This document shows, in pieces, positions 1-64,000 of a DNA stretch of 64,000 nucleotides. A program made the position numbers and the translations under genes. The DNA is from an uncultured Candidatus Melainabacteria bacterium (GTDB lineage: Bacteria; Cyanobacteriota; Vampirovibrionia; Gastranaerophilales; Gastranaerophilaceae). How positions within the stretch are numbered: the stretch's first letter is position 1; the number at the start of each line of letters is the position of its first letter. The notes under the pieces were generated by a model. That model did not search any database and was not told where the DNA came from. It saw only the letters and a list, made by a program, of their open reading frames with translations. The DNA lies in the NCBI GenBank assembly GCA_947570135.1, contig CANOTP010000004.1, forward strand, positions 1 to 64,000, written 5' to 3'.

Positions 1-12
1 TCATCCCGACCA
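1..12 (+). tRNA. 3' end of a tRNA, probably tRNA-Pro (cut by window start)
   Basis: Bases 2-8 (CATCCCG) fit the 3' strand of an acceptor stem, followed by discriminator A and encoded CCA (10-12), then a Rho-independent terminator. A CGGGATG/CATCCCG acceptor stem is typical of bacterial tRNA-Pro. The body of the tRNA lies before the window, so the anticodon cannot be read. The identity is inference. Confidence 0.5.
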
Positions 13-60
13 TTTAAAAGACTCGTTAAGAGTCTTTTTTTTTATGTATGCCAGGATTAC
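2..60 (+). repeat. Direct repeat copy 1: tRNA tail plus terminator
   Basis: About 59 bases comprising the tRNA 3' end, the terminator hairpin and the following ATGCCAGGATTAC. The same block recurs at 159-215 with few changes (acceptor CATCCCG to CATCTCG, two fewer T, one T/G change). Confidence 0.85.
16..43 (+). terminator. Rho-independent terminator of the tRNA
   Basis: Nine-base arms AAAAGACTC (16-24) and GAGTCTTTT (30-38) around a five-base loop, followed by more T (to 43). It sits three bases after the CCA end of the tRNA. Confidence 0.85.
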
Positions 61-158
61 ATCCTGAGCACGCACGCGATTTTTAACGCTTACGCTAAAA
101 ATCAGCTGGCTGCATACCTCTCTCGTACGGGCTCATTCTTCGCCTACGATATCGGCAT

Positions 159-215
159 CATCTCGACCATTTAAAAGACTCGTTAAGAGTCTTTTTTTAT
201 GGATGCCAGGATTAC
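159..215 (+). repeat. Direct repeat copy 2: degenerate tRNA tail plus terminator
   Basis: This second copy of bases 2-60 has CATCTCGACCA (159-169) in place of the tRNA end, the same hairpin and the same downstream ATGCCAGGATTAC. The roughly 100 bases before it do not fold obviously as a tRNA, so this is a tail without a body. Such tRNA-tail duplications are the usual trace of a site-specific integration at a tRNA gene, or of a local duplication. Confidence 0.8.
173..198 (+). terminator. Second copy of the tRNA terminator
   Basis: The same nine-base arms (173-181 and 187-195) and loop as at 16-43, followed by a T run ending at 198. Confidence 0.75.
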
Positions 216-594
216 TTAAAAGATTCATAATTTACCCCTTTACCAATAATTTATTTTATAACCGTCAGTTATTATTTTACCGCTGCACGACTACCCTGAT
301 TGGTGTATGTTTTTATCACAATTTTTATTAAGTTCACTTCTTGTTGTATATCTTGTTGACCAACAACCTCCATAAAATGGCACAAGTTGATTATTTGTCG
401 TAATCCTGTGATGCTTTCCAAGCTTATGTCCGAAAAAACTGAGAAAAAGTATACGCTTCAGTGGATTTCGCATAAATTAAGGTTAAACAGGTTAACACTT
501 GCTGAGGCTTATATTATCGCAGATATTCTGTGGTATGATTTGGAGTTTATTGAAAGAAAATAAGGTATGTCTTTCAGATTCAAACGATTTTTCA
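216..594. other. Stretch without a recognisable gene
   Basis: About 380 AT-rich bases between the repeated tRNA tail and the TolC-like gene. On the minus strand a 60-codon frame (291-473) and an overlapping frame in another phase are open, but neither has a ribosome binding site or a recognisable sequence. A decayed gene is possible. An AATTTACCCCTTT motif at 229-241 resembles sequences near several prepilin genes. Confidence 0.5.
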
Positions 595-603
595 TGCTAT
601 AAT
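595..603 (+). promoter_or_regulatory. Extended -10 promoter for the TolC-like gene
   Basis: TGC-TATAAT is an extended -10 element with TATAAT at 598-603. No good -35 is visible. Transcription would begin near 609-611, about four bases before the ATG at 614, and there is no Shine-Dalgarno sequence, so the mRNA is probably leaderless. Confidence 0.55.
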
Positions 604-613
604 ATCACAACAG

Positions 614-1900
614 ATGAAAAAGTTTTTATTGTTTTTGAGCTTAATACTTATACCTATGGCATCTTTTGGGATAGAAGATGTTAAAAAGGTTTATCTGCAA
701 GAGGCAATTAATGTTGCTGTGGAAAATAATATTGATTTACAGGCGGCAAAGCTTGAAATAAATATTGCAAAAAATAATATAAAGTCTGCTAACAGACTTC
801 AAAACCCTTCTATTGAAACATTGTATTACGCAGGGGCTGCACCTTGGAGCGAACCGAGGCAAATCGGGTTAAGCCAGACTGTTGAGGTTGCAAAACGCAA
901 GGCTCGTAAAAATCTTGCTCAATCTAATTTTGAGTTGGTTTCAAAAAATGTTGATTATACCAAATTTGACCTGAAAATGGATGTTCGTGAAGCTTATATA
1001 AATCTGGTTGCCGAAAAATCTGTCTTAGAAACTTTAAAACAGCAGCAGGTTTTACAAGAAGAGTTGTTAAAAATTGCAAAACAGCGCGCGTTATCAGGCA
1101 ATGTTCCGCAAGTTGATGTTATTCAGGCTGAAATTGCACTAAATCAGCTTATAACTCAGGTTAACAGTGCAAGAACCAATGTAAAAAGTGCTCTTGCCGA
1201 TTTTAATAAGATTATAAATATTCCACAGAATTTTATCTATGACAGTATGGATAATATTTTTGACGAGGAAAATAATTATGAAGAAATGCTTACACCTTCT
1301 CCGACAACTGATTTTCCTGAGGTTTCAGTGATATTACAAAGGGCTTTGGATAACAGATATGATATTTTGATTGCAAAACAGGAAATTGATGTTGCCGAGA
1401 AGAATTTATCTGTTGTTGCAAGACAAAAAATTCCCGATATTTCATTAAGCGGAGGGTATGCTTATCAAAGGGCAAATCATACCGAAGATGGAAGGTTTAA
1501 CAGCGGTGCTTATTTTAGTGCAAATGTTGTTAATATCCCGCTATTTTACAATTATTCTCCCGAGATTCAGAATGCAGCATTAAAACTTCAACAGGCGGAG
1601 TTAAAATATAATTCGGTAAAAAATAAAGCCGAGAATGATATAATTTCTGCGTATGACAAGTTTCTAACGGCTGCTGGGAATCTTAATTCTTATGAATCTA
1701 AAATTTTAACAAATTCCGAAGAATTGATTGACGTATCAAAGCAGGCTTACGAACAGGGAAAATCCGATATAACGTCATTAATTGTTATGAAACAGTCTTA
1801 TAAGTCGATTGTTATCGGTTATACTTACGCTTTGGCTGATTATTATAACAGTTGGACTGCGTTCTTGCGTGAAGTAAATGATGAAAACTTTATGCTTTAG
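614..1900 (+). CDS. TolC-family outer membrane efflux protein
   Basis: A 428-residue outer-membrane channel of the OEP/TolC type, probably the exit duct of an export pump. It has a signal peptide (about residues 1-19, ending ASFG) and two long alpha-helical OEP repeats (about 25-215 and 225-420) with the family's heptad-rich helices. The opening repeat resembles heavy-metal-type (CusC/CzcC) members more than MacAB-type TolC. No adaptor or pump gene is next to it, so its partner is unknown; a second TolC protein lies in the MacAB operon at 14271-15731. The ATG is chosen because it opens the signal peptide and follows the -10 box by ten bases. It overlaps the convergent pnuC by 11 bases. Confidence 0.88.
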   Translation: MKKFLLFLSLILIPMASFGIEDVKKVYLQEAINVAVENNIDLQAAKLEINIAKNNIKSANRLQNPSIETLYYAGAAPWSEPRQIGLSQTVEVAKRKARKNLAQSNFELVSKNVDYTKFDLKMDVREAYINLVAEKSVLETLKQQQVLQEELLKIAKQRALSGNVPQVDVIQAEIALNQLITQVNSARTNVKSALADFNKIINIPQNFIYDSMDNIFDEENNYEEMLTPSPTTDFPEVSVILQRALDNRYDILIAKQEIDVAEKNLSVVARQKIPDISLSGGYAYQRANHTEDGRFNSGAYFSANVVNIPLFYNYSPEIQNAALKLQQAELKYNSVKNKAENDIISAYDKFLTAAGNLNSYESKILTNSEELIDVSKQAYEQGKSDITSLIVMKQSYKSIVIGYTYALADYYNSWTAFLREVNDENFML

Positions 1901-2582
1901 TTTTTAATTCTTTTTTCCAGGTGTAAAGGAAATAGATTGATAAAATAAAGTATGTTGCCCACATAAGAATTGTTGCAAAGCAGTTTGAACCGTTTTGATA
2001 GGCTTCAATCCACATAACTGTTGATAATCCGTTTACGATAAACCACAGGTACCATTGTTCTATACAGCGTTTCACTGTTAGTATAAGCCCGCCGACAGAA
2101 AGTACGGATGTGATTGAGTCAATAAGCGGGTTAGTGTCATGTAAGTTTTTCAAAATAAAATAGCAAATTACGCATGTTCCTGTAAGTGCCAGAGTATATA
2201 GTAACTGTTCTTTTTTTGATAATTTTGTTTTAATAATTTCCTGCGAATCTTTTTTTAAGTGCTTGCTCCAGCGATAGATTCCAAATATTTGCATCGGGAA
2301 GTAAAACGCCAAGTATAGTGCCAAGTTTCCGTACAATCCGTTCTTCCACGATATGAAACCGTAACAAAGTGTTCCGCAAAGCCCTATAATGTAACAGGAA
2401 ATTTTACCTTTCCCTGCAAGGATTGTGTAACTTATTCCGCAAATTGCCGAAACAAGTGCAATTTTTGTATCGTTCATATAAAGCGAAATGCAAGCTATTA
2501 GGAATATTCCCAGAGGAAAGAGTATTTTTTCATACTTACCCCAGCCGCTTAACTCTTTTTTTATAAACTCAATTATTTTCAT
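1890..2582 (-). CDS. pnuC: PnuC-type nicotinamide riboside/NMN transporter
   Basis: A 230-residue integral membrane protein with seven or more hydrophobic segments, matching the PnuC family in length and in its landmarks: the W-x-N-x-LYG region near residue 80, the YFPMQIFGIYRW segment near residue 95 and the C-terminal EQWYLWFIVN segment that lines the substrate site. PnuC proteins import nicotinamide riboside by facilitated diffusion for NAD synthesis. A NrtR-like regulator (28302) and nadD (56728) elsewhere in the window belong to the same pathway. It is convergent with the TolC-like gene and divergent from the unknown protein at 2669. Confidence 0.85.
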   Translation of the reverse strand: MKIIEFIKKELSGWGKYEKILFPLGIFLIACISLYMNDTKIALVSAICGISYTILAGKGKISCYIIGLCGTLCYGFISWKNGLYGNLALYLAFYFPMQIFGIYRWSKHLKKDSQEIIKTKLSKKEQLLYTLALTGTCVICYFILKNLHDTNPLIDSITSVLSVGGLILTVKRCIEQWYLWFIVNGLSTVMWIEAYQNGSNCFATILMWATYFILSIYFLYTWKKELKTKA

Positions 2583-2668
2583 TGATGTTATTATAACGTA
2601 AATTTTATGATAATGGAATATTTACTTTTTGCTTTGTGTGCGGTCTACTTATATTAGAGAATTTACAA

Positions 2669-3637
2669 ATGTCGATATCAGGTATTACAAATAAAATATT
2701 TACCAATAAAGCTGTCTTAAAGGGTTTGGAGAAAGTTTCAGACCACGGGATAAGTTTTTCTGCTACAACAGCTTTATTGATGTCAACAGTTGTAAGACCT
2801 TATGCTATATATAAAACTCCTGATGTTGAAAAAGAAAACAAGCAGTATGCGATGTCAAATTCTATCTCCTCAGGAATTATAAAGTTCGGGATAGTTGAAG
2901 CGGTTGCGCTTCCTGTGGAACATTTTGTAAAAAAAATAAACGAAAATCCTGCAAAATACTTAAAAGAATCTACAATAAAAACATTAAAAAACGGAAGTGA
3001 AGAACTTGTAAAATCAAGAAGCTATAATCTTATAACCCAGGTTATGAAGCTTAGTACGGGATTTTTGACAGCGGTACCGAAAACATTACTTACACTTGCC
3101 TTGATTCCCGTAATTATGGATAAGTTGTTCAAGGTTAAATCTCAGGATAAAGTAACTGATACTAAACCTCAATCAGGAAAAGACATAAAATTCACAGGGG
3201 GCATTGCGGGAATTATTGATAATCCTAAAATTCAAAAGCTTGCTTTAAAATATCAACATAAAGATAAAGATATTGCAAAACACATGACGGCAGCAACGGA
3301 TTTATTGTTAACGGGTTCTTTTGTCTATTTGACGGACAGAAGTAAAAGGATTAAAGAAGACCGTAAAAAAGCTCTGATATATAACAATGTAATCTCAACA
3401 GGAATAACTTTAGCTCTTGGTTACGGTATTGATAATTTAATAGAAATCAAAACGGAAAAACTTGTTAATAAGTTTAAGCAAGTGAATATTCATGATCCTA
3501 AAGTTTTAAAATACATTGAAGGAATAAATATAATCCGCCCTGCCGTGATTTTTGCGGGAATTTATTACGGAATATTACCGATGTTTTCAACTTTTATGTC
3601 GCAAAAGATTGATGATTATATTAAAAAACATAAATAA
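2669..3637 (+). CDS. Unknown protein with hydrophobic segments
   Basis: A protein of 322 residues that I do not recognise. It has several moderately hydrophobic helices (about residues 30-50, 130-155, 220-240, 280-300) alternating with lysine-rich stretches, and ends in a basic tail. An upstream in-frame GTG at 2636 lies in the unlikely MCGLL extension; the ATG at 2669 starts the better N-terminus (MSISGITN) and has AGAGAA upstream. It may be membrane-associated. It looks similar in style to two other unknowns in the window (10665 and 36575), which may be lineage-specific. Confidence 0.7.
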   Translation: MSISGITNKIFTNKAVLKGLEKVSDHGISFSATTALLMSTVVRPYAIYKTPDVEKENKQYAMSNSISSGIIKFGIVEAVALPVEHFVKKINENPAKYLKESTIKTLKNGSEELVKSRSYNLITQVMKLSTGFLTAVPKTLLTLALIPVIMDKLFKVKSQDKVTDTKPQSGKDIKFTGGIAGIIDNPKIQKLALKYQHKDKDIAKHMTAATDLLLTGSFVYLTDRSKRIKEDRKKALIYNNVISTGITLALGYGIDNLIEIKTEKLVNKFKQVNIHDPKVLKYIEGINIIRPAVIFAGIYYGILPMFSTFMSQKIDDYIKKHK

Positions 3638-3645
3638 TTTTTGTC

Positions 3646-4317
3646 TTATTTTAAAGGATACCCTGAAGGTATATTCCAGCCGTTTTGGTAAATCCAAGCT
3701 GCACAATATAAGCCCAGTCCTTTTGTCGAACAATCGGTTTTTATTTCATTATATCCTTTATCTGCACCGTAAGGAATGATTGAGTCCTCAGCTTCTTTTC
3801 TAAATAATAAAAATACGTCTTGACCATGTATATTTGGTCCTTTTGCTCCATTTATATCAACTAGAATTATTTTGTCATTATCTGTGTTTACTGTTGTATA
3901 AGTGTTATTTGCAAAAGCGTATAGTACCCCGTCCATTGTTATAAATGGTACTCGTTTATAGGCTGTAGGTTCATAGTATCTATTATATTGACCATTGAGG
4001 TTTTTCCAAGCTTTAGATTGTTTATACCCGCATTTTGTAATATCTTTGCAGGTTAATGCTATATTCATATAAGGTCGTAGGTAGATGTTGATAAATTCTT
4101 CTTGATCAAGAGATTTATCCCAGGTTTCAAGTTCTCCGTTTTCGCTTTCGGATAATTTTATTGCCTGATTAAGTGTTGATACGGATTTTTTAAGCTTTGC
4201 TCCCGTTACGTGTTTTTTATGCGCGGTCATTAAGCTTGGAATTGTAATAGCTGCAACAACCCCGATTATGCCTAATGTGATTAGAACTTCGGCAAGTGTG
4301 AAACCTGTTTTTTTCAT
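3646..4317 (-). CDS. Type IV prepilin-like / pseudopilin protein (HTH-paired, copy A)
   Basis: A 223-residue prepilin-like protein. It begins MKKTGFTLAEVLITLG, a class III signal peptide: a short basic leader, Gly then Phe at the prepilin peptidase cleavage site, Glu at mature position 5 and a hydrophobic helix to about residue 28. The C-terminal domain carries cysteine pairs (TCKDITKCGY; DCSTKGLGLYC) and the motif VDINGAKGPNIHGQD near residue 160, shared in form by all nine paralogues in this window. It would be processed by a prepilin peptidase and assembled by the machinery at 42.3-48.3 kb. Its closest relative here is the broken poly-G copy at 49193. It faces a small HTH gene (4427) across repeats at 4341-4380. 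Confidence 0.9.
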   Translation of the reverse strand: MKKTGFTLAEVLITLGIIGVVAAITIPSLMTAHKKHVTGAKLKKSVSTLNQAIKLSESENGELETWDKSLDQEEFINIYLRPYMNIALTCKDITKCGYKQSKAWKNLNGQYNRYYEPTAYKRVPFITMDGVLYAFANNTYTTVNTDNDKIILVDINGAKGPNIHGQDVFLLFRKEAEDSIIPYGADKGYNEIKTDCSTKGLGLYCAAWIYQNGWNIPSGYPLK

Positions 4318-4340
4318 AAACTCTCCTGTATTTAATAAAA

Positions 4341-4380
4341 TATTGAGATATTCATATAAATATTGAATTATTCAATAAAA
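4341..4380. promoter_or_regulatory. Tandem operator-like repeats between prepilin A and its HTH gene
   Basis: Two adjacent 20-base units, TATTGAGATATTCATATAAA (4341-4360) and TATTGAATTATTCAATAAAA (4361-4380). The second contains the perfect inverted repeat TATTGAATTATTCAATA. The 20-base period places both units on nearly the same face of the helix. They probably form the binding site of the HTH protein encoded at 4427. Confidence 0.6.
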
Positions 4381-4426
4381 TAATACAAGATATTTATTTC
4401 TTTGTCAATAATATATACTTTAAACT

Positions 4427-4654
4427 ATGGATATAACTAACTGGAATAACGATGAGATTATGCGCCTTGTAATGGCTAAAGGTCATATAACACAAAAGAT
4501 GTTGTTGGAAAGTTTAAAGAAAACTGACGGGCAATCAATTCCGCAGAGCACTTTTTCTTGTAAAATCCGCAGAAACGCATTAAAACTTGAAGAATTTCAG
4601 CAAATTTGTCAAATTTTGGGTTATTCTATTCAGCTTGAACGTATCGAAAAATAA
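4427..4654 (+). CDS. Small HTH DNA-binding protein (module A)
   Basis: A 75-residue protein resembling the small XRE-like helix-turn-helix proteins: helices around residues 20-30, the S-T-F-S-x-K-I-R recognition segment near 43-50, then EEFQQICQILGYSI. It likely binds the repeats at 4341-4380 and controls itself and prepilin A, which is transcribed in the opposite direction 109 bases away. There is no Shine-Dalgarno sequence. A TATACT -10 box (4414-4419) lies seven bases before ATG, suggesting a leaderless mRNA. Target and sign of regulation are inferred from position only. Confidence 0.75.
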   Translation: MDITNWNNDEIMRLVMAKGHITQKMLLESLKKTDGQSIPQSTFSCKIRRNALKLEEFQQICQILGYSIQLERIEK

Positions 4655-5179
4655 TTACTTAACCGCCCCCCAGGCTTTTACATCCCCGCGCTCGTAACGG
4701 ATTAGGTAATATGAACCCGATTCGATATATTCAATTGAAGCTTCCTGATAAATATCCTGTTCTTCGTTATAAGGCGGCATTCCTGTTTTGGCGCGTTTTT
4801 GGTTTGTTTTTTCTATTTCGCGTTTCTCTTTTTTTTCTTTTCTCAACGCTTTTCTGTCACGTACTACTTCGTATTGTGACATATCTATTTCAACTTTAAA
4901 CACGGGAATAATTGCGATAGCTTTTTTTGATTGGATTAAAATCAGAAACTCCCTCTCATCAGATAGGGCAAGCTCATAATGTCCCGGTGGGATTATAACT
5001 CCGTTTTCGTTAGCAATCTCGTCAACTAAGGTTAATGTCGGGTAAGAAGATTCACGCAGCGAATATTTGTAAAAAGACTGGGTGCCTACAGTTAAGCCTG
5101 CCGTGTACTGAGGTTCCACAGGATAAGCTCGGGTTTCCGAGTGCATCATAATATTATCAACAAAAGTCCCTTCAAGCAT
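4655..5179 (-). CDS. Unknown charged protein downstream of rnpA
   Basis: A protein of 174 residues with no recognised family. The first 95 residues look beta-rich. A strongly charged lysine/glutamate helix (RKALRKEKKEKREIEK, about 107-122) follows, then a short C-terminal domain. The start at 5179 is preferred over a longer frame to 5260 because it lies one base after the rnpA stop, giving translational coupling. In many bacteria yidD and yidC follow rnpA; here this unrelated protein takes that place. It ends against the convergent HTH gene with no intergenic space. Confidence 0.7.
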   Translation of the reverse strand: MLEGTFVDNIMMHSETRAYPVEPQYTAGLTVGTQSFYKYSLRESSYPTLTLVDEIANENGVIIPPGHYELALSDEREFLILIQSKKAIAIIPVFKVEIDMSQYEVVRDRKALRKEKKEKREIEKTNQKRAKTGMPPYNEEQDIYQEASIEYIESGSYYLIRYERGDVKAWGAVK

Positions 5180-5180
5180 T

Positions 5181-5534
5181 TTAAATTCTTTCCAGTATTT
5201 TTTTGATACTGTTATTAATTTCGGCGAAATTCTTACCCAATGCTCTATCCGAGCCGACAAACACTAATGACATATATTTTTGAGAATCCCCAAGATTTTT
5301 TTCTTTTAAAAGCAGTCTGTAGCTTTCTCTCATAAGTCTTTTGAGTCTGTTTCGTTTAACCGCACGCTTATGGGTTTTCTTGCTGACTACAAAACCGACT
5401 TTTGTAGGTGTGTCGGGTTCTTTTTTTAAAATCCCCGCAAACAAAGTTACTCCACCCGAATGGGAGGAGTTTTTAACTTTATATGTAGCTTTAAAAGCTG
5501 ATTTCTTTTTTAAGCGATATTGCTTTGGAAGCAT
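5181..5534 (-). CDS. rnpA: Ribonuclease P protein component
   Basis: The 117-residue protein subunit of RNase P, which with the M1-type RNA matures the 5' ends of tRNAs. The family signature is clear: F-x-x-x-x-K region at the N-terminus, VGFVVSKKTHKRAVKRNRLKR (about residues 46-66, the RNR box) and LMRESYR. Length is normal. It follows rpmH in the standard bacterial rpmH-rnpA order, with two inverted repeats between the genes. Confidence 0.95.
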   Translation of the reverse strand: MLPKQYRLKKKSAFKATYKVKNSSHSGGVTLFAGILKKEPDTPTKVGFVVSKKTHKRAVKRNRLKRLMRESYRLLLKEKNLGDSQKYMSLVFVGSDRALGKNFAEINNSIKKILERI

Positions 5535-5555
5535 TTTATCTCCTGCTTATTTGTA

Positions 5556-5576
5556 ATTCTGAACTGGATTCAGAAT
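5556..5576 (-). repeat. Inverted repeat between rpmH and rnpA
   Basis: Eight-base arms ATTCTGAA (5556-5563) and TTCAGAAT (5569-5576) around a five-base loop, just upstream of rnpA. With the larger palindrome at 5581-5616 it gives two stacked hairpins in the rpmH-rnpA transcript. Confidence 0.6.
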
Positions 5577-5580
5577 CTGT

Positions 5581-5616
5581 TTAAATTTATTTCGGATATA
5601 TCCGAAATAAATTTAA
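5581..5616. repeat. Perfect 36-base palindrome at the end of rpmH
   Basis: Two 18-base arms with no loop and no mismatch: TTAAATTTATTTCGGATA then its reverse complement. It includes the rpmH stop codon. There is no run of T after it on the minus strand, so it is not a plain terminator. An RNA hairpin that separates rpmH and rnpA expression, or an RNase cleavage site, is more likely. Confidence 0.85.
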
Positions 5617-5765
5617 GCTCTATTCTTAGCAGTGATAGCAACTTTATGACGACCACGAGCTCTGCGTCTGTTGATAACTTCGCGTCCGCCCGGTGTAGCC
5701 ATTCTTGCTCTGAATCCGCTTACGTTTTGTCTTTTTCTTTTTGTTCCTTCTAGTGTACGTCTCAT
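5613..5765 (-). CDS. rpmH: Ribosomal protein bL34
   Basis: A 50-residue, very basic protein reading [20 protein letters not shown] and continuing with [18 protein letters not shown], an unmistakable bL34 of the large ribosomal subunit. bL34 is normally 44-50 residues. It is the first gene of the rpmH-rnpA operon and transcribed away from proC. The stop TAA lies inside the 36-base palindrome. Confidence 0.95.
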
Positions 5766-5863
5766 TTTTTTATTTCCTTTTACTATTTATTTGTCGTATA
5801 ATTCAAATGTTATAGTAAACAAATTAATTAGTCAACAAATACGAAGGGAATTGGTTAAATATT

Positions 5864-6673
5864 ATGAAGAAAAATATCGGATTTATCGGCTGCGGTAAAA
5901 TGGCAAGTGCCATAATCAGCGGGGTTAAGAACTCTTCTATTGGAAGTGATTTTTATATTACAGGTTCTGAAATCACGGAAGATGTTGCAAGTGCGGCGTC
6001 TGAAAGACTCGGGATTAATGTTTTGTCTGCTAATAAGGAACTTGTAAGAGGTAAAGATATTGTATTTATTGCGACAAAGCCGAATAGTGTTGTTGAGGTT
6101 TTGGAAGATATAAAAAACGAATTGCCACCTGAAACTTTGGTTGTATCAATTGCTGCAGGTGTTTCAACCGAAAAAATTTCAAAGGTAATTCCAAATAACA
6201 GAATAATACGAATTATGCCAAACACTCCTGCGCTTGTTAAACTGGGGATGTTTGGGGTTTGTAAAGGTCCAAATGCCACAGATGACGATTTGAATCTGAT
6301 TGAAGGAATTTTATCTTCTATCGGTAAATGTATAACTGTTGAAGAATCACAAATTGATATAGTTACGGCAATTTCAGGTTCAGGACCGGCATTTTTCTAT
6401 CAGGTGATAGAAGATATGGCTCGTGCAGGTGAAAAATTAGGATTGGATTATGAAAAATCGTTAACTCTTGCCGCTCAAACAGCTTTAGGTTCAGCTCAAA
6501 TGGTGTTTCACAGAGGTGAAACTCCTGTTCAAACATTAATTGATAACGTAGCAACAAAAGGCGGATGTACTTTTGTCGGGATTTGTGAGATGAAAGACGG
6601 ACATTCTGATGAATTGTTTTATAATGTTATAGAAAAAACCACACAAAAAGCTCATGCGCTCGGAAAGGGGTAG
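5864..6673 (+). CDS. proC: Pyrroline-5-carboxylate reductase
   Basis: A 269-residue enzyme that reduces 1-pyrroline-5-carboxylate to proline with NAD(P)H, the last step of proline synthesis. It has the N-terminal Rossmann motif GFIGCGKMASAI (residues 5-16), the FIATKPNSV segment, the MPNTPALV signature near residue 110 and the conserved C-terminal dimerisation region GSGPAFFYQVIEDMARAGEK and TVATKGG-like VATKGGCT. Length is normal. AAGGGAA precedes the ATG. It is followed by a poly-G prepilin gene 66 bases downstream. Confidence 0.95.
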   Translation: MKKNIGFIGCGKMASAIISGVKNSSIGSDFYITGSEITEDVASAASERLGINVLSANKELVRGKDIVFIATKPNSVVEVLEDIKNELPPETLVVSIAAGVSTEKISKVIPNNRIIRIMPNTPALVKLGMFGVCKGPNATDDDLNLIEGILSSIGKCITVEESQIDIVTAISGSGPAFFYQVIEDMARAGEKLGLDYEKSLTLAAQTALGSAQMVFHRGETPVQTLIDNVATKGGCTFVGICEMKDGHSDELFYNVIEKTTQKAHALGKG

Positions 6674-6739
6674 GGATAAAGGGGTAAATATAAAAGATTT
6701 ATCGTCCAAATAGCAAAATAAAAAAAAGGAGAGATAAGT

Positions 6740-7509
6740 ATGAAAAGTAAGGCAATGATTGAATTTTCGGGGGGGGTAACTTTTACTGCTCTTTAGGGTT
6801 CACGCTCGCAGAAATATTAATTACCCTTGGAATAATCGGTGTGGTTGCTGCAATTACAATCCCGGGATTAATTCAAAATGCAAAAAACAGAGAACGACAG
6901 GTTCAACTGCAAAAAGCATATTCCGATTGGAACCAGGTTGCTACAAAGTTTATGGACGAACATGACGAAACTTTGGGTTCATATATTCGCCGAAATGGCG
7001 GTCAACCGACTATGTTTGAATTAACCAAACAATTTACAACAAGAACTTATAGTGGTACAGCTTGGGGAGATTCTTACAAGCGATATACATTAGACGGAAC
7101 AGTTGTACCGGGCGGGCAACCATGTGATGATACAAGTAAGTATTCAGAAATTCAAGGACAGATATTTAATATTGATATAGTCCAAAATCCTAAATTTAAC
7201 GGACCGAGATTATGTATTGATATAAACGGAAAAGACAAACCTAACACATTTGGAATAGATATTTTCAGTTTTATATTTACTACTGACGGTCACGTAATTC
7301 CTGAAGGGCAGCCTCACCCTGATAATGACTATAATCCCGGAGGTTGGTCAGTAGGAGCAACGGTAAAAGCTTCTGCGGATAACTGTAAAGCGGGATCATC
7401 CGTTATTAATACTCTTGGGTGTACATATTTTGCAATAAATGACAAAAGCCCGACAGGACACGGGTCTTATTGGAAAGATTTTATCGGTAAAAAACAGTAT
7501 AAAAAATAA
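6740..7509 (+). CDS. Prepilin-like gene interrupted by a poly-G frameshift in its leader (possibly phase-variable)
   Basis: A strong ribosome binding site (AAAAGGAG) and ATG at 6740 open a leader MKSKAMIEFSGG that runs through eight G (6769-6776) and stops at TAG 18 codons on. The prepilin frame, with GFTLAEILITLGIIGVV from 6796, is the +1 phase. Nine G (or six) would fuse them into a 256-residue protein with a 20-residue leader. From 6796 to the TAA at 7509 the frame is intact, with the shared motif IDINGKDKPNTFGID and a PTGHGSYWKDFIGKK tail. It is close to the HTH-paired prepilin at 9397. As read the gene is off. Phase variation, programmed slippage or a homopolymer error are the alternatives. 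Confidence 0.7.
6769..6776 (+). repeat. Poly-G tract (8 G) in prepilin leader
   Basis: Eight consecutive G in AT-rich DNA inside the leader codons, in the context TTTCG(8)TAAC. The same tract and flanks recur at 30725-30732 and 49222-49229. Seven G would read GGG-TAA and stop at once; nine would open the prepilin frame. Confidence 0.9.
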
Positions 7510-7515
7510 AAAAGA

Positions 7516-7542
7516 GGCGGCGGGATTTTTAATCCCGCCGCC
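7516..7542. terminator. Bidirectional terminator between prepilin and dxs
   Basis: Twelve-base arms GGCGGCGGGATT (7516-7527) and AATCCCGCCGCC (7531-7542), with A-rich DNA on the left and TTATTCTT on the right. It serves the convergent prepilin (+) and dxs (-) genes. Confidence 0.85.
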
Positions 7543-7548
7543 TTATTC

Positions 7549-9321
7549 TTACAAACATTTTTTAATATCTTCGACTATCAAATCTTCTCTTAAATGATAG
7601 CGTTCGTAAAGTCCATCCAACGGTACTCTATCTGTAAATTCTTTTTTAGCACCGAAATTCAAGACTTTGATATCGGAATTCCCGTAAAATCTTGTGATTT
7701 TTTCACCGAAACCACCGTCAAGTACACCGTCTTCAAGTGTTATCACAACTTTGTGGTTTTGTTTTAAACCTTCAAGCATTTCTTCATCAAGCCCTGTAAT
7801 GTAGCAAGGATTAATTAAAGTTGCATCAATTCCTAATGAAGATTTTAATGATTCTTTTACTCTTTGACCTAAACCAAAGAAGTTCCCTAAACCAATAATC
7901 GCAACTTCACTTCCCTGTTCAGCCATTTTAAACTTATTCAAGAGTGAATAATTGGTTTTATCTTCAACACCTGTTGAAACAACTTCACCAAACGGAACCC
8001 TAATTGCAACAGGATGAGAAGTTTGCTCTACCGACCAGTCAAGCATAGCAAGGTATTCTTCTTTATTAGTCGGCGCAAGATAAACAAGATTCGGGATATT
8101 TGACATCATCGGAATATCAAACACCTGCAAGTGCGTAGCATCAGCCCCCGATATTGCACCCCACGAAATTAAAATCGTTGCAGGAGAATTGTTCAAGCAT
8201 AAATCCTGTGATAATTGGTCGTAAGTTCGTTGGATAAATGAACTTAACACCTGCAAAATCGGTTTAGCACCTTGTGACGCCGCAGCAGAAGCGAAAGCCA
8301 CCGCATGCTCTTCTGCGATACCGACATCAACATACTGTTTACCCAATTTATTACGAAAATCTTCACTGTATCCGTATGCTCCGGGGGTTGCAGGAGTTAT
8401 GGTAAAAACTTTCGGGTCTTTTTTTGCTTTTTCTAAAATATAATCCGTTGTAATTGAAGTATAAGATTCACCTTGCGGAGCCTGAGTTTCATTTACTGAG
8501 TCAAGAGTTCCCGGCATAATCCAGTGGAAACCTTCTTTATTTGCCAATGCAGCATCACATCCGTGACCTTTTTCCGTATGAATATGAACAACTACGGGAT
8601 GAGTTGAGTCTTTAATCTTTGAAAATGCCGAAATCAAAGATTCAACATTATTTCCTTCTTCAACATACAAATAATCAAAGCCCATTGCTTTAAAAATATT
8701 ACATTCAGCTTTTCCGTTTGTTCTACGTAATTCTTCAAGATTTTTGTAGTAACCGCCCTGGTTTTCAGCTATAGACATTTCGTTATCGTTAACGATTATA
8801 ATCATATTAGAACCCAAAACAGCCGCGTTATTTAAGCCTTCATAAGCCTCGCCGCCGCTTAGGGAACCGTCACCGATAAGTGCTATAACATTACCTGTTT
8901 CGCCTTTTAAATCCCTTGCTTTTGCAACCCCTGTTGCTAAGCTGACAGAAGTTGAAGTATGACCGACTTTAAATAAATCATGCTCACTTTCTTCAGGGGC
9001 GGTATAACCCGTAAAAGTATTGTATTTTTCAGGATTAGTAAAACCTTCTTTTCTTCCTGTCAGGATTTTATGTGGATAGCATTGATGAGAAACATCAAAA
9101 ACGAATTTATCTTTTGGTGAATTAAAAACATAGTGAAGCGCGATTGTTGCTTCAATAATCCCAAGATTCGGACCAAAGTGACCGCCCGTTGTGTTAACCT
9201 TGGTTATAATATATTCGCGCATCTCATCTGCTAAAGTATTCATCTCCGCGATTGATAATTTTTTGACGTCATCAGGTGTATTGACCTTACTTAATACCGA
9301 TTCTACAGTTGTATTACTCAT
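7549..9321 (-). CDS. dxs: 1-deoxy-D-xylulose-5-phosphate synthase
   Basis: A 590-residue thiamine-diphosphate enzyme joining pyruvate and glyceraldehyde-3-phosphate, the entry step of the MEP isoprenoid pathway. The SHQCYPHKILTGR segment is near residue 78, GHTSTSVSLATG near 120, the ThDP/Mg motif GDGSLSGG at 150 to NDNEMSI at 178, and the catalytic IAEEHAVAFA region near 345. It is somewhat shorter than the usual 610-640 residues, like the short Dxs type seen in some Firmicutes. The start at 9321 is used because AAAGGAG lies eight bases before it; an in-frame ATG 15 bases upstream lacks such a site. Confidence 0.9.
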   Translation of the reverse strand: MSNTTVESVLSKVNTPDDVKKLSIAEMNTLADEMREYIITKVNTTGGHFGPNLGIIEATIALHYVFNSPKDKFVFDVSHQCYPHKILTGRKEGFTNPEKYNTFTGYTAPEESEHDLFKVGHTSTSVSLATGVAKARDLKGETGNVIALIGDGSLSGGEAYEGLNNAAVLGSNMIIIVNDNEMSIAENQGGYYKNLEELRRTNGKAECNIFKAMGFDYLYVEEGNNVESLISAFSKIKDSTHPVVVHIHTEKGHGCDAALANKEGFHWIMPGTLDSVNETQAPQGESYTSITTDYILEKAKKDPKVFTITPATPGAYGYSEDFRNKLGKQYVDVGIAEEHAVAFASAAASQGAKPILQVLSSFIQRTYDQLSQDLCLNNSPATILISWGAISGADATHLQVFDIPMMSNIPNLVYLAPTNKEEYLAMLDWSVEQTSHPVAIRVPFGEVVSTGVEDKTNYSLLNKFKMAEQGSEVAIIGLGNFFGLGQRVKESLKSSLGIDATLINPCYITGLDEEMLEGLKQNHKVVITLEDGVLDGGFGEKITRFYGNSDIKVLNFGAKKEFTDRVPLDGLYERYHLREDLIVEDIKKCL

Positions 9322-9396
9322 ATTTTCTCCTTTCATGTACTTTTACATGAATATTTTACAATCTGATAGCAACTCTCAGTCAATAAATATTTTACA

Positions 9397-10131
9397 TTAT
9401 TTTTTTGTATATAGTTTTTTCCCTATATAATCTTTCCAATAAGATCCGACTCCTGTCGGGCTTTTGTCATTTATTGCATAATAAGCACAAGTTAAAGTCG
9501 ATTCTGCTGTTGTTCCGGGTTTACAATAATCAATCGAAGCCTGTTTTGTTCCTCCTGTACTCCAACCTGCTTTAGAGTTATCTGCATGATATTGACCTTC
9601 AGGAATCACCGCTCCGTCTGTTGTAAAAAGAAAACTGAATATGTCTATACCTAAAGTGTTAGGTTTTTTATCAGGACCATTCAAATCAATACATAAACGC
9701 GGTCCATTTTTCGGTACAGAAAATAACCCGTCAATTTGATAAAAATACCCGCCCATATTGTAATTACGTCTGTTCCAGGTATCATCACATGGTTGATTCG
9801 TTTCTGTTAGTTTAATACCGCCCAGACTGAATTTTTGATTATATGGACGAGCAGCAATACGTTGTACTCCTGTGCCTGTAGAATATTTGTTTAATTCATC
9901 CAATAAAAGCTGAACATCTTTGTTTTCTGCTGCAAAACCTGGAACAGATTGTTCATGATCATCCATAAATCGTCTTGAAACCTGATTCCACTCCGAATAA
10001 GCTTTTTTTAAACGTACTTGAAATTCTTTATTTCTGGTATTTGCAATCAAGTTTGGAATTGTCATTGCAGCAACCACTCCGATTATTCCAAGTGTGATTA
10101 AAACCTCAGCAAGAGTAAATCCTTTCTTCAT
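9397..10131 (-). CDS. Type IV prepilin-like / pseudopilin protein (HTH-paired, copy B)
   Basis: A 244-residue prepilin-like protein beginning MKKGFTLAEVLITLG, with Gly/Phe cleavage site, Glu5 and a hydrophobic helix through IPNLIA. The C-terminal domain has QPCDD, GPRLCIDLNGPDKKPNTLGID and SPTGVGSYWKDYIGKK. It is the close paralogue of the poly-G gene at 6740, sharing FMD-H-E, the motif block and the tail. The start at 10131 removes a five-residue extension and places the basic leader in the normal position after AAAGG. It faces the XRE gene at 10258 across three repeats. Confidence 0.9.
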   Translation of the reverse strand: MKKGFTLAEVLITLGIIGVVAAMTIPNLIANTRNKEFQVRLKKAYSEWNQVSRRFMDDHEQSVPGFAAENKDVQLLLDELNKYSTGTGVQRIAARPYNQKFSLGGIKLTETNQPCDDTWNRRNYNMGGYFYQIDGLFSVPKNGPRLCIDLNGPDKKPNTLGIDIFSFLFTTDGAVIPEGQYHADNSKAGWSTGGTKQASIDYCKPGTTAESTLTCAYYAINDKSPTGVGSYWKDYIGKKLYTKK

Positions 10132-10170
10132 TTCTTGACCTTTCATATTAATAACTTTGTTGTTTGATAT

Positions 10171-10229
10171 TGTAATACATTAAGTTTATTAGTTCAATAC
10201 ATTAATAAAATGATGTAATACATACTTAA
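10171..10229. promoter_or_regulatory. Three direct repeats between prepilin B and its HTH gene
   Basis: TGTAATACATTAA (10171-10183), TTCAATACATTAA (10193-10205) and TGTAATACATACTTAA (10214-10229), 22 and 21 bases apart, so roughly two helical turns. This is the likely operator array of the XRE protein at 10258, distinct in sequence from the arrays of the other modules. Confidence 0.65.
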
Positions 10230-10257
10230 TATCTTCTGCAAATAAGGGTTAAATTGA

Positions 10258-10575
10258 ATGATGATAAAAAAACAGTTTGGTAAAAGGTTAAGGGAACTGC
10301 GTATAAATAAAGAATTAACGCAGGAAAAAATGTCGGAAAGTATCGGAATTCAGCCTGAAAATTATTCCAGGATAGAAAACGGGTTATCTTTTCCAAAGCC
10401 TGAAAATATTGAAAAAATAAGTCAGGTTTTGGGTGTTGAAGTTGTGGATTTATTTCAATTTAAAAACCTGAATAATTATGAAAAAATTCTTGATGCTTTA
10501 ATAAATAAATTAAAAACAGATGAAACAGCCGCAGTAATGGCTTATAAGTTCTTAAAAAGCATAGGTAAAATTTAG
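10258..10575 (+). CDS. XRE-family transcriptional regulator (module B)
   Basis: A 105-residue protein with a classic Cro/CI helix-turn-helix at residues 6-62: GKRLRELRINKELTQEKMS, then the recognition helix in IQPENYSRIENG and FPKPENIEKISQVLGVEV. The 40-residue C-terminal tail (to SIGKI) is helical and may mediate dimerisation. AAGGG precedes ATG. It is transcribed away from prepilin B across three direct repeats that it probably binds. A role as autoregulated repressor of the prepilin is inference. Confidence 0.85.
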   Translation: MMIKKQFGKRLRELRINKELTQEKMSESIGIQPENYSRIENGLSFPKPENIEKISQVLGVEVVDLFQFKNLNNYEKILDALINKLKTDETAAVMAYKFLKSIGKI

Positions 10576-10664
10576 TTTTTTGTAAATTATTGTTACTCAA
10601 ATATTAAAATAATAGCAAAACATGGGATGTTTTGGTTTAATGTACTTAAGAAGGATATAAGTTC

Positions 10665-11114
10665 ATGGCTATAGAATTTTATTTGGCAGGTACAATAAAA
10701 GACAGTAATAAGATAGTTTTAGGACACAGAGGCGGTAACGGAAAACCGAACAGTGTCAGCCAAATTATTGAAGTTGATAAGGCTGATGAATATATCTCAA
10801 AAAGAAAGAGCGTAGATAAAAAAGAAGCGGTATTAGGCTGGGGATTAAATTTATCGACATTGACAGTAGCTGCTTTGGTGGCTGCAGGAAAGCCTAAATT
10901 TGGCGGCGTAATCGGTAAAGCTTTTGCCGCAACGGTTATAGTTTTGGAAGGTCTTGCGTTATCATTAAAATTATCGACAAAATACAGACATTCTCAAATT
11001 GCAAAATTAAATGAAAAGTTTGATGTTCAAGAAACAGACTCTCTTGAACTGAATTTTAATCCTGATTATGAGCCTTTAAAAAAGCCTGAACCTTCTAAAG
11101 TCCCTTTTAGTTAG
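10665..11114 (+). CDS. Unknown small protein with a hydrophobic centre
   Basis: A protein of 149 residues of unknown family. It has an N-terminal soluble segment (EFYLAGTIKDSNK), a hydrophobic, alanine-rich pair of helices at about residues 60-105 that may span the membrane, and a polar, proline-ending tail (KKPEPSKVPFS). AAGGATA precedes the ATG at suitable spacing. It stands alone between the XRE gene and the convergent MacB permease. Confidence 0.7.
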   Translation: MAIEFYLAGTIKDSNKIVLGHRGGNGKPNSVSQIIEVDKADEYISKRKSVDKKEAVLGWGLNLSTLTVAALVAAGKPKFGGVIGKAFAATVIVLEGLALSLKLSTKYRHSQIAKLNEKFDVQETDSLELNFNPDYEPLKKPEPSKVPFS

Positions 11115-11116
11115 CC

Positions 11117-12346
11117 CTACTCGTATCTTAAGGCGTCAATAGGGTTTAAAAGTGATGCTTTGTAGGCAGGATAGTATCCGAATCCTATCCCGATTGCGGC
11201 TGAAAATCCAAGCGATAACAGGATAGATGATGTTGTTATTGCAACATTCATACCGCCGAATTTCTGCATCAGATAAGCTCCGCCTATTCCGATTGCAACC
11301 CCTATCAGACCGCCGACCATAGACAGTAAAAACGATTCAATAAGAAATTGTATGCGAATATCTGAGGCTTTAGCGCCTATTGCCATACGGATTCCGATTT
11401 CTTTTGTACGTTCGGTGACTGATACAAGCATTATGTTCATAATCCCGATTCCGCCGACAATCAGTGAAACACCTGCGATTGCGCCAAGCAGAAGCGACAT
11501 GGTTTTTGTTGTTGATTTAATTGTTTCCTGCATTTCGGCTAAATTTCTTATCTCAAAGTCATTGTCCTGGTTTTTTCCGATATTGTGGCGTTGTTTTAAC
11601 AGATCTGTTATATCTTCTTGTGCGATATTTATAACTTCGTCATTTTGAGCTTTAACTGCAATCATACTGACTGTCCCCGGGAAATCTGTTCCGAACACTT
11701 TTCTTTGCGCTGTTGTAATCGGGATAAACACCATATCATCCTGGTCTTGTCCCATTCCGCTTGAACCTTTTGTTTTCAGTAATCCGACGACTTTAAACGG
11801 GATATTTCCGATTCTGATTGTTTTTCCGATAGGGTCAACGTCACCGAAAAGTTCTGTTGAAACGGTTTGACCGATTATTGCTACTTTTGTGCTGTTTTTA
11901 TTATCTTCAGGCAGGAATCCCCGTCCTGATTCGATTTCGTAGTTTCTTATCATAAAATAAGGCATTGTTGTTCCGCCGACTGTTGTTGACCAATTTTGAT
12001 TACCGTAAGTCAGTTGCTTGCCTTCTGATGAGTAAGGCGCAAGGGCAAGTATTCCGCGGCATTTTGATTCGATTGCCGCCGCATCTTTAAGCGTCAATGT
12101 CGGTCGGGTGCCTGAGCCCATTCTGACCCCGCCTGATTTAGCAGAAGCTGAACGAATCATAAGCAAATTACTTCCCATAGATTCCATATCTTTGGCAATT
12201 TTTTTACTTGCTCCCGTGCCGACTGCAAGCATTATGATTACCGCGCTGACCCCGATAATTATTCCTAAACTTGTCAGGATTGAGCGCATTTTGTTTATTT
12301 TCAGCGATACTGTCGCCATTTTTATTATTGATTTTAAGTCAAGCAT
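11117..12346 (-). CDS. MacB-type ABC transporter permease subunit
   Basis: A 409-residue permease with the MacB/FtsX architecture: a first transmembrane helix (about 20-45, SILTSLGIIIGVSAVIIM), a large periplasmic domain (about 50-280) and three C-terminal membrane helices (about 290-315, 340-365, 370-395) with the FtsX signature TERTKEIGIRMAIGA. It is the last of four genes in the TolC-MacA-ATPase-permease operon. ATG (12346) overlaps the ATPase stop as TAATG and has GGGAG before it, so the two halves of this split MacB are translationally coupled. Confidence 0.9.
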   Translation of the reverse strand: MLDLKSIIKMATVSLKINKMRSILTSLGIIIGVSAVIIMLAVGTGASKKIAKDMESMGSNLLMIRSASAKSGGVRMGSGTRPTLTLKDAAAIESKCRGILALAPYSSEGKQLTYGNQNWSTTVGGTTMPYFMIRNYEIESGRGFLPEDNKNSTKVAIIGQTVSTELFGDVDPIGKTIRIGNIPFKVVGLLKTKGSSGMGQDQDDMVFIPITTAQRKVFGTDFPGTVSMIAVKAQNDEVINIAQEDITDLLKQRHNIGKNQDNDFEIRNLAEMQETIKSTTKTMSLLLGAIAGVSLIVGGIGIMNIMLVSVTERTKEIGIRMAIGAKASDIRIQFLIESFLLSMVGGLIGVAIGIGGAYLMQKFGGMNVAITTSSILLSLGFSAAIGIGFGYYPAYKASLLNPIDALRYE

Positions 12347-13062
12347 TATGTCTCCCTGCTGCGGTGTGTCAGCCACTTATCTTTTGCTTCGTCAAGTACA
12401 ATATTTCCGTCTTTGAATTTTACTACGCGTTTTGTGTACTCGGCAATATCAGGTTCGTGGGTTACAAGTACGATTGTTTTACCCATTTCTTCGTTTAATC
12501 GTACAAAAAATTCCATAACCTCAATACTTGTTTTTGTATCAAGGTTACCTGTCGGTTCATCGGCTAAAATCAACGGAGCATCATTAACTATGGCGCGAGC
12601 AATTGCGACACGTTGTTGTTGACCGCCTGACATTTGATTTGGCATATGGTCTTCTCTGTTTTTCAGTCCTACGATATTTAGTGCCCATTTAGCCCGTTCA
12701 ATTCGTTCTTCTTCTGGGATTCCTTTGTAAATCATCGGAAGACAAACATTATCAAGTGCTGAAGTTCTTGAAATCAGGTTAAATCCTTGAAAAATAAACC
12801 CGATTTTCTCACAGCGAACCATTGCAAGTCTATTATTATCAAGGTTAAGCATGTCTTCTCCGTCAAGAAAATAGCTGCCTGATGTAGGTTTATCAAGGGT
12901 TCCGAGCATATTCATACAAGTTGATTTGCCTGAGCCGGAGGTTCCCATTATCGCAACAAATTCACCTTTTTTTATGTTAAAGGACACGTTGTTTAGTGCG
13001 TTAAACGAGTCTTCTCCTGTTTGGTAGGTTTTTATTGCATTTTTTACTTCTATTAAATTCAT
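12346..13062 (-). CDS. MacB-type ABC transporter ATP-binding subunit
   Basis: A 238-residue ATPase of the MacB/LolD class. Walker A GTSGSGKST is near residue 40, the Q-loop in FIFQGFNL near 90, the ABC signature MSGGQQQR near 144, Walker B LILADEPTGNLD near 163 and the H-loop VTHE near 203. In Escherichia coli MacB these sequences are fused to the permease; here they are separate. A longer frame to 13164 only shadows the macA gene; the ATG at 13062 has AAGGG upstream and follows the macA stop by ten bases. Confidence 0.93.
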   Translation of the reverse strand: MNLIEVKNAIKTYQTGEDSFNALNNVSFNIKKGEFVAIMGTSGSGKSTCMNMLGTLDKPTSGSYFLDGEDMLNLDNNRLAMVRCEKIGFIFQGFNLISRTSALDNVCLPMIYKGIPEEERIERAKWALNIVGLKNREDHMPNQMSGGQQQRVAIARAIVNDAPLILADEPTGNLDTKTSIEVMEFFVRLNEEMGKTIVLVTHEPDIAEYTKRVVKFKDGNIVLDEAKDKWLTHRSRET

Positions 13063-13072
13063 ATTATTACCC

Positions 13073-14269
13073 TTACCTGAACATCCCCGGAGGTCCGCCG
13101 CGGCGGCCGTTGGAAGGTTTGCTGCTTTTTCCTTTGCCGCCTGATGAGCCGACAATAACGTCATCTCCGACTTTAAGTTTGTCAGAAATAATTTCTACGT
13201 TAGAATCATCACTTGATCCCTGCTTAATATCGATTCTGTTTGGTTTTCCTTTTTCAAGAATCCAGATACCTTGGTTTTTGTATTTTTGGCCGCTTGTTTC
13301 AGGCGAGAATTTCAAAGCGATACTTGGGGCGCACATTACATTTTCACTGCGTTTTGTAATTATTGAAACATTTGCGGTCATTCCCGGTTTAAGTTTTAAA
13401 TCCTCGTTGCTGACACTTACGATAACCGTATAGGTTACAACGTTTGATGTTGTGGTAGAATCAAGTCTTACTTGTGTTACCTTTCCGTAAAATGTGCTGT
13501 CAGGATATCCGTCAAGTGTGTATTCAACATCTTGTCCTTCTTTTACCTGTCCGATATCGGCTTCTGAGACGTTAACTTCGATTTGCATTTTTGTTAAGTC
13601 CTGAGCGATTTTGAATAATTCGGGCGCTTGGAAACTTGCGGCAACAGGCTGTCCGACGTCGATATCGCGCGAAATTATTGTACCGTCAACGGGTGCGATA
13701 ATTTTTGTATAGCCAAGGTTTGTCATTGCCGTGTTGTAACTTGCTCTAGCTTGAGCGATAGAGGCGCGTTGGGCGCCTATTGCGGCTTTTTGGGCAAGGT
13801 AATCGCTTTCTGCCTGGTCAAGTTCACTTCTTGCGATGAAATTCTTTGCATAAAGGTTTTTGTAACGGTTATAAGTCTTTTCTGCCATAACAAGCTGAGC
13901 GTTGAGTTTTGCAAGGTTTGCCTGCGCGTTATTGATTTGTGCCGTGTTTTGGTCTACTGCTGCCTGAAAATTTGCTGGGTCAATTTGAGCTAATAACTGA
14001 CCTTTTTTAACCTCTGAATTAAAGTCAACGTAAATTTCTTTCATAAGCCCTGAAACCGTTGAGCCGACGCTTACGATGTTTACGGGGTTAATTGTTCCCG
14101 AAGCTTCTACAACATCGGTTATTGTACATTTTGTAAGTTTTTCTGTTTGGTAAGTAATTTTATTGGCATTAAAGTTTGCTATACAAGTGCAGCCCAGTGC
14201 CAGAACAACTGCCACGGGGATTATTATACGTTTTTTTAGGTATTTTTGTTTAATATTTTGAATATCCAT
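13073..14269 (-). CDS. MacA-type periplasmic adaptor (membrane fusion protein)
   Basis: A 398-residue HlyD/MacA-family adaptor. It has an N-terminal membrane anchor (about residues 15-32), a barrel-sandwich/lipoyl half motif (GLMKEIYVDFNSEVKKGQLL, about 70-90), an alpha-hairpin with coiled coil (about 100-175), the second lipoyl half (ITAPVDG-like IIAPVDGTII) and a beta-barrel. The C-terminus ends in a glycine/arginine-rich tail, GRRGGPPGMFR. It would bridge the MacB inner-membrane pump and the TolC channel encoded immediately upstream, two bases apart. Confidence 0.93.
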   Translation of the reverse strand: MDIQNIKQKYLKKRIIIPVAVVLALGCTCIANFNANKITYQTEKLTKCTITDVVEASGTINPVNIVSVGSTVSGLMKEIYVDFNSEVKKGQLLAQIDPANFQAAVDQNTAQINNAQANLAKLNAQLVMAEKTYNRYKNLYAKNFIARSELDQAESDYLAQKAAIGAQRASIAQARASYNTAMTNLGYTKIIAPVDGTIISRDIDVGQPVAASFQAPELFKIAQDLTKMQIEVNVSEADIGQVKEGQDVEYTLDGYPDSTFYGKVTQVRLDSTTTSNVVTYTVIVSVSNEDLKLKPGMTANVSIITKRSENVMCAPSIALKFSPETSGQKYKNQGIWILEKGKPNRIDIKQGSSDDSNVEIISDKLKVGDDVIVGSSGGKGKSSKPSNGRRGGPPGMFR

Positions 14270-14270
14270 G

Positions 14271-15731
14271 TTATTTCCCTTCCAGTGTTACTGTAACTTC
14301 CTGCGGAAGTGAGATAACACTTTCTAAGTTGGCTCTTGCTACGTTGTATTTATAAATTGTTTCAATATAAGAACATTGAGCGTTGTTGTAATTGACTTTT
14401 GCATCCTGTAGTTGAATGTAATCACCCAATCCCACGTAATATCTGCCTTCTGCAAGTTCGTAGTTCTCAAGTGTTTGGCGAACTTTTACGGCTAAAAGCG
14501 GAATTTGTTTTTCAAGTTCAATCATATTTATGTATGCGTTTTGAACTTGGAAATATATATCCTGATTAAGTTGATTTAGGGCGTTTTCTGCAATATCTAC
14601 CTGAAATTTTGCCGCATCAACCTGTGATTTTTGCGCCATAATATTAACTGATGAACTCAGGTTTACCCCGACGTTAAACGAATTTGTGTTGTTTGTGTCG
14701 CGAAATCCGTATCCTGCGTTAGCGGAAAGTGACGGGTAATAATTTCTTTTTATATATAAAAGATTTTCTTTTACCGCATCTACCGTTGAATTGTAAGCTT
14801 TTAAGTCTGCACGGTTTTTGTATGCCATATTCATGCATTCTTCAAAAGTGTACGGGAAATCAGTTAATTTGTAATCAGTAAGAACTTCAAGCTTTTCAAC
14901 AGACGAGATAAGTTTAGCGTCATTTACGTTAACGGGGATGTAGTTTGCGTCTTGGTCTGACGGTTTTGTGATTTTTGCCAAATCAACGGGTGCAACGTTA
15001 TCCGCTATGTTAAAATTTTCGGTTCCTTCTATTGAATATGTCGGAGCTTTTGTCAGATACATTGCGTTATTTAAATTTACAAGCGAGTTTTTGTAAGCAT
15101 TTTCGGATTTGATAAGCTGGATTTTAGAATCGCTAAGGGTAACTTCAGCGTTTACCAAATCGATTTTTGATTTGATGCCTTCATCATAATAAGCTTTTGT
15201 TCTTAAGTAGTTACGTTCGTTAATATCAACGTACGCTTTATTTATCATAACTGTTGCACGCGCTGCCAAAACTTCATAGTATCTTTGTTTTACTGCAAAG
15301 GTTGTTTCTCTGACAGTGTTGTCAAAATAATATTGATCAGCAATTAAGTAAAATTTCTGCATTTTAATTCTGGCATTTGTTCTGCCAAAATTCCATAAAA
15401 GCTGGTTTAGGGTTGTTTCAATTGAGTAAACATTAGTATTTGAGGTATAATTTTTTGTATCTGTCGAGTTGTAATTGTAACCAGTTCCAACGCCAAGTGT
15501 TGGAAAGAATTCCGACCTCGCGATATTAACATTTGCTTTTGAAATACCCCAGTTGTAGCGGGCGTTTTTTATAGCGGGATTATTGTTTAAAGCAATTGAA
15601 ATGCAATCGTTTAGCGACAATACAGAATCCTGCTCAACTTTTATATCATCAATCGCTATTGCGGGTGTCAAAGTTAAGCTTAATATTATAAATATACTTG
15701 CTGCAGCTTTTTTTAAATTTAGAGTCCTCAT
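14271..15731 (-). CDS. TolC-family outer membrane channel of the MacAB operon
   Basis: A 486-residue outer-membrane efflux protein with a signal peptide (residues 1-26, ending AIA) and two OEP repeats (about 40-230 and 300-480) separated by a linker. It is the first gene of a four-gene minus-strand operon, two bases before the macA-type gene, and so most likely forms the exit duct of this tripartite exporter. MacAB-TolC systems export antibiotics, toxins or siderophores; the substrate cannot be told here. Sequence GGGGGG lies about 55 bases upstream. Confidence 0.92.
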   Translation of the reverse strand: MRTLNLKKAAASIFIILSLTLTPAIAIDDIKVEQDSVLSLNDCISIALNNNPAIKNARYNWGISKANVNIARSEFFPTLGVGTGYNYNSTDTKNYTSNTNVYSIETTLNQLLWNFGRTNARIKMQKFYLIADQYYFDNTVRETTFAVKQRYYEVLAARATVMINKAYVDINERNYLRTKAYYDEGIKSKIDLVNAEVTLSDSKIQLIKSENAYKNSLVNLNNAMYLTKAPTYSIEGTENFNIADNVAPVDLAKITKPSDQDANYIPVNVNDAKLISSVEKLEVLTDYKLTDFPYTFEECMNMAYKNRADLKAYNSTVDAVKENLLYIKRNYYPSLSANAGYGFRDTNNTNSFNVGVNLSSSVNIMAQKSQVDAAKFQVDIAENALNQLNQDIYFQVQNAYINMIELEKQIPLLAVKVRQTLENYELAEGRYYVGLGDYIQLQDAKVNYNNAQCSYIETIYKYNVARANLESVISLPQEVTVTLEGK

Positions 15732-15800
15732 AACCTAAAAACGATTAAACTATTAATTTGTTCATTTGTAATCATTCAACAGGGGGGTAAATTAAGAAGA

Positions 15801-16892
15801 TTATGAGATTTTATCGGCGCTTGCAAGAAATTCAAGCAGGCTTATTACTTTTGTTTTGCCTTCTGTTGCAATCAGTCCTTGTTTTAAACCTAAAATGCAC
15901 GCAGGACAAGTTGTTATTACATAATCGGCGTTCGTTTTTTTGATGTTTTGGGCTTTTTTCTTAGAAAGTTCTAAAGATAATTTTCTGTTTTTAACAGAAA
16001 AGCTTCCTGAAAATCCGCAACAGGTGTCATAATCATTCATTTCGATATAACTTACGTTTTCGCAGTTTTCTAAAATCTTTGTCAGAAAGTAATCGTTTTT
16101 CAAGTGACATGGTTTGTGAAAGGTCACGGTTACGGGTTTGTTGAACTTAAACTTAATCCCTTTCAGTGCGATTAAATTACCCCAGTTAATTGATTTCTCA
16201 TCAGGTATGGTTTTTGAGTTCGGGAAGTATTTTGAATAGTCTGACAGGGTGCTTTCACAGCTTGCACAGTCTGTTACCAGGTAATCAAAATCACCCTCAA
16301 GTAATTCCAAATTATGTTTTGCCGCTTGTTCAAACCGTTTTAGGTTTCCTTCCGATAAAAACGGTAGCCCGCAGCATTCAAAATCCGGTTCAATTATATT
16401 TATCGGATAATTTTTGAAGATTTTGTTTAGATAATTGTCGGTACGAGGGCAAACTTGATTCACACAACCTTTGAAGTAAACAACATTTAAACCTTCTTGC
16501 ACTGTTCGTGGTGGACGGAAAGGTTTTGATATTGTTTTTCCAATCTTTAAAATTGTTCCCATAATTTCTCTGCTAAAGCAAAAATTAATAAGTTTTCCAA
16601 GTAAAGTTGAGTGCATATATTCATATTTTGCAACGTTGAGAATTTGCGTTACATCAATTGCGCTCGGGCAAAAACTGTTGCATTTGCCGCATTTTAAGCA
16701 CATATCAAGGTATTTGTTTATGTTTTTTGAAAGTTTAAGTTTTCCCGTTGCGACTCCGTGAAGCATTATAAACTTGCCTTTACTTACAACACATTCGTTT
16801 TGTGTAAGTTCAAACAACGGACAGGCACCTTGGCATAACCCGCATTTTGAACATTTATTTAAATCAGCTTCAAAATCTTTTAAACACTTCAT
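15801..16892 (-). CDS. Fe-S oxidoreductase subunit (GlcF/LutA-like, two CCG domains)
   Basis: A 363-residue iron-sulfur protein. Two 4Fe-4S motifs stand at the N-terminus (CSKCGLCQGACP, about residues 14-25, and CLKCGKCNSFCP near 66-77), followed by two cysteine-rich CCG domains (CCGLPFLSEG and CCGFSGSFS, each with a second C-x-x-C part such as CPAC). This is the layout of glycolate oxidase subunit GlcF and lactate utilisation LutA. No flavoprotein partner (GlcD-like) is next to it, so the substrate is open. Length is slightly below the usual 400. Confidence 0.85.
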   Translation of the reverse strand: MKCLKDFEADLNKCSKCGLCQGACPLFELTQNECVVSKGKFIMLHGVATGKLKLSKNINKYLDMCLKCGKCNSFCPSAIDVTQILNVAKYEYMHSTLLGKLINFCFSREIMGTILKIGKTISKPFRPPRTVQEGLNVVYFKGCVNQVCPRTDNYLNKIFKNYPINIIEPDFECCGLPFLSEGNLKRFEQAAKHNLELLEGDFDYLVTDCASCESTLSDYSKYFPNSKTIPDEKSINWGNLIALKGIKFKFNKPVTVTFHKPCHLKNDYFLTKILENCENVSYIEMNDYDTCCGFSGSFSVKNRKLSLELSKKKAQNIKKTNADYVITTCPACILGLKQGLIATEGKTKVISLLEFLASADKIS

Positions 16893-17019
16893 AACAAGAT
16901 ATTAGCACAAACGAGATTCAGGGTGTTTGTTACGAAAAATTAATAATTACGGGCGAATTATTAAATTTTTTTCGGCTAATAGCCGATAAGGTTAATAACT
17001 GAGAATAAGAGGATTCATC

Positions 17020-17304
17020 ATGGCAGATAACTTTACCTTTAACAGACCCTATAAACCCTTCGGAATGAATGTCCAGGTGCCTGAACGTACAATTCAGCAG
17101 GCAGGACAGACATTAGAAGAACTTGTAAAAGCTCCGACGGCGCCATTATTTGAGTTTTTGGAAGAGAATGAGGGTGTGTTTAACGGTGATGTAGCCTTTG
17201 AGATAAACAAAACGGTTGCTCAAAACTTTACGATTGGTTCTGCGATGAGGATTGAAGATGAAAAAGTAAACGGCCGCAACCCGAGCTTTGATATGCATTT
17301 CTAG
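17020..17304 (+). CDS. Unknown 94-residue protein
   Basis: A small acidic protein without a recognised family: MADNFTFNRPYKPFG at the start, a helical ERTIQQAGQTLEELVK segment and ending NPSFDMHF. AAGAGG precedes ATG at good spacing. It has neither a signal peptide nor a membrane helix. It stands alone just before the GC-rich repeat patch. Reality of the gene rests on the ribosome site and the ordinary codon use. Confidence 0.6.
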   Translation: MADNFTFNRPYKPFGMNVQVPERTIQQAGQTLEELVKAPTAPLFEFLEENEGVFNGDVAFEINKTVAQNFTIGSAMRIEDEKVNGRNPSFDMHF

Positions 17305-17374
17305 CCCGCCGAGCAGAGCCATGAGCAAAGCGAGAGTTGAACACGCGTCGGCAAGACGTTGAGTCTTGACGCAA

Positions 17375-17509
17375 GTGTGAACGGTGGCGTTTAACGCGAG
17401 GTGGAGCCGAGGTCCTCGCCGGACGGGGTACTATGCTATAAATGGTTTTGCAATTTGTAGGGGCATTGTGTAGTTTTTAGTGTGAGCGTTGGCGTTTAAC
17501 GCAAGGCGG
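17375..17509 (+). repeat. Direct repeat pair with GCGTTTAACGC core
   Basis: Two 30-base copies (17375-17404 and 17480-17509) differing at four positions, each containing the small palindrome GCGTTTAACGC. The spacing is 105 bases. Confidence 0.8.
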
Positions 17510-17516
17510 GGGGGGG
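17508..17516 (+). repeat. Poly-G run (9 G), intergenic
   Basis: Nine consecutive G at the right edge of the GC-rich patch, overlapping the second direct repeat. Unlike the three prepilin tracts it does not follow an ATG with a ribosome binding site. Confidence 0.85.
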
Positions 17517-17620
17517 AAATATTATTGGAGGTAGGATTTTTTCTACATTATTCTATCGGCTATTGTAAAAATTTTTAATTTATTTTTTATAATATGTTAT
17601 AGTTAAATGTGGAGGAAATT

Positions 17621-18010
17621 ATGAACAGAAAATCATTAATTACTATTCTTGCAATACTTATATTGCCTGTTTTGGCGTTTTGGGGATTAACTTTTAACAA
17701 ATCCGATTCGATTGTTGCAAAAGCAAGCGGAAAACCTCAAATTATCAAATTTTCATCAACTATGTGTATGGAATGTCAGGAAGTTGAGAAAGTTTTCAAA
17801 GAAGTTTTGCCAAAATACAAAGATAAAGTTGAATATACTTCAATCACAGTGGACAGCCGTGATGATATGAAAAACTCTATGATAAAAAAATATAACGTAA
17901 CTTTGGTTCCGACAATTATTATGTTAAATTCTGACGGAACTCAATATAAAAGGATTGAATCTGCAATTCCTAAAGAACAGTTAGAACAATGTATTCAGGG
18001 GCTTAAATAA
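17621..18010 (+). CDS. Membrane-anchored thioredoxin-like protein
   Basis: A protein of 129 residues with an N-terminal membrane anchor (about residues 6-24) and a thioredoxin fold outside the membrane. The redox motif is CMEC (C-x-x-C) in SSTMCMECQEVEK near residue 50, and the conserved cis-proline is in VTLVPTII. It overlaps the CcdA-like gene by one base (TAATG), so it is probably kept reduced by that protein and passes electrons to envelope disulfides or apocytochromes. GGAGG lies just before the ATG; an upstream in-frame GTG lies at the edge of that site and is not used. Confidence 0.85.
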   Translation: MNRKSLITILAILILPVLAFWGLTFNKSDSIVAKASGKPQIIKFSSTMCMECQEVEKVFKEVLPKYKDKVEYTSITVDSRDDMKNSMIKKYNVTLVPTIIMLNSDGTQYKRIESAIPKEQLEQCIQGLK

Positions 18011-18708
18011 TGGAAAATTTAACACAATTATTTTCAAGTCAAACAAGTATTTTTCTTTTGTTTTGGGCGTCGTTTTTAGGCGGTTTAATTTCATCGATTT
18101 CTCCGTGTTCGTTGTCGATGTTACCGTTGATTATTGGTTATATCGGCGGATTTAGCGAAGAAAAACCTTTAAAAACTTTGGTTCAAATGATTTTCTTTGT
18201 AATCGGTACGGGTATTGTATTTTCCGTAATCGGTGCCATTTGCGCAATTACAGGGAAGATGTTTGTCGGTAACCCTTATTTTGCCTTAATTGTTGCGTCA
18301 ATCATTATGATTATGGCATTAAAAATTCTCGGGGTTATTGAGTTTGAACTGCCTGTGATGGTTAAAGAAATTCCGCAGAATAAAGCAAATAACGAGTTTT
18401 TATATCCGATTTTGTTGGGGGCAGTGTTTGCGCTAATCGGTACACCTTGTTCTACACCGATTTTGGCAAGTATAATGGCGTTTGCGTCGATTTCAGCTAA
18501 AATAAGTCAGGCTATTTTGATGTTATTCCTGTTTTCAATCGGGCAGGGGTTAATCTTTATCGTTGCAGGCTTTATTACTTCGAAAGTTAAGACTAATCCT
18601 AAGTTTTATGAGTTCTCCGAAAAAATTATGAAAGTCAGCGGATTTTTGCTGCTGTTGGTGTCAATATATATTTTTTATAAGATTTTTGGCGCAGTCCTTG
18701 TAAAATAA
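18010..18708 (+). CDS. CcdA/DsbD-type thiol-disulfide membrane transporter
   Basis: A 232-residue protein with six predicted membrane helices. The two active cysteines lie in the family contexts SPCSLSMLPLIIGY (about residue 33) and IGTPCSTPILAS (about residue 142). CcdA proteins carry reducing equivalents from cytoplasmic thioredoxin to periplasmic thioredoxin-like partners. The partner is the gene directly upstream, with which it shares a TAATG overlap. Confidence 0.88.
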   Translation: MENLTQLFSSQTSIFLLFWASFLGGLISSISPCSLSMLPLIIGYIGGFSEEKPLKTLVQMIFFVIGTGIVFSVIGAICAITGKMFVGNPYFALIVASIIMIMALKILGVIEFELPVMVKEIPQNKANNEFLYPILLGAVFALIGTPCSTPILASIMAFASISAKISQAILMLFLFSIGQGLIFIVAGFITSKVKTNPKFYEFSEKIMKVSGFLLLLVSIYIFYKIFGAVLVK

Positions 18709-18765
18709 CCTTGCATATTGTATTATCCTAATAGGGATTAGTACGGATATTAAGGAGTGATATAA

Positions 18766-19230
18766 ATGAAAACTTTTGAAGGTCAGTTAACAACAACGAG
18801 TGATGATAAATTTTGTATAATTATTTCAAGATTTAACGATTTTATCGGCTCAAAATTATTATCGGGAGCAATAGATGAGTTGAGAAGACACGGGGTGTCA
18901 GAAGATAATATTGATGTTGTTAAGGTTCCGGGGGCGTTTGAAATTCCTGTTATTGCTCAAAAGTTTGCTAATACTAAAAAATACAGTGCAATTATCACAC
19001 TTGGAGCTGTTATTAAAGGTTCAACACCGCATTTTGACTATGTATCGGCTGAAGTTTCAAAAGGTGTGGCGCAGGTTAGTCTTCAAACAGGTGTTCCTGT
19101 AATATTTGGCGTATTAACGACTGATAATATCGAACAGGCAATTGAACGTGCAGGCACAAAAGCAGGAAATAAAGGTTCAGATGCGGCAAAAACAGCTATT
19201 GAGATGGCTAATCTTGTTAAGCTGGTTTAA
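18766..19230 (+). CDS. ribH: 6,7-dimethyl-8-ribityllumazine synthase
   Basis: A 154-residue lumazine synthase, condensing 5-amino-6-ribitylaminouracil with dihydroxybutanone phosphate in riboflavin synthesis. The landmarks are [20 protein letters not shown] near residue 47, the ALGAVIKG-type segment [15 protein letters not shown] near 80 and [17 protein letters not shown] near 110. Length is normal. No other rib genes and no FMN riboswitch are next to it. AAGGAG precedes ATG. Confidence 0.95.
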
Positions 19231-19274
19231 AATTTTTTAATCGTTTTTTAGCATAACGGAAAAGGAGCAAAAGT

Positions 19275-20177
19275 ATGACAGAAGTAATTACCGAGTACAG
19301 AAACGAGAATACCAAAGATATTGATTTATTATCGACTATTGACATGATTCGTAAGATGAACGAAGAAGATTTGATAGTTGCAAAGGTTGTCGGGGATGAA
19401 GCTGCCAATATTGCTGCTGCTGTTGATATGATTGCTAAAGCATTTTTAAAGGGCGGAAGACTTTTTTACTTTGGTGCGGGAACTTCGGGAAGATTAGGAG
19501 TTTTGGACGCATCAGAATGCCCTCCGACATTCAGTGTTGAACCATCTATGGTGCAAGGTGTTATCGCCGGCGGGGAATCTGCTTTGTTGACTGCGGTCGA
19601 AGGTGCTGAGGATAATTTCTCGGACGGTAAGCGTGATGCTAAAGTTTTAACTGATAAGGATGTTTGTGTTGTGATTTCTGCAAGCGGAAATCCAAAATAT
19701 TTATTAGGTGTTCTTGAGCAGGCAGATGAAGTCGGAGCGGTTACTATTGCTGTTACATGCAACTCTAAAGGACAAATTGCGCAGGACGCAGGTCATGTAA
19801 TATGTGCGGAAGTCGGTCCTGAGGTTATTGCAGGTTCAAGCCGATTGAAAGCAGGTACCGCGCAAAAAATGATTCTTAATATGTTATCGACAGGTGCTAT
19901 GATTAAAATCGGTAAGACCTACGAAAACTTTATGATTGATTTAAAAGCGGTTAATGAAAAGTTGAAAGACAGAGCTATTCGTATCGTTTCTCAAATCGCA
20001 GAAGTTTCACACAGTGACGCTCTATCGGTTTTATTAAAATGCGATTGGGAAATTAAAACCGCAATTATTATGTTAAAAAATAAGATTGATGCAGAAAATG
20101 CACGGTTGGAATTAAAGAAATTCGGCGGGGTTTTAAGAAAACTTCTTAATAATTCCGAAAAAACAGGAGGAAAATAA
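19275..20177 (+). CDS. murQ: N-acetylmuramic acid 6-phosphate etherase
   Basis: A 300-residue enzyme that cleaves the lactyl ether of MurNAc-6-phosphate to GlcNAc-6-phosphate and lactate in cell-wall recycling or in use of foreign peptidoglycan. The opening TEYRNENTKDIDLLST, the SIS-domain GAGTSGRLGVLDASECPPTF (about residues 62-82) and SSRLKAGTAQKMILNMLST near 200 are diagnostic. With the lytic transglycosylase (26991) and LysM-lysozyme (37092) it points to active wall turnover. AAAGGAG precedes ATG. gpsA follows two bases on. Confidence 0.95.
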   Translation: MTEVITEYRNENTKDIDLLSTIDMIRKMNEEDLIVAKVVGDEAANIAAAVDMIAKAFLKGGRLFYFGAGTSGRLGVLDASECPPTFSVEPSMVQGVIAGGESALLTAVEGAEDNFSDGKRDAKVLTDKDVCVVISASGNPKYLLGVLEQADEVGAVTIAVTCNSKGQIAQDAGHVICAEVGPEVIAGSSRLKAGTAQKMILNMLSTGAMIKIGKTYENFMIDLKAVNEKLKDRAIRIVSQIAEVSHSDALSVLLKCDWEIKTAIIMLKNKIDAENARLELKKFGGVLRKLLNNSEKTGGK

Positions 20178-20179
20178 GT

Positions 20180-21181
20180 ATGAAATTAACGGTATTAGGG
20201 GCAGGTTGCTGGGGGCTTACTTTAGCTTGGCTTTTAACAAATAATTTTGATGATATAACGGTTTGGGGAAGAGCGCAGGATTTATCGGAAGACTTAATCA
20301 AAAATAAACATTGTTCAAAACCCTTAGAAGTTCAATTAGACAGTAAAATCGAGATTACATCTGATTTAGCATCAGCCATAAAAGATGCCGATATAATCCT
20401 GTCTGTTGTTGCAACATCAGGTACCCGTGATGTTTGTGAAAACCTTAAAAAAGCAGGGATTAAATCAGAACAAATTCTTGTTAACGCATCAAAAGGTATT
20501 GAATTGCCGTCATTGATGAGAATGTCTGAGGTTATCAAAGATGTTTTGCCTGAGCAAAAACTTGTAATCCTTTCAGGTCCGACTTTGGCAAAAGAAGTTC
20601 TTCAAGGCAAACCGACAGCGGCATGTGTTGCTTGTGAAGACATTGAAACCGCAGAATTTGTACAAAAAGCCTGCAATGTTCCGAATAAATTCAGATTATA
20701 TACAAACACCGATGTTATCGGGGTCGAGCTTGGCGGAAGCTTGAAAAACGTAATAGCAATCGCTTCAGGTTTTGCGCACACTATGGGTTTAGGCGATAAC
20801 TGCTCAGGAACCTTGTTAACCCGCGGTATGGCAGAAGTTGTTCGTGTAAGTATTCAGCTTGGCGCGAATCCTTCAACACTTTACGGGCTTTCAGGCATGG
20901 GTGATTTGATTGCAACTTGTTCTTCTCCTATGTCAAGAAACTACACTGTCGGTTCTATGCTTGCTAAAGGTAAAAAAATTAATGATATTTTAGCAGAATT
21001 GGGGTCAGTTGCAGAAGGCGTTAAAACCTCAAAAGCAGTATGCGAGTTAGCTAAAAAACTGGGTATAGAAGTTCCCGTATCTGCAGCTATTTATGAAGCT
21101 GTATACACGGATATTACGCCTGAAGAGCTTTTGTCAAAACTTATGAACAGAAAACTTAAAGAAGAAGAAAGATACGTATAA
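20180..21181 (+). CDS. gpsA: Glycerol-3-phosphate dehydrogenase [NAD(P)+]
   Basis: A 333-residue soluble enzyme making sn-glycerol-3-phosphate from dihydroxyacetone phosphate for phospholipids. It has the Rossmann GAGCWGLTLAWLL at residues 7-19, the SKGIE segment near 108, the SGPTLAKEV box near 133, and the catalytic ELGGSLKNVIAIASG (about 185-199) with the downstream GLSGMGDLIATC. The ribosome site AGGAGG falls within the murQ end, so the two are co-translated. Why they are paired is unclear. Confidence 0.95.
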   Translation: MKLTVLGAGCWGLTLAWLLTNNFDDITVWGRAQDLSEDLIKNKHCSKPLEVQLDSKIEITSDLASAIKDADIILSVVATSGTRDVCENLKKAGIKSEQILVNASKGIELPSLMRMSEVIKDVLPEQKLVILSGPTLAKEVLQGKPTAACVACEDIETAEFVQKACNVPNKFRLYTNTDVIGVELGGSLKNVIAIASGFAHTMGLGDNCSGTLLTRGMAEVVRVSIQLGANPSTLYGLSGMGDLIATCSSPMSRNYTVGSMLAKGKKINDILAELGSVAEGVKTSKAVCELAKKLGIEVPVSAAIYEAVYTDITPEELLSKLMNRKLKEEERYV

Positions 21182-21232
21182 TATTATCCCCTCATCCGTT
21201 AATGGAAAGGGGAGATGAGGATTTTTATAAAA

Positions 21233-22159
21233 ATGAAATTTGCTGTAAGATATTTGAAAAATACATTTTATCCGCTGAATGCGCCTGAAAACGTGAAGCT
21301 TGAAGACGGGCAAATGGTTATTGTCAGAACAGAAAAAGGTGAAGAAGCGCTAAAAGTTTTTCTTGTGAATTCCGAAATAGAAAAACTTTGGGAACATTCT
21401 AAGCAAAAATCCGATCCTCTGCCTTTAGTAAGGGTTATGTCACAGCGCGATTTACAGACTCTTGATGATATAAAAAAAGAAGAAGTTGAAGCATTTTTCA
21501 AATGTCAGGCGCTTGTAAAACAGCATAAATTATCTATGAATCTTGTTCAATGCAGGATTACGTTTGATAAACGCAAGATAACTTTTTATTATACTGCACC
21601 TGAAAGGGTAGATTTTAGAGCTTTGTTAAAAGACTTAACACAGACTTTTACAAGAGTAAGAATCGACTTACGTCATATCGGAGTTCGCGATGAAACCTCA
21701 ATATTGGAAGGGGTCGGAATTTGCGGGCAACCGTTCTGCTGTTCAAGTTTTTTAAGAAAATTTGCGACAATAAACGTTAAGCTTGCAAAAGACCAGGGTA
21801 TGCCGATTGCACCGGGGAAAATTTCTGGAACTTGCGGAAGACTTTTGTGCTGTCTGACTTATGAATATTCAAATTACATAGAAGCCGCTAAAGGGATGCC
21901 GCCTGTGGGTTCATCTGTTATGACAACCGAAGGTTTAGGCAAGGTATGCTATCTTCAATTTATGAGCGGAAAAGTAGCTGTTAAAATGGAAGACGGCAAG
22001 ACTAAAGAATTTGATAAAAACGATATTGAAATGGTTGATGCTGATGTTAACGTGGAAATCGATGTTCCTGCGATAAATAATTACGCGGATGAAGACAGCT
22101 CAAATATTGATATTAAACAACTTGAAGATGACAGAAACAGTTCAACAGGTAATATTTAG
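21233..22159 (+). CDS. PSP1-domain (YaaT-like) protein
   Basis: A protein of 308 residues with the PSP1 C-terminal domain. The cysteine-rich core is clear: GICGQPFCCSSFLRKF (about residue 162) and GTCGRLLCCLTYE (about 200). In Bacillus the relative YaaT is part of the YlbF-YmcA-YaaT complex that directs RNase Y. A low-complexity acidic tail follows about residue 270. The ATG at 21233 is preferred to the one at 21215, which would leave no gap after its ribosome site. The role here is not certain. Confidence 0.85.
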   Translation: MKFAVRYLKNTFYPLNAPENVKLEDGQMVIVRTEKGEEALKVFLVNSEIEKLWEHSKQKSDPLPLVRVMSQRDLQTLDDIKKEEVEAFFKCQALVKQHKLSMNLVQCRITFDKRKITFYYTAPERVDFRALLKDLTQTFTRVRIDLRHIGVRDETSILEGVGICGQPFCCSSFLRKFATINVKLAKDQGMPIAPGKISGTCGRLLCCLTYEYSNYIEAAKGMPPVGSSVMTTEGLGKVCYLQFMSGKVAVKMEDGKTKEFDKNDIEMVDADVNVEIDVPAINNYADEDSSNIDIKQLEDDRNSSTGNI

Positions 22160-22203
22160 GGGTAAATTTACATTTTGAATACGGACACGTACTATTTACC
22201 CCT
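22158..22203. terminator. Possible weak terminator hairpin between convergent genes
   Basis: AGGGGTAAAT (22158-22167) and ATTTACCCCT (22194-22203) are ten-base inverted arms around 26 bases. They include the ends of the PSP1 and prepilin C genes. The large loop and absence of a T run make it uncertain. Confidence 0.3.
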
Positions 22204-22938
22204 TAAGAAATCGTGCCAGTAGTCACCTTTACCCTCAGGTCTCTTGTTTTTTAGTGCAAAATACGCACAAGTATGTGCGATAGTTGTTGCTGTTGAACTG
22301 CAATATTTTGCTATTTCAGTATCAGATGTCAGGTTTTTACTAAGATTATGAGCGTCTTTACCCGTATAAGGAATAACCGCATTATCTTCTGTAAAAACAA
22401 ATACAAATCGGTCTACGCCCCACTTATTCGGTTTATTTTTACCGTTAATATCAACACAAATTTTTGGACCATAATCAACATTATAATACGTTGCAACATC
22501 ATCCATTACATAATCTCTTCCGACCATATCCGTAAATACAACCGAACGATCACACGGATAAGAATTAATATATTTATTATTAAGGTTTAAATTTTTTATA
22601 TTATTCTTCTCATCATAAGCTCTTGCGCCGTAACCTGAGTTTTTGCTTACCCCTTTAAAATACGACATAAAAAGTTTTAATGATTGAGTAGAGTCCCATA
22701 TCGTTGAACTCGGGCTATTCCCCGAAATCGAATCTTGATAATCACGAAATGGCATATCTGTTTGAGCATAAAAATTACGAGCAGCCTGATTAAGCTCGGA
22801 ATAAGTTTTCATAAATTGAGATTGAAGCTTTTTACCGCGTAAATGGTTACTTAATATAGGAATAGTAATTGCCGCAACCACCCCGATTATACCAAGTGTT
22901 ATTAAAGTTTCCGCCAAAGTAAATCCGAACTTTTTCAT
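22192..22938 (-). CDS. Type IV prepilin-like / pseudopilin protein (HTH-paired, copy C)
   Basis: A 248-residue prepilin-like protein beginning MKKFGFTLAETLITLGIIG, with cleavage after Gly and Glu5. The shared block is GPKICVDINGKNKPNKWGVD; the C-terminus (CAYFALKNKRPEGKGDYWHD) aligns with those of copies B and 6740. The frame continues upstream to 23151, but the ATG at 22938 follows AGGAGATTTT and gives the normal short leader. It is transcribed away from the XRE gene at 23037 with two direct repeats between them. Confidence 0.9.
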   Translation of the reverse strand: MKKFGFTLAETLITLGIIGVVAAITIPILSNHLRGKKLQSQFMKTYSELNQAARNFYAQTDMPFRDYQDSISGNSPSSTIWDSTQSLKLFMSYFKGVSKNSGYGARAYDEKNNIKNLNLNNKYINSYPCDRSVVFTDMVGRDYVMDDVATYYNVDYGPKICVDINGKNKPNKWGVDRFVFVFTEDNAVIPYTGKDAHNLSKNLTSDTEIAKYCSSTATTIAHTCAYFALKNKRPEGKGDYWHDFLRGK

Positions 22939-22963
22939 AAAATCTCCTATTCTATTCTTAAAT

Positions 22964-22995
22964 ATACCGAATATGTTCAGCATAATACCGAATAT
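22964..22995. promoter_or_regulatory. Direct repeats between prepilin C and its HTH gene
   Basis: ATACCGAATAT occurs exactly twice, at 22964-22974 and 22985-22995, 21 bases apart (two helical turns). It is the likely operator of the XRE protein at 23037. Confidence 0.65.
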
Positions 22996-23036
22996 ATTAT
23001 ATATAATAACAAAAGTCAATATACTAAAATGAATAT

Positions 23037-23252
23037 ATGGATAAACAATATTATTATCAGGAGCTTGCCAAAAATATGCGCATTGAACGTGCAAGGTTAA
23101 ATATTTCGCAATTGAAATTGGCAGAAATGGCAGATGTTTCTTTAGATACAATCAATTTAATCGAACGGGGAGTGGGTAATCCTAAATTATGTACGGTTAT
23201 TGCTATTGCTAAAGCTTTAAATGTTGATTTAAATACATTAATTAAGTTGTAA
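23037..23252 (+). CDS. XRE-family transcriptional regulator (module C)
   Basis: A 71-residue, single-domain Cro/CI-type protein: AKNMRIERARLNISQLKLAE, then MADVSLDTINLIERGVGNP and the last helix TVIAIAKALNVDL. It is nearly all DNA-binding domain. A TATACT box (23020-23025) lies eleven bases before ATG and no Shine-Dalgarno is visible, so the mRNA may be leaderless. It probably binds the ATACCGAATAT pair and controls itself and prepilin C. Confidence 0.85.
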   Translation: MDKQYYYQELAKNMRIERARLNISQLKLAEMADVSLDTINLIERGVGNPKLCTVIAIAKALNVDLNTLIKL

Positions 23253-23329
23253 ATTTTTTCTTTTGATTTAATATATACTTGAGGTTCCTTAAAACTGAAA
23301 CCCCGAAAATAAAAATTATGGAGGAAATT

Positions 23330-23593
23330 ATGAGTGTATTGGAAGCAGGTATGATGTTATGTTTTGGTGCAAGTTGGCCGTTTCAGGTTGTTAAAACATA
23401 TAAAACAAAAGAAGTAAAAGGTAAAAGTATTTTATTTTTGTGGCTTGTTGAAACAGGTTATATTCTCGGGATGCTGCATCATATTTTATATGCTCCGGAT
23501 AAAGTTATTTATTTGTACTTGTTGAATTTTGCTCTTGTTGGTATTGATATGGTCTTATACTACAAGTATAAAAATCGATTTAGTCAAAATTAA
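23330..23593 (+). CDS. SemiSWEET-like PQ-loop sugar transporter
   Basis: An 87-residue protein with three membrane helices and the PQ-loop/SemiSWEET landmarks: CFGASWPFQVVKTYKTKEVKG at residues 10-30 and GKSILFLWLVETGY in the second helix. SemiSWEETs dimerise to make a small sugar uniporter. The start at 23330 follows GGAGG; an upstream extension has no such site. The gene overlaps the convergent HTH gene by 14 bases. Substrate unknown. Confidence 0.8.
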   Translation: MSVLEAGMMLCFGASWPFQVVKTYKTKEVKGKSILFLWLVETGYILGMLHHILYAPDKVIYLYLLNFALVGIDMVLYYKYKNRFSQN

Positions 23594-23792
23594 ACAAGTC
23601 TTTCGGATGAACATTTAATGTATCAGCAAGCAATTTAACTTTTGAAACGGTTAAATCGGTTCTTGCTATCTCAATTAAACTTACCATGGAGCGAGAAATT
23701 CCTTCTGTCGCTAAGTCGTCTTGAGTTAGCCCTTTTTCTTTTCTTATCCGCTTTAAGTTATTTGCAAATTTTTGTAAATAATCCTTGTTCAT
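23580..23792 (-). CDS. XRE-family transcriptional regulator (module D)
   Basis: A 70-residue Cro/CI-type protein: FANNLKRIRKEKGLTQDDLA, ISRSMVSLIEIARTDLTVSK and KLLADTLNVHPKDLF. The start at 23792 (MNKDYL) removes an unlikely hydrophobic extension. It faces the broken prepilin at 23856 across two palindromes (23804-23841). Here the regulator frame is intact although the prepilin has decayed. Confidence 0.85.
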   Translation of the reverse strand: MNKDYLQKFANNLKRIRKEKGLTQDDLATEGISRSMVSLIEIARTDLTVSKVKLLADTLNVHPKDLFNFD

Positions 23793-23803
23793 TTCTAAAT
23801 TGT

Positions 23804-23841
23804 TTGCTACACTAGCAATTAATACAGCTAGTGTCACTAGC
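23804..23841. promoter_or_regulatory. Two palindromic operators between HTH D and the prepilin pseudogene
   Basis: TTGCTACACTAGCAA (23804-23818) and GCTAGTGTCACTAGC (23827-23841) are both perfect inverted repeats around one or three central bases, and ACACTAGC/GCTAGTGT (23809-23834) forms a third, longer pairing. Their starts are 23 bases apart. The right one ends 14 bases before the prepilin ATG and next to its ribosome site, a good place for repression. Confidence 0.7.
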
Positions 23842-23855
23842 AAAAAGGAGGAAGG

Positions 23856-24673
23856 ATGAAAAAACTTGGATTTTCGTTAGCAGAGGGTACTACGCATGTA
23901 ACTTTGCTACCAAGAACCTTGAAATTTGGATTTACACTGGCGGAGCTCCTTATAACCCTCTGAGTTATCGGGATTGTTGCGGCGATGACTATTCCGACAC
24001 TGATAAGTCAATATCAGAATAAAGTTTACTCGGAAAAGTTGACAAATACTTACTCCAAGTTATTAGAAGGTTTTAGGCTAATGATAGAAGAATACGGGCC
24101 TATAGATTCCTGGGGAGTTAATAACGATTGCGTAGAACTAAGAAGTTGATAGCCTCTCGCTTGCCAATGTTTATGAAGGCTTCGCCTTGTCTTTACGGGC
24201 ATTGCTTTTCCGGAATACAGCATAAAACTTATGACGGAAAAAAGAATGTATCTATTGAGGGTAATCAGCTTAGTATGGTTAACGGTGTTACTATGGTTAT
24301 ACAAATAGGAAGCTTTGAAAGGTGTATCCAAAATATGGCGATGACTCAAAAAGGTATAAATGAATATGGAAATCCAAACACTTCTATATTTTACGGAACT
24401 TATCAACACGGATGCGGTGTGATTTATGTTGATTTAAACGGAAAATCAGGACCAAATAAAGCGGATTATGATCTTTTTAAGTTTGAAATTGTAACTGATG
24501 GTATTATCCCTGCAGGAAATAAAAAAGAAGTTGTCTGGACTCAAACGTTTAGCAGTTCGTGTTTGAATGCTGTTTCCGGAGGTACTTGTACTGCATGGTT
24601 TATGGAAAATAAAAATCGTGATTATATGAAATGTAAGGACTTAAGCTGGACAGGTAAGCGTAAATGTAAATAG
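23856..24673 (+). pseudogene. Prepilin-like pseudogene with duplicated GFxLAE leader (HTH-paired, copy D)
   Basis: After AAAGGAGG and ATG at 23856 the frame reads MKKLGFSLAEGTTHVTL, then a second start-like GFTLAELLITL, so the class III signal appears twice, about 20 codons apart. The next codon is TGA where paralogues have glycine (GGA). The frame continues through VAAMTIPTL to a second stop near 24147, and the C-terminal part resumes in another phase (from about 24130), with DLNGKSGPNKADYD and WTGKRKCK at 24673. About 60 bases near 24150-24210 look foreign. It is the paralogue of the wreck at 30696. At least two lesions make it non-functional unless recoded. Confidence 0.8.
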
Positions 24674-24674
24674 T

Positions 24675-24716
24675 AAAAAAGAGGGCGGATTTTGAAAAAT
24701 CCGCCCTCTTTTTTAT
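24675..24716. terminator. Bidirectional terminator between prepilin D and minE
   Basis: Long arms AAAAAAGAGGGCGGATTTT and its near-complement ending CCGCCCTCTTTTTT around a short loop, flanked by A on the left and T on the right. It serves both convergent transcripts. Confidence 0.9.
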
Positions 24717-24722
24717 AATTGT

Positions 24723-25190
24723 TTATTCTTCGTCTTCTTGAACATTTTCGTCGTTTTCTTCAGTTTCTGTTTCGTCGGTGCCTTCTTCGGAAGCTTCATC
24801 CTCCTCTTCATTTACCCCTACTTCTTCTGAGGTTTCTTCGGTGTCCGTTTCATCGTTTTCTTCAGATTCTTCTTTCAAAGCTTCTTCGATTTCAGCTTCG
24901 TCTTTTGCTCTGATTACAGGAATTGAAAGCATTAATGCCATTTGGTCGCCTTCTTGGTCAAAGTTCAGTTCAAGTGCGTCTTTGTCCATTTCGACATATT
25001 TTGACAGAAGTTCAACAAGTTCACGTCTCATACGCTGTAAAAGTTCAGGTGTAAGATTTGTTCTGTCTTGCATTAACACTACACGCAATCTGTTGCATGC
25101 AACTTCTTTTGCGTTTTCTTCTTTTGATTCTGTTTGTTTAAACAGGCTCAGGACTTTAGTACATAATTCTTTTAAAATATTTTCACTCAT
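24723..25190 (-). CDS. minE: MinE with a long acidic C-terminal tail
   Basis: A 155-residue protein. Residues 1-90 match MinE, the topological factor that stimulates MinD: an amphipathic start, then AKEVACNRLRVVLMQDRTNL (about 27-46, containing the MinD-binding anti-MinCD strand) and the dimer domain. Residues about 93-155 form a tail of nearly only Glu, Asp, Thr and Ser, unlike ordinary MinE (about 85-100 residues). It is last in the minC-minD-minE operon, one base after minD. The tail could tune membrane affinity or bind cations; that is speculation. Confidence 0.9.
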   Translation of the reverse strand: MSENILKELCTKVLSLFKQTESKEENAKEVACNRLRVVLMQDRTNLTPELLQRMRRELVELLSKYVEMDKDALELNFDQEGDQMALMLSIPVIRAKDEAEIEEALKEESEENDETDTEETSEEVGVNEEEDEASEEGTDETETEENDENVQEDEE

Positions 25191-25191
25191 C

Positions 25192-26007
25192 TTACTTCTC
25201 CTTACCTATCAGGTTAGAGAAGAATTTCTTAACTTTAGCAAGAACGCTGGTTTCTTCTTCAAGGTTTAAGAAAGGAACTTCTTCGCCCATAATTCTTTGT
25301 GCTACGTTACGATAAGCAAGACCTGCCAATGATTTTTCATCATTAACAATAGGTTCACCTTTGTTTGTTGATGTGATAATTCCCGTATCCTCAGGAATTA
25401 TACCGATAAGGTCTGCTGACAATATTTCAACAACATCTTCAACACTCATCATATCGTTTGATTTGATAAGGTTTGGTCTGACTCTGTTTAAAAGAAGTTT
25501 GTAAGATTTGATTTCTTCTTTCGCTTCCAATAGCCCGATGATTCTGTCAGCGTCACGAACTGCTGACATTTCAGGGGTTGTAACAACGATTGCTTCTGTT
25601 GCGCCTGCAACTGCATTTTGGAACCCTTGTTCAATACCTGCCGGACAGTCAACCAGGATATAATCAAAATCTTTTTTAAGTTTTTCGCAAATATCTTTTA
25701 ACTGTTCTTCCGTTACCGCGGTTTTATCTCTTGTTTGAGCTGCAGCAAGTAAACACAAGTTAGGATTTTTCTTATCTTTAACGAGTGCCTGTTTTAGTTT
25801 GCAGCGTTCTTCAACCACATCAACTATAGTGTATACAATTCTGTTTTCTAATCCTAATAAAAGGTCAAGGTTTCTTAATCCCAAATCCGTATCAATCATT
25901 ACGACTTTGTTGCCTGCTCTGGCAAGTGCCGTGCCGATATTGGCGTTAGTGGTAGTTTTACCTACACCGCCTTTTCCGGATGTAATTACTATTACTCTAC
26001 CAGTCAT
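25192..26007 (-). CDS. minD: Septum-site-determining ATPase MinD
   Basis: A 271-residue ParA-family ATPase that recruits MinC and MinE to the membrane. The deviant Walker A KGGVGKTT is at residues 12-19, switch I near DTDLGLRNLD, Walker B in YILVDCPAGIE near 117, and a C-terminal amphipathic membrane-targeting helix, KVKKFFSNLIGK. Length is normal. It lies eleven bases after minC and one base before minE. Confidence 0.97.
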   Translation of the reverse strand: MTGRVIVITSGKGGVGKTTTNANIGTALARAGNKVVMIDTDLGLRNLDLLLGLENRIVYTIVDVVEERCKLKQALVKDKKNPNLCLLAAAQTRDKTAVTEEQLKDICEKLKKDFDYILVDCPAGIEQGFQNAVAGATEAIVVTTPEMSAVRDADRIIGLLEAKEEIKSYKLLLNRVRPNLIKSNDMMSVEDVVEILSADLIGIIPEDTGIITSTNKGEPIVNDEKSLAGLAYRNVAQRIMGEEVPFLNLEEETSVLAKVKKFFSNLIGKEK

Positions 26008-26017
26008 TTATATCTCC

Positions 26018-26851
26018 TTAATTTTCGTCGTGTATTTTTTTAATAACGATACTGCCTTTGTATGTGAAAGCTTCCTCTGGAACATATTCGGAAGACTTTT
26101 GGATGTAAGGCAGGTTAACCGTATCGGGTCTTCTTGCAAAAACTTCGCCGATTCTTATTTGAACGGGATTAAGTTTTAATGCTCTGATTCTTGCAAAGTT
26201 GTTACCCTCAGATCCTGCGTGTGCAATACCGCCTAAGATTCCCCAAACTGTAATGTCGCCTTTTGCGATAATTTCGGAACCCGGATTAACATCACCGATA
26301 ACAATTATATTACCGTCAGATGAGATGCTTTGTCCTGAGCGAATTGTTTTTCTTAAATATAATGTCGGAAGACTTTCTGCTTCGTTAGCTTGCTCTTCGT
26401 CACTTTTGTGTACAACCTGTTCTAAAGGTACATCATCGTGATGTACAACTTCTTTTATTTCTTTATTATCAACAACTTGTTCTACTTCTTCGCCAAAAAT
26501 ATTGTCAAGCGCTTCGGTGGTTTCATCGTTTACTTCTTTTGTTTCAAAGCTCGGAGCTTCTACTTCGTTTGTGAATTCTGAAATCTTAATATCAAGAGCG
26601 GCAGCAGAATCAAGTGTTTGGGTTGAACTTGTACTGATAAACGCAAGCTGAGATTCCATTAGCTCTATATGTGCTTTAATACTTGTTAATTCTGCTTGTG
26701 AAAGGTTAACAGAACCCAGTTTTAAACAAATATGTTTACCTTTTGATTCAGGCATGTCTAAAACTCTTGAAAGCTCATAAATAATTTCAGAAGTCTTTTT
26801 AACATTGGCTAAATCAACGATAAAGCCATTTTCAATGTATCCCTTATCCAT
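26018..26851 (-). CDS. minC: Septum-site-determining protein MinC
   Basis: A 277-residue FtsZ polymerisation inhibitor. The N-terminal FtsZ-binding region (about 1-100) is divergent. A linker rich in Glu, Asp and Val (about 100-165) follows, then the well-conserved C-terminal beta-helix (from about 165): TIRSGQSISSDGNIIVIGDV, AKGDITVWGILGGIAHAGSEG and FARIRALKLNPVQIRI. The AAAGGAAA site precedes ATG. It is the first gene of the operon. Confidence 0.93.
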   Translation of the reverse strand: MDKGYIENGFIVDLANVKKTSEIIYELSRVLDMPESKGKHICLKLGSVNLSQAELTSIKAHIELMESQLAFISTSSTQTLDSAAALDIKISEFTNEVEAPSFETKEVNDETTEALDNIFGEEVEQVVDNKEIKEVVHHDDVPLEQVVHKSDEEQANEAESLPTLYLRKTIRSGQSISSDGNIIVIGDVNPGSEIIAKGDITVWGILGGIAHAGSEGNNFARIRALKLNPVQIRIGEVFARRPDTVNLPYIQKSSEYVPEEAFTYKGSIVIKKIHDEN

Positions 26852-26945
26852 TTTTTCCTTTCTAAAATACGGCTACATTAGATAAAGTACATTAAACAAT
26901 TAAAGACTTCAAGAAATTGTTTACGTTTTGTAATTAAACATTACA

Positions 26946-26980
26946 AAACAGAGGCGGAGCCTACGGCTCCGCCTCTGTTT
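26946..26980 (-). terminator. Terminator of the lytic transglycosylase gene
   Basis: Perfect 16-base arms (26946-26961 and 26965-26980) around a three-base loop, with TTTTG following on the minus strand. It separates the transglycosylase gene from minC. Confidence 0.8.
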
Positions 26981-26990
26981 GATACTTATT

Positions 26991-28127
26991 TTATGCATAA
27001 AAGCTTCTGTCGCTTACTCTTTTTGATAAAACTCTGTTTCCCAGCTCATCTTTTGTTATCTTACCGTCTTTATTTATGTCCAGTCCTTTGTTTGCGCTAT
27101 AATAAGCTTCTCCTCTGGAAGCTAAGACTTGCCTGTTAGCTCTTGCAGGTAAAAATACAAGTGCATAAAGTTCGCCAGCTGATAATTTATGCCCTGAAGA
27201 GAAACCTGCACAAGATTTATTTTTGACAAGAAATTTTTCAACGTAATCAAGTTGTTTCATCGGACTCATTCTTCTGAGTTGAGATGTTGATGTTCCAAGA
27301 CTTCTTGCAGTACTTTCGATAAATTGTATTAAACCTGTCGCAGAACCGTTAGGATTCTTTGCGGATGCATTAATTCCTGACTCTGAGTTCATAACTCCTA
27401 ATAAATCCCTGTAATCACAGTTGATTCTTTGAGCGATTTGCTTAACTTTATCCAAAAATGCAGGACCGTATTCTGTGCTGTTTAATCCTGCGCGGCCTTT
27501 AGAGCCTGCTGAGCTGATTGAACTTGTTGCATAGTTAGAGTTAAAACTTGAAAAAACTCCTTGGCTTTCGTTTGCATATTCACTTACGGAAGATTCTGAG
27601 CTTGCTGAGCTTACCGTAATTTTTGATGCTTTTTTAGAGATTTCCGTTATTGTTTTTGAAATTTCTTTAGACTTTTGAAAAATCTCGTCATTAGTTAGAC
27701 TTTCATCTTCTAATGCTTTCATCGCCGCTTCTTGAGCTTCAAGTTCTTTAAGCAGTTCTTTTATTGTTGATTTATCATCATCTGAAACACCTTCGTTTTC
27801 TGCTAAAGAATTTAATCTTGTTTTCAGAGTTGATATAGTTGAATTGTTTGAGTTTACGTTACTGAGCGCCAAATCTTCAATAACAGGCGCCCACATAGCA
27901 TCAGCCAATGCATCAACATCAATATTCAGATTTAATTGCGGAATCCCTCCGCTGAATCCTCCTCCGCTCCAAAGTTGAGCTTCAGCCATTGGATTTAATG
28001 TTGTAAAAAACGGTTGAGCGTATTCACTTACATTATAGATCTGTATGTCTCCGCCGTAGTTTGAGATTCCCATTGGCAGACATCCAAAATATGCTAAATT
28101 TGCCATTCCTGGTGCAGAAATTCTCAT
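26991..28127 (-). CDS. Lytic transglycosylase (SLT domain) with an EF-hand-like C-terminus
   Basis: A 378-residue protein. Residues about 240-340 form a Slt-type lysozyme-like domain: the catalytic glutamate in GVMNSESGINASAKNP, then GSATGLIQFIESTARSLG. The preceding 100-200 region is a Ser/Glu-rich helical linker. Near the C-terminus DINKDGKITKDEL fits an EF-hand calcium loop. Oddly, there is no signal peptide: the N-terminus (MRISAPGMANLAYFG) is not basic-hydrophobic. The start follows AAGGGG. Export route is unknown. Confidence 0.85.
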   Translation of the reverse strand: MRISAPGMANLAYFGCLPMGISNYGGDIQIYNVSEYAQPFFTTLNPMAEAQLWSGGGFSGGIPQLNLNIDVDALADAMWAPVIEDLALSNVNSNNSTISTLKTRLNSLAENEGVSDDDKSTIKELLKELEAQEAAMKALEDESLTNDEIFQKSKEISKTITEISKKASKITVSSASSESSVSEYANESQGVFSSFNSNYATSSISSAGSKGRAGLNSTEYGPAFLDKVKQIAQRINCDYRDLLGVMNSESGINASAKNPNGSATGLIQFIESTARSLGTSTSQLRRMSPMKQLDYVEKFLVKNKSCAGFSSGHKLSAGELYALVFLPARANRQVLASRGEAYYSANKGLDINKDGKITKDELGNRVLSKRVSDRSFYA

Positions 28128-28301
28128 AATCTTTTCCCCTTAATATCCCCTTGTATTTATATAAAGGTAATTTATATATAAAAATTGCATAGATTTTATA
28201 CGTGTATTTACAAATCTTAACAAACTTTACGGATTGATTAATAATAATCTCTATGTTTATTATATAAATAGATATAAGTATAGAGTAGAAGGTCAAAAAG
28301 A

Positions 28302-28982
28302 ATGTTTAATGAAACGAAAACACACGAGATTACTGTCGACGTTGTCATTTTGACAATTAAGAATAACAGTCTTCAGGTATTACTTGTTAAACGTACAAAT
28401 GAACCATTTAACGGTAAATGGGCAATCCCCGGAGGTTATGTAAGGTTATCGGAAAATCTTGATGAAGCTGCATTGAGGGTTTTGAAAGAAAAAACCGCGG
28501 TTGATAACATTTATCTTGAGCAGCTTTACACATTCGGTGATCCTCTTCGTCACCCGAATGCTCGTGTTATCACTTGTGCATACTTTGCACTTGTAAGATC
28601 TGAGGATATTAAAATTGTTTCAACTCCCGAAATCGGCTGGCATAAGGTTAGTGATTTACCTGCCTTGGCGTTTGACCACAAGGAAATTATTCAGTACTCT
28701 ATGAAAAGAACCCGTGAACGTTTGGAAATTTGTCCTGTTGCGTATCAATTGCTTTCTGAAAAATTCACTCTTACAGAAATGCAGAAAGCTTATGAGCTTA
28801 TCATGGGTAAAAAGCTTGATAAGAGAAACTTTAGGAAAAAAGCTCTTTCAACAGACGGTTTAATTGAACTTGAAGAGTATACAAAATCATCTTCAAAAAG
28901 ACCTGCAAGACTTTATACTTTTGAAAATATCGAGCTTAATTCAAAACGTGCACATTTTATTAAAAAGGAGAAAGTTAAATAA
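28302..28982 (+). CDS. NrtR-like Nudix-related transcriptional regulator
   Basis: A 226-residue protein with an N-terminal Nudix fold (about 8-140) and a C-terminal winged-helix region (about 150-215), the layout of NrtR regulators of NAD metabolism that bind ADP-ribose. The Nudix box GGYVRLSENLDEAALRVLKE is degenerate: the catalytic R-E-x-x-E-E core reads RVLKEK, so hydrolysis is doubtful, as in other NrtR proteins. pnuC and nadD in this window are candidate targets. It shares a TAATG overlap with secG. Confidence 0.82.
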   Translation: MFNETKTHEITVDVVILTIKNNSLQVLLVKRTNEPFNGKWAIPGGYVRLSENLDEAALRVLKEKTAVDNIYLEQLYTFGDPLRHPNARVITCAYFALVRSEDIKIVSTPEIGWHKVSDLPALAFDHKEIIQYSMKRTRERLEICPVAYQLLSEKFTLTEMQKAYELIMGKKLDKRNFRKKALSTDGLIELEEYTKSSSKRPARLYTFENIELNSKRAHFIKKEKVK

Positions 28983-29206
28983 TGGCTAATATATTATGGG
29001 CAATAGAAACAGTATCAGCAATTTTATTGATTATTTTGATATTGCTTCACTCACCAAAAGGTGACGGAATCGGAGCAATTGGCGGAGCATCTCACGTTTT
29101 TGCTTCTCAAAAAAGTGCTGAAAAAGGTTTGAATAAATTAACGGGTATTATCTGTGCGATATTTATTCTTTGTACTTTTTTAATCGGATTCGGTATTGTA
29201 AAATAG
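28982..29206 (+). CDS. secG: Preprotein translocase subunit SecG
   Basis: A 74-residue protein with two membrane helices (about 4-22 and 53-72) joined by the family's loop: LHSPKGDGIGAIGGASHVFA and the Gly/Ser-rich SAEKGLNKLTG. It assists the SecYE channel. Its ATG overlaps the stop of the NrtR-like gene. Confidence 0.92.
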   Translation: MANILWAIETVSAILLIILILLHSPKGDGIGAIGGASHVFASQKSAEKGLNKLTGIICAIFILCTFLIGFGIVK

Positions 29207-29214
29207 GTTTGTAA

Positions 29215-29976
29215 ATGGATTGCGAAACATTCAGTCGTAACGGGTTGTTTTGGGGAGAAGAAAATCAAAAACTTCTATCTTCAAAAAATGTTGCGGTTTT
29301 TGGCTTGGGCGGTGTTGGAGGATTCTGCGCCGAGGCTTTAGCAAGAGCAGGTGTCGGGAACCTTACGATTGTTGATTTTGACAGGGTGTCGGAATCTAAT
29401 ATCAATCGTCAAATTATTGCACTTCATTCGACAGTCGGTTTAAAGAAAACAGAATTATTTGAAAAAAGACTTAAAGATATTAATCCTGATATTAATTTAA
29501 AAATTGTTGATGATTTTTATAATGAAGATGAGCTTGTGATTGATTTTTCTTGCTGCAGATACGATTATGTCGCCGATGCGATTGATACAATGCGTTCAAA
29601 GATTCATCTTCTGGAATCGTGTCATAAAAATAACATTCCTGTTATAAGTTCAATGGGCGCAGGGAACAGAATTGATCCGACGCAGCTTTATATTTCTGAT
29701 TTAAAAGATATTGAAAACAAAAACGCACCATTTGTTTCTAATGTTATTTATCAGTTGAAAAAGCTTGGAATAACAGAAGGGATAACGTTTGTTACCAGCC
29801 GTGAAAAACCGTTTGTGCAGGAAAAGATAACCGAAAAGGAGAAAATTAAAACAAATAACGGGCTTGAATTTGAGTTTAACAAAATTACGCCGTCTTCAAC
29901 TCCATTTGTCGCCTCGGTTGCGGGTATTTTTATGGCATCATATATTGTAAAAAGTTTTTTAAAGGAATTTAAGTAA
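29215..29976 (+). CDS. tcdA: tRNA threonylcarbamoyladenosine dehydratase (TcdA/CsdL family)
   Basis: A 253-residue E1-like enzyme that cyclises t6A37 of tRNA to ct6A. The ATP-binding GLGGVGGFCAEALARAGVG is near residue 32, DFDRVSESNINRQ near 55, and SMGAGNRIDPTQL near 145 replaces the E1 catalytic region as in TcdA. Length is near normal. ATG follows the secG stop by eight bases and its stop overlaps the next gene as TAATG. Confidence 0.9.
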   Translation: MDCETFSRNGLFWGEENQKLLSSKNVAVFGLGGVGGFCAEALARAGVGNLTIVDFDRVSESNINRQIIALHSTVGLKKTELFEKRLKDINPDINLKIVDDFYNEDELVIDFSCCRYDYVADAIDTMRSKIHLLESCHKNNIPVISSMGAGNRIDPTQLYISDLKDIENKNAPFVSNVIYQLKKLGITEGITFVTSREKPFVQEKITEKEKIKTNNGLEFEFNKITPSSTPFVASVAGIFMASYIVKSFLKEFK

Positions 29977-30683
29977 TGAATATTTTAGTTACGGGAGCAT
30001 CAAAAGGTATAGGAAAAGTGATTGCACAAGAGTTAAAGTCTTGCGGAAATGTTTATGTTACAGCAAGAAACGAAGAGGCTTTAAAGGCTATAGGCTGCAG
30101 CGGATATTTTGTTTGTGACCTTGCATATAAGAATGATTTAATCAAACTCGGTGATTTTATTGAAGAAAAAAAGATTGATGTTTTAATAAATAATGCGGGT
30201 GAGTATATTTATGCAGCGGTTATTGATAATAAAATCGAAGACTTGGAACATATTACCTCGGTTAACTTGAAAGCGCCGATTTATTTGACAGGCCGCGCTG
30301 TCTCTTATATGAAAACCGAAAAATGGGGCAGAATCGTTAATATCGGCTCAATATCAGGTGTTATGGGTGAAGCTTGTGCAAGTATGTATTCATCAACCAA
30401 AGCAGGGTTAATCGGGTTTTCAAAAGCTGCGGGGCTCGAGCTTGCAGAGTATGGAATAACGGTTAATACTATAAACCCGGGGTGGATAGATACCGAGCTT
30501 GGTAAAGATTCAATAGAAGACAGTGAGTTTTCACAGGAAGAGATTCTGGAATGTATACCGCAGCGAAGGTTTGTTGCACCGGAAGAAGTAGCAGGACTTG
30601 TTAAGTATTTGATAAGTGATGAGGCAAAGGGCATAACGGGACAATCGATAAATCTTTGTGCAGGATTAAGTGTAGGAATATAG
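29976..30683 (+). CDS. Short-chain dehydrogenase/reductase (FabG-like)
   Basis: A 235-residue classical SDR. It has the cofactor motif TGASKGIGK at residues 6-14, NNAGEY near 70, the catalytic serine in NIGSISG near 118 and Y-x-x-x-K as YSSTK near 137. The closing SDEAKGITGQSINLCAGLSV resembles 3-oxoacyl-ACP reductase FabG. It could be a fatty-acid enzyme or another NAD(P)H-dependent reductase. It is the last gene of the secG-tcdA run; a poly-G prepilin wreck starts 12 bases on. Confidence 0.82.
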   Translation: MNILVTGASKGIGKVIAQELKSCGNVYVTARNEEALKAIGCSGYFVCDLAYKNDLIKLGDFIEEKKIDVLINNAGEYIYAAVIDNKIEDLEHITSVNLKAPIYLTGRAVSYMKTEKWGRIVNIGSISGVMGEACASMYSSTKAGLIGFSKAAGLELAEYGITVNTINPGWIDTELGKDSIEDSEFSQEEILECIPQRRFVAPEEVAGLVKYLISDEAKGITGQSINLCAGLSVGI

Positions 30684-30695
30684 AGGAGAAAAAGT

Positions 30696-31212
30696 ATGAA
30701 AAAGCAGACTACAGTTAGAATTTCGGGGGGGGAAACTCTTATTCGACTTATAGAAGTGATAAGATAACATTACCGCTTTCGAGCTATAATAGTAGATTTA
30801 GTATGCAGAACGAAGCTGTTCTTATATTTCCACGAAAAGATGTCAGTGGTTTAACGGGTGATTGTATTCAAAATATGGCAATGAATCAAAAAGGATTAGG
30901 TGAATATGGTAATGGCAGTATATATTATGGAACTATCAACACGGTTGCGGAGAGTTTTATGTAGATTTAAACGGTAGGTCTGCTCCTAATCTTGTTGATT
31001 TTGATACTTTTTTATTTAAGATTGTTACCGACGGAATTGTTCCTGCGGGAAACTCAAAAGAAAATATTTGGACTCAAACTTTTAAAGAACAATGTTTGAA
31101 GCACTCAAACGGTTATGGCGGACATTGTGCTGTTTGGGTTATAGAAAACAAAACCATGGATTATCTGCATTGTAAAAACTTAAGCTGGACGGGCAGCCGA
31201 AGCTGTAGATAA
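30696..31212 (+). pseudogene. Prepilin pseudogene with poly-G leader fused to the C-terminal half
   Basis: AGGAG and ATG at 30696 open the leader MKKQTTVRISGG with eight G (30725-30732). In the nine-G phase the leader runs straight into the middle of a prepilin (SYSTYRSDKITL...CIQNMAMNQKGL); the GFTLAE signal and first helix are missing. About one base is lost near 30934, after which YVDLNGRSAPNLVDFD and LSWTGSRSCR continue to TAA at 31212. The body matches the pseudogene at 23856. It cannot make a normal prepilin with any G count. It shows that the leader can be joined at different points of a prepilin gene. Confidence 0.8.
30725..30732 (+). repeat. Poly-G tract (8 G) in prepilin leader
   Basis: Eight G in the context ATTTCG(8)AAACTCTT, matching the tracts at 6769 and 49222. 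Confidence 0.9.
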
Positions 31213-31230
31213 TCAAGTTTGGATTTTGCC

Positions 31231-31249
31231 CCTTTACATAATGTAAAGG
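31231..31249. repeat. Palindrome upstream of efp
   Basis: CCTTTACATAATGTAAAGG is a perfect 19-base palindrome around one A, ending five bases before the presumed -35 of efp. It could be an operator, or the end hairpin of the preceding pseudogene, though it lacks a long T run. Confidence 0.6.
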
Positions 31250-31253
31250 TATT

Positions 31254-31281
31254 TTGAAAAAATTGATTTTTGTGTTATTAT
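31254..31281 (+). promoter_or_regulatory. Promoter of efp-accBC
   Basis: TTGAAA (31254-31259), a 16-base spacer and TATTAT (31276-31281), giving a leader of about 35 bases with AAGGGG before efp. Confidence 0.55.
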
Positions 31282-31322
31282 TGACCTACAAAAAGATAAA
31301 TACTTTTAATAAGGGGAAAAAT

Positions 31323-31880
31323 ATGATTTCAGTAAATGATTTTAAAACAGGTTTAACAGTTGAGTTAGATAACGGCTTATGGTCAGTTGTTGAATTCTTG
31401 CACGTTAAGCCGGGTAAAGGTGCAGCGTTTGTGCGTTCTAAGTTGAAAAACGTTATCACGGGTCAGGTAGTTGAAAAAACATTCAGGGCTGGTGAAAAAG
31501 TTGCAAAAGCTACTTTAGACAGACGTGAAATGCAATACTTATATAAAGAAGGTTCAGCATTTGTTATGATGGATAACGAAAGCTATGACCAAATGCACGT
31601 TGAAGAAGCTCAAATCGGCAGCGGTATTAAATACTTAAAAGAAAACATGAACGTAATGATTTTAATGCACGAAGGTAAAATTATCGGTGTTGATATCCCT
31701 GCTCACGTTGAGTTGGAAGTTGTTGACACTCCTCCTGCTGAAAAAGGTAACACTGCTCAAGGTGGTACAAAACCTGCTACATTAGAAACCGGTGCGGTTG
31801 TTCAAGTTCCGTTCTTTGTTGCAAACGGTGATGTTATCAGAGTTGATACCAGAACTAATGAATATTTGGACCGTTGTTAG
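31323..31880 (+). CDS. efp: Translation elongation factor P
   Basis: A 185-residue three-domain factor that relieves ribosomes stalled at proline runs. The start [16 protein letters not shown], the loop [16 protein letters not shown] with its tip lysine, and the closing [13 protein letters not shown]-like [13 protein letters not shown] are diagnostic. A longer frame from 31254 is excluded because AAGGGG stands just before the ATG at 31323. accB follows 21 bases later; efp-accB adjacency is a known cyanobacterial arrangement. Confidence 0.96.
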
Positions 31881-31901
31881 TTAAAGAAAAAGGATATAAA
31901 T

Positions 31902-32360
31902 ATGAAATTTGAAACAGATTATATAGAAAAGTTAGCAAAAGTTTTATCAGAAACAGGCTTAACTGAAATATCATTGGAAGACGGTGAACAAGCAATTACA
32001 TTGAGAAAAGATGTTATTGTAACTTCAGCTTCTCAAGCTGTTGTTGCAGCTGCTCCTGTTCCTGTAGCTGCTCCTGTTCAATCAGCACCTGCGGCTCAAA
32101 CAGAATCTGCTACACCTGCTAAAAAAGGTACTCCAATTACCTCTCCAATGGTTGGTACATTCTACAAATCACCATCTCCGGATGCAGAACCGTTCGTTTC
32201 TGTCGGTCAATCTGTAGCTAAGGGTGATGTTGTTTGTATCGTTGAAGCAATGAAGATGATGAACGAAATTGAATCAGAATTGTCTGGTAAGGTTGTTGAA
32301 ATATGTGTTGAAGACGGACAGCCTGTAGAATTTGGACAAGTTCTGATGTACGTTGAGTAA
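31902..32360 (+). CDS. accB: Biotin carboxyl carrier protein of acetyl-CoA carboxylase
   Basis: A 152-residue carrier whose biotin is attached to the lysine in EAMKMMNEI near residue 118. An N-terminal helical domain (about 1-40) is followed by a flexible Ala/Pro/Val linker (about 45-75) and the biotinyl domain from [19 protein letters not shown] to the end. It moves carboxylate from AccC to the carboxyltransferase in the first step of fatty acid synthesis. Confidence 0.96.
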
Positions 32361-32433
32361 AAATTTTAAGGATTAAGAGGTGGACAGGTTTTGTAACTGT
32401 TCACTTCTTACTTTAGTAAGGGATATTTGGAAA

Positions 32434-33789
32434 ATGTTTAGAAAAGTTTTAATCGCAAACAGAGGCGAAATCGCCGTTAGAATTATAAGAGCATGTAGAG
32501 AATTGGGAATTCCTACAGTTGCTATTTATTCTCAAGCTGATGCAAATTCATTGCATGTGAGATTGGCAACAGAAGCTTACTGTATAGGACCAGCAAAAAG
32601 TGCCGACAGTTATTTGAGTATTCCAGCAATAATGTCTGCGGCTATGGTTTCAGGTGCTGATGCAATTCACCCTGGATATGGATTTATGTCAGAACGTGCC
32701 GATTTTGCTGAGATTTGCGAACAACAGGGTATAAAATTCATTGGTCCATCGTCGGATGCGATGCGTAAAATGGGTGATAAAGCTACTGCCCGAAGAACAA
32801 TGATTGAAAACGATGTTCCCGTAACCCCGGGGACTGGCATTGTTCACAGCGTTGAAGAAGTTCAAGAATTTGGAAACAAAGTAGGTTATCCGATTATCTT
32901 AAAAGCAACAGCAGGTGGCGGCGGAAAAGGTATGAGAGTTTGCCGTAATGATGAAGAGGTTCAGTTAAATATGGAACTTTGTCAGGCTGAGGCTAAGAAT
33001 TTCTTTGGTAACCCTGATGTTTATGCCGAAAAATTCCTTGAAAATCCTCGTCATATTGAGGTTCAAATTTTGGGTGACAGTTTTGGTAATGTTGTTCACT
33101 TAGGTGAAAGAGATTGTTCTATTCAGCGTCGTCACCAAAAATTGTTGGAAGAAGCTCCTTCTCCTGCGATTAGTGAAGAAACAAGAGCTCAAATGGGTGC
33201 GGCGGCAGTTAGAGCTGCAAAAGCTATTAATTATGAAGGTGCGGGAACTTGTGAATTCTTGCTTGACCACGACGGAAAATGGTATTTTATGGAAATGAAT
33301 ACACGTATTCAGGTTGAACACTGTGTAACAGAAATGATTTCGCAAGTTGACTTGGTTCGTGAACAAATCCTTGTAGCATCAGGCGAAAAACTAAGCTACA
33401 CTCAAGATGATATTAAGCTTTACGGTCATGCTATCGAGTGCCGTATCAATGCCGAAAATCCTGCGAAAAACTTTATGCCAAACCCTGGTACAATCTCAGG
33501 ATACTTGGCTCCCGGAGGTTTTGGTGTCAGAGTTGATTCGCATGTTTACCAGGATTACGAAATTCCGCCTTATTATGATTCAATGATAGGTAAATTGATT
33601 TGTTGGGGCAGAACAAGAAACGAAGCCCGCAGAAGAATGTACCGCGCGTTAAAAGAATATGTTGTAACGGGTGTTGAAACAACTATTCCGTTCCACCAGG
33701 CTATTATTGAAGATGAAGTCTTTATGAGTGGTAAGTTTAACACAGGGTTCATTGAAGAATTTTATAAACGTAAAGGTTTATCAGAATAG
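32434..33789 (+). CDS. accC: Biotin carboxylase subunit of acetyl-CoA carboxylase
   Basis: A 451-residue ATP-grasp enzyme that carboxylates the biotin of AccB. It starts MFRKVLIANRGEIAVRIIRA; the ATP-binding KATAGGGGKGMRV is near residue 158, HIEVQILGD near 208, and the catalytic EMNTRIQVEHCVTE near 286. A frame opening at 32380 adds an unlikely 18-residue extension and is not used. Length matches the family. A hairpin terminator follows. Confidence 0.97.
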   Translation: MFRKVLIANRGEIAVRIIRACRELGIPTVAIYSQADANSLHVRLATEAYCIGPAKSADSYLSIPAIMSAAMVSGADAIHPGYGFMSERADFAEICEQQGIKFIGPSSDAMRKMGDKATARRTMIENDVPVTPGTGIVHSVEEVQEFGNKVGYPIILKATAGGGGKGMRVCRNDEEVQLNMELCQAEAKNFFGNPDVYAEKFLENPRHIEVQILGDSFGNVVHLGERDCSIQRRHQKLLEEAPSPAISEETRAQMGAAAVRAAKAINYEGAGTCEFLLDHDGKWYFMEMNTRIQVEHCVTEMISQVDLVREQILVASGEKLSYTQDDIKLYGHAIECRINAENPAKNFMPNPGTISGYLAPGGFGVRVDSHVYQDYEIPPYYDSMIGKLICWGRTRNEARRRMYRALKEYVVTGVETTIPFHQAIIEDEVFMSGKFNTGFIEEFYKRKGLSE

Positions 33790-33794
33790 GAATT

Positions 33795-33823
33795 AAAAGC
33801 TCTCAATTTTTGAGAGCTTTTTT
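33795..33823 (+). terminator. Terminator after accC
   Basis: AAAAGCTCTCAA (33795-33806) and TTGAGAGCTTTT (33810-33821) around TTT, with two more T. The ribosome site of folC follows directly, so folC either has little own transcription or reads through. Confidence 0.85.
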
Positions 33824-33836
33824 AAGGAGCATATAA

Positions 33837-34985
33837 GTGAAACAGACATATAATGAGGCAGTAAATTTATTAACATCTGCGGGTAAATTCCGTATTTCTT
33901 TAGGATTGGACAGAATGGAAAAACTTCTTGAATTAATCGGGAATCCGCAGGATAAGCTTGATTATATTCATGTAGCGGGGACAAACGGTAAAGGTTCTGT
34001 TTGTTCGATTTTGTCATCTGTTTTGACGGAATCAGGAAAAAAAGTCGGATTATACACAAGTCCTCATATTTTTAAGTATACCGAGAGGATTCAGATAAAC
34101 GGGGCTGTGATAACAGATGAAGATTTTGCGCGTTATGTTTTTGAAATTTCCGAGCTTGCCGATAAAAATAATATTGATTTAACCGAGTTTGAGATTTTGA
34201 CAGCAGTAATGTTTAAATATTTTGCGGATGAAAAAGTTGATGTTGTGGTTTTGGAAACGGGTTTAGGCGGACGGTTCGATGCGACAAACGTTATTAAGCG
34301 GAACCTTTGTTCTGTGATTACTCACATTGATTTTGACCATACTGACAGACTTGGGGATACTTTAGAAAAAATAGCATTCGAGAAAGCGGGTATAATTAAA
34401 CCGAATTGCCCGTGTATATCATTTGAATCGTTGATTGAGGGGTTGCGACCAAATGGAAGCCTTGAATTTTTTGATTATTTATCATTAAGGGGTAAGTATC
34501 AACAGGAAAATTTAGCGTTAGCTTTGGGTGTAATAAAGACGGTTTTCCCTGAAATATCAACAGAAACAATAAAAGCAGGCTTAAAAAAGGTTAAACACCC
34601 TTGCAGGTTTCAATATATTAAAGAAAAAAATCTTATAATTGATGGTGCGCATAACCCAAACGGGATTTCCGCGCTTAAAGAAAGTCTTGATAAATTATTC
34701 CCAAATCAAAAGCGCAGATTCATTTTTGGGTGTTTAAAAAATAAAGATTATAAAAAAATGCTCGGGTTATTATTCAAAGAAGATGATGAGGTTTATTTTT
34801 ATCATTTTAATCATCAATCTTCATGTGAGGTCTCTCAATTACAGTTGGTTTGTGCCTTTGAAACAAAGGAACTGTTGCCCGATACCCGTATAGATTTTAA
34901 CGATGGAAAACTTAACATCATCTGCGGTTCGTTCTATATGATATCAGAACTAGCTCATAGGTTTGATATTTTAAGAAATATTTAG
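33837..34985 (+). CDS. folC: Folylpolyglutamate / dihydrofolate synthase
   Basis: A 382-residue Mur-ligase-like enzyme that adds glutamate to folates. The P-loop GTNGKGSVCSILSS is near residue 43, TSPHIFKYTERIQING near 72, ETGLGGRFDATNV near 141 and DGAHNPNGI near 268. It is somewhat shorter than the usual 410-430, mainly in the central region. It starts with GTG (33837) after AAGGAG. Confidence 0.92.
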   Translation: MKQTYNEAVNLLTSAGKFRISLGLDRMEKLLELIGNPQDKLDYIHVAGTNGKGSVCSILSSVLTESGKKVGLYTSPHIFKYTERIQINGAVITDEDFARYVFEISELADKNNIDLTEFEILTAVMFKYFADEKVDVVVLETGLGGRFDATNVIKRNLCSVITHIDFDHTDRLGDTLEKIAFEKAGIIKPNCPCISFESLIEGLRPNGSLEFFDYLSLRGKYQQENLALALGVIKTVFPEISTETIKAGLKKVKHPCRFQYIKEKNLIIDGAHNPNGISALKESLDKLFPNQKRRFIFGCLKNKDYKKMLGLLFKEDDEVYFYHFNHQSSCEVSQLQLVCAFETKELLPDTRIDFNDGKLNIICGSFYMISELAHRFDILRNI

Positions 34986-34993
34986 CACAAAGC

Positions 34994-35022
34994 TTGCAAA
35001 TTAAAGTTTTTCATAATATTAT
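34994..35022 (+). promoter_or_regulatory. Promoter of rpmI-rplT
   Basis: TTGCAA (34994-34999), a 17-base spacer and TATTAT (35017-35022). The leader of about 70 bases contains AGGC...GCCT before a T run (about 35041-35067), a possible weak attenuator. rpmI-rplT operons are often controlled by L20 in the leader. Confidence 0.6.
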
Positions 35023-35098
35023 AAGTTCAGCCGAAAGTTATAGGCTTTGGTATGCCTGTAATTTTTTAGTTACTACTTTAAACAAAAAGGAGAAGAAA

Positions 35099-35308
35099 AT
35101 GCCAAAATTAAAAACTCACAGATCGGCTGCAAAACGTTACAAAGTTACAGCAACCGGTAAAATTATGAAAAGACAAGCAGGTATAGGCCACTTGCTCCAA
35201 CACAAATCTTCATCTAGAAAACGCAGAATTTTCAAAATGGTGGGGGTTTCAGAATCACACGTAGCACTGGTATCTAAAGAGTTACCATACAAGAAGTATT
35301 CAAGATAG
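35099..35308 (+). CDS. rpmI: Ribosomal protein bL35
   Basis: A 69-residue, basic large-subunit protein: MPKLKTHRSAAKRYKVTATG and GHLLQHKSSSRKRR. The ATG at 35099 has AAAAGGAG upstream; the longer frame from 34994 runs into the promoter and is rejected. rplT follows eleven bases later; infC, which often precedes rpmI, is not here. Confidence 0.96.
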   Translation: MPKLKTHRSAAKRYKVTATGKIMKRQAGIGHLLQHKSSSRKRRIFKMVGVSESHVALVSKELPYKKYSR

Positions 35309-35319
35309 GAGCATAGAAA

Positions 35320-35664
35320 ATGAGAATTAAACGTGGCAATGCCGGTGTTAAAAGACACAAAAAAATATTAAAACTTGCTAAAGGCTTTATCGGCGCAAGA
35401 AGCAGAATCTTTAAAGTTGCTAATATCGCTGTTATGAAAGCTTTAAAATACGCTTACAGAGACAGACGTACTACAAAACGTAATATGAGAAGATTATGGA
35501 TTGTAAGAATTAACGCTGCTGTTAGAGAACGCGGAATGAGTTACTCAAGATTTGTTAATGCTTGTAAAAAAGCTAACATTGTTGTTAACAGAAAAATGCT
35601 TGCTGACTTAGCGGTAAAAGATCCTGAAGCATTCAACGTAATTTTTGAAACTATTTCTAAATAG
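35320..35664 (+). CDS. rplT: Ribosomal protein bL20
   Basis: A 114-residue basic protein needed for early large-subunit assembly and, in several bacteria, for repression of its own operon. It starts [20 protein letters not shown] with [15 protein letters not shown] and [16 protein letters not shown]. Length is normal. A strong terminator follows. Confidence 0.97.
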
Positions 35665-35680
35665 TTTTTGAAAGTTTTTA

Positions 35681-35719
35681 AAAAGCGGGCGACATTTTTA
35701 AATGTCGCCCGCTTTTTTT
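35681..35719. terminator. Terminator after rplT
   Basis: Arms GCGGGCGACATTT (35685-35697) and AATGTCGCCCGC (35701-35712), flanked by AAAA and seven T (35713-35719). It also serves the convergent prepilin on the minus strand. Confidence 0.9.
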
Positions 35720-35727
35720 ATATGTTT

Positions 35728-36432
35728 TTAGTGTCCTCTGTATAACCTTGTGAAATAATCGTCACGGGTTGCAGCAAAAAATCCGCAGGTTGAACCGTTT
35801 TCATTAGAATTTCCGTTATCTGAACAGAGGCTTTGAGGATTATTACTATAAGCGGCAGTAGTTCCCGGGGCACCTAATGGTAGAATCCCGTCATTTGTGA
35901 CTTCAAAGGTGAACAAATCCCATCCCCAGCGGTTTGGAAGTTTATTTTTACCGTTAATGTCTATAGATACCCAGACATACCCATTCACTCCCCCGGGATT
36001 TTCCATTGCAAAAAGCATACCATTATTGATAACAAAAGCCCCGTCGTCGAATCTGTTGATAAGAATTGTTCCGTTATTAAAAGTTTTGTAATTATCAGTT
36101 CCGCCTGATGTACCGCCAAATGCTATACAAACACTGTCATTTTTGGCAGAACCGAAAGCGCCGCAATCTGTTGTTACTCTTTGATATTGTTTTAGTGTAC
36201 TGTATAGTGTTTGTCCCATAACAAATGCTGACGGTTTAATATTGATATTATCAGCATCCATATCGGCAAAGGCTTTTGTTATAAGCGCGTATGCCGTATT
36301 AAATTGGGCTTTGGCTGTTGCAGCTTTGTTTCCTGCAATAAGGTTCGGCAGAATTAATGATGCTACAACGCCGACTACACTTAGAGCAATAAGTATTTCA
36401 CTTAAGGTAAACCCTTTTAAATTTTTCAACAT
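35728..36432 (-). CDS. Type IV prepilin-like / pseudopilin protein (unpaired)
   Basis: A 234-residue prepilin-like protein beginning MLKNLKGFTLSEILIALSVVG; serine replaces alanine in the usual GFTLAE, but Gly/Phe and Glu5 are kept. The shared motif is IDINGKNKLPNRWGWD near residue 170, and the C-terminal domain has two cysteine pairs (CGAFGSAKNDSVC; CSDNGNSNENGSTC). It has no HTH partner and no poly-G tract. GAGGATAG lies upstream of ATG. Confidence 0.88.
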   Translation of the reverse strand: MLKNLKGFTLSEILIALSVVGVVASLILPNLIAGNKAATAKAQFNTAYALITKAFADMDADNINIKPSAFVMGQTLYSTLKQYQRVTTDCGAFGSAKNDSVCIAFGGTSGGTDNYKTFNNGTILINRFDDGAFVINNGMLFAMENPGGVNGYVWVSIDINGKNKLPNRWGWDLFTFEVTNDGILPLGAPGTTAAYSNNPQSLCSDNGNSNENGSTCGFFAATRDDYFTRLYRGH

Positions 36433-36574
36433 ATAAAATCTATCCTCGAATTATTCCTTTTTTATTATAACATATTTTTATACACTGCTCAAGTTATATA
36501 AGTATATTTACCCCAGCAAAAAATATTTTTACGTGTTTTATACAGATTGTACAAACCTCAAAGGAGCAAAAAAT

Positions 36575-37090
36575 ATGTCAATAAATATCAGCCCGAATCA
36601 AGATAGAGCAAAACTTATCGGTACAGGTTCCGTCGGAGCGGTTGCAGGTATGAGCGCTTATTACTTGCCGGTAAGAAAAGACAGGTTTGTTCGAAATGCT
36701 TATGAAATTATTAAAAATAATTCGGAAGAAAAGATTTTAAAATTTAATGAAGCGGCTATGAATATTTCTTCAGGTAACAGATTAAAAGCCGAACAAAGAC
36801 TTTTCTTATCGCAAGAAGGAATTGCCGAGACAGTTGCTGATATAAATGCAAAGGTTAATGATTTAAGAAAAATTATTATTGATAATAATCATATTAAAAC
36901 CGTGAAAGAAGACTTAGCAAATAATTTTGCGAATTTTAAGAAATCAGAAGCCTTGAGAGATGCTGTAGCCTCAAAATCTTTCCAAAAAATCCGTTGGACA
37001 AATTTTGCCTGGGGAGCGGGAATCGGTTTTGTGTTGGCTTCTGTTTTATCTAAATCAATTCCGAGTCAGCAACAACCGCCTTCAGTTTAA
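36575..37090 (+). CDS. Unknown protein with C-terminal hydrophobic segment
   Basis: A protein of 171 residues with no recognised family. A short hydrophobic stretch (about 10-28, LIGTGSVGAVAGMSAYYLPV), a long helical middle (about 35-135, coiled-coil-like, rich in Lys/Glu/Asn) and a membrane-like helix (about 145-160, WGAGIGFVLASVL) end in a Gln/Pro tail. AAGGAG precedes ATG. It lies one base from the convergent LysM-lysozyme stop. Confidence 0.7.
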   Translation: MSINISPNQDRAKLIGTGSVGAVAGMSAYYLPVRKDRFVRNAYEIIKNNSEEKILKFNEAAMNISSGNRLKAEQRLFLSQEGIAETVADINAKVNDLRKIIIDNNHIKTVKEDLANNFANFKKSEALRDAVASKSFQKIRWTNFAWGAGIGFVLASVLSKSIPSQQQPPSV

Positions 37091-37091
37091 T

Positions 37092-38567
37092 TTATTGACT
37101 TGATTTCATTTTGTAACCCGTTACAATACCTTTTTTAGCGTTAGCCCAAGCTTTTTGTACAAGTTTTATATTGGCTCTTAAGCTTTTTTTACGTTTCATT
37201 GCTTTTAGAGCTTGTTGATATCGCGGTTCAAAAGCTTTGATTGCTGATTTACGTTTGTTTTCAGGTAAATCTTTCAAGCCTGTGATAAACCTGTAAACAT
37301 TTCGTTCCAATAAGCTTGCTACTCCGCTCTGTCTGTAGGTATTACATAGAGCTGATGCATAGTGTCCTTGTTCAAGATTGCTTTTAATATTTTTCGTATA
37401 TTTATTCCAATTAGGATTTTTAAACCCGTCCCAAATACCTTTGTTATAAGTAATATCTAAGATAGCACTTTTAACTGAGGCAGGTGTTTTTTGCCAGTTT
37501 TTCTTACCCATATAAGCTACCGTCATAGCTTCATGTTTTAGGATATCTTCTGCTAAAATTTCGTATGCTTTTTCTTTTGTAATAGTTATTTTCTTGCCCG
37601 GAGCATAGGAAAGCGGTTTACCGTCAACTCTTCCCGTGTGCCCGAACCCTATTGTCGGTGCTCCTTTACCTTTGCTTGGAATACAATCGTCATAAGTTGT
37701 TAAATCAGGTACCCCCGGTTTTCTTGTTTCGACAACAGTTAACAAATCTTTTAAATAATTTTCGGAAACTCCTGTAATTTTAGCTACATCATTAAGGTTT
37801 TTACATGAACCCGGTTTAACTTTGTATCGTGCAGGAATTGTTATTTTTGTATCCGGTTTAAAGTTGCAGCGAATATCTGTTAAAGCAGATTTAGAGTAAG
37901 TTACTTTGTAATCTCTGCCTTCTTTAAGCTGAGGGTTTGCTGCAATAATTTGATATGTGTCGATTTCAAATTTTCTTGCAAGAGCTACAATATCATCCCC
38001 TGATTTTGTTGTATATGTAAAGGCTTTTTGAGTTATAATATTCGGATTTGAAAATAATCCGCTGCCTGTTTCTGTAGTTTTATCAGGTTTAGTCTGTTCA
38101 GGCTCAGAAACTTTCTGTGCGTTAAATTGGAATGACATTACACTGCTTGTTTTTTTATTCCCGCTTGTAATGTAGGTAGAAAATTTGTTATCTTTTGAAA
38201 ACAGTTTTGTATTTTTAACTTTGTATTTGTTTGACAGAAATTCGTGTAAATCTTTTGCTAATTTTCCGTTTCTGAATTTATTAATACCCTCTTTAATATC
38301 GGCAATACTCAAGGTCCATTTGTTATTCGTACCTTCATCGGTGTTGTTAGCGACAGCTTTGAATGTTGCAAATTGGTGATTGGTCATATGAATATTATCA
38401 GTTGTCGTGGTTTTGTTTGTTGCCTTATTAAATATGCTTATTTTACCGTTATCATTAACACTGAATCGTTTGTTTCCGACATCAAACGAACAACCTTTTT
38501 CGATTTTTATTGTCTGAGTTTTATTGTGTAAGTGAACTTGTACATCAATAAAATTTGTATTACTCAT
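37092..38567 (-). CDS. LysM and T4-type lysozyme (GH24-like) protein
   Basis: A 491-residue wall-directed protein. An N-terminal part of unknown fold (about 1-170) precedes a LysM-like peptidoglycan-binding unit (about 182-235: YTTKSGDDIVALARKFEI, QIIAANPQL) and a phage-lysozyme-like domain (about 270-450) with VVETRKPG, TYDDCIPSKGKGAPTIGFGH and a Lys/Arg-rich end. The E...TIGFGHT arrangement fits GH24 enzymes. There is no signal peptide and no holin or other phage genes nearby, so it looks like a cellular enzyme. The partner hydrolase at 26991 also lacks a signal peptide. Confidence 0.8.
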   Translation of the reverse strand: MSNTNFIDVQVHLHNKTQTIKIEKGCSFDVGNKRFSVNDNGKISIFNKATNKTTTTDNIHMTNHQFATFKAVANNTDEGTNNKWTLSIADIKEGINKFRNGKLAKDLHEFLSNKYKVKNTKLFSKDNKFSTYITSGNKKTSSVMSFQFNAQKVSEPEQTKPDKTTETGSGLFSNPNIITQKAFTYTTKSGDDIVALARKFEIDTYQIIAANPQLKEGRDYKVTYSKSALTDIRCNFKPDTKITIPARYKVKPGSCKNLNDVAKITGVSENYLKDLLTVVETRKPGVPDLTTYDDCIPSKGKGAPTIGFGHTGRVDGKPLSYAPGKKITITKEKAYEILAEDILKHEAMTVAYMGKKNWQKTPASVKSAILDITYNKGIWDGFKNPNWNKYTKNIKSNLEQGHYASALCNTYRQSGVASLLERNVYRFITGLKDLPENKRKSAIKAFEPRYQQALKAMKRKKSLRANIKLVQKAWANAKKGIVTGYKMKSSQ

Positions 38568-38670
38568 AATTTTCCCTTAATTTATATCCCCTGTGTATAT
38601 ATTAAGTATTTGTGTTTTTAATAATTGCGAAAGGATTTAAATTTGAATTAATATATCTTTACAATTTTTG

Positions 38671-38679
38671 TGTTATGAT
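38671..38679 (+). promoter_or_regulatory. Extended -10 promoter of the MATE gene
   Basis: TGT-TATGAT (TATGAT at 38674-38679), nine bases before ATG, without a clear -35 or Shine-Dalgarno: a probable leaderless start. Confidence 0.45.
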
Positions 38680-38688
38680 AGTCCTGTT

Positions 38689-40014
38689 ATGTCTGAACAA
38701 GGGATAAAATATTACGTTAAAGAGTTGTTAACAATTGCAGCCCCGATTATTATGGGAAACTTAGGTTTCATACTTATTGGTATTGGGGATGTTGTGATTG
38801 CAGGACGTCACTCCACAGATACTTTTGCGGCAATTAGTATTGCGACAGCTATTATAAATTGTATTATGACCTTCGGAATTGGCTTAATCGGAGGAATTTC
38901 ACCTTTATTATCAAATTATCGCGGAGAAAGACGTACTGTTAAAAAATACTTTTATCCGTCAATAAGATTTTCCATGGTGTTAGCTGTAATCATGTCAATT
39001 TTATGCTTGGCGGTGATTCCTGTAATTCCGTTGCTTGGATTTGAACAAAAACTTGTTCCGCATGTTCAGGAATATATTTTTATAACTGCGTTTTCAACAT
39101 TCGGGGCGTATTTGCACATGTGCTTAAAAGAGTATTTGCAGGCCTTTGAAATCGTGATGTTTCCGAATTTGGTTACTATATTTTGCGTATTTTTAAACCT
39201 TGCACTTAACTGGATTTTAGTATTCGGTTATGGACCTATTCCGTCGTTAGGTGTTGCGGGGCTTGCAATTGCAAGTTTGATTGTAAGATATTTTATGGCG
39301 TTTGCGTTGCTCATATATTGTTATATGAACATGAGGTTTAATAATTACCATGAAAAAGGTTATTATAAGGCTTTGTTAAGTATCGGAATGCCTATATCTT
39401 TAGCTGTGTTGATTGAATTTGTAGCGTTTAATTCCATAGCAATATTTATGGGCAGGGTATCGGGAGTTTACGCAGCAGCTCAAAACCTTGTTTGTTCTCT
39501 GACAACAATTCCGTTTATGGTAACTTTTGCGGTATCAAATGCGATTGCTGTTAAAGTTGGGTTCGCAAACGGTGCGGGTGAAGTCGAGGATTTGAAAAAG
39601 TATTCGCTTGTAGGAACTGTTATGGCCGTAAGTTTTATGATATGCAGTGCATTGATCTTTTGTTCTTTCCCAAGGGTAATTGTCGGAGTATTTACGGTTG
39701 ATGAAGTTTTATTTAATATTGCAGTTCCTGTTGTTTATGTCCTGTCTGTATTTCAGGTATTTGACGGGTTTCAGATTGCCTTGGCAGGGATTTGTAAAGG
39801 GGTAAAACAAACTGATATCGTATTATTGGCGAACTTCCTTGCTTATTGGTGTGTGTCTGTTCCTGTCGGGTATACGCTGGCGTTTAAGTATAATCTTAAA
39901 CTGGTAGGTTTTTGGATTGGTTTATGTTTTGCAGCCGTTGTGTTGTGTTCAATTATGATATTTAAGTTGAAAAGATTTTATGACAGACAATACAAAAACA
40001 AGAACTTAGTATAA
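38689..40014 (+). CDS. MATE-family efflux transporter
   Basis: A 441-residue protein with twelve membrane helices in two repeats, typical of MATE cation/drug antiporters. Landmarks are AAPIIMGNLGFILIGIGDVV (about 18-37, with the family's G-D-V-x-I-A-G-R) and, in the second half, AQNLVCSLTTIPFMVTFAVS followed by KVG-x-x-NGAGE. The start at 38689 (MSEQG) is chosen over 38668 because the -10 box lies between them. Substrate unknown. Confidence 0.9.
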   Translation: MSEQGIKYYVKELLTIAAPIIMGNLGFILIGIGDVVIAGRHSTDTFAAISIATAIINCIMTFGIGLIGGISPLLSNYRGERRTVKKYFYPSIRFSMVLAVIMSILCLAVIPVIPLLGFEQKLVPHVQEYIFITAFSTFGAYLHMCLKEYLQAFEIVMFPNLVTIFCVFLNLALNWILVFGYGPIPSLGVAGLAIASLIVRYFMAFALLIYCYMNMRFNNYHEKGYYKALLSIGMPISLAVLIEFVAFNSIAIFMGRVSGVYAAAQNLVCSLTTIPFMVTFAVSNAIAVKVGFANGAGEVEDLKKYSLVGTVMAVSFMICSALIFCSFPRVIVGVFTVDEVLFNIAVPVVYVLSVFQVFDGFQIALAGICKGVKQTDIVLLANFLAYWCVSVPVGYTLAFKYNLKLVGFWIGLCFAAVVLCSIMIFKLKRFYDRQYKNKNLV

Positions 40015-40088
40015 GTTCTTGCCTTATATTCGGGGATTTTGTATATAATAAGTTTTAAAATTATAGAACGAAGAATAAAAGTGTAAAC

Positions 40089-40217
40089 ATGAAACCTAAA
40101 GACGCAGCACTGAATAAAAACCATGTATGCATAACAGGGTGTTGGTATGACCAGATTTCTTTAATTGTGCTTGTTGCATTGTTTATGGTTTGCATGTTTT
40201 ATTCTCCAATAAAATAA
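40089..40217 (+). CDS. Possible 42-residue membrane protein
   Basis: An ATG at 40089 opens MKPKDAALNKNHVCITGCWY, followed by one membrane helix (ISLIVLVALFMVCMFY, about 23-38) and TAA at 40217. A TATAAT box lies at 40044-40049. The basic start and hydrophobic helix are protein-like, but the ribosome site is weak. No family is recognised. Confidence 0.4.
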   Translation: MKPKDAALNKNHVCITGCWYDQISLIVLVALFMVCMFYSPIK

Positions 40218-40279
40218 ACTCGTGTTTTTCTATATATTCTATTTTCCATATTTAAGCCAAAACAACATCACCTGTTTGG

Positions 40280-40308
40280 TTGATTATTAATTTAGTTTAT
40301 TTTATTAT
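40280..40308 (+). promoter_or_regulatory. Promoter of the U32 gene, leaderless type
   Basis: TTGATT (40280-40285), a 17-base spacer and TATTAT (40303-40308), with only six bases to ATG at 40315. Transcription should start at or next to the ATG. Confidence 0.6.
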
Positions 40309-40314
40309 TGACTT

Positions 40315-41571
40315 ATGCGAAATGTTGAATTATTGATGCCTGCTGGCAATTTGGAAAAGTTAAAGTATGCCGTAAAATACGGTGCCGACGCTGTATATTT
40401 GGGTGTTGTGGATTTCAGTTTAAGAGCTATGAGAAAAGGTGAAATTATCACTTTGGAGAATCTTAAGCGTGCGGTTGATTTAGCGCATGAATTAGGTGCA
40501 AAGGCTTACATGACATTAAATATCTTTGCATTTAATGAAGATATAAAACACCTTGAACAGTGCATGGAAATCATTAAAGACGCTAATCCTGATGCGATAT
40601 TGGTTAGTGATTTCGGGATTTTGCGTTTGTTAAGAAAATATATGCCCGAAACAGAAATCCATGTTAGTACACAAACAAATATTTTAAATTACGAATGTGT
40701 AAGATTCTGGCAGGATATGGGAGCAACCCGTGTTGTTTTGGCACGTGAACTTTCAATCCCTGAGATTGCAGAAATTAAACGTCAGGTTCCCGATATGGAA
40801 GTTGAATGTTTTATTCACGGTTCTCAGTGTGTATCATTTTCAGGCAGATGCTTGTTAAGTGATTATTTTACAAATGGAGAAAGAAAAGCTAATTCGGGTA
40901 ACTGTTCTCAACCATGCCGCTGGAGTTACAAGCTTGTGGAAGAAACCCGCCCGGGACAGTATTATGAAATCAATCAAGATGAGCGCGGGTCACATATTTT
41001 AAGTCCGAAAGATTTGTGTCTTGTAAAACACTTAAAGGACATGATTGACGCGGGAGTTGATTCATTCAAGGTTGAAGGACGTACAAAGAGTTTATATTAT
41101 GTTTCTGCGGTTGCTAAAACTTACAGAAACGCAATTGATGAGATTTTGAAAAATCCTAATGCTGATATGGAAAAATATTTTCTAGAGCTTAAAAAAGTCG
41201 GTAACAGAGGTTATACAACAGGGTTTGCGCTTGGGGATAATAACTGTGACAGTTACAGTTATGACATTTCAAAAGGTTTGGCGGGAGCTGATTTTCTGTT
41301 CGAATTCCATGACAAAAAGACTGATTTTGAAAGTGGCGATAATTTGTATTTTGTAAAAGTTAAAAACAAAGTTCTTTTGGGTGATGAAGTTGAAATTATC
41401 ACACCAAGCGAACAGTTTATAACAAAAATTGTTGGAATAATTGATGAAAAAGGCGAATCGCAGGATTTGGCAAATACAAATGCTGATGTTTATTTAAAAT
41501 TTGAAAAAGAACCTCAAGATTTTGAAGTTGCACTAGCAAGAACAATTGGAGTAAAAGAGCATGTTTCTTAA
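40315..41571 (+). CDS. U32 family protein (TrhP/YegQ-like tRNA hydroxylation)
   Basis: A 418-residue member of the U32 'peptidase' family. Start ELLMPAGNLEKLKYAVKYGA, VSTQTNILNYE near residue 121 and the cysteine pattern GSQCVSFSGRCLLSDY plus GNCSQPCRW (about 167-200) are typical. SFKVEGRTKSLYYV follows near 250. The closest characterised relatives, TrhP proteins, take part in 5-hydroxylation of uridine 34 in tRNA. Its end overlaps the YqeG gene by eleven bases. Confidence 0.87.
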   Translation: MRNVELLMPAGNLEKLKYAVKYGADAVYLGVVDFSLRAMRKGEIITLENLKRAVDLAHELGAKAYMTLNIFAFNEDIKHLEQCMEIIKDANPDAILVSDFGILRLLRKYMPETEIHVSTQTNILNYECVRFWQDMGATRVVLARELSIPEIAEIKRQVPDMEVECFIHGSQCVSFSGRCLLSDYFTNGERKANSGNCSQPCRWSYKLVEETRPGQYYEINQDERGSHILSPKDLCLVKHLKDMIDAGVDSFKVEGRTKSLYYVSAVAKTYRNAIDEILKNPNADMEKYFLELKKVGNRGYTTGFALGDNNCDSYSYDISKGLAGADFLFEFHDKKTDFESGDNLYFVKVKNKVLLGDEVEIITPSEQFITKIVGIIDEKGESQDLANTNADVYLKFEKEPQDFEVALARTIGVKEHVS

Positions 41572-42040
41572 ACCTGATTATAATTTAAAACGAATTTTTG
41601 ATATTGATTTAGAAGCTTTAAAAAACAGTGGAGTAAAAGCTATGCTGTTTGATTTAGACAGTACTTTAATGGCGTCAAAATCAGGTAAATATTCTCAAGA
41701 AATTCTTGACTGGCTTGAGGTTGTTCGCAGAGATTTTTTTATTGCGGTTGTTTCTAATAACAAGAACCCGAATTATATTAAAAAAGTTGAAGAAATTTCG
41801 GGTTTTCCGCTGTTATTTAATGCCTGTAAGCCAAATACATCAAAAGTTCGCAAGTTTTTAGATGAACACGGCTTTAGCGAAAAAGAATGTGTATTGGTGG
41901 GTGACAGACCTCTGACAGATATTTTATGCGGGAAAAATCTTGGCTGTAAGACAATTCTTGTTGATTCAATCACTGCAGATTCAGAAGCTTTAATAGTTCG
42001 TTTTGTAAGAGCTTTAGAACGATTGACTATTCGTCCGTAG
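41561..42040 (+). CDS. YqeG-type HAD phosphatase
   Basis: A 159-residue HAD-superfamily protein of the YqeG/GEP4 type, related to phosphatidylglycerophosphate phosphatases. Motif I is FDLDSTL (family usually DxDNTL), motif II VVSNNK, the conserved lysine is in CKPNT, and motif III reads VGDRPLTDILCG. It overlaps the upstream U32 gene and shares its promoter. Confidence 0.85.
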   Translation: MFLKPDYNLKRIFDIDLEALKNSGVKAMLFDLDSTLMASKSGKYSQEILDWLEVVRRDFFIAVVSNNKNPNYIKKVEEISGFPLLFNACKPNTSKVRKFLDEHGFSEKECVLVGDRPLTDILCGKNLGCKTILVDSITADSEALIVRFVRALERLTIRP

Positions 42041-42235
42041 ATTTACATCTATGGATTGAACTTTTTGTCTTTAAGTCAACTGTTACAAAATATTAAACGC
42101 TTGAAAAGCTTGATATTACTGTTGCTTGGCTTTGTTTAGGGTATATTTTACCCCCGTGTTTGCTTTTTTGCCTTAATTTGAAGATTATGTTATGATTATG
42201 TATGGATTATCAGTTGTTAAATTTACATTAAATGA

Positions 42236-42264
42236 TTGATACTTAAATAGAAGAGCTTTAATAT
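42236..42264 (+). promoter_or_regulatory. Promoter of the pilus assembly operon
   Basis: TTGATA (42236-42241), a 17-base spacer and TAATAT (42259-42264); an alternative TATAAT overlaps at 42262-42267. The leader of about 20 bases holds AGGA before the ATG at 42291. The preceding 190 bases after yqeG show no gene. Confidence 0.5.
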
Positions 42265-42290
42265 AATGTTAATATTACAGGACTTAACAG

Positions 42291-43079
42291 ATGGGAAAAG
42301 ACATGGGTAGTGATTACTATAGTATGGAAAAGTTAACAAACAGAGAAACAAAGCTTGGGGGCTTAAAAGCAGTAGTTGTTCTTTTATGTGCAGTGTTTGC
42401 TGTGTGTGCGATTACAGCAGGGTGTGCGCAAAAACAGGAAGAAGAAGTTGCGCAAGTGCCTCAGCCGGCACCTGTTGAAACTCCTCAAAGTGAAGGTGTA
42501 AAGGTGCCTGATGAAAATTCGGTAGATTTAGATGCGGATGCTAACCAAGCAAGTAAAATGGTTTCTTATGATGTCGCATCTGTTGGTAGAGCGGATCCTT
42601 TTATGCCGTCAGGAGAGATAGAAGCTTTTGATGAAGCCAAAAGAGTTGCTTACGCAGAAGCAAATGCTTATAACTCAGCTATTGCACAAGTTGAAAAGTT
42701 GAAAAACGTATCATACAGAGAAGCTGATGATATTAGTCCGTACAGCTTTAATTTGCCTGTTCCTCCGACTTCTTTAGCGTCATCTGAGGCGGCAGCAGCA
42801 AAGATTACCAGAACAAAAGTTGTGGGTATTATGTATAACAAAACAAGCCCGTCTGCGATTATAAATGTTGATGATAAAGATTATCTTGTAAGACAAGGTG
42901 ATAAAATCATCGGTCAAGAATATAAAGTTATGGAGATAAATCCATCATGGATTACGGTAAATCTGGGATCAAACGTATATTCGGCAAGTATCGGTGAGTT
43001 ATTCTCAAAGTCAGATTTGGATAAATCTCAAAATGACTTGTATAATTTAAGAAACAGATTTGGCGGTAGAAAAGGTTAA
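42291..43079 (+). CDS. PilP-like pilus assembly lipoprotein
   Basis: A 262-residue protein, first of the pilus/secretion operon. A hydrophobic segment (27-44) ends in the lipobox ITAGC (Cys45), so it is probably a lipoprotein with a long N-region. A proline-rich linker follows, then VGRADPFMP (about 99-107), the turn that PilP/GspC-like proteins use next to their HR domain, and a small C-terminal beta domain (about 178-240, VVGIMYNKTSPSAIINVDD). By analogy it would link inner-membrane parts to the secretin encoded next. Confidence 0.7.
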   Translation: MGKDMGSDYYSMEKLTNRETKLGGLKAVVVLLCAVFAVCAITAGCAQKQEEEVAQVPQPAPVETPQSEGVKVPDENSVDLDADANQASKMVSYDVASVGRADPFMPSGEIEAFDEAKRVAYAEANAYNSAIAQVEKLKNVSYREADDISPYSFNLPVPPTSLASSEAAAAKITRTKVVGIMYNKTSPSAIINVDDKDYLVRQGDKIIGQEYKVMEINPSWITVNLGSNVYSASIGELFSKSDLDKSQNDLYNLRNRFGGRKG

Positions 43080-43112
43080 TTATAAAAAGAAGAACAATAA
43101 GCAGGAGCAGAT

Positions 43113-45035
43113 ATGAAAAATAAAATTAGAGAAAAGTTAATTGCAGGTCTTATGTTATCCGCTTTCGTGGTAACAAATTCTTTAACTGCAGCAGTTGCAA
43201 TGGAAGATTATTCTAACGGGTACGGTGCACCTTTGTTAAGAACAGGTGAAGCTGTTTCTGTCGGGTTACATGTTGAAGAAGATATTCCTAATGCAGATTC
43301 TGTCGTAAACTTAAGTTTAAGGGATGCTGATGTTAAGCAGGTTTTAAGAATGTTTGCCGATCAGGCAGGTATGAATATTATCTTCACCCCTGATGTTGAA
43401 GGTCAAATCACAATGGATTTGGTTGATATTCCGTTAAAAGAAGCGTTGAGTTTAGTAGTTAAAACAAGCAAGTTATACTATGATATCAAAGCTAATACAT
43501 TGGTTGTTTCAACTGAGGAAAATTCTTTATCTTTAGTTGACCGAAATCAAAATATGACAATCATTCCTGTTAAATATGTCAACGCTGTTGCAATTTCTTC
43601 ATTCTTAAATAAGAGTGTCTTTTCTCCAAAAGGTAAAGGTGCAGTAAGACCGGGAATGTCAAACGGTTTTATCGTTGCAACCAACCCTGCTACAAACGAA
43701 CTTATTGTTACAGGTACGGATAAAGACTTAGCGTTAGTCAGAAGAGTTGTTGATCAATTTGACAAAAAACCGACACTTACAACGTTTAAAGTAAATCATA
43801 CAACTCCTGCAGAGATGTCAAACTTGATTTGTACATCTTTATTCCCGTCAATGAGTGTGTTAGATCCTGATGATTCGTCTTCTGGCGGAGCTGCAGGTAT
43901 TCCTACAGGTTTTGCATCAGATGATAGCAGTGGCGGCGGAGACAGCGGAAGCGGTATTTCTGTTGGCGGCGGTAAGTTAGCTTGTGCTTTATCTTGGCAG
44001 CAAAAAACAGAAGAATCTTCCGGAGATGAAGAAACTTTCTCATTAAGCAGTTTACCTTTATTGAACCTTTCAGTATCATATTTCCCAACATTAGGTACAA
44101 TTCAGGTACTGGGCGGTTCTGATTCTCAAATCGAAATGATTAGAGATTATATTGCTGCTAATGATAAAAAAGCTCCTCAAGCATTTTTGGAAATTCAGAT
44201 TATTACGTTATCCGAATCAGGCAGTAAAACATTTGATAATACCTGGTCTTATATGAGTAAGAACTTCTCGTTCAATGCTGATAAAGGTAACGGATTTAGT
44301 ACAATAAACCCTATATTCTTATCAGGAAAAGGTTATTATTCTTATGATAAAGAATCTTGGGATGCTGATAAGGGTTCAGGTCCAAAACCTTGGGAAGGTT
44401 ATGAAACAAGCGGTTGGACAGGTAAATCCTATCAGGCTTCACATTTACATTACGCAGTTAATTACCTGATTGAAAATAATAAAGGCCGCGTACTTGCTAA
44501 TCCGAAAGTCCTTTTAACAAGCGGTCAGCCTTCAGTAATCGACTTAACTTCAGATTATGTATCTAAAGTAACAACTCAATACTTGGATAACGGTACGGCG
44601 GCAGGTTCTGCTCAAGTTCAACGTGATGTTGAAGTTTCTGATGATAACGGTATTAAAGTTACGGTTACACCTTTTATCAGTCCTGACGGCTATGTAACTT
44701 TAGATATCGCACCAAATTATAAAACTATTAAAGAAAAATATTATACAGACGGTGAAGCAGGTAAAGACTTGGCTGCAACATTACTTCAAAGAAGTGACTT
44801 GAACCTTAAAGGTATTCGTATCAAAGACGGTGAAACTATGGTTATCGGCGGTATGATTCAAGAAGGTGAAACAAAAACAGTTTCAAAAATCCCGTTCTTA
44901 GGTGACTTACCTGTAATCGGTATGTTCTTCAGAAGTACATCTACAGGTAAATCTAAAGAAGAAATGGTTGTAATGATTACTCCGCAAATCGTTGTTGACA
45001 CCGAAGATGCGGTTGCAGACGATAATATGCTGTAG
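43113..45035 (+). CDS. pilQ: Secretin (PilQ/GspD family)
   Basis: A 640-residue outer-membrane channel subunit. It has a signal peptide (about 1-30, ending AVAM), an STN-like N0 domain (about 68-130: LRDADVKQVLRMFADQAGMN), an N1-like domain, a Gly/Ser-rich insert with acidic stretches (about 255-315) and the C-terminal secretin domain (about 345-630): RVLANPKVLLTSGQP, VTVTPFISPDGYV and FLGDLPVIGMFF. It forms the exit pore for pili or secreted proteins and sits between the PilP-like gene and the ATPase gene. Confidence 0.93.
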   Translation: MKNKIREKLIAGLMLSAFVVTNSLTAAVAMEDYSNGYGAPLLRTGEAVSVGLHVEEDIPNADSVVNLSLRDADVKQVLRMFADQAGMNIIFTPDVEGQITMDLVDIPLKEALSLVVKTSKLYYDIKANTLVVSTEENSLSLVDRNQNMTIIPVKYVNAVAISSFLNKSVFSPKGKGAVRPGMSNGFIVATNPATNELIVTGTDKDLALVRRVVDQFDKKPTLTTFKVNHTTPAEMSNLICTSLFPSMSVLDPDDSSSGGAAGIPTGFASDDSSGGGDSGSGISVGGGKLACALSWQQKTEESSGDEETFSLSSLPLLNLSVSYFPTLGTIQVLGGSDSQIEMIRDYIAANDKKAPQAFLEIQIITLSESGSKTFDNTWSYMSKNFSFNADKGNGFSTINPIFLSGKGYYSYDKESWDADKGSGPKPWEGYETSGWTGKSYQASHLHYAVNYLIENNKGRVLANPKVLLTSGQPSVIDLTSDYVSKVTTQYLDNGTAAGSAQVQRDVEVSDDNGIKVTVTPFISPDGYVTLDIAPNYKTIKEKYYTDGEAGKDLAATLLQRSDLNLKGIRIKDGETMVIGGMIQEGETKTVSKIPFLGDLPVIGMFFRSTSTGKSKEEMVVMITPQIVVDTEDAVADDNML

Positions 45036-45076
45036 TATCAAGAACTAAAATAAGAAGAGAAAAGTTTAGACTATAA

Positions 45077-47122
45077 ATGAATGCACTAATATTAAGATTA
45101 AAAAATAGTATTGATAAGAAAATACTCGATAGTATTGATAAAAATCTAATGGGACAACATAGTTTTGTCCCAATTAGTGTCAAAGATAATTTTCTTTTCG
45201 TAGCTGTCGGTAAAAACTCAAATAAAGATGAAATTAATAATATTTTAAAGAAAACTTTTCCTCAATCAATAAAATTTATGCTTGTTGGAGATGATGATTT
45301 AAAAGAATTATTAGCATCTTTGTTACCGCAATCAAGTCTTCCGAAAGAAACGGCACCAGCTTCTACTACAACATCTCAAGCTGCACCGACAGGTGAAAAA
45401 GTCGTTGGAAAACTTGGTGAAATCCTTATTTCAAAAGGTTTAGTGTCAGAAGTTGACTTGATGAAAGCCTTAGCGTCAGCCAAAAGAAGTGGAACTCCTA
45501 TCGGTTCAAAACTTTTTGAAATGGGATTAATCTCTTTAGATGATTTAAAATCCGTACTTCATGACCAATCGGGTTATGAAATGGTTTCTGCAACCCAATT
45601 AGTTGATCAGAAAAAATATGTTAACATCCTGCCTGAAGATTTTATTCGTGCAAATTCTGTTATTCCGATTTCTTCTGACGGTAAAACTCTTGTTTTAGGG
45701 GTTGTAAAACCTATCAAAATGGATGTTTTGAAAGAAATCATCTACTTAACGGGTTTAAGTCCTAAGCAGTTATTGATGACTCATTATGAGTTTCAAAACT
45801 CTTTAAATACTTTCTTCTCAGTACAGAAAAAGCAAACAGAAGAAATTATTGACCAAATTAAAGCTGAAACTATAGACTCAGAGGAAGAAGCAACTCTTTG
45901 GGAACAGGTTGACGCGGAGTTGCAAGATTCAACGGGTTCTGTTGCAAAATTTGTTAACCAAATTATTACAAACGGTATTGATAATAAGGTTTCCGATATT
46001 CACATAGAACCGAGATTATCAGGTTATATTGTCAGATACAGAAAAGACGGTATGCTGCAAAAAGTTCTGGATGTTCCGGCTAAAGTTGAAACCTCTGTTA
46101 TTGCACGTTTCAAGGTTATGGCGAGAATGAATATCGCAGAAAACAGACGACCTCAGGATGGTACCTTCTCAATATCATATAAAGATTGTTCTTATGACTT
46201 CCGTATCAACACGCTTCCTGTTTCAGGTAAAGAAAAGGTCTGTATCCGTATCTTGGCGCCTGCGGTTTCTCTTGCATCAAATGATAAAGAGATTAAAATT
46301 GTTGGTGCAGCAGAACGTGATATTCAAAAACTTAAACAAATGGTATCTTGTCCGAACGGTATTATCCTAACCTCAGGTCCTACAGGTTCAGGTAAAACAA
46401 CGACCTTGTACTCAATTTTGAAAAGTTTGAATGATGAATCTGTTAACATTACAACGATTGAGGACCCGATAGAAATTAAGTTGGAAGGTATTAACCAATC
46501 TCAAATTAACGCAAAAGCGGGTATTACATTCGCATCTTGTATGCGTGCAATCCTTCGTCAAGACCCTGACATCATTCTGGTCGGTGAAATCCGTGACTAC
46601 GAAACTTTGGAAATCGCAATTTCAGCAGCATTGACAGGTCACTTGGTATTAAGTACAGTCCACACCAACTCGGCAGCGGCAACAGTTACCCGTATGATTG
46701 AAATGGGTGCAAAAGACTATTTGGTATCTTCAACTTTATCAGGCGTAATTGCTCAACGTCTTGTAAGAAGACTTTGCGATGATTGTAAGGAAGAATATTA
46801 CCCGACACGTGAAGAAGCTGCAATGATTACAACGGATAAAGATGAAATCGAACAGCTTATGAAAACTCCGCTATACAGAGCAAAAGGCTGTAACAAATGC
46901 GGATTCCAAGGGTACAAAGGACGTCTGGGTGTTTATGAAATCATGCAGATAACAAAAGAAATTAAAAAACTTATCGCACAAGGTGCTCACGATTTGGAAA
47001 TCGAAGAAAGTGCGGTAGCAAATGGAATGACAACATTAAACAGATCTTGTTATAACCATATCTTAAACGGAATGACTACAATTGAAGAATTTGTCAGAGT
47101 CTTGGGTATGGCAGGTGAATAG
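45077..47122 (+). CDS. pilB: Type IV pilus / type II secretion assembly ATPase
   Basis: A 681-residue GspE/PilB-type motor. Two N-terminal GspE-N domains (about 1-230) lead to the ATPase: Walker A GPTGSGKTT near residue 434, the Asp box around IEDPIEIKLEG, Walker B in DPDIILVGEIRDYETLE and the His box TVHTNSAAATVTR. A zinc-type tetracysteine (CDDC...CNKC, about 565-615) is present, as in extension ATPases rather than PilT retraction ATPases. No PilT is in the window. It is followed by pilC twelve bases on. Confidence 0.95.
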   Translation: MNALILRLKNSIDKKILDSIDKNLMGQHSFVPISVKDNFLFVAVGKNSNKDEINNILKKTFPQSIKFMLVGDDDLKELLASLLPQSSLPKETAPASTTTSQAAPTGEKVVGKLGEILISKGLVSEVDLMKALASAKRSGTPIGSKLFEMGLISLDDLKSVLHDQSGYEMVSATQLVDQKKYVNILPEDFIRANSVIPISSDGKTLVLGVVKPIKMDVLKEIIYLTGLSPKQLLMTHYEFQNSLNTFFSVQKKQTEEIIDQIKAETIDSEEEATLWEQVDAELQDSTGSVAKFVNQIITNGIDNKVSDIHIEPRLSGYIVRYRKDGMLQKVLDVPAKVETSVIARFKVMARMNIAENRRPQDGTFSISYKDCSYDFRINTLPVSGKEKVCIRILAPAVSLASNDKEIKIVGAAERDIQKLKQMVSCPNGIILTSGPTGSGKTTTLYSILKSLNDESVNITTIEDPIEIKLEGINQSQINAKAGITFASCMRAILRQDPDIILVGEIRDYETLEIAISAALTGHLVLSTVHTNSAAATVTRMIEMGAKDYLVSSTLSGVIAQRLVRRLCDDCKEEYYPTREEAAMITTDKDEIEQLMKTPLYRAKGCNKCGFQGYKGRLGVYEIMQITKEIKKLIAQGAHDLEIEESAVANGMTTLNRSCYNHILNGMTTIEEFVRVLGMAGE

Positions 47123-47133
47123 TAGGTGGAATT

Positions 47134-48348
47134 ATGACGATTTATAATTATACGGCTATAGATAATGCAAATAAATTGGTAAAAGGTAAAGTTGAAGCTG
47201 ACGATTTAAGAGCTGCCCGTGCGGCGGTCAGAGATTTAGGTTTCACTCCGACTAATATAACAGAAGAACAATCTGTTAAAAAAGAGGTTAAAAAGCCGAC
47301 TGCAGGTAAGATGCCAAAACTTGGTTTAAAAGAGCAGATAGATTTTACATCTACTCTTCAAATTCTTGCTGCTGCGGGTATTCCGATTATTGAATCTTTA
47401 TTGTTTATAGAAAACGATGCGGCAAAATTAAAAATCAGGCAGTGTGCAACGGAATTAAGACGCCAAATCATGAATGGCGGAACTTTTGCGGGTACAATTG
47501 CAAAATATCCCGAACAGTTCGGACAGGTTTACATCGGTCTTGTAAGAGCAGGGGAAGACGCCGGTGAATTGGAAAAAACTCTTGACCGTTTATTAGAACT
47601 TTTGAATAAGCAAGACGCAATCAGGGGTAAAGTTATCGGTACACTAATGTATCCGGTATTCGTTATTTTGCTTGCTGTATTTATCATTATCGTCATGCTT
47701 GTGTTTGTATTCCCTGTATTTAAAGAAATGTTTGACTCAATGGGGATGCAATTACCTTGGATTACAAGAGTATTAATGAACATGGGCTTATTCTTGAAGA
47801 AACAATGGTATACAATTCCTCTGGGGTTTGCGGCTGTAACATTCTTTATTAACTTCCTGTTCCGTTGGAAACCTAGTAAATGGAAAATTGATGAATGGGT
47901 TTTGAAAATCCCTGTATTGCAGGATTTGATTCAGTACTCAAACTTTGCAAACTTCATAGCGGTTATGCAGGTAGCGTATGATGCGGGTGTTCCGATTTTG
48001 GAATGTTTGTATTTGTCTAATATGACATTAACCAATCATACCTTAGAGACAAGGGTCGAAGAAGCTACAGTAAGGGTTCAACAAGGTCAGCACTTGTCAG
48101 CAGCGTTGCGTGCAACAAGAACTATGCCTAAGATGATTCTGTTTATGATTGCAACAGGTGAACAATCAGGTCGTCTGGGAGATATGTTAGGTCAGGCAAC
48201 AAATTATATTGATAAACAATTAGATACGATTATTGATATTATGACAAAGATGATTGAGCCGATAATGCTTGTCGTAATCGGTACAATCGTACTTATTTTG
48301 GCTGCAGCATTGTACTTACCGCTGTTCGCATCATATATGGGTATGTAA
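47134..48348 (+). CDS. pilC: Pilus/secretion inner-membrane platform protein
   Basis: A 404-residue GspF/PilC-type platform protein. Two GspF domains (about 70-190 and 275-395) each end in membrane helices; three are evident (about 168-190, 220-242, 375-398). QIDFTSTLQILAAAGIPIIE and LVRAGEDAGELEKTLDRL are typical. It transfers subunits into the growing filament under the PilB motor. Its stop overlaps the SDR gene as TAATG. Confidence 0.94.
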   Translation: MTIYNYTAIDNANKLVKGKVEADDLRAARAAVRDLGFTPTNITEEQSVKKEVKKPTAGKMPKLGLKEQIDFTSTLQILAAAGIPIIESLLFIENDAAKLKIRQCATELRRQIMNGGTFAGTIAKYPEQFGQVYIGLVRAGEDAGELEKTLDRLLELLNKQDAIRGKVIGTLMYPVFVILLAVFIIIVMLVFVFPVFKEMFDSMGMQLPWITRVLMNMGLFLKKQWYTIPLGFAAVTFFINFLFRWKPSKWKIDEWVLKIPVLQDLIQYSNFANFIAVMQVAYDAGVPILECLYLSNMTLTNHTLETRVEEATVRVQQGQHLSAALRATRTMPKMILFMIATGEQSGRLGDMLGQATNYIDKQLDTIIDIMTKMIEPIMLVVIGTIVLILAAALYLPLFASYMGM

Positions 48349-49166
48349 TGCAGAAAACAATCATTATCACAGGTTCAACATCAGGACTTGGAAAAGAACT
48401 TGTTAAGATCTTTTCCGAATTTCAGGATTGGAAAGTTTTTGCGGGTTACAGAAATAAAGACCTGATTGAGTCAAAAGAAAATGTTGAATATTTTTATATC
48501 GATATGTTAAACCGAGAGTCAATCTCTGAAGCTGCTAAAGTTATCAAGTCAAAAACAGATAAAATTGATGTCATAATAAATGTGGCTGGTACTGTTGTGG
48601 CAGGTCCTGTTGAAGTGCTTGATACCGATAGTTTAAGACGTCAATTTGAGGTTAATACTTTTTCTCATATTGAGTTTGTGCAAAATTTGGTACCAATTTT
48701 AAGCGGCGGAAGGGTTGTAAATATAAGTTCAATGGCAAGTTTTGGACATTTCCCGTTTATAAGCCCTTATTGTGCATCAAAAAGAGCATTGGATATATTT
48801 TTTAATGCATTTGCGCTTGAAAATCACAGTAATATTGACGTGATATCAGTCAAGGCAGGTGTTATTTCTACTCCGATTTGGAAGAAGTCCGTTGATGCTA
48901 ATTTAACATCTTTAGAAGGGTGTGAAGACTACAGATGCGAGTTGGAATTTTTGAAAAACAATGCTTTAAAAAATACCAATAAGGGCTTAAAGGTTGAAGA
49001 TGCGGCGGTGTTTATCAAAAAAGTTGCAACGGCAAAAAATCCAAAAACTTCTTATACTTTAGGACGGGATGCAAAGTTCGCACATTTTATGTCTTACCTG
49101 CCGCAAGATGTTATAAATAAGCTTGTAAAATTCGGGCTAAGAAGCAGGATGAAAATTTCAGAGTAA
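48348..49166 (+). CDS. Short-chain dehydrogenase/reductase
   Basis: A 272-residue classical SDR: TGSTSGLGKE at residues 8-17, NVAGTV near 78 (Val replaces the second Asn of NNAG), NISSMASFG near 125 and the catalytic YCASK near 143. The C-terminal 80 residues resemble the SDRs that act on lipid or steroid-like substrates. Though coupled to pilC by a TAATG overlap, no role in pili is evident. Confidence 0.82.
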   Translation: MQKTIIITGSTSGLGKELVKIFSEFQDWKVFAGYRNKDLIESKENVEYFYIDMLNRESISEAAKVIKSKTDKIDVIINVAGTVVAGPVEVLDTDSLRRQFEVNTFSHIEFVQNLVPILSGGRVVNISSMASFGHFPFISPYCASKRALDIFFNAFALENHSNIDVISVKAGVISTPIWKKSVDANLTSLEGCEDYRCELEFLKNNALKNTNKGLKVEDAAVFIKKVATAKNPKTSYTLGRDAKFAHFMSYLPQDVINKLVKFGLRSRMKISE

Positions 49167-49192
49167 ATTCGTATACGGAAAAGGAGAAAAAC

Positions 49193-49968
49193 ATGAAAAA
49201 ACAGACTATGATTGAAATTTCGGGGGGGGTAACTCTTTAAGCTCCTCGGTCGGACGGGGCATCATGCCACCAACGGTATTTACACGACTTCAACAGTTCA
49301 GCTCTGCAAGGAAGGGATTCACTCTTGCTGAGGTATTAATCATCCTCGGAATTATCGGGGTTGTTGCAGCGATGACTATTCCTAATCTTATTGCCGCGAA
49401 TCAAAAAAGGGTTACAGTGACAAAGTTACAAAAGGCAATTTCTGTAATTAATCAGGCATATCGCTTATCTTATGAAGAAAACGGGGATGTAAATGCCGAA
49501 GAAGCAAAAGCTTTAGGTGCAGAAGACTATTTTAAAAAATATTGGGAACCGTATATAAAATTGCATACATTGTGTAAAACCTATCAAATGTGCGGTTATA
49601 AATCTCAAACCCCGTTTAAATATTCTAACGGTAGTGCTTCCGGAATGAATTTTATTCACATAAACAGAATAGAATTTTTAACAATGGACGGTTTTTTATA
49701 TATTATTGCGACTGCAGGCGGTGATAAGAATGATGCTATGAAAGAATTATTTGTAGATATAAATGGAGGACACGGTCCAAACAAATTTGGTCGCGATGTT
49801 TTTGTTTAGGATAGAATACCTGACGGTAAGGGAGTTCAACCTTACGGATATAGTCGTGAAAATGCGTATATTAATAGCCAATGTTCAGAATTATTTTTGG
49901 GATATACGTGCGCAGAAAAAATTAAGCGTGCAGGCTGGCAGATTGATAAATCTTATCCGTGGAAATAA
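49193..49968 (+). pseudogene. Prepilin-like gene with poly-G leader and an in-frame TAG
   Basis: AAAGGAG and ATG at 49193 open MKKQTMIEISGG with eight G (49222-49229) and stop at TAA after 15 codons. With nine G the leader continues in phase through a GC-rich stretch and RLQQFSSARKGFTLAEVLI, giving a leader of about 42 residues; an in-frame ATG at 49264 could also start it. The body is the paralogue of prepilin A (3646), with VDINGGHGPNKFGRD. At 49807-49809 a TAG interrupts DVFV, and the same frame then runs on through PYGYSRENAY...SYPWK to TAA at 49968. So there are two lesions, one of which is reversible by slippage. Confidence 0.75.
49222..49229 (+). repeat. Poly-G tract (8 G) in prepilin leader
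   Basis: Eight G in the context ATTTCG(8)TAACTCTT, matching the tracts at 6769 and 30725. One extra G joins the leader to the prepilin frame. Confidence 0.9.
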
Positions 49969-50028
49969 AGGTCGGAAGAATTTTCAATCTGATATCAAAA
50001 ACAATTGGTAACAATATTTACCCCTTTA

Positions 50029-50037
50029 TGGTATAAT
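50029..50037 (+). promoter_or_regulatory. Extended -10 promoter of the TPR gene, leaderless type
   Basis: TGG-TATAAT with TATAAT at 50032-50037 and ATG at 50044, six bases later. No Shine-Dalgarno. A TTTACCCCTT sequence lies just upstream (50017-50026). Confidence 0.55.
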
Positions 50038-50043
50038 GTAACT

Positions 50044-51816
50044 ATGAACGATAAAGAGATTGATAAAATATATAAGTTAATAGATTCAGAGCAGTACGAG
50101 GAAGCAAAAGTCGTTATAGAAGATGTTTTAAAAGCAGATTCATCTGATATTGAGGCTCAAAAGTTACTTGCGCTTTGTTATGTAAACCTTGAAAAATATG
50201 ATAATGCCAGAACAATTCTTGAAGATGTTGTTAAATATTCTCAAGATGATGCGCTGAGTTGGTTTTATCTTGGCTGCTGTTATGATAATTCGGGTGATTT
50301 AATTTCAGCTAAACACGCTTATCTTAAGGTTCTGGAGTTAAGGCCAGAGTATTTGGATGCTTATACAAGTCTTTCTATTGCATATATTAAAATGGAAGAC
50401 TACGATAATGCTATAGCAACAGGTAAAAAAGCGCTTGAAATTGCAGGCGGGGATGATTATTCGATATATTACATCTTAGGTACTGCGTGTATGGCAGGTA
50501 AAAAGTTTGAAGAAAGTATTGAATATATTGAAAAAGCTATTTCTATTGAACCAAATAACCTGCAGCTTTATAATAATTTGGGCACTTCATACTTAACTGT
50601 CGGCAATCTTGAAAAGTCCCGCGAAGCTTATGAAAAGGCTTTAAGTTTAGATGACAGTGATTCGTTGACTTATTTTAATATCGCGTCAATCCTTCAATTA
50701 CAAAACAAACATAAAGAAGCTTGCGATTATTTTGCAAAGGCTAACGAGTATGAACCTGAAGAAGACAGTTATATTGTTGCTTGGGCTCTGTCGGAAGTTA
50801 AGGCCGGAATGTTTAAAGAAGCTATTGAGCATTATAAATATTTAGCCTCTGTTTATCCGCAGAAACCGAATTATAAATATAATCTTGCCTGCTGCTATCA
50901 AGTTGTCGGGGAATACGAGATTGCTATTTATTTGTTAAAACAGCTTGTTGTTTTAAATCCGAAAGCAACAAATATATTAAAGAAATTGGCAGGTGTTTAT
51001 ATTGATATCGGTCAGTATACAAATGCAAAAGAGATTTATGAAAAAATTATTAAACAAGGTTCTGTATCGTTTGAACTTTATTACGAGTTAGCGCAATTGT
51101 GTGTAAAAACAGATGATATAGACAGAGCCGAGCAAATTTTGAAAAAAGTTTGCGGGCTTAATCCTACATTTGCAAGAGCTCATAAGGATTTAGGTGTAAT
51201 TTATCTTAATAAGAGATTATTTGATTACGCTAAAGACGAGTTTGAAAAAGCATACGAACTTGAGCCTGAAAATGTTTCAATAATTGTTGAATACGCAAAT
51301 TATCTTCATTCTACATCTGATTTTGAAAAAGCTGATGAATATTATCAAAAAGCACTTGATATTGAACCCGAACACTCTAGCGCGTTAGCTTTTTCAGCAT
51401 TAAATAAAACACATCTTCATCAAATTGATATTGCAAAAGAACAAATTACGAGAGTTCTTGATAAAATTTCAGGTTCTGCGTTTTTGTTGTTCATTGCAGG
51501 AAGGATTTATCATCTGTCAGGAGATTACGAAAACGCTAAGATGTATTTGATAAAGGCATACGAATTAGAAAAATTACCTGATGTTCAAAATTTACTGGGA
51601 TTATGTTACTACGAGCTCGGAAATTACGAACAAGCAAAGACAATATTTTTAAATATGCTTGAAAAAACTCCTATGAACGTTAATATATTACTAAATGTTG
51701 CGAAGTGTTTTGATAAACTTGGTGATACAGAAAAAGCCTTGGAGTATGCGGAAAAGACGGTAAATTTGTTTGCTGAATGTGAAGAAGCACAGGTACTTAT
51801 AAGAAAACTTTCTTAA
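50044..51816 (+). CDS. Large tetratricopeptide repeat protein
   Basis: A 590-residue protein made almost wholly of TPR units (about 15 helical pairs) with the usual A-x-x-x-Y/F-E-K-A pattern, for example YNNLGTSYLTVGNLEKSREA and YEKALSLDD. There is no signal peptide, so it is probably a cytoplasmic scaffold; partners are unknown. The ATG at 50044 is taken rather than a frame opening at 50005, because the -10 box lies six bases before it. Confidence 0.88.
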   Translation: MNDKEIDKIYKLIDSEQYEEAKVVIEDVLKADSSDIEAQKLLALCYVNLEKYDNARTILEDVVKYSQDDALSWFYLGCCYDNSGDLISAKHAYLKVLELRPEYLDAYTSLSIAYIKMEDYDNAIATGKKALEIAGGDDYSIYYILGTACMAGKKFEESIEYIEKAISIEPNNLQLYNNLGTSYLTVGNLEKSREAYEKALSLDDSDSLTYFNIASILQLQNKHKEACDYFAKANEYEPEEDSYIVAWALSEVKAGMFKEAIEHYKYLASVYPQKPNYKYNLACCYQVVGEYEIAIYLLKQLVVLNPKATNILKKLAGVYIDIGQYTNAKEIYEKIIKQGSVSFELYYELAQLCVKTDDIDRAEQILKKVCGLNPTFARAHKDLGVIYLNKRLFDYAKDEFEKAYELEPENVSIIVEYANYLHSTSDFEKADEYYQKALDIEPEHSSALAFSALNKTHLHQIDIAKEQITRVLDKISGSAFLLFIAGRIYHLSGDYENAKMYLIKAYELEKLPDVQNLLGLCYYELGNYEQAKTIFLNMLEKTPMNVNILLNVAKCFDKLGDTEKALEYAEKTVNLFAECEEAQVLIRKLS

Positions 51817-51895
51817 GTATATCTATTGCATATCCTTTAATTTAATGGTAAGATATACTTATTGATTTTAAGCAGATTTGTAAGAAAGTAAAAGT

Positions 51896-52156
51896 ATGAA
51901 AAAGATGTATATTGAGGACTTACCTTCTCGAGCGAAGGAAATAGCTCCTCTTTTGTGTCGTGGTCTTAGTAATATTGAAATTGCGAACATGTTATATGTA
52001 AGTCATTATACTGTACGGGCTCACGTTGTAAGAATGATGAAAAACACAGATTCAAAAAACAGAATGGAATTAGCATATAAGTTAGGTGTTTATGATCGAG
52101 AAATGAAGATGCTCTCTTATATAAAGATAAAAGGTAAAGGTAATCACGAAAAGTAA
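51896..52156 (+). CDS. LuxR-type HTH protein
   Basis: An 86-residue protein that is little more than a GerE/LuxR DNA-binding domain: PSRAKEIAPLLCRGLSNIEI, ANMLYVSHYTVRAHVVRMMK (recognition helix T-V-R-A-H), then NRMELAYKLGV. There is no receiver or ligand domain, so it may respond by level or partner. It lies 40 bases before the mlaE gene, which has its own promoter. Confidence 0.83.
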   Translation: MKKMYIEDLPSRAKEIAPLLCRGLSNIEIANMLYVSHYTVRAHVVRMMKNTDSKNRMELAYKLGVYDREMKMLSYIKIKGKGNHEK

Positions 52157-52160
52157 TAAC

Positions 52161-52189
52161 TTTACAGTAGTTGTTCTTTTTTGTATAAT
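52161..52189 (+). promoter_or_regulatory. Strong promoter of mlaEF, leaderless type
   Basis: TTTACA (52161-52166), an exact 17-base spacer and TATAAT (52184-52189), with six bases to ATG at 52196. Transcription should begin at the ATG itself. Confidence 0.7.
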
Positions 52190-52195
52190 CCTGGT

Positions 52196-53005
52196 ATGAT
52201 AACTTTGCAGAAATATTTAAAACAATCGGCAACGTATAAGGTGTTTTCGCATTTTTTACTTGTTTTTGCTGATTTTTTGGATACTTTGGGCAAAATTGCG
52301 CAAATTGGATTTCATGTTTTAAAGTGCATTTTAAAGTTTGAAATCTCGGGTAAAGAATTACTCTCTCAGTGTGACAGGTTTGGTGTGAGTTCATTACCTA
52401 TTACGTTGTCAATTGTGGGGATGACATCTATTATTGTAGCATCTCAGGTTGCGCATGAAATGGTAAAACAAGGCGGTGGAAACTTTGTCGGACTTTTGAT
52501 GACAATACTTATTGTAAGGGAAGTCGGTGCTATTATGTCAGGGTTTGCTATAACTTCAATGATTGGCTCATCTTTAGCGTCTGAACTTGCAACAATGAGG
52601 GTAACCGAGCAGGTTGATGCAGTTGATGTTTTGGGTGTTGACCCTATCAGGTATTTGTTTGTCCCAAGGGTTTTATCAGGTATTATAATGATGCCGTTTG
52701 TGGTAATTGTGGCATCTGTTGTCGGGGTACTGTTAGGGGCCGTTACATCTGATATGTTTGCTGGGTTAACATATAGGGCATATTTTGACTCGGCATGGCT
52801 TGGGTTATATATGAAAGACTTAACAGTTTGCCTTTTGAAAGCTGCTGTATTTGGTGCGACAATTTCTTTAATTAGTTGTACTTGCGGATATTTTGCTTCA
52901 GGCGGCGCGAAAGGTGTCGGTATTGCTACAACTAAGGCTGTTGTCTGGTCATTTATTGCAATAGTTGTTTGGGATATGGTATTTGCGGTTTTATTTTTCT
53001 TTTAA
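52196..53005 (+). CDS. mlaE: MlaE-type lipid ABC transporter permease
   Basis: A 269-residue permease of the MlaE (Ycf63 in plastids) family with five to six helices. MTSIIVASQVAHEM, LVREVGAIMSGF-like IVREVGAIMSGFAITSMIGS and SELATMRVTEQVDAVDVLGV are family signatures. With the ATPase encoded next it would move phospholipids to or from the outer membrane. The MlaD substrate-binding partner is not in the window. The start at 52196 follows the promoter; a frame opening at 52181 overlaps the -10 box. Confidence 0.92.
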   Translation: MITLQKYLKQSATYKVFSHFLLVFADFLDTLGKIAQIGFHVLKCILKFEISGKELLSQCDRFGVSSLPITLSIVGMTSIIVASQVAHEMVKQGGGNFVGLLMTILIVREVGAIMSGFAITSMIGSSLASELATMRVTEQVDAVDVLGVDPIRYLFVPRVLSGIIMMPFVVIVASVVGVLLGAVTSDMFAGLTYRAYFDSAWLGLYMKDLTVCLLKAAVFGATISLISCTCGYFASGGAKGVGIATTKAVVWSFIAIVVWDMVFAVLFFF

Positions 53006-53024
53006 TTCGAGAGAAGGTTTAGTT

Positions 53025-53744
53025 ATGAGTATAGAAGTTAGAAATTTAATAAAAAAGTTTGACGATAGAGTTGTCATAAACGACATATCTTTTAAGGTTG
53101 ATGACGGTGAGGTTTTGGCAATTGTCGGATTTTCGGGATCGGGTAAAAGTACGGTATTAAAACTGATTTGCGGGCTTATTCCTTTTGACAGCGGAGAAGT
53201 TGTCACCTCAGAAGGTGATATTGCTATGGTTTTTCAATATTCGGCGTTGTTTGATTCATTGACTGTTGCCGATAATATTGCTTTTGCGCTCCGTGAAAGA
53301 AAAGATTTAAGGAAAAAGTTTACGGAAAGCGAGATAAAAAAGATAGTATCTCAAAAGTTAGAGCTTGTAGGCTTGAGAGGTATTGAAAATAAGTTCCCGT
53401 CAGAGTTATCGGGCGGTATGCAAAAAAGGGTAAGTTTTGCCCGTGCGATTGTAACCAAACCTAACTCAATTTTGTATGATGAACCGACTGCGGGTTTAGA
53501 TCCGATGTCATCTACGTTAATTGAGGATTATATTGTAAGCTTGAAAAGAGAAATCAATGCGGCATCAATAGTTGTAACCCACCAAATGTCAACTATTACA
53601 AGAACTGCGGATCGTGTTATAATGCTTTATGACGGAAAGATTGTTTTTGAAGGTACTCCGTCCGAATTACTAAAGCAGGAAAACCCTTACACTAAGCAGT
53701 TTGTAACGGCATCATTAGAAGGTCCGATGCAAATGCAGGCGTAA
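53025..53744 (+). CDS. mlaF: MlaF-type lipid ABC transporter ATPase
   Basis: A 239-residue ABC ATPase. Walker A GFSGSGKST is near residue 36, Q-loop in AMVFQYSALFDS near 72, signature ELSGGMQKRV near 128, Walker B ILYDEPTAGLDP near 149 and H-loop VTHQ near 184. GLDPMSS and MQKR are typical of the Mla/TGD3 group. AGAAGG precedes ATG at 53025. It follows mlaE by 19 bases. Confidence 0.93.
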   Translation: MSIEVRNLIKKFDDRVVINDISFKVDDGEVLAIVGFSGSGKSTVLKLICGLIPFDSGEVVTSEGDIAMVFQYSALFDSLTVADNIAFALRERKDLRKKFTESEIKKIVSQKLELVGLRGIENKFPSELSGGMQKRVSFARAIVTKPNSILYDEPTAGLDPMSSTLIEDYIVSLKREINAASIVVTHQMSTITRTADRVIMLYDGKIVFEGTPSELLKQENPYTKQFVTASLEGPMQMQA

Positions 53745-53771
53745 AATAACAAATAAGGAAGTGTAAATATT

Positions 53772-55019
53772 ATGAAAATGGAAAATTTATTTAATGAAGA
53801 AGTAATGGCTTTAGATACATATATAATGGTAAAGCTGAAAGAAAAAACCGCAAAGTTATCAGAATCTTTAACCAAGAAAAACAGAGCTCCGATTTCTTTA
53901 TCTATGGGCGCGCCAACTGCTAACCCGCCTGAAGTTTTGATTGAAAAACTAAAAGAGTTTTTAACGGAAGACAATATTCATACGTATTCTGTAACAAGGG
54001 GCGAGCCGTATTTTAGACAAGCTGTAGCACAGAGAATGAAAGAACGTTTCGGGGTTGAACTTGATGCTGATAAAGAAATTTTCTCGCTTTTGGGTTCAAA
54101 AGATGGTCTTGCTAATTTAATCAGATTTATAACAACACCAAGACATGATGAGTTTGAAAAAGATATTATTCTGGTACCTGACCCGGGGTATGCGTCTTAT
54201 GGGCAAATGGTGCAGTGTTCTGGCGGAAAGGCTTATCCTATCGCATTAACTAAGGAAAACAATTATCAGCCTGATTTAAATGATGTTATCGCAAGACTTG
54301 AAGCTGACGGATATGATAGTGCAAAGGTTAAGGCTGTTGTGATCAATTATCCGAATAATCCTTTGGGAGTATCAGCGACAAGAGAATATGTTCAAAGCGT
54401 TATAGATTTTTGTAAAAAGCGTGATATTTTACTTATCGCAGATGCTGCTTATTGTGATTTATATTTTGATGAAAGTGAAAAACCTTTCAGCGTGTTAGAA
54501 TTAAAAGGCGCAAAATACGTTACGGTAGAGCTTTTCAGCTTGTCAAAGCCTTACGGGATTACAGGCTGGCGTTTAGGGTGGATTTGCGGTAACTCTGATG
54601 TTATCTCGCGTTTTGCGAAAGCTAAATCAACTATTGATAACGGTATATTTAAGGCGCTTCAAAAAGCTTGTGCATACGTTATGACAAGCCCTGAGGGTGA
54701 AGATTATATCAAGCAAGGCAATACAGCTTATCGCCGTAAACAAAATATTATGGTAAAAGGTTTAAAAGAACTCGGTTGGCCGATAGATGAATCAACATTA
54801 CCGAAAACAACTTTTTATCTGTGGATGCCTATCCCAAGAAAATATGATTCTTCTTTCAAGTTCTGTGAAGATTTATTGGAAAAATCAGGTATTGTAGTAG
54901 TCCCGGGGGACGCGTTCGGTAAGTGCGGACAGGGGTATTTCAGGATATCTTTTGTTTGTTCTGATGAAAAGCTTCAGGAAGTTATTGACAGAATGAAATC
55001 AGACGGATTTAAGTATTAG
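53772..55019 (+). CDS. PLP-dependent aminotransferase, class I/II
   Basis: A 415-residue fold-type I aminotransferase. The PLP lysine is in FSLSKPYGITGWRLGW near residue 258, VINYPNNPLGVSA near 192 holds the conserved Asn, DAAYCDLYFD near 222 the Asp/Tyr pair and YFRISFVC near 390 the substrate-binding arginine. The sequence resembles LL-diaminopimelate or aspartate/alanine aminotransferases; which amino acid it uses cannot be decided from motifs alone. Confidence 0.88.
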   Translation: MKMENLFNEEVMALDTYIMVKLKEKTAKLSESLTKKNRAPISLSMGAPTANPPEVLIEKLKEFLTEDNIHTYSVTRGEPYFRQAVAQRMKERFGVELDADKEIFSLLGSKDGLANLIRFITTPRHDEFEKDIILVPDPGYASYGQMVQCSGGKAYPIALTKENNYQPDLNDVIARLEADGYDSAKVKAVVINYPNNPLGVSATREYVQSVIDFCKKRDILLIADAAYCDLYFDESEKPFSVLELKGAKYVTVELFSLSKPYGITGWRLGWICGNSDVISRFAKAKSTIDNGIFKALQKACAYVMTSPEGEDYIKQGNTAYRRKQNIMVKGLKELGWPIDESTLPKTTFYLWMPIPRKYDSSFKFCEDLLEKSGIVVVPGDAFGKCGQGYFRISFVCSDEKLQEVIDRMKSDGFKY

Positions 55020-55021
55020 AT

Positions 55022-55057
55022 AAAAAGAGGCGAAGCCTTAGGCTTCGCCTCTTTTTT
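55022..55057. terminator. Bidirectional terminator between aminotransferase and prepilin
   Basis: AAAAAGAGGCGAAGCC (55022-55037), TTA, GGCTTCGCCTCTTTTTT (55041-55057): perfect arms with A and T runs on either side, between convergent genes. Confidence 0.92.
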
Positions 55058-55070
55058 GAAACATTTACCC

Positions 55071-55700
55071 TTAAAATTTGAACGGATAATCGTCTTTAAA
55101 TTCCCACTGATCGTTTTGCAAAATTTTTGTACACCACTCAGGATCGGATTTACATTTAGTAATCATTTGGGCTCTTGTAGTTCCTGCTGCGGTTTGCCCT
55201 GAGCCGTATGTTCCGAAAAATATTTGATCGTTTCCAAAATGACCTCTTCTGTTAGCTTCGCTAAAACAATATAAAAATCTTTGTCTGTCATAGCCCTGCC
55301 TGTTAGGACCTTTATCTCCGTTTATGTCATAATCAACATCTAAACAAGTTCCGCCTTCTGCACCTGACCAAAAGGTCATAAGTTTCGAGCCGTCTTTAAA
55401 GTAAACCTGACTGTTTCTTATAAATTGGTGTCCCATATACGGATCAACATTTTCCATATACCAATCATAACCTTTGCCTTGAGCAGGTAAAACCATATAT
55501 CTGAACGAACCTTTATCAAGTTCCATATCAAGAACGGCGTTATTCATTTTACTGTAGAAGTTTTTAAGCTTTGCGGTGTATTCTTTTTTTACTCTGCTAT
55601 AGTGAAGAGTTGGGATTGTCATAGCTGCAACAACGCCGACAATTGTCATTGTGAGCAACACCTCCGCCAGTGTAAACCCTGCTTTATTCTTTTTTATCAT
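55071..55700 (-). CDS. Type IV prepilin-like / pseudopilin protein (unpaired)
   Basis: A 209-residue prepilin-like protein starting MIKKNKAGFTLAEVLLTM, with Gly/Phe cleavage site and Glu5. The motif appears as VDYDINGDKGPNRQGYD near residue 125, and a C-terminal cysteine pair as CKSDPEWC. It is the most divergent of the set and has neither HTH partner nor poly-G tract. It is transcribed away from cysK. Confidence 0.88.
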   Translation of the reverse strand: MIKKNKAGFTLAEVLLTMTIVGVVAAMTIPTLHYSRVKKEYTAKLKNFYSKMNNAVLDMELDKGSFRYMVLPAQGKGYDWYMENVDPYMGHQFIRNSQVYFKDGSKLMTFWSGAEGGTCLDVDYDINGDKGPNRQGYDRQRFLYCFSEANRRGHFGNDQIFFGTYGSGQTAAGTTRAQMITKCKSDPEWCTKILQNDQWEFKDDYPFKF

Positions 55701-55801
55701 ATCTTAATTATCCTCTTTCTTATTATAACATATTTTTCATATCACCTCAACAGGTTTTTATGGTGTATAATTATTTTGTAAATTAATTGAGGGTTTTAGT
55801 T

Positions 55802-56725
55802 ATGAATATTGCAGATAATTTAACACAGTTAGTTGGGAATACTCCTATGGTAAAGTTGAATCGTTTAAATACGGGCAAGGCGAAAGTTTACTTAAAGTTA
55901 GAGTATTTTAACCCTGCAAATTCGATAAAAGACCGTGCGGCGCTTCAAATGATACTTGATGCAGAAGCTGACGGACGGATTAAACCTGATACGGTAATTA
56001 TTGAGCCGACAAGCGGAAATACGGGGATAGGTTTAGCAATGGTTTGTGCGATTCGGGGTTACAGGTTAATTCTTACGATGCCTGAATCTATGAGTTTAGA
56101 GCGAAGGATGTTATTATCTGCGTACGGTGCCGAACTTGTATTAATACCTGCAACAGATGGTATGAAAGGTGCTGTAAATAAGGCTGTTGAACTAAGTAAA
56201 CAGTATGAAAACTCCTTCATCCCTTCCCAGTTTGACAATCCGTCAAATCCTAAGGCGCATGTATTAACAACATCAGAAGAAATCTGGAAAGATACAGACG
56301 GAAATGTTGATATTTTGGTCGCAGGAGTCGGAACAGGCGGAACGCTGTCAGGTATTGCAAAGAACTTAAAGTCAAAAAATCCTAAGCTGAAAGTTGTTGC
56401 TGTTGAACCTTTTACCTCTCAGGTTTTAGCGGGAAAAGATGCAGGAGCACATAAAATTCAGGGAATAGGAGCTAATTTTGTACCGAAAAACTATGATTCG
56501 TCACTTGTTGATGAAATAATTCCTGTAAAAAACGAAGATGCGATTGAAATGACAAAACTTCTGCCTAAAAACGAAGGGATTTTATCGGGGATTTCAGGGG
56601 GTGCAAATGTTTGGGCTGCCGTTGAACTTTCAAAACGCCCTGAAAATAAAGGTAAACGTATTGTAACCGTTATTCCTGATTGCGGCGACCATTATTTAAG
56701 TTGCGGAATATTTGGGGAGGGTTAG
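55802..56725 (+). CDS. cysK: Cysteine synthase A (O-acetylserine sulfhydrylase)
   Basis: A 307-residue PLP enzyme making cysteine from O-acetylserine and sulfide. LVGNTPMVKLNRL is near residue 10, the PLP lysine in NSIKDRAA near 40, PTSGNTGIGLA near 67 and the phosphate loop GVGTGGTLSG near 172. Length is typical. ATG at 55802 is preferred to an upstream TTG at 55787. The end GDHYLS is CysK-like; the last residues differ from the standard tail that binds SAT. Confidence 0.94.
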   Translation: MNIADNLTQLVGNTPMVKLNRLNTGKAKVYLKLEYFNPANSIKDRAALQMILDAEADGRIKPDTVIIEPTSGNTGIGLAMVCAIRGYRLILTMPESMSLERRMLLSAYGAELVLIPATDGMKGAVNKAVELSKQYENSFIPSQFDNPSNPKAHVLTTSEEIWKDTDGNVDILVAGVGTGGTLSGIAKNLKSKNPKLKVVAVEPFTSQVLAGKDAGAHKIQGIGANFVPKNYDSSLVDEIIPVKNEDAIEMTKLLPKNEGILSGISGGANVWAAVELSKRPENKGKRIVTVIPDCGDHYLSCGIFGEG

Positions 56726-56727
56726 CC

Positions 56728-57315
56728 TTGCTGTGCGTATTTCAGGGAACATTTAATCCTATACACAACGCTCATATTCGAGTCGGTGAGTTTGTTTTGA
56801 ACACTTATAATCCCGATAAGTTGATTTTTATACCTGCCGCGAATCCGCCGCATAAAATTTCTGACCCTAAATATGCCAAACACCGTTATAATATGGTTGA
56901 GCTTGCCGTTAAAGATTATGAAGGATTTTCGGTTTCAGATATCGAATATAGGCGCGAGGGTAAGTCTTATACTTATTTAACGATATGTGAGCTTCGTAAG
57001 CTCTACAACATAAAAGAGCGGATATTATTTATCATTGGAACTGATGCGTTTGAAAAAATCGAATCCTGGTATGAGTTTGACAAACTTAAGGATTTAGTTA
57101 AATTTATCGTTTTTGTAAGGGAGGACAATTTTAATCCTTCACGTTATGATTATTTAAAATCTCGCGGAGTTGTATTTGAATTTCAGCCGCTTTCGTTTGA
57201 AGATGTTTCCTCAACCGAATTAAGGCAAAAAATCAAAAATAATGAAGATATAAGTTTATACGTAAATAAAAAAGTCGAGGATTATATTAAGGAAAATGGA
57301 TTATACAAAGATTAG
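56728..57315 (+). CDS. nadD: Nicotinate-nucleotide adenylyltransferase
   Basis: A 195-residue NadD joining nicotinate mononucleotide and ATP into deamido-NAD. The nucleotidyltransferase motif GTFNPIHNAHIRVG comes a few residues from the start, IPAANPPHK near 37, IGTDAFEKIESW near 103 and SSTELRQKIKNNEDISLYV near 160 (ISSTxIR). The likely start is TTG at 56728, placed seven bases after GGGGAGGG and two bases after the cysK stop; no ATG fits. It overlaps yqeK by 20 bases. Confidence 0.9.
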   Translation: MLCVFQGTFNPIHNAHIRVGEFVLNTYNPDKLIFIPAANPPHKISDPKYAKHRYNMVELAVKDYEGFSVSDIEYRREGKSYTYLTICELRKLYNIKERILFIIGTDAFEKIESWYEFDKLKDLVKFIVFVREDNFNPSRYDYLKSRGVVFEFQPLSFEDVSSTELRQKIKNNEDISLYVNKKVEDYIKENGLYKD

Positions 57316-57877
57316 TGAAAAAGATTTGTTAAATTGGCTTAAGCAAAACTTGTGCGAAGAACGCTACGAGCATTCAATCGGCACGGCTGAATGTGCAAAA
57401 GAGTTAGCTCAGCGTTTCCGAGTTAACCCTGAAAAGGCTTATATTGCAGGGTTGTTACATGATTGCGCCAAGTGTTTTTCTAACGAGAAATTAATGTCGA
57501 TAATTGATGAGAATTTGACAATAGAAGAAGCTGAAAAGTCTAACCCGAAAACACTGCATGCGCCAGTCAGCGCGTATATTGCAAAAACAGAGTTCGGGGT
57601 AGAAGATGAGGAGATTTTGTCTGCTATCAGGTGGCATACTTTAGGTAAGTTAAATATGAGTGATTTTGAAAAAATTATATTCCTTGCTGATAAAATAGAG
57701 CCGCGAACCCGTGAAAAATGCCATTGTGAGCCGATAAAAGCTCGTCTGGCAGATGAAAACGGACTAAATTCCGCGATGCTTCAGTGTTACAGGCAGACAA
57801 TAAAAAGCTTAATCGACAGGGATTTGAAAATTTGTCCTGCAACAGTCGATATTTACAATTACCTGCAAGGATGTTAA
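57296..57877 (+). CDS. yqeK: YqeK-type HD phosphohydrolase (Ap4A hydrolase)
   Basis: A 193-residue HD-domain protein. Metal ligands lie in RYEHSIGTAECA (His near residue 24), GLLHDCAKCF (HD near 56), HAPVSAYIAK and FLADKIEPRTR. YqeK enzymes hydrolyse diadenosine tetraphosphate symmetrically. nadD-yqeK is a common pair. The usual next gene, rsfS, is absent here. AAGGA precedes ATG inside nadD. Confidence 0.92.
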   Translation: MDYTKISEKDLLNWLKQNLCEERYEHSIGTAECAKELAQRFRVNPEKAYIAGLLHDCAKCFSNEKLMSIIDENLTIEEAEKSNPKTLHAPVSAYIAKTEFGVEDEEILSAIRWHTLGKLNMSDFEKIIFLADKIEPRTREKCHCEPIKARLADENGLNSAMLQCYRQTIKSLIDRDLKICPATVDIYNYLQGC

Positions 57878-57948
57878 CTAACTTAATAAATTGTCATATT
57901 TCTTTATTTTTCATGGTACAATTTTCATAAAAATTAGAGAGGGTAAAG

Positions 57949-59880
57949 ATGAAAATACTTGAGATTAAGAATAACCTGGTAAAGCTGGCGTATACAGAAT
58001 CGGAAGTTCCCGTTCTGGGCAGATTTATTGTTCTTGCAACCGATGTTAAATCATACGTGGCTCAGTTTGTGAACTTAAAATCCGATACAGTAAACAGTTA
58101 CGCTATTGCAAGGTTGTTATTCACCTTTACGCCTGACGGGGTTGTCGATAACTATGACGGTTCAATTCCTGATGCTAACTCTCAGGTTTCATTCCTGCCA
58201 TCATCAGAATTATTAAACCTTTTACCTGTTGAAAATGCCATACAAATGGGTAATCTTTCTCAGCAGGATGAAATGCTTAATATTGATGTATCTGTTTTTG
58301 AACGTAATTTTACGGTTTTTGTCGAAAAAGATGCCAATAAAACAACTTTTATTTCAAACTGTGTAAGACAATTATTCAGAATGAAAGAAAAATGTGTTAT
58401 AGCTGATACCTGTAACCTGTTTGAGGATTACCCGAAACTTGTGATTTCGCGAGATTTTAAGTTACCTTTAAATGCTCAAATGATGAATTATATTTTTGAA
58501 TACGATTTGGCGGAAGTTGATGCCTCAACAAAGGCGATTATTCAAGATATTTTTTACGAGGTTCAGCAGTATATCAAAACTCTTGAGGGGCAATTCTTAC
58601 CGATAGAAAAGTTTGTTGATGTTGTCACAGGTCAGTATAAATCTACTCAAATGCCTGAATTGGCACTTTTGAAAAACAAACTCTTGAAATATCGTGATGC
58701 GGGAATTTTTGCGGACACAAAAGAAGATATTGACGCACTGAGAGAAAAACTTGATGCTAAAAATTGTATAATTGTTGATTTAAAAGATATAAATGAAGCT
58801 TTGCAAAAAGAAGTTTTATCATACCTTCACGCGATATTAGAAACTTTTGATAAATATGTTTACTTCTTTGCAACTTTAACTGATGATAATTCAGACAAAA
58901 AACTTTTAAATCAATTCATAAACCATAATCACGTCTTTACGACATTACTTGCAAGCAGTAATTATAAATACGCATCGGAATTAAAAGGTCATGCTCAGAA
59001 TATGATGCTTTTTGCGCCGCAATCGGTTAATAACGATTTCAGCGCTTATAATACTTTCTTATCTAAGTTGAATCCTGATGAATGTATTGTTGAAGGTAAG
59101 TTAACTCAAGGTATTCCGTTTATTATTGATATGGAAGACTTGGATGTTGATTTGACAAAAGATGATGTACTGGGTGAACGTGTTCAGTTTATGCCTGTAA
59201 CAGAAGATGTAAGACTTGTCAGAACAGATGATTTCGGGACTCAAACCTTTGTAGATGAAGAACCGGAACAGGAAATTGAGCAGGCGCAAGAATTTGTCGC
59301 ACCTGTTGTAGTTGAGCCTGAGCCTGAAATAACGGTTGAAGAAGAACCGCTTGTCGAAGAACCGATTATAGAAGAGACTGTTGTTGCCGTTCAAAAGCCT
59401 GAAATCATAGAGCCTGTTTCAAATATTATGGAAGAAATGGAAGAGTCTTTTGAAACTGTGCATGATTTTGAAGAGTTTGCAGCTGAACCTGAAATAACAG
59501 AAGACTCAGAAGAAGAAATACTTCCGCTTGAAGATGATTTGGGTTTGGAAGAAGAAACTTTAACCGATGAAGACTTAAATTTCATTGAAGAAACCCAACC
59601 TATAGCAGATGATGTTGATGATTTCGGAGAATACGAAGAATCTCCGTATATTGATGAACAGCCGCCTGTTGTGCCAGTTTATCCTGCGGATGAAGAGTCT
59701 GATTTGGAATCAATCGGTGAATTTTCGCAAGGTGACAGTGTTACACACCCTCGTTACGGCAGAGGCGTGATTGAAAAAATCATAAAATACGGAAACAAAA
59801 CTCTTTGTTCAATATCGTTTGAAAATGTCGGACGAAGATTGTTAGATCCGACAATTTCCGAACTTACAAAACTTGGCTAA
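57949..59880 (+). CDS. Degenerate HerA-like ATPase with acidic linker and C-terminal Tudor-like domain
   Basis: A 643-residue protein that I do not know as a named family. The N-terminus (about 1-120) resembles the HerA barrel. FVEKDANKTTFISNCVRQLF (about 124-143) stands where HerA-type ATPases have a P-loop, but the glycines are missing; CVIADTCNLFEDY and CIIVDLKDINEA resemble later strands. Residues about 430-590 are a very acidic, Pro/Val-rich linker. The last 50 residues (GDSVTHPRYGRGVIEKII...SFENVGRRLL) match the Tudor-like tail of UvrD/PcrA helicases. ATP hydrolysis is doubtful. It may dock on RNA polymerase or DNA machinery. Confidence 0.6.
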   Translation: MKILEIKNNLVKLAYTESEVPVLGRFIVLATDVKSYVAQFVNLKSDTVNSYAIARLLFTFTPDGVVDNYDGSIPDANSQVSFLPSSELLNLLPVENAIQMGNLSQQDEMLNIDVSVFERNFTVFVEKDANKTTFISNCVRQLFRMKEKCVIADTCNLFEDYPKLVISRDFKLPLNAQMMNYIFEYDLAEVDASTKAIIQDIFYEVQQYIKTLEGQFLPIEKFVDVVTGQYKSTQMPELALLKNKLLKYRDAGIFADTKEDIDALREKLDAKNCIIVDLKDINEALQKEVLSYLHAILETFDKYVYFFATLTDDNSDKKLLNQFINHNHVFTTLLASSNYKYASELKGHAQNMMLFAPQSVNNDFSAYNTFLSKLNPDECIVEGKLTQGIPFIIDMEDLDVDLTKDDVLGERVQFMPVTEDVRLVRTDDFGTQTFVDEEPEQEIEQAQEFVAPVVVEPEPEITVEEEPLVEEPIIEETVVAVQKPEIIEPVSNIMEEMEESFETVHDFEEFAAEPEITEDSEEEILPLEDDLGLEEETLTDEDLNFIEETQPIADDVDDFGEYEESPYIDEQPPVVPVYPADEESDLESIGEFSQGDSVTHPRYGRGVIEKIIKYGNKTLCSISFENVGRRLLDPTISELTKLG

Positions 59881-59886
59881 CGTAAT

Positions 59887-60237
59887 TTATCCTCTTAGTT
59901 TTTCGGTACCTTTGAGGTAAACAAATTTTGGCTGAAAATTTTCATCGCAGTTTAGGACGATTAAGACTCTAAGACACATTTTTAGAGCGTTTGGGACGTC
60001 AAGTTCATGAAAACACATCATTGCAGTGTCTTTCCAGTCTAAGTCCAAACGAGCAAATTTTGCGGGAAACGCTGCGTTTAAGTCTTTTGTTGTAGTAAAA
60101 ATAGCGTGGGAAATGTTTCCTGCGTTAATATTGTTTTCTTCAACCATTTTAGAAAGAAGTTCAAGTGTCGCTGATTTTAGTGCTTCTTCGGAGTTAGATT
60201 CAACGGTAATTGCTCCTCTTATACCTTTAGTTATCAT
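59887..60237 (-). CDS. aroH: Monofunctional chorismate mutase, AroH type
   Basis: A 116-residue enzyme turning chorismate into prephenate for Phe/Tyr synthesis. Start RGIRGAITVESNSEEALKSA-like KGIRGAITVESNSEEA, FTTTKDLNAAFPAKFARLD near 50 and HELDVPNALKMCLRVL near 83 match the trimeric AroH (Bacillus) family. The ATG at 60237 overlaps the fmt stop as ATGA. Last gene of the def-fmt-aroH run. Confidence 0.93.
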   Translation of the reverse strand: MITKGIRGAITVESNSEEALKSATLELLSKMVEENNINAGNISHAIFTTTKDLNAAFPAKFARLDLDWKDTAMMCFHELDVPNALKMCLRVLIVLNCDENFQPKFVYLKGTEKLRG

Positions 60238-61145
60238 TTCTTCACTCCGTTGTACCAATCTCTTGCGTTCATTTCGCCTTTTCCTTCTGGTTTAACTTTT
60301 AATATTCGCAAAATCCCTTCGCCGCAGCCGATGTCAATTCCTTCTTTTGAATTAACACAGATTTCGCCGACTTGGCATTTACCTTCAATCGGTTTTGATT
60401 CAATAACTTTGATAAGTTTATCGTTATGGTAAAAATAAGCGCTCGGGCATCTGCAAACACCTCTTACAAGGTTGTGGATTTCGGTGTTTGTTTTTGACCA
60501 ATCGATTTGGCATTCTTCTTTTGTAAGCTTGCTTGCCATACAAAGCCCGTCTTCACATTGTTTAACAGGTGTCAGGGTCTTGTTTTTTAAACCGATAAGT
60601 GTTTCTTCAATCATTTGAGGTGATTTTTGAGCGATTTCTTCCCAAAGTTCTTCGCAGTTCATTGTGTTAGGTATCGGTATAATAAGCTTTTGGCAGATAT
60701 CGCCGCAGTCTAAACCAAGTTCTGTAATCATTGTACAAATTCCTGTTTCTTTATCACCGTTAATAATTGCGCGCTGAATAGGGTTTGCGCCTCTGTATTT
60801 TGGTAATAATGATGCGTGAAGATTGATTGTTTCGTATTTCGGGATATCAAGAACCTCTTGAGATAAGATTTGTCCGAATGCAAAGGTTACAAAAAAATCG
60901 GGCTCAAACTTTTTCAATTCTTCCTGAATTTCAGGTTCTTTTCTAATTGATTTTGGCTGAAAAACGGGAATGTTATGTTCAAGTGCAAACTTTTTTATCG
61001 GAGAAGCTTGCAGTTTATGTCCCCGTCCTGCGGGTTTGTCAGGCTGGGTTACGACGGCGCAGACTTCAATTCTGTCCGAATTATATAAATATTCCAGCGA
61101 TTTTAATCCTATATCGGGTGTCCCAAAAAATACTGTTTTAATCAT
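60234..61145 (-). CDS. fmt: Methionyl-tRNA formyltransferase
   Basis: A 303-residue enzyme that formylates initiator Met-tRNA. FFGTPDIGLKSLEYL opens the Rossmann domain, VTQPDKPAGRGHK follows near residue 34, and the catalytic NLHASLLPKYRGANPIQRA (Asn, His) near 107 and ELGLDCGDI (Asp) near 143 are intact. It is the only frame of 75 in the window ending in TGA, and TAA follows directly. It overlaps def by eight bases. Confidence 0.95.
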   Translation of the reverse strand: MIKTVFFGTPDIGLKSLEYLYNSDRIEVCAVVTQPDKPAGRGHKLQASPIKKFALEHNIPVFQPKSIRKEPEIQEELKKFEPDFFVTFAFGQILSQEVLDIPKYETINLHASLLPKYRGANPIQRAIINGDKETGICTMITELGLDCGDICQKLIIPIPNTMNCEELWEEIAQKSPQMIEETLIGLKNKTLTPVKQCEDGLCMASKLTKEECQIDWSKTNTEIHNLVRGVCRCPSAYFYHNDKLIKVIESKPIEGKCQVGEICVNSKEGIDIGCGEGILRILKVKPEGKGEMNARDWYNGVKK

Positions 61146-61704
61146 TCTTTGCTAATTCTTCCTCTAATTCTTTTTCATCTATCAATCTTTCGGGATCAAT
61201 CGGCGGAAGATTGTATTTTTGCAACGCAGCTTCGGCTTCAAACCTGTTTATACAGTGGTCGATAAATAAAATCCCGTCAAGGTGGTCGTTTTCATGCTGA
61301 ATTGCGCGCGCCAATAATGTTCCGTCTTTTGCTTCCATTACAAACGGTTTTCCGTGTTCGTTAATTGCTTTTACCATAACATCTTTGTAACGTTTAACGT
61401 CCGTGTAAGCTTCGGGGAAACTCAAACAGCCTTCGTTACTTTTAACCGCACCGCTTTTTTTTATGATTTTCGGGTTAATAAATACAATTGGGTTTAGGGG
61501 TTCATTGCCTGTTGCAACATCTATAACAAAAACTCTTACGTTTTCTCCGATTTGAGGTGCTGCAAGTCCTACACCGTTTTGAGCGTACATTGTGTCAAGC
61601 AAATCTCTTACCAAATCACTTATTTTTTTTGAAACCTTATGAACCTCTTTTGACGGTTGTCTGAGTGACGGTTCTCCGTAATGTAATACTTTTCTTATTG
61701 CCAT
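61138..61704 (-). CDS. def: Peptide deformylase
   Basis: A 188-residue metal enzyme removing N-formyl groups from new proteins. Motif 1 GVGLAAPQIG is near residue 43, motif 2 EGCLSFPE near 101 with the metal cysteine, motif 3 QHENDHLDGILFID near 142 (HExxH type). The C-terminal LIDEKELEEELAKND is charged. First gene of the def-fmt-aroH run. Confidence 0.95.
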   Translation of the reverse strand: MAIRKVLHYGEPSLRQPSKEVHKVSKKISDLVRDLLDTMYAQNGVGLAAPQIGENVRVFVIDVATGNEPLNPIVFINPKIIKKSGAVKSNEGCLSFPEAYTDVKRYKDVMVKAINEHGKPFVMEAKDGTLLARAIQHENDHLDGILFIDHCINRFEAEAALQKYNLPPIDPERLIDEKELEEELAKND

Positions 61705-61812
61705 AATTATAACCTTCCTAATTTTAGTGTTTTAAGAATATTTTACTATAAAAGTTGTTTTTTGTGTAAAAATTTGTTATAATATATATGTTTTAGCCTG
61801 CGGGAGTTTTAT

Positions 61813-62331
61813 ATGAAAAAAATTTTGGTTTTATTCGGTATTGCGTTAAGTCTTACATTCTGTTCAATGAATTTTGCATACTGTGAAGAAAGTGTAGAAC
61901 TTCTGGAAACTATTACAAATATCGGAACGTTGGTTGCGATAGATGAAAAATACGATGAAGCTTTGGAAAAATGTAACAAGGCTTTGGAAAAATATCCTGA
62001 CAATGCCGAGTTGTATTCTTGGAGAGCTACTGTTTTAAACCGTAAGGGTAAAAACTTGGAAGCATTAGCTGATATTGATAAAGCTATTGAATTAGACCCT
62101 GATGATTTGTCTTATCATGTTACCCGCGGAAGCTGTATGTTTGATTTGGGTAATGTATCGGCGGCATTGGAAGAATGTAATTATGTTATTGGAAAAGACC
62201 CGAAAGAGTCATCAGCATACGCACTTCGTGCGGTTATTAGAATGCAAAGAATGGATTTATCGGGCGCTTCTGAAGATTTAGACCGGGTAAATAAACTGCT
62301 TGATGAAGAAATCGAGAGTTTAAACAAGTAA
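61813..62331 (+). CDS. Exported tetratricopeptide repeat protein
   Basis: A 172-residue protein with a signal peptide (1-26, MKKILVLFGIALSL...AYC) and about three TPR units (from residue 45: YDEALEKCNKALEKYPDNAE, ALADIDKAIELDPDD). It is probably periplasmic; its partner is unknown. TTATAATATA lies about 40 bases upstream and GGGAG precedes the ATG. Confidence 0.85.
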   Translation: MKKILVLFGIALSLTFCSMNFAYCEESVELLETITNIGTLVAIDEKYDEALEKCNKALEKYPDNAELYSWRATVLNRKGKNLEALADIDKAIELDPDDLSYHVTRGSCMFDLGNVSAALEECNYVIGKDPKESSAYALRAVIRMQRMDLSGASEDLDRVNKLLDEEIESLNK

Positions 62332-62416
62332 ATTGTAACAAAATCTTAATAACCTGTAAATTTTAACCTTAAAATTTTGTTTATAAGTAAGTAAGGGATA
62401 AAAACGGGGATTATTT

Positions 62417-63418
62417 ATGTATTTTGGGATTACTAATGTTAAATTGGCGCAAGCAGAGAAAGTGAATGGAAATCCGTTTGCAACAGCGCCTGCAAAAACC
62501 GACAATGTTAATATGTGGGATAAATTTAAAGCCGAAAATGCTCAAGATGTGGAAAAAATGAGTACGGTTGATGCTATGGCAAAACTTAATGCCGTAAATA
62601 AACCGCAAGATGCTAAAAAAGTTAAAGCTATGGAAAAAATGTCAAAACTTTCTAAAGCTATGCAAGATAAGAATTTTTTGAATTTAACTCAAAAACATTT
62701 TGATGCGTTTAAGTTGTTGGAGGCAAATCCTGCATTACGCGACTTAGCTGATACATTGGATGAAAAATTAATTAGTATTACCGATCAAAACATATATTTT
62801 ATACAAAAACTTGAACTTTCATCAATGCAAGATTTGTCTGCCGATGAAATCAATAAAATCTGTAAAGATATTACAAATGCTGCAAAACAACTTGAAAAAG
62901 ACGCTCAAAAAATTAGAGCAGGTATCTTAAAAGCAGGCGCATACTCAGAAGCCATGATGAAACTTGATGATCCTGAGAAAAAAGGCAAGTATGAAAAACT
63001 GGCAACCGAAACAGTTCAAAATCTTCCTGACGCATTCAAAAATAAGGAAGAAGCTGCTGAAGTTCAGGATAAGTTATCAGAATTAAGCGGTGAAGAAGAA
63101 ACAGATTTAGAAGAAGATTTTCAAGAAGAACCTGTTGAAGATACAGAATTAGGCAAAGTCGGAGATTTCTTAAGTCCGTTTATATATGATGAAGACGGTA
63201 CTCTTCTTGTCGAAAATTTAGAACAAGGGGCTTTCGATGCTGATACTGATGCTAAAGAAGAAGCTAAAGCTGAAAAAGAAGCCGATAAAGAACTTGGTAA
63301 AATTCGTGATGAATATAAAAAAGATTTAAATGAACAGAAAGAAAAAACAGGTAAAGAGCCAGAACCGATTAAAGACGAGAAAGGTCGAATTCTAAAATCT
63401 TTGCTTGGCGAAGAATAA
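62417..63418 (+). CDS. Unknown helical, charged protein
   Basis: A 333-residue protein of no known family. It is mostly helical and charged: a Lys/Ala/Met-rich part (about 40-90), a central helical domain (90-195), a very acidic stretch (about 225-245, LSGEEETDLEEDFQEE) and a Lys/Glu coiled-coil end (about 285-333). There is no signal peptide or membrane helix; the N-terminus MYFGITNVKLAQ is slightly hydrophobic. AAAACGGGGA precedes ATG. Confidence 0.7.
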   Translation: MYFGITNVKLAQAEKVNGNPFATAPAKTDNVNMWDKFKAENAQDVEKMSTVDAMAKLNAVNKPQDAKKVKAMEKMSKLSKAMQDKNFLNLTQKHFDAFKLLEANPALRDLADTLDEKLISITDQNIYFIQKLELSSMQDLSADEINKICKDITNAAKQLEKDAQKIRAGILKAGAYSEAMMKLDDPEKKGKYEKLATETVQNLPDAFKNKEEAAEVQDKLSELSGEEETDLEEDFQEEPVEDTELGKVGDFLSPFIYDEDGTLLVENLEQGAFDADTDAKEEAKAEKEADKELGKIRDEYKKDLNEQKEKTGKEPEPIKDEKGRILKSLLGEE

Positions 63419-63425
63419 GATTTCT

Positions 63426-64000
63426 TTATCTGACATCCAAGAATTTGTGTACTTGCGGAATCAAACGTACGTTATGATATTTTGCAGTGAATTTATCTAA
63501 AATTTCGTTACAAAAATCTGATGTCACTGTCATTCTATATCCGTCCATTTTTGGTTGAAGAATAAGTTCAAGATTAAATTGTTTACCGAGATTTATACAC
63601 TCCTCAATGTTTATATCAGATATATTTTCATCAAAGACTATTTTTGCAAAAGTTTGAATGCCGTTACATTGTTTAAAAAATTCCCTGTGAATTTCAGGGT
63701 TCAAGTTTAACTTTATATCGGCTGAAATTATGTCAATGTAATTTTTTATTAGCGGAAGTTTGTCTGAAAGAGTTGCGTTTGTTTCAAGATAAATTTTTGT
63801 TATACCTTTTATCATCGGTAGGAATTCTTTCAAAAATTCAGCAGAAAGTAACGGCTCGCCGCCTGTTAATGAAATTGAATGAAAGGTTTCAAGGTTATAT
63901 TCGGTTGTTATTTTTTTATAAAGTTCTTCTTCGCTGTAGGTTGTGCCGTCAGAAAAATCTGTATCGCAATAGTTGCATTTTAAATTACAGCCGCAAAATC
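63426..64000 (-). CDS. queE: 7-carboxy-7-deazaguanine synthase-like radical SAM protein (5' end beyond window)
   Basis: The frame runs off the right edge, so the N-terminus is missing. The visible 190 residues carry the radical SAM cysteines in CGCNLKCNYCDTDF (near 63970-64000), the SAM-binding GGEP in SISLTGGEPLLSAE and KIYLETNAT, matching QueE, which makes the 7-deazaguanine core of queuosine. An internal ATG at 63833 gives a shorter frame but would lose the cluster. Other que genes are not in view. Confidence 0.85.
   Translation of the reverse strand, partial: FCGCNLKCNYCDTDFSDGTTYSEEELYKKITTEYNLETFHSISLTGGEPLLSAEFLKEFLPMIKGITKIYLETNATLSDKLPLIKNYIDIISADIKLNLNPEIHREFFKQCNGIQTFAKIVFDENISDINIEECINLGKQFNLELILQPKMDGYRMTVTSDFCNEILDKFTAKYHNVRLIPQVHKFLDVR

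Follow-up and report, generated by a model that had tools for sequence, protein, structure and literature searches.

Poly-G tracts in the leaders of a large type IV prepilin family of Gastranaerophilales: probable phase-variable switches

The Locus and Its Neighbors

The locus considered here lies at positions 6740-7509 of the window, i.e., the whole 64-kb stretch of DNA that was analyzed, and its elements are listed in Table 1 together with the related features found in the same stretch. A sequence-only reading of this DNA had described a strong ribosome-binding site, an ATG, eight G and an early stop, followed by an intact prepilin one phase away that nine or six G would restore and that stays open to the end of the locus; all of this is seen in the sequence. 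The prepilin frame (GFTLAEILITLGIIGVVAAI...) contains no ATG, GTG or TTG from the tract to FTLAE and meets a stop immediately upstream of the G8 tract. Having no start of its own and being closed upstream, this prepilin would thus be reachable from the leader ATG only via G9 or G6.

Table 1. Features of the prepilin locus and of related pilus genes in the window
Feature	Positions	Strand	Basis or remark
Shine-Dalgarno AAGGAG of the leader	6726-6731	+	sequence
Leader codons ATGAAAAGTAAGGCAATGATTGAATTTTC, ten after ATG 6740	6740-6768	+	the genome has about 40 leaders like it
G8 tract, frame junction	6769-6776	+	prepilin in frame with the ATG solely at G9 or G6
TAG closing the leader frame in the current OFF state	6794-6796	+	
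Intact type IV prepilin frame, G|FTLAEILITLGIIGVVAAI..., 237 aa	6796-7509	+	TIGR02532 above cut-off; one phase off the leader frame
Paralogous prepilin, ordinary short leader, no-tract class	9397-10146	-	55% identical to the 6796 prepilin; PF07963
Second leader with G8 (30725-30732), before a pilin remnant without N-terminal helix	30696-30732	+	
Secretin (PilQ/GspD type)	43113-45035	+	PF00263
Assembly ATPase (PilB type, T2SSE + MshEN)	45077-47122	+	PF00437, PF05157
Platform protein (PilC/GspF type)	47134-48348	+	PF00482
Third leader with G8 (49222-49229)	49193-49229	+	
Third-copy prepilin, in-frame TAG at 49807-49809	49309-49809	+	PF07963 match 49234-49809

The product of the 6796 frame carries a G|FTLxE cleavage motif and, after it, a hydrophobic helix, as expected of a type IV prepilin, and scores 17.6 bits with TIGR02532 (cut-off 16.3). 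PF07963 gave no match on 6778-7509; it does match the paralog on the minus strand and the third copy. In the structure model the N-terminal helix is 52 residues long, while the head is modeled with low confidence (pLDDT 70) and has no PDB match at E < 0.001. Pilus machinery is encoded within the window, namely a secretin, a T2SSE ATPase and a T2SSF protein. The predicted label of type IV prepilin comes from the N-terminal motif and from these secretin, PilB and PilC genes, and the heads would presumably be part of a type IV pilus or a pseudopilus.

The repetition of leader and tract at 30696 and 49193, pointed out in the same reading, is real, both copies carrying G8; the damage in the two copies had been overlooked. 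At 30696 the FTLAE helix is missing and the frame is broken further downstream; at 49193 the frame is interrupted by the TAG and continues open past it. The PilC/GspF-type gene lies 845 bases upstream of this third leader, on the same strand.

A Family of Prepilins With a Common Leader

Long G runs are more numerous in this DNA than chance predicts: 1.27 +/- 1.27 overlapping GGGGGGG matches are expected in the window, which holds nine, a count reached in 0/100 shuffles. In about 460 kb sampled, prepilin leaders account for 8 of the 11 runs of at least seven G on either strand.

Where the sequence-only reading described one gene, the genome holds about 40. A protein search of the 1.9 Mb genome returned 127 matches, with roughly 120 prepilin-type N-termini, about 40 of which begin with this leader. 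When leader and tract were searched together at up to three mismatches, 38 matches were obtained in the 1.9 Mb, and most of those that were read precede prepilins. At a first look with the same prepilin search, many same-genus relatives gave 7-41 candidates, vs. 137 in the window's genome.

All 38 matches lie on the contig plus strand, where GC skew was positive in 18 of the 20 stretches sampled, and the minus-strand prepilins that were read have ordinary short leaders. In another genome (G007), the locally G-rich strand carries 21 of 24 poly-G prepilins vs. 5 of 12 ordinary ones. This distribution suggests a leading-strand preference of the poly-G prepilins.

The leader and the N-terminal helix are common to the copies, while the upstream flanks share 32% nucleotide identity and the heads about 25% amino acid identity. 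Furthermore, several contigs of the window's genome end within the leader repeat or its tract, with overlaps of exactly 55 nt (C2/C15, C15/C5), and the ends of C1 (G8) and C3 (G9) have a 55-mer in common, with near-identical leaders. This geometry is suggestive only, since it may reflect either unresolved repeats or length variants, and is no proof of polymorphism. Both the mosaic of common and differing parts and the contigs that stop inside the leader repeat would suit a reservoir of silent donor cassettes, in which OFF copies recombine into a few expressed pilin loci and the tract merely silences the donors. Donors of the Neisseria pilS type are without a promoter, a start and an N-terminus or full-length frame of their own. 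Every copy here, on the contrary, has its own Shine-Dalgarno sequence, start, full-length frame and full prepilin N-terminus, and no single expressed master locus was identified. We therefore regard this explanation as distinctly improbable, although a role as donor reservoir may coexist with phase variation.

The family extends beyond this genome. Searching 383 genomes of the order, from 52 genera, for G8 or more at a short spacer from the prepilin motif, poly-G prepilins were found in 72 genomes and 15 genera of Gastranaerophilales. The position of the tract is constant across lineages, and the leader sequences are unrelated. A motif scan of genome contigs returned one other Melainabacteria MAG, which also appears among the same-genus relatives, and a divergent Candidatus Scatousia copy; matches in two unrelated taxa were taken as chance, and no leader motif was found in viral contigs. 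On this recurrence the window's genome is assigned to the Gastranaerophilales ("Melainabacteria"), gut-dwelling relatives of the cyanobacteria.

Selection on the Prepilin Frame

The frame was followed from the tract to the cleavage site in 126 distinct copies from many genomes. The prepilin frame has a single stop over 1990 codons, vs. 213/1935 and 179/1879 (about 10%) in the other two, and both wrong frames are closed by stops in 107 of the 126 copies. That the prepilin frame is free of stops over this segment implies that the segment is translated in that frame. Alternative starts downstream of the tract are ruled out, since 101 of the 104 short spacers lack any start codon in that frame. 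Followed upstream from the tract, the same frame reaches a stop before any start in 108 of 126 copies. In most copies, then, translation is predicted to enter the prepilin only through the tract.

The bodies themselves have been kept. Of the 30 tract prepilins scored in the window's genome, 29 are open for at least 150 aa, vs. 23 of 25 with ordinary leaders. As these bodies are intact though most are out of frame, the OFF copies are not decaying, and must consequently be expressed at some times. The damage in two of the three window copies would fit decaying pseudogenes behind a common dead leader; the 29 intact frames and the spacers nearly free of stops over 126 copies make this extremely improbable, and it is refuted for the family as a whole.

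The sole broken body among the 30 (L001 at C1:328885, 44 aa after the motif) belongs to an in-frame G9 copy, one of the two scored in this genome.

Tract Length and Predicted State

Among 133 copies with a Shine-Dalgarno sequence and a start, which are related within a genome and hence do not count as independent, the prepilin is in frame in 11, displaced by +1 in 66 and by +2 in 56, with tracts of 7 to 15; in-frame copies thus fall below one third of the total. In the window's genome (G000), 22 of 27 scored copies have G8 and two of 27 are in frame, with G9; lengths 7, 8 and 9 stand side by side. G11 is the rule in G007 (31 of 39 copies), where 0/39 are in frame; most copies of G040 have G8, and tracts in G055 span 11 to 15. 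In a wider sample, of about one copy per genome, lengths were 8 to 14 and all three frames were represented. The prepilin family is accordingly predicted to be mostly OFF, the arithmetic differing from one species to the next. As in contingency loci, the tract lies in the reading frame and its length would set the ON or OFF state, read here from sequence and not from expression.

Homopolymers are error-prone, and Ns stand inside the tract of one G007 copy (L211), so that a miscall, with the true tract in frame in most copies, has to be considered. The error, however, would need to be -1 in G000 and G040 yet +1 in G007; G7, G8 and G9 occur in a single assembly; and the exact 55 nt contig overlaps point to a de Bruijn assembly of short reads, a method that resolves G8. 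We consider miscalling very improbable.

The sequence-only reading had proposed counting G in related genomes. Lengths of 7-15 are seen across copies and relatives, and they differ, with a change of frame, between near-identical orthologs. Three ortholog pairs were compared, the first two more than 99% identical, all from species other than the window's own. In the first (L247/L248), 1901 aligned bp contain four substitutions elsewhere and indels solely at the tract edges, one member being OFF and the other ON. The second (L246/L281) is 99.45% identical over 1637 bp, with one indel, at the tract, and the loci diverge outside that stretch. In the third (L252/L297) the leader is identical and the tracts are G11 and G12, both OFF. 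The length therefore differs at the same locus between close relatives, a further mark of contingency loci, and judging by these three pairs it changes at an evolutionary scale. The outcome named beforehand as adverse, G8 in all relatives over a decaying frame, is not what is observed: lengths vary and the bodies are intact.

How the Frame Could Be Joined

We hold it fairly probable that this is slipped-strand phase variation, by poly-G tracts, of a large type IV prepilin repertoire that is mostly OFF, and the tracts probably act as random on/off switches for surface fibers. Translation would begin at the leader ATG, and slipped-strand mispairing at replication would alter the G count. The G|FTLAE prepilin would be linked to the leader at one length in three; at the others, translation would hit a stop, usually within a few codons. 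With about 40 prepilins, a common leader, strongly diverged heads and nearly all copies OFF, cells would differ in their pilins or show none. Length changes would be frequent in a population, and would control display and pili, presumably with a benefit to the bacterium.

The earlier proposal of a phase-variable prepilin caught in the off state holds insofar as the copy is OFF, the tract is the sole junction between start and gene, lengths range from 7 to 15 and no decay is seen. What counts against it is the near-uniformity within a genome, G8 in one and G11 in another. Length is near-constant even among copies with differing leaders, and this exceeds the uniformity expected of a free-running hypermutable tract: G11 should wander between 11 and 12, both OFF, yet G11 predominates in G007. 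The rarity of in-frame copies also speaks against slipped-strand mispairing, as does the presence of MutL in the window's genome and its relatives, which gives no sign of repair loss raising slippage and leaves loss of mismatch repair unsupported as its cause.

The same uniformity of length and offset could be taken as a sign of programmed, non-genetic slippage, in which slippage of RNA polymerase or of the ribosome along the Gs would yield a low, steady amount of fused prepilin from unchanged DNA. The genes are intact despite a near-universal wrong-frame state, and G_GGG_GGG would allow a -1 shift. The offsets, however, are opposite in two genomes, G000 needing -1/+2 and G007 +1/-2, which rules out frameshifting in a fixed direction, and overall the two wrong frames are about equally common (66 vs. 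56). The codon phasing of the tract varies by species as well (leaders of 28, 29, 30 and 36 nt); with both offsets common and leader length modulo 3 variable, the signature of a programmed -1 ribosomal frameshift is lacking. No stable RNA structure was found 3' of the tract (mean z -0.13, 30 copies), some copies already stand in frame, and tracts vary in length between orthologs. Programmed slippage is thus possible, if unlikely.

A related scheme would have the frame locked genome-wide: dozens of prepilins would be held one base out of frame by a fixed tract, with a trickle of product via RNA-polymerase or ribosome slippage, so that every cell would be a low-level pilin mosaic, and the leader cassette would spread from gene to gene by copying and be retained on the leading strand. 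This we consider unlikely.

Precedents and Significance

By analogy, the closest precedent for phase variation of these prepilins would be the G-tract pili switch of Bifidobacterium breve, where in bbr_0113 and bbr_1889 a tract of about 11-12 G stands between a secretion-signal ORF and the pilin body, and where maximum-depth sequencing showed that tract length decides whether the two are joined (PMC9187656). Both cases concern a gut bacterium and a G tract that joins, or here would join, a signal part to a pilin. B. breve, however, is Gram-positive, with sortase pili and usually one or two loci per genome, whereas the present genes are type IV prepilins, in tens of loci and in a different phylum, and their tract lies inside the prepilin leader.

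The opa genes of Neisseria have CTCTT repeats where the leader peptide is encoded, and these turn each locus ON or OFF independently (PMC3960869). As here, a whole set of surface genes carries a slippage tract in that part of the gene; there, however, the repeat is a pentamer, about a dozen loci at most are involved and the products are outer-membrane adhesins, while here a homopolymer lies in pilins. Neisseria pilC carries a G9-20 tract within its reading frame (PMC5953494) and, like the present genes, is a type IV pilus component governed by coding-frame poly-G. PilC is a tip or retraction protein in one or two copies, whereas here the pilin-type subunits themselves would be affected.

The phase-variable loci of Campylobacter are of mixed functions. 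Here, by contrast, almost every tract sampled belongs to a single gene family, and the genome encodes MutL. The Campylobacter phasome is presented as a large set of contingency genes under repeat control in a small AT-rich genome (PMC6321876), a likeness to the many tract-bearing genes found here in a small AT-rich genome.

The present system differs from these precedents in scale (tens of pilins per genome), in its prepilin-leader target, in its taxon and in its near-complete OFF state. A search of the open literature returned no description of such a switch in Melainabacteria or Gastranaerophilales, and in the descriptions found, phase-variable pilus loci number one or a few, vs. tens per genome from one family. 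The hosts belong to a gut order that is uncultured and has genomes of 2 Mb; tracts of this kind are met in 15 of its genera, within leaders of unrelated sequence. If switching is real, pilus diversity would be decided in each individual cell, and annotation software will have truncated or dropped many such genes as apparent frameshifts. Metagenome reads allow tract switching to be tested without culture.

Inserts and Other G Runs

Inserts of 60-240 bp stand between tract and cleavage site at 49230-49310 and in L002, L004, L008, L022, L024, L033, L086, L092, L093, and L122. They are dispersed, partly palindromic repeats, open in the prepilin frame, and are reminiscent of Rickettsia palindromic elements. 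Another dispersed repeat (CACGCGTCGGCAAGACG...GGCGTTTAACGC), at 17300-17520, is followed by a G9 run that is not in any prepilin, and related sequence occurs at contig ends C8 and C12 of the window's genome. Near 18302 (L105; C4:118302, minus strand), an in-frame G9 run lies in an apparent non-prepilin coding sequence (MSGNLFSNIGAPKIAKNPSGGGIS...).

Follow-up and report, generated by a model that had tools for sequence, protein, structure and literature searches.

What does a bacterium gain from a protein which has the body of the DNA translocase HerA without its ATP-binding site, and which ends in the Tudor domain of the helicases PcrA and UvrD? The question is raised by a gene in the window analysed here, a stretch of 64,000 nucleotides (contig CANOTP010000004.1 of assembly GCA_947570135.1) from an uncultured member of the order Gastranaerophilales (class Vampirovibrionia, phylum Cyanobacteriota), whose 1.9 Mb genome is held in 16 contigs and is 99.9% complete. 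The open reading frame has exactly the limits given in Table 1, and a ribosome-binding-like stretch, GAGAGGG, is found 5′ of its ATG. The protein, referred to here as pseudo-HerA, belongs to no family in Pfam, NCBIfam or PADLOC, and PADLOC returned no defence-system match for it. An initial annotation of the locus knew of no described protein with this domain order, which fits our searches of the open-access literature: no title or abstract start describes a pseudo-HerA/Tudor protein. HerA and Tudor are treated as separate proteins of defence systems in the accessible part of PMC12839542.

Table 1. Features of the pseudo-HerA locus, in positions of the window
Feature	Position	Strand	Basis
NadD-like nucleotidyltransferase, 5′ of YqeK	56680..57315	+	Pfam
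YqeK-like HD protein, directly 5′ of the pseudo-HerA gene	57296..57877	+	Pfam
Whole gene, HerA-fold pseudo-ATPase with PcrA/UvrD-type Tudor tail	57949..59880	+	643 aa
HAS-barrel-like beta domain, residues 1-90 (approximate)	57949..58218	+	AF2 strands 2-83; aligns from residue 1 with HerA chains
Former Walker A site, VEKDANKTT, no glycine, residues 125-133	58321..58347	+	profile alignment to HerA
D153, end of second core strand, conserved in 94/95	58405..58407	+	equivalent to drHerA D220 (PMC9960219)
Helical insert, residues 176-270, like the HerA helix-bundle domain	58474..58758	+	AF2 model; PMC9960219
Acidic, fast-changing linker, residues 401-590	59149..59718	+	67 D/E versus 5 K/R in 190 residues
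PcrA/UvrD-type Tudor domain, residues 591-643	59719..59877	+	profile, fold, interface residues

The HerA-fold body and its former ATP-binding site

The initial annotation had read HerA-like strand patterns in the N-terminal half and proposed that the two ends of the protein be examined separately by structure prediction and profile search. Treated in this way, the N-terminus falls in the HerA fold and the tail in the UvrD group. The AF2 model of the body (residues 1-405; mean pLDDT 91.4, pTM 0.88) has HerA 4d2i as its top Foldseek match (E 1.3e-17), and the best 50 matches are all HerA chains or complexes, some of them titled 'bacterial protein' or 'anti-phage defense complex'. With VIA-align, the same model (1-405) superposes on Sulfolobus HerA 4d2i with Z 26.1 and rmsd 4.1 over 382 aligned residues, and the VirB4, TrwB and FtsK motors appear in lower rows. 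HerA is also reached from sequence alone, a profile built from alignment A1 finding 4d2i at E 5e-6. A1 comprises 95 sequences, including seven members of the class family f9 at 12-16% identity; loci L050, L059 and L063, which are partial or low-scoring, and ten loci duplicating others or the window were left out. The body is thus predicted, with near certainty, to be a complete HerA fold composed of a HAS-barrel, a RecA core and a helical insert.

Library models respond unevenly to this fold. The body of the window protein has no match in a Pfam scan, PF01935 included, and PF01935 matches 27 of the 95 N-terminal members at E<=1. Among ten hand-picked members, two score above its cut-off (35.1 and 38.1 bits), one lies exactly at it (23.2), one falls below it and six have no match at E<=0.01. 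A SepF identity was also considered, PF04472 matching 21 of the 95 N-terminal members at E<=1 (best E 1.7e-5). It was dropped: in the window protein the match is confined to residues 259-294, and the overall fold is that of HerA.

The active site was examined by profile alignment. The ATGSGKS of HerA corresponds to EKDANKT at residues 126-132, and the Walker A motif GxxxxGK[ST] is present at this loop in none of the 95 A1 homologues; K131 occurs in 42 of them and a glycine at position 125 in eight. The Walker B pair of Deinococcus HerA is D487/E488 (PMC9960219), and no counterpart of this acidic pair was found at strand 304-309 in the order. D153, which the alignment places at drHerA D220, is kept in all A1 members except one. 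The missing P-loop glycines are therefore confirmed and the non-catalytic character proposed at the outset is supported, Walker A and Walker B being lost, and the alignments make it nearly certain that the protein is a pseudoenzyme of the HerA family.

Fourteen Tudor-tail ORFs from 17 distant loci (that of L080 being a fragment) were aligned for a reading of the active site in deep relatives. In several, the Walker B place is taken by a hydrophobic strand with PE at its end, and one (L072 of genome G297, outside A1) retains GTCVAGKQ at the Walker A place. Decay being partial among these distant ORFs, the active site appears to have been lost gradually and long ago. The GTCVAGKQ sequence itself is a possible intermediate on the way to losing ATP binding.

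The acidic linker and the Tudor tail

The long acidic linker of the first description is present (Table 1), and so is the module to which it had assigned the last 50 residues or so, the Tudor-like domain of UvrD/PcrA. Scanned alone, the last ~52 residues match PcrA_UvrD_tudor (PF21196) with E 0.00029 and 21.1 bits, against a cut-off of 23.9 which is exceeded by six of 12 family proteins from 13 genomes (33.7 and 32.5 bits, for example). A profile of 22 family tails (A3) run against the PDB has UvrD and PcrA C-terminal domains as its top matches (7egs 1.2e-8, 9dqs 1.6e-8, 6yi2 2.4e-8 and 4c2t 4.9e-7; 5dma 0.0012), and matches CarD-type chains at E 0.019 (2lqk) and 0.12 (CarD). PF02559 is found in 17 of the 22 tails. 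The AF2 model of the tail (pLDDT 92.3) has a five-stranded Tudor fold whose four best VIA rows are UvrD/PcrA domains: 7egs (Z 9.4), 5dma (PcrA, 8.6), 9dqs (8.6) and 7egt (8.3; rmsd 1.1 over 47). These are followed by DSIF at 7.7, within 1 of the fourth row, and CarD at 7.4. Since such Z values are near the level of common arrangements, the claim for the tail rests on the profile and on the interface residues.

Four residues of PcrA, H681, W684, K712 and L714, have been tested for RNA polymerase binding (PMC5397179). Their counterparts in the window protein are H600, Y603, R630 and L632, two of the four being conservative replacements (Trp to Tyr and Lys to Arg). Across 116 family tails, the place of H681 is occupied by His in 108, that of W684 by Tyr in 107 or Phe in 6, that of K712 by Arg in 109 or Lys in 6, and that of L714 by Leu in 109. 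The Tudor arm is likely to be a protein-docking module, and its sequence may derive from a copy of the PcrA tail of the same lineage.

The PcrA of the window genome (G000:C3:103154-103297, L168) keeps a Tudor tail of its own, in which Met replaces the Trp. More generally, Met or Phe stands at the place of the tested tryptophan in PcrA tails of the lineage (L168, L161, L163 and L181), and a G-K-K/R-x-x-D stretch is carried by both the PcrA and the pseudo-HerA tails.

Distribution, selection and gene neighbourhood

A search of the order with the window protein gave matches at E<=0.01 in 282 of 286 genomes, including two weak ones (G177 and G255, E 0.004-0.006); G047, G171, G214 and G228 have none at this threshold. 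The search of the class covered 117 genomes, 79 of them outside the order. Families f9, f14 and f15 account for 18 of the 79, and 17 of these 18 carry a Tudor-tail ORF distinct from the PcrA-like one; the other 61 class genomes outside the order gave one match or none in the Tudor-tail search. A profile of 31 N-termini from the order was then run over the 121 ORFs of the 17 f9, f14 and f15 loci. The 12 ORFs at the top of its ranking all bear a Tudor tail, four of them, all from f9, at E<=0.002 and eight at E 0.014-0.29; the Tudor-tail ORFs of L068, L072, L073, L077 and L080 were not prominent. In view of these E-values, the presence of the pseudo-HerA body is established, at the level of sequence, in f9 and is probable in f14 and f15. 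The gene is hence near-universal in the order and present in one more family of the class, and probably in two further ones. In the f15 loci L067, L068 and L069 the Tudor-tail ORFs are open frames of 1362-2158 aa, the extra length of L067 being an acidic, Pro-rich linker.

At the level of the phylum, the N-terminal profile gave matches at E<=0.001 in 130 of 292 genomes, all of which belong to families f1 or f6 of the order. No match outside f1 and f6 was obtained at this cut-off, Cyanobacteria proper included; distant members of the class score below the cut-off, so that a non-match elsewhere is a weak guide. A tblastn search of plasmids and phages gave no match.

The gene is under purifying selection. 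In the comparison with the nearest relative, dN/dS is 0.062 for the body (residues 1-400), 0.162 for the linker and 0.010 for the tail. Against four remoter relatives, for which dS is high or saturated, the values are 0.09-0.19 for the body (three computable values), 0.28-0.44 for the linker and 0.04-0.09 for the tail (three computable values).

In the window, the NadD and YqeK genes share the strand of the pseudo-HerA gene, and AroH (identified by Pfam), Fmt and Def (named from their sequences) lie on the opposite strand, facing it. The order NadD-YqeK-pseudo-HerA is preserved in near relatives, and YqeK is found 5′ of the gene in all of L001-L038, some species being present twice. Among the listed loci of L039-L081 this pairing was not seen, and pseudo-HerA adjoins other genes there. 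A YifB/ComM-like ATPase is close by in six loci of the order (families f3, f4 and f7; one locus tested, above the TIGR00368 cut-off). The 17 deep loci include an isoleucyl-tRNA synthetase-like ORF (named from sequence) in 11 cases and a RarA-like ATPase near the gene in ten (two tested, with NCBIfam matches below their cut-offs); the RarA-like gene lies next to pseudo-HerA, in divergent orientation, in the five f9 loci shown. In L117, UvrB lies downstream of the pseudo-HerA gene with one gene between. All of these neighbours are taken as hints only.

Two further ORFs of the window recur near relatives of the gene. That at 55071-55700 (-) starts with a type IV pilin-like leader, GFTLAEVLLTM, and ORFs resembling it occur near the pseudo-HerA gene in some relatives. 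The other, at 62417-63418 (+), encodes 333 aa rich in charged residues and lies beside the same block in L031.

Candidate partners and proposed role

With the gene, its fold, the loss of Walker A and B, the Tudor fold, the docking residues, conservation and selection established by sequence and prediction, its role turns on the partner which the tail would hold. The motif bound by the Tudor domain of PcrA lies in an insert of the RNA polymerase beta subunit that is lineage-specific; searched as [VIL]DxxTGE[VIL][VILT], this motif also occurs in UvrB (PMC8318588). Thirty RpoB proteins were read, from 43 class genomes with a match. The exact motif is present in none of the 30, the Bacillus PcrA docking insert was found in none, and all are short between the GRYK and DDID marks. 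We take the Bacillus insert to lie between these two marks; in the window genome the rpoB profile match breaks between positions 214 and 294, in agreement with this place. The same RpoB carries VNRDSGEIK, a candidate alternative site on beta.

Thirty UvrB proteins were also read, from 44 genomes with a match, and the segment is shown for 29 of them. Nine of the 30 have the exact motif. The UvrB proteins read from nine genomes of the order, all of the window's family, have IDN[VIL][TS]GEI[IL], seven exactly matching the docking motif and two carrying Ser for Thr, among them the window genome's own IDNVSGEII. Because of this Ser, UvrB is absent from an exact-motif scan of the window genome, whose three matches are by sequence MnmE and two acyl-CoA synthetases (none in the reversed-sequence control of the same genome). 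Elsewhere, the motif is exact in one of five segments from f9, which has pseudo-HerA (a sixth was not readable), and in none of one from f14, and there are near-matches in UvrB of f8 and f12, where pseudo-HerA was not seen. The use of the motif as specific proof was consequently dropped, given these near-matches and the frequent absence of the exact motif from distant pseudo-HerA families. By their titles, PDB entry 7egt holds the C-terminal domain of T. thermophilus UvrD with the N-terminal domain of UvrB, and 7egs pairs a UvrD C-terminal domain with the polymerase lobe of E. coli. UvrB is a putative partner and a better candidate than RNA polymerase beta, the best that we can name.

We favour, with a probability of roughly 0.4, a non-catalytic HerA-fold scaffold that docks on UvrB or a similar protein, perhaps in competition with PcrA. 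HerA-family bodies assemble into rings, and for this reason a HAS-barrel, RecA-core and helix-bundle body devoid of canonical ATP binding or hydrolysis can be read as a passive scaffold, DNA-associated or ring-shaped. The Tudor arm, on its long and flexible acidic linker, would capture partners that carry the helicase interaction motif, UvrB being the most likely, so that pseudo-HerA would bring together or retain proteins of nucleotide excision repair or, alternatively, compete with PcrA for them. The DNA ATPases among its neighbours in other families (RarA-like in 10/17 deep loci, YifB/ComM-like in six loci of the order) are in keeping with this role. Several observations nevertheless count against it. 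The motif lacks specificity, as f8 and f12 illustrate, and is often inexact in f9 and f14; a PcrA with its own Tudor tail is encoded in the same genome; the E. coli polymerase lobe is a further binding partner of the UvrD C-terminal domain (7egs); the neighbours in the group of the window are NadD and YqeK rather than repair genes; and the C-terminus of E. coli UvrD, though it binds UvrB, is dispensable for excision repair in vitro (PMC2997466). A bolder form of the proposal seems unlikely to us: a dead HerA ring, passive and encircling DNA, would be a core, order-wide repair hub whose up to six Tudor arms on acidic tethers hold UvrB and other motif-bearing partners, the former motor having become a multivalent loading platform that rivals PcrA.

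The adaptor of the initial annotation would instead tether the HerA body to RNA polymerase through beta. Its non-catalytic part is supported, and the tail does belong to the polymerase-binding group of PcrA/UvrD, with the four interface positions kept (PMC5397179) and, as its nearest VIA structure, the UvrD domain on the E. coli polymerase lobe (7egs, Z 9.4). The link to beta is nevertheless weakened: the PcrA Tudor sits on a lineage-specific insert (PMC8318588), whose place is short in 30/30 RpoB, with the exact motif in 0/30. Beta had been taken first as the partner and was ranked lower with the insert and motif missing, and we now consider this tether doubtful. An operon-based reading makes pseudo-HerA a DNA-unrelated scaffold working with NadD and YqeK in NAD and dinucleotide metabolism, as the conserved order in near relatives might suggest; the protein persists in the listed loci of L039-L081, where that pairing was not seen, and there is little to recommend this role.

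Two further explanations would bring ATP back into the picture. A divergent ATPase, active or nucleotide-sensing, could use a rebuilt site formed by D153 together with K131/T132 in sequences near the window's. The near-invariance of D153, the GTCVAGKQ of L072 and the several deep strands ending in PE speak for it; the complete absence of GxxxxGK[ST] from A1, the presence of K131 in fewer than half of its members (42/95) and the lack of a Walker B acidic pair in the order speak against it, and we regard it as quite improbable. Since HerA proteins form hexamers (PMC9960219), pseudo-HerA might also be the inactive subunit of a ring shared with an active HerA-type ATPase. It is not obviously so, because its own 99.9% complete genome has no PF01935 protein above the cut-off, whereas all 14 controls score above it, and a mixed ring appears to us the least probable of these arrangements.

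For a near-universal gene of the order, which is subject to purifying selection and belongs to none of the families in the searched libraries, the favoured scaffold reading would mean that a family of DNA translocases has given rise to a non-motor adaptor. The Tudor module which links helicases to nucleotide excision repair would then have another carrier in addition to PcrA/UvrD, and, as the RNA polymerase of this lineage is without the Bacillus docking insert, the purpose of the module is directly testable here.

Among known systems, the EccC5 DUF is, like pseudo-HerA, a degenerate relative of a P-loop motor. It is part of a secretion ATPase for which the accessible part of the source mentions no Tudor tail, whereas the window protein ends in one. 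CarD and the Mfd RNA polymerase interaction domain have a Tudor-like fold in common with this tail (VIA Z 7.4 to CarD), with a profile match to the family tails (E 0.019-0.12) weaker than that of the UvrD group (1.2e-8). The hexameric translocase HerA (4d2i; Deinococcus 7wrw and 7f6d) shares its three-part body fold with the window protein and, like it, has an acidic residue ending the second core strand (D220 and D153, respectively). HerA possesses both Walker A and the Walker B pair, however, while the window protein has neither and adds the long acidic linker and the Tudor tail. The Tudor domains of PcrA and UvrD (5dma, 7egs, 7egt and 9dqs) resemble that tail in fold, profile and four interface positions, the tail having in addition a conserved LLDP stretch; in PcrA and UvrD the domain sits on an SF1 helicase, and here it sits on a HerA-fold pseudo-ATPase body.
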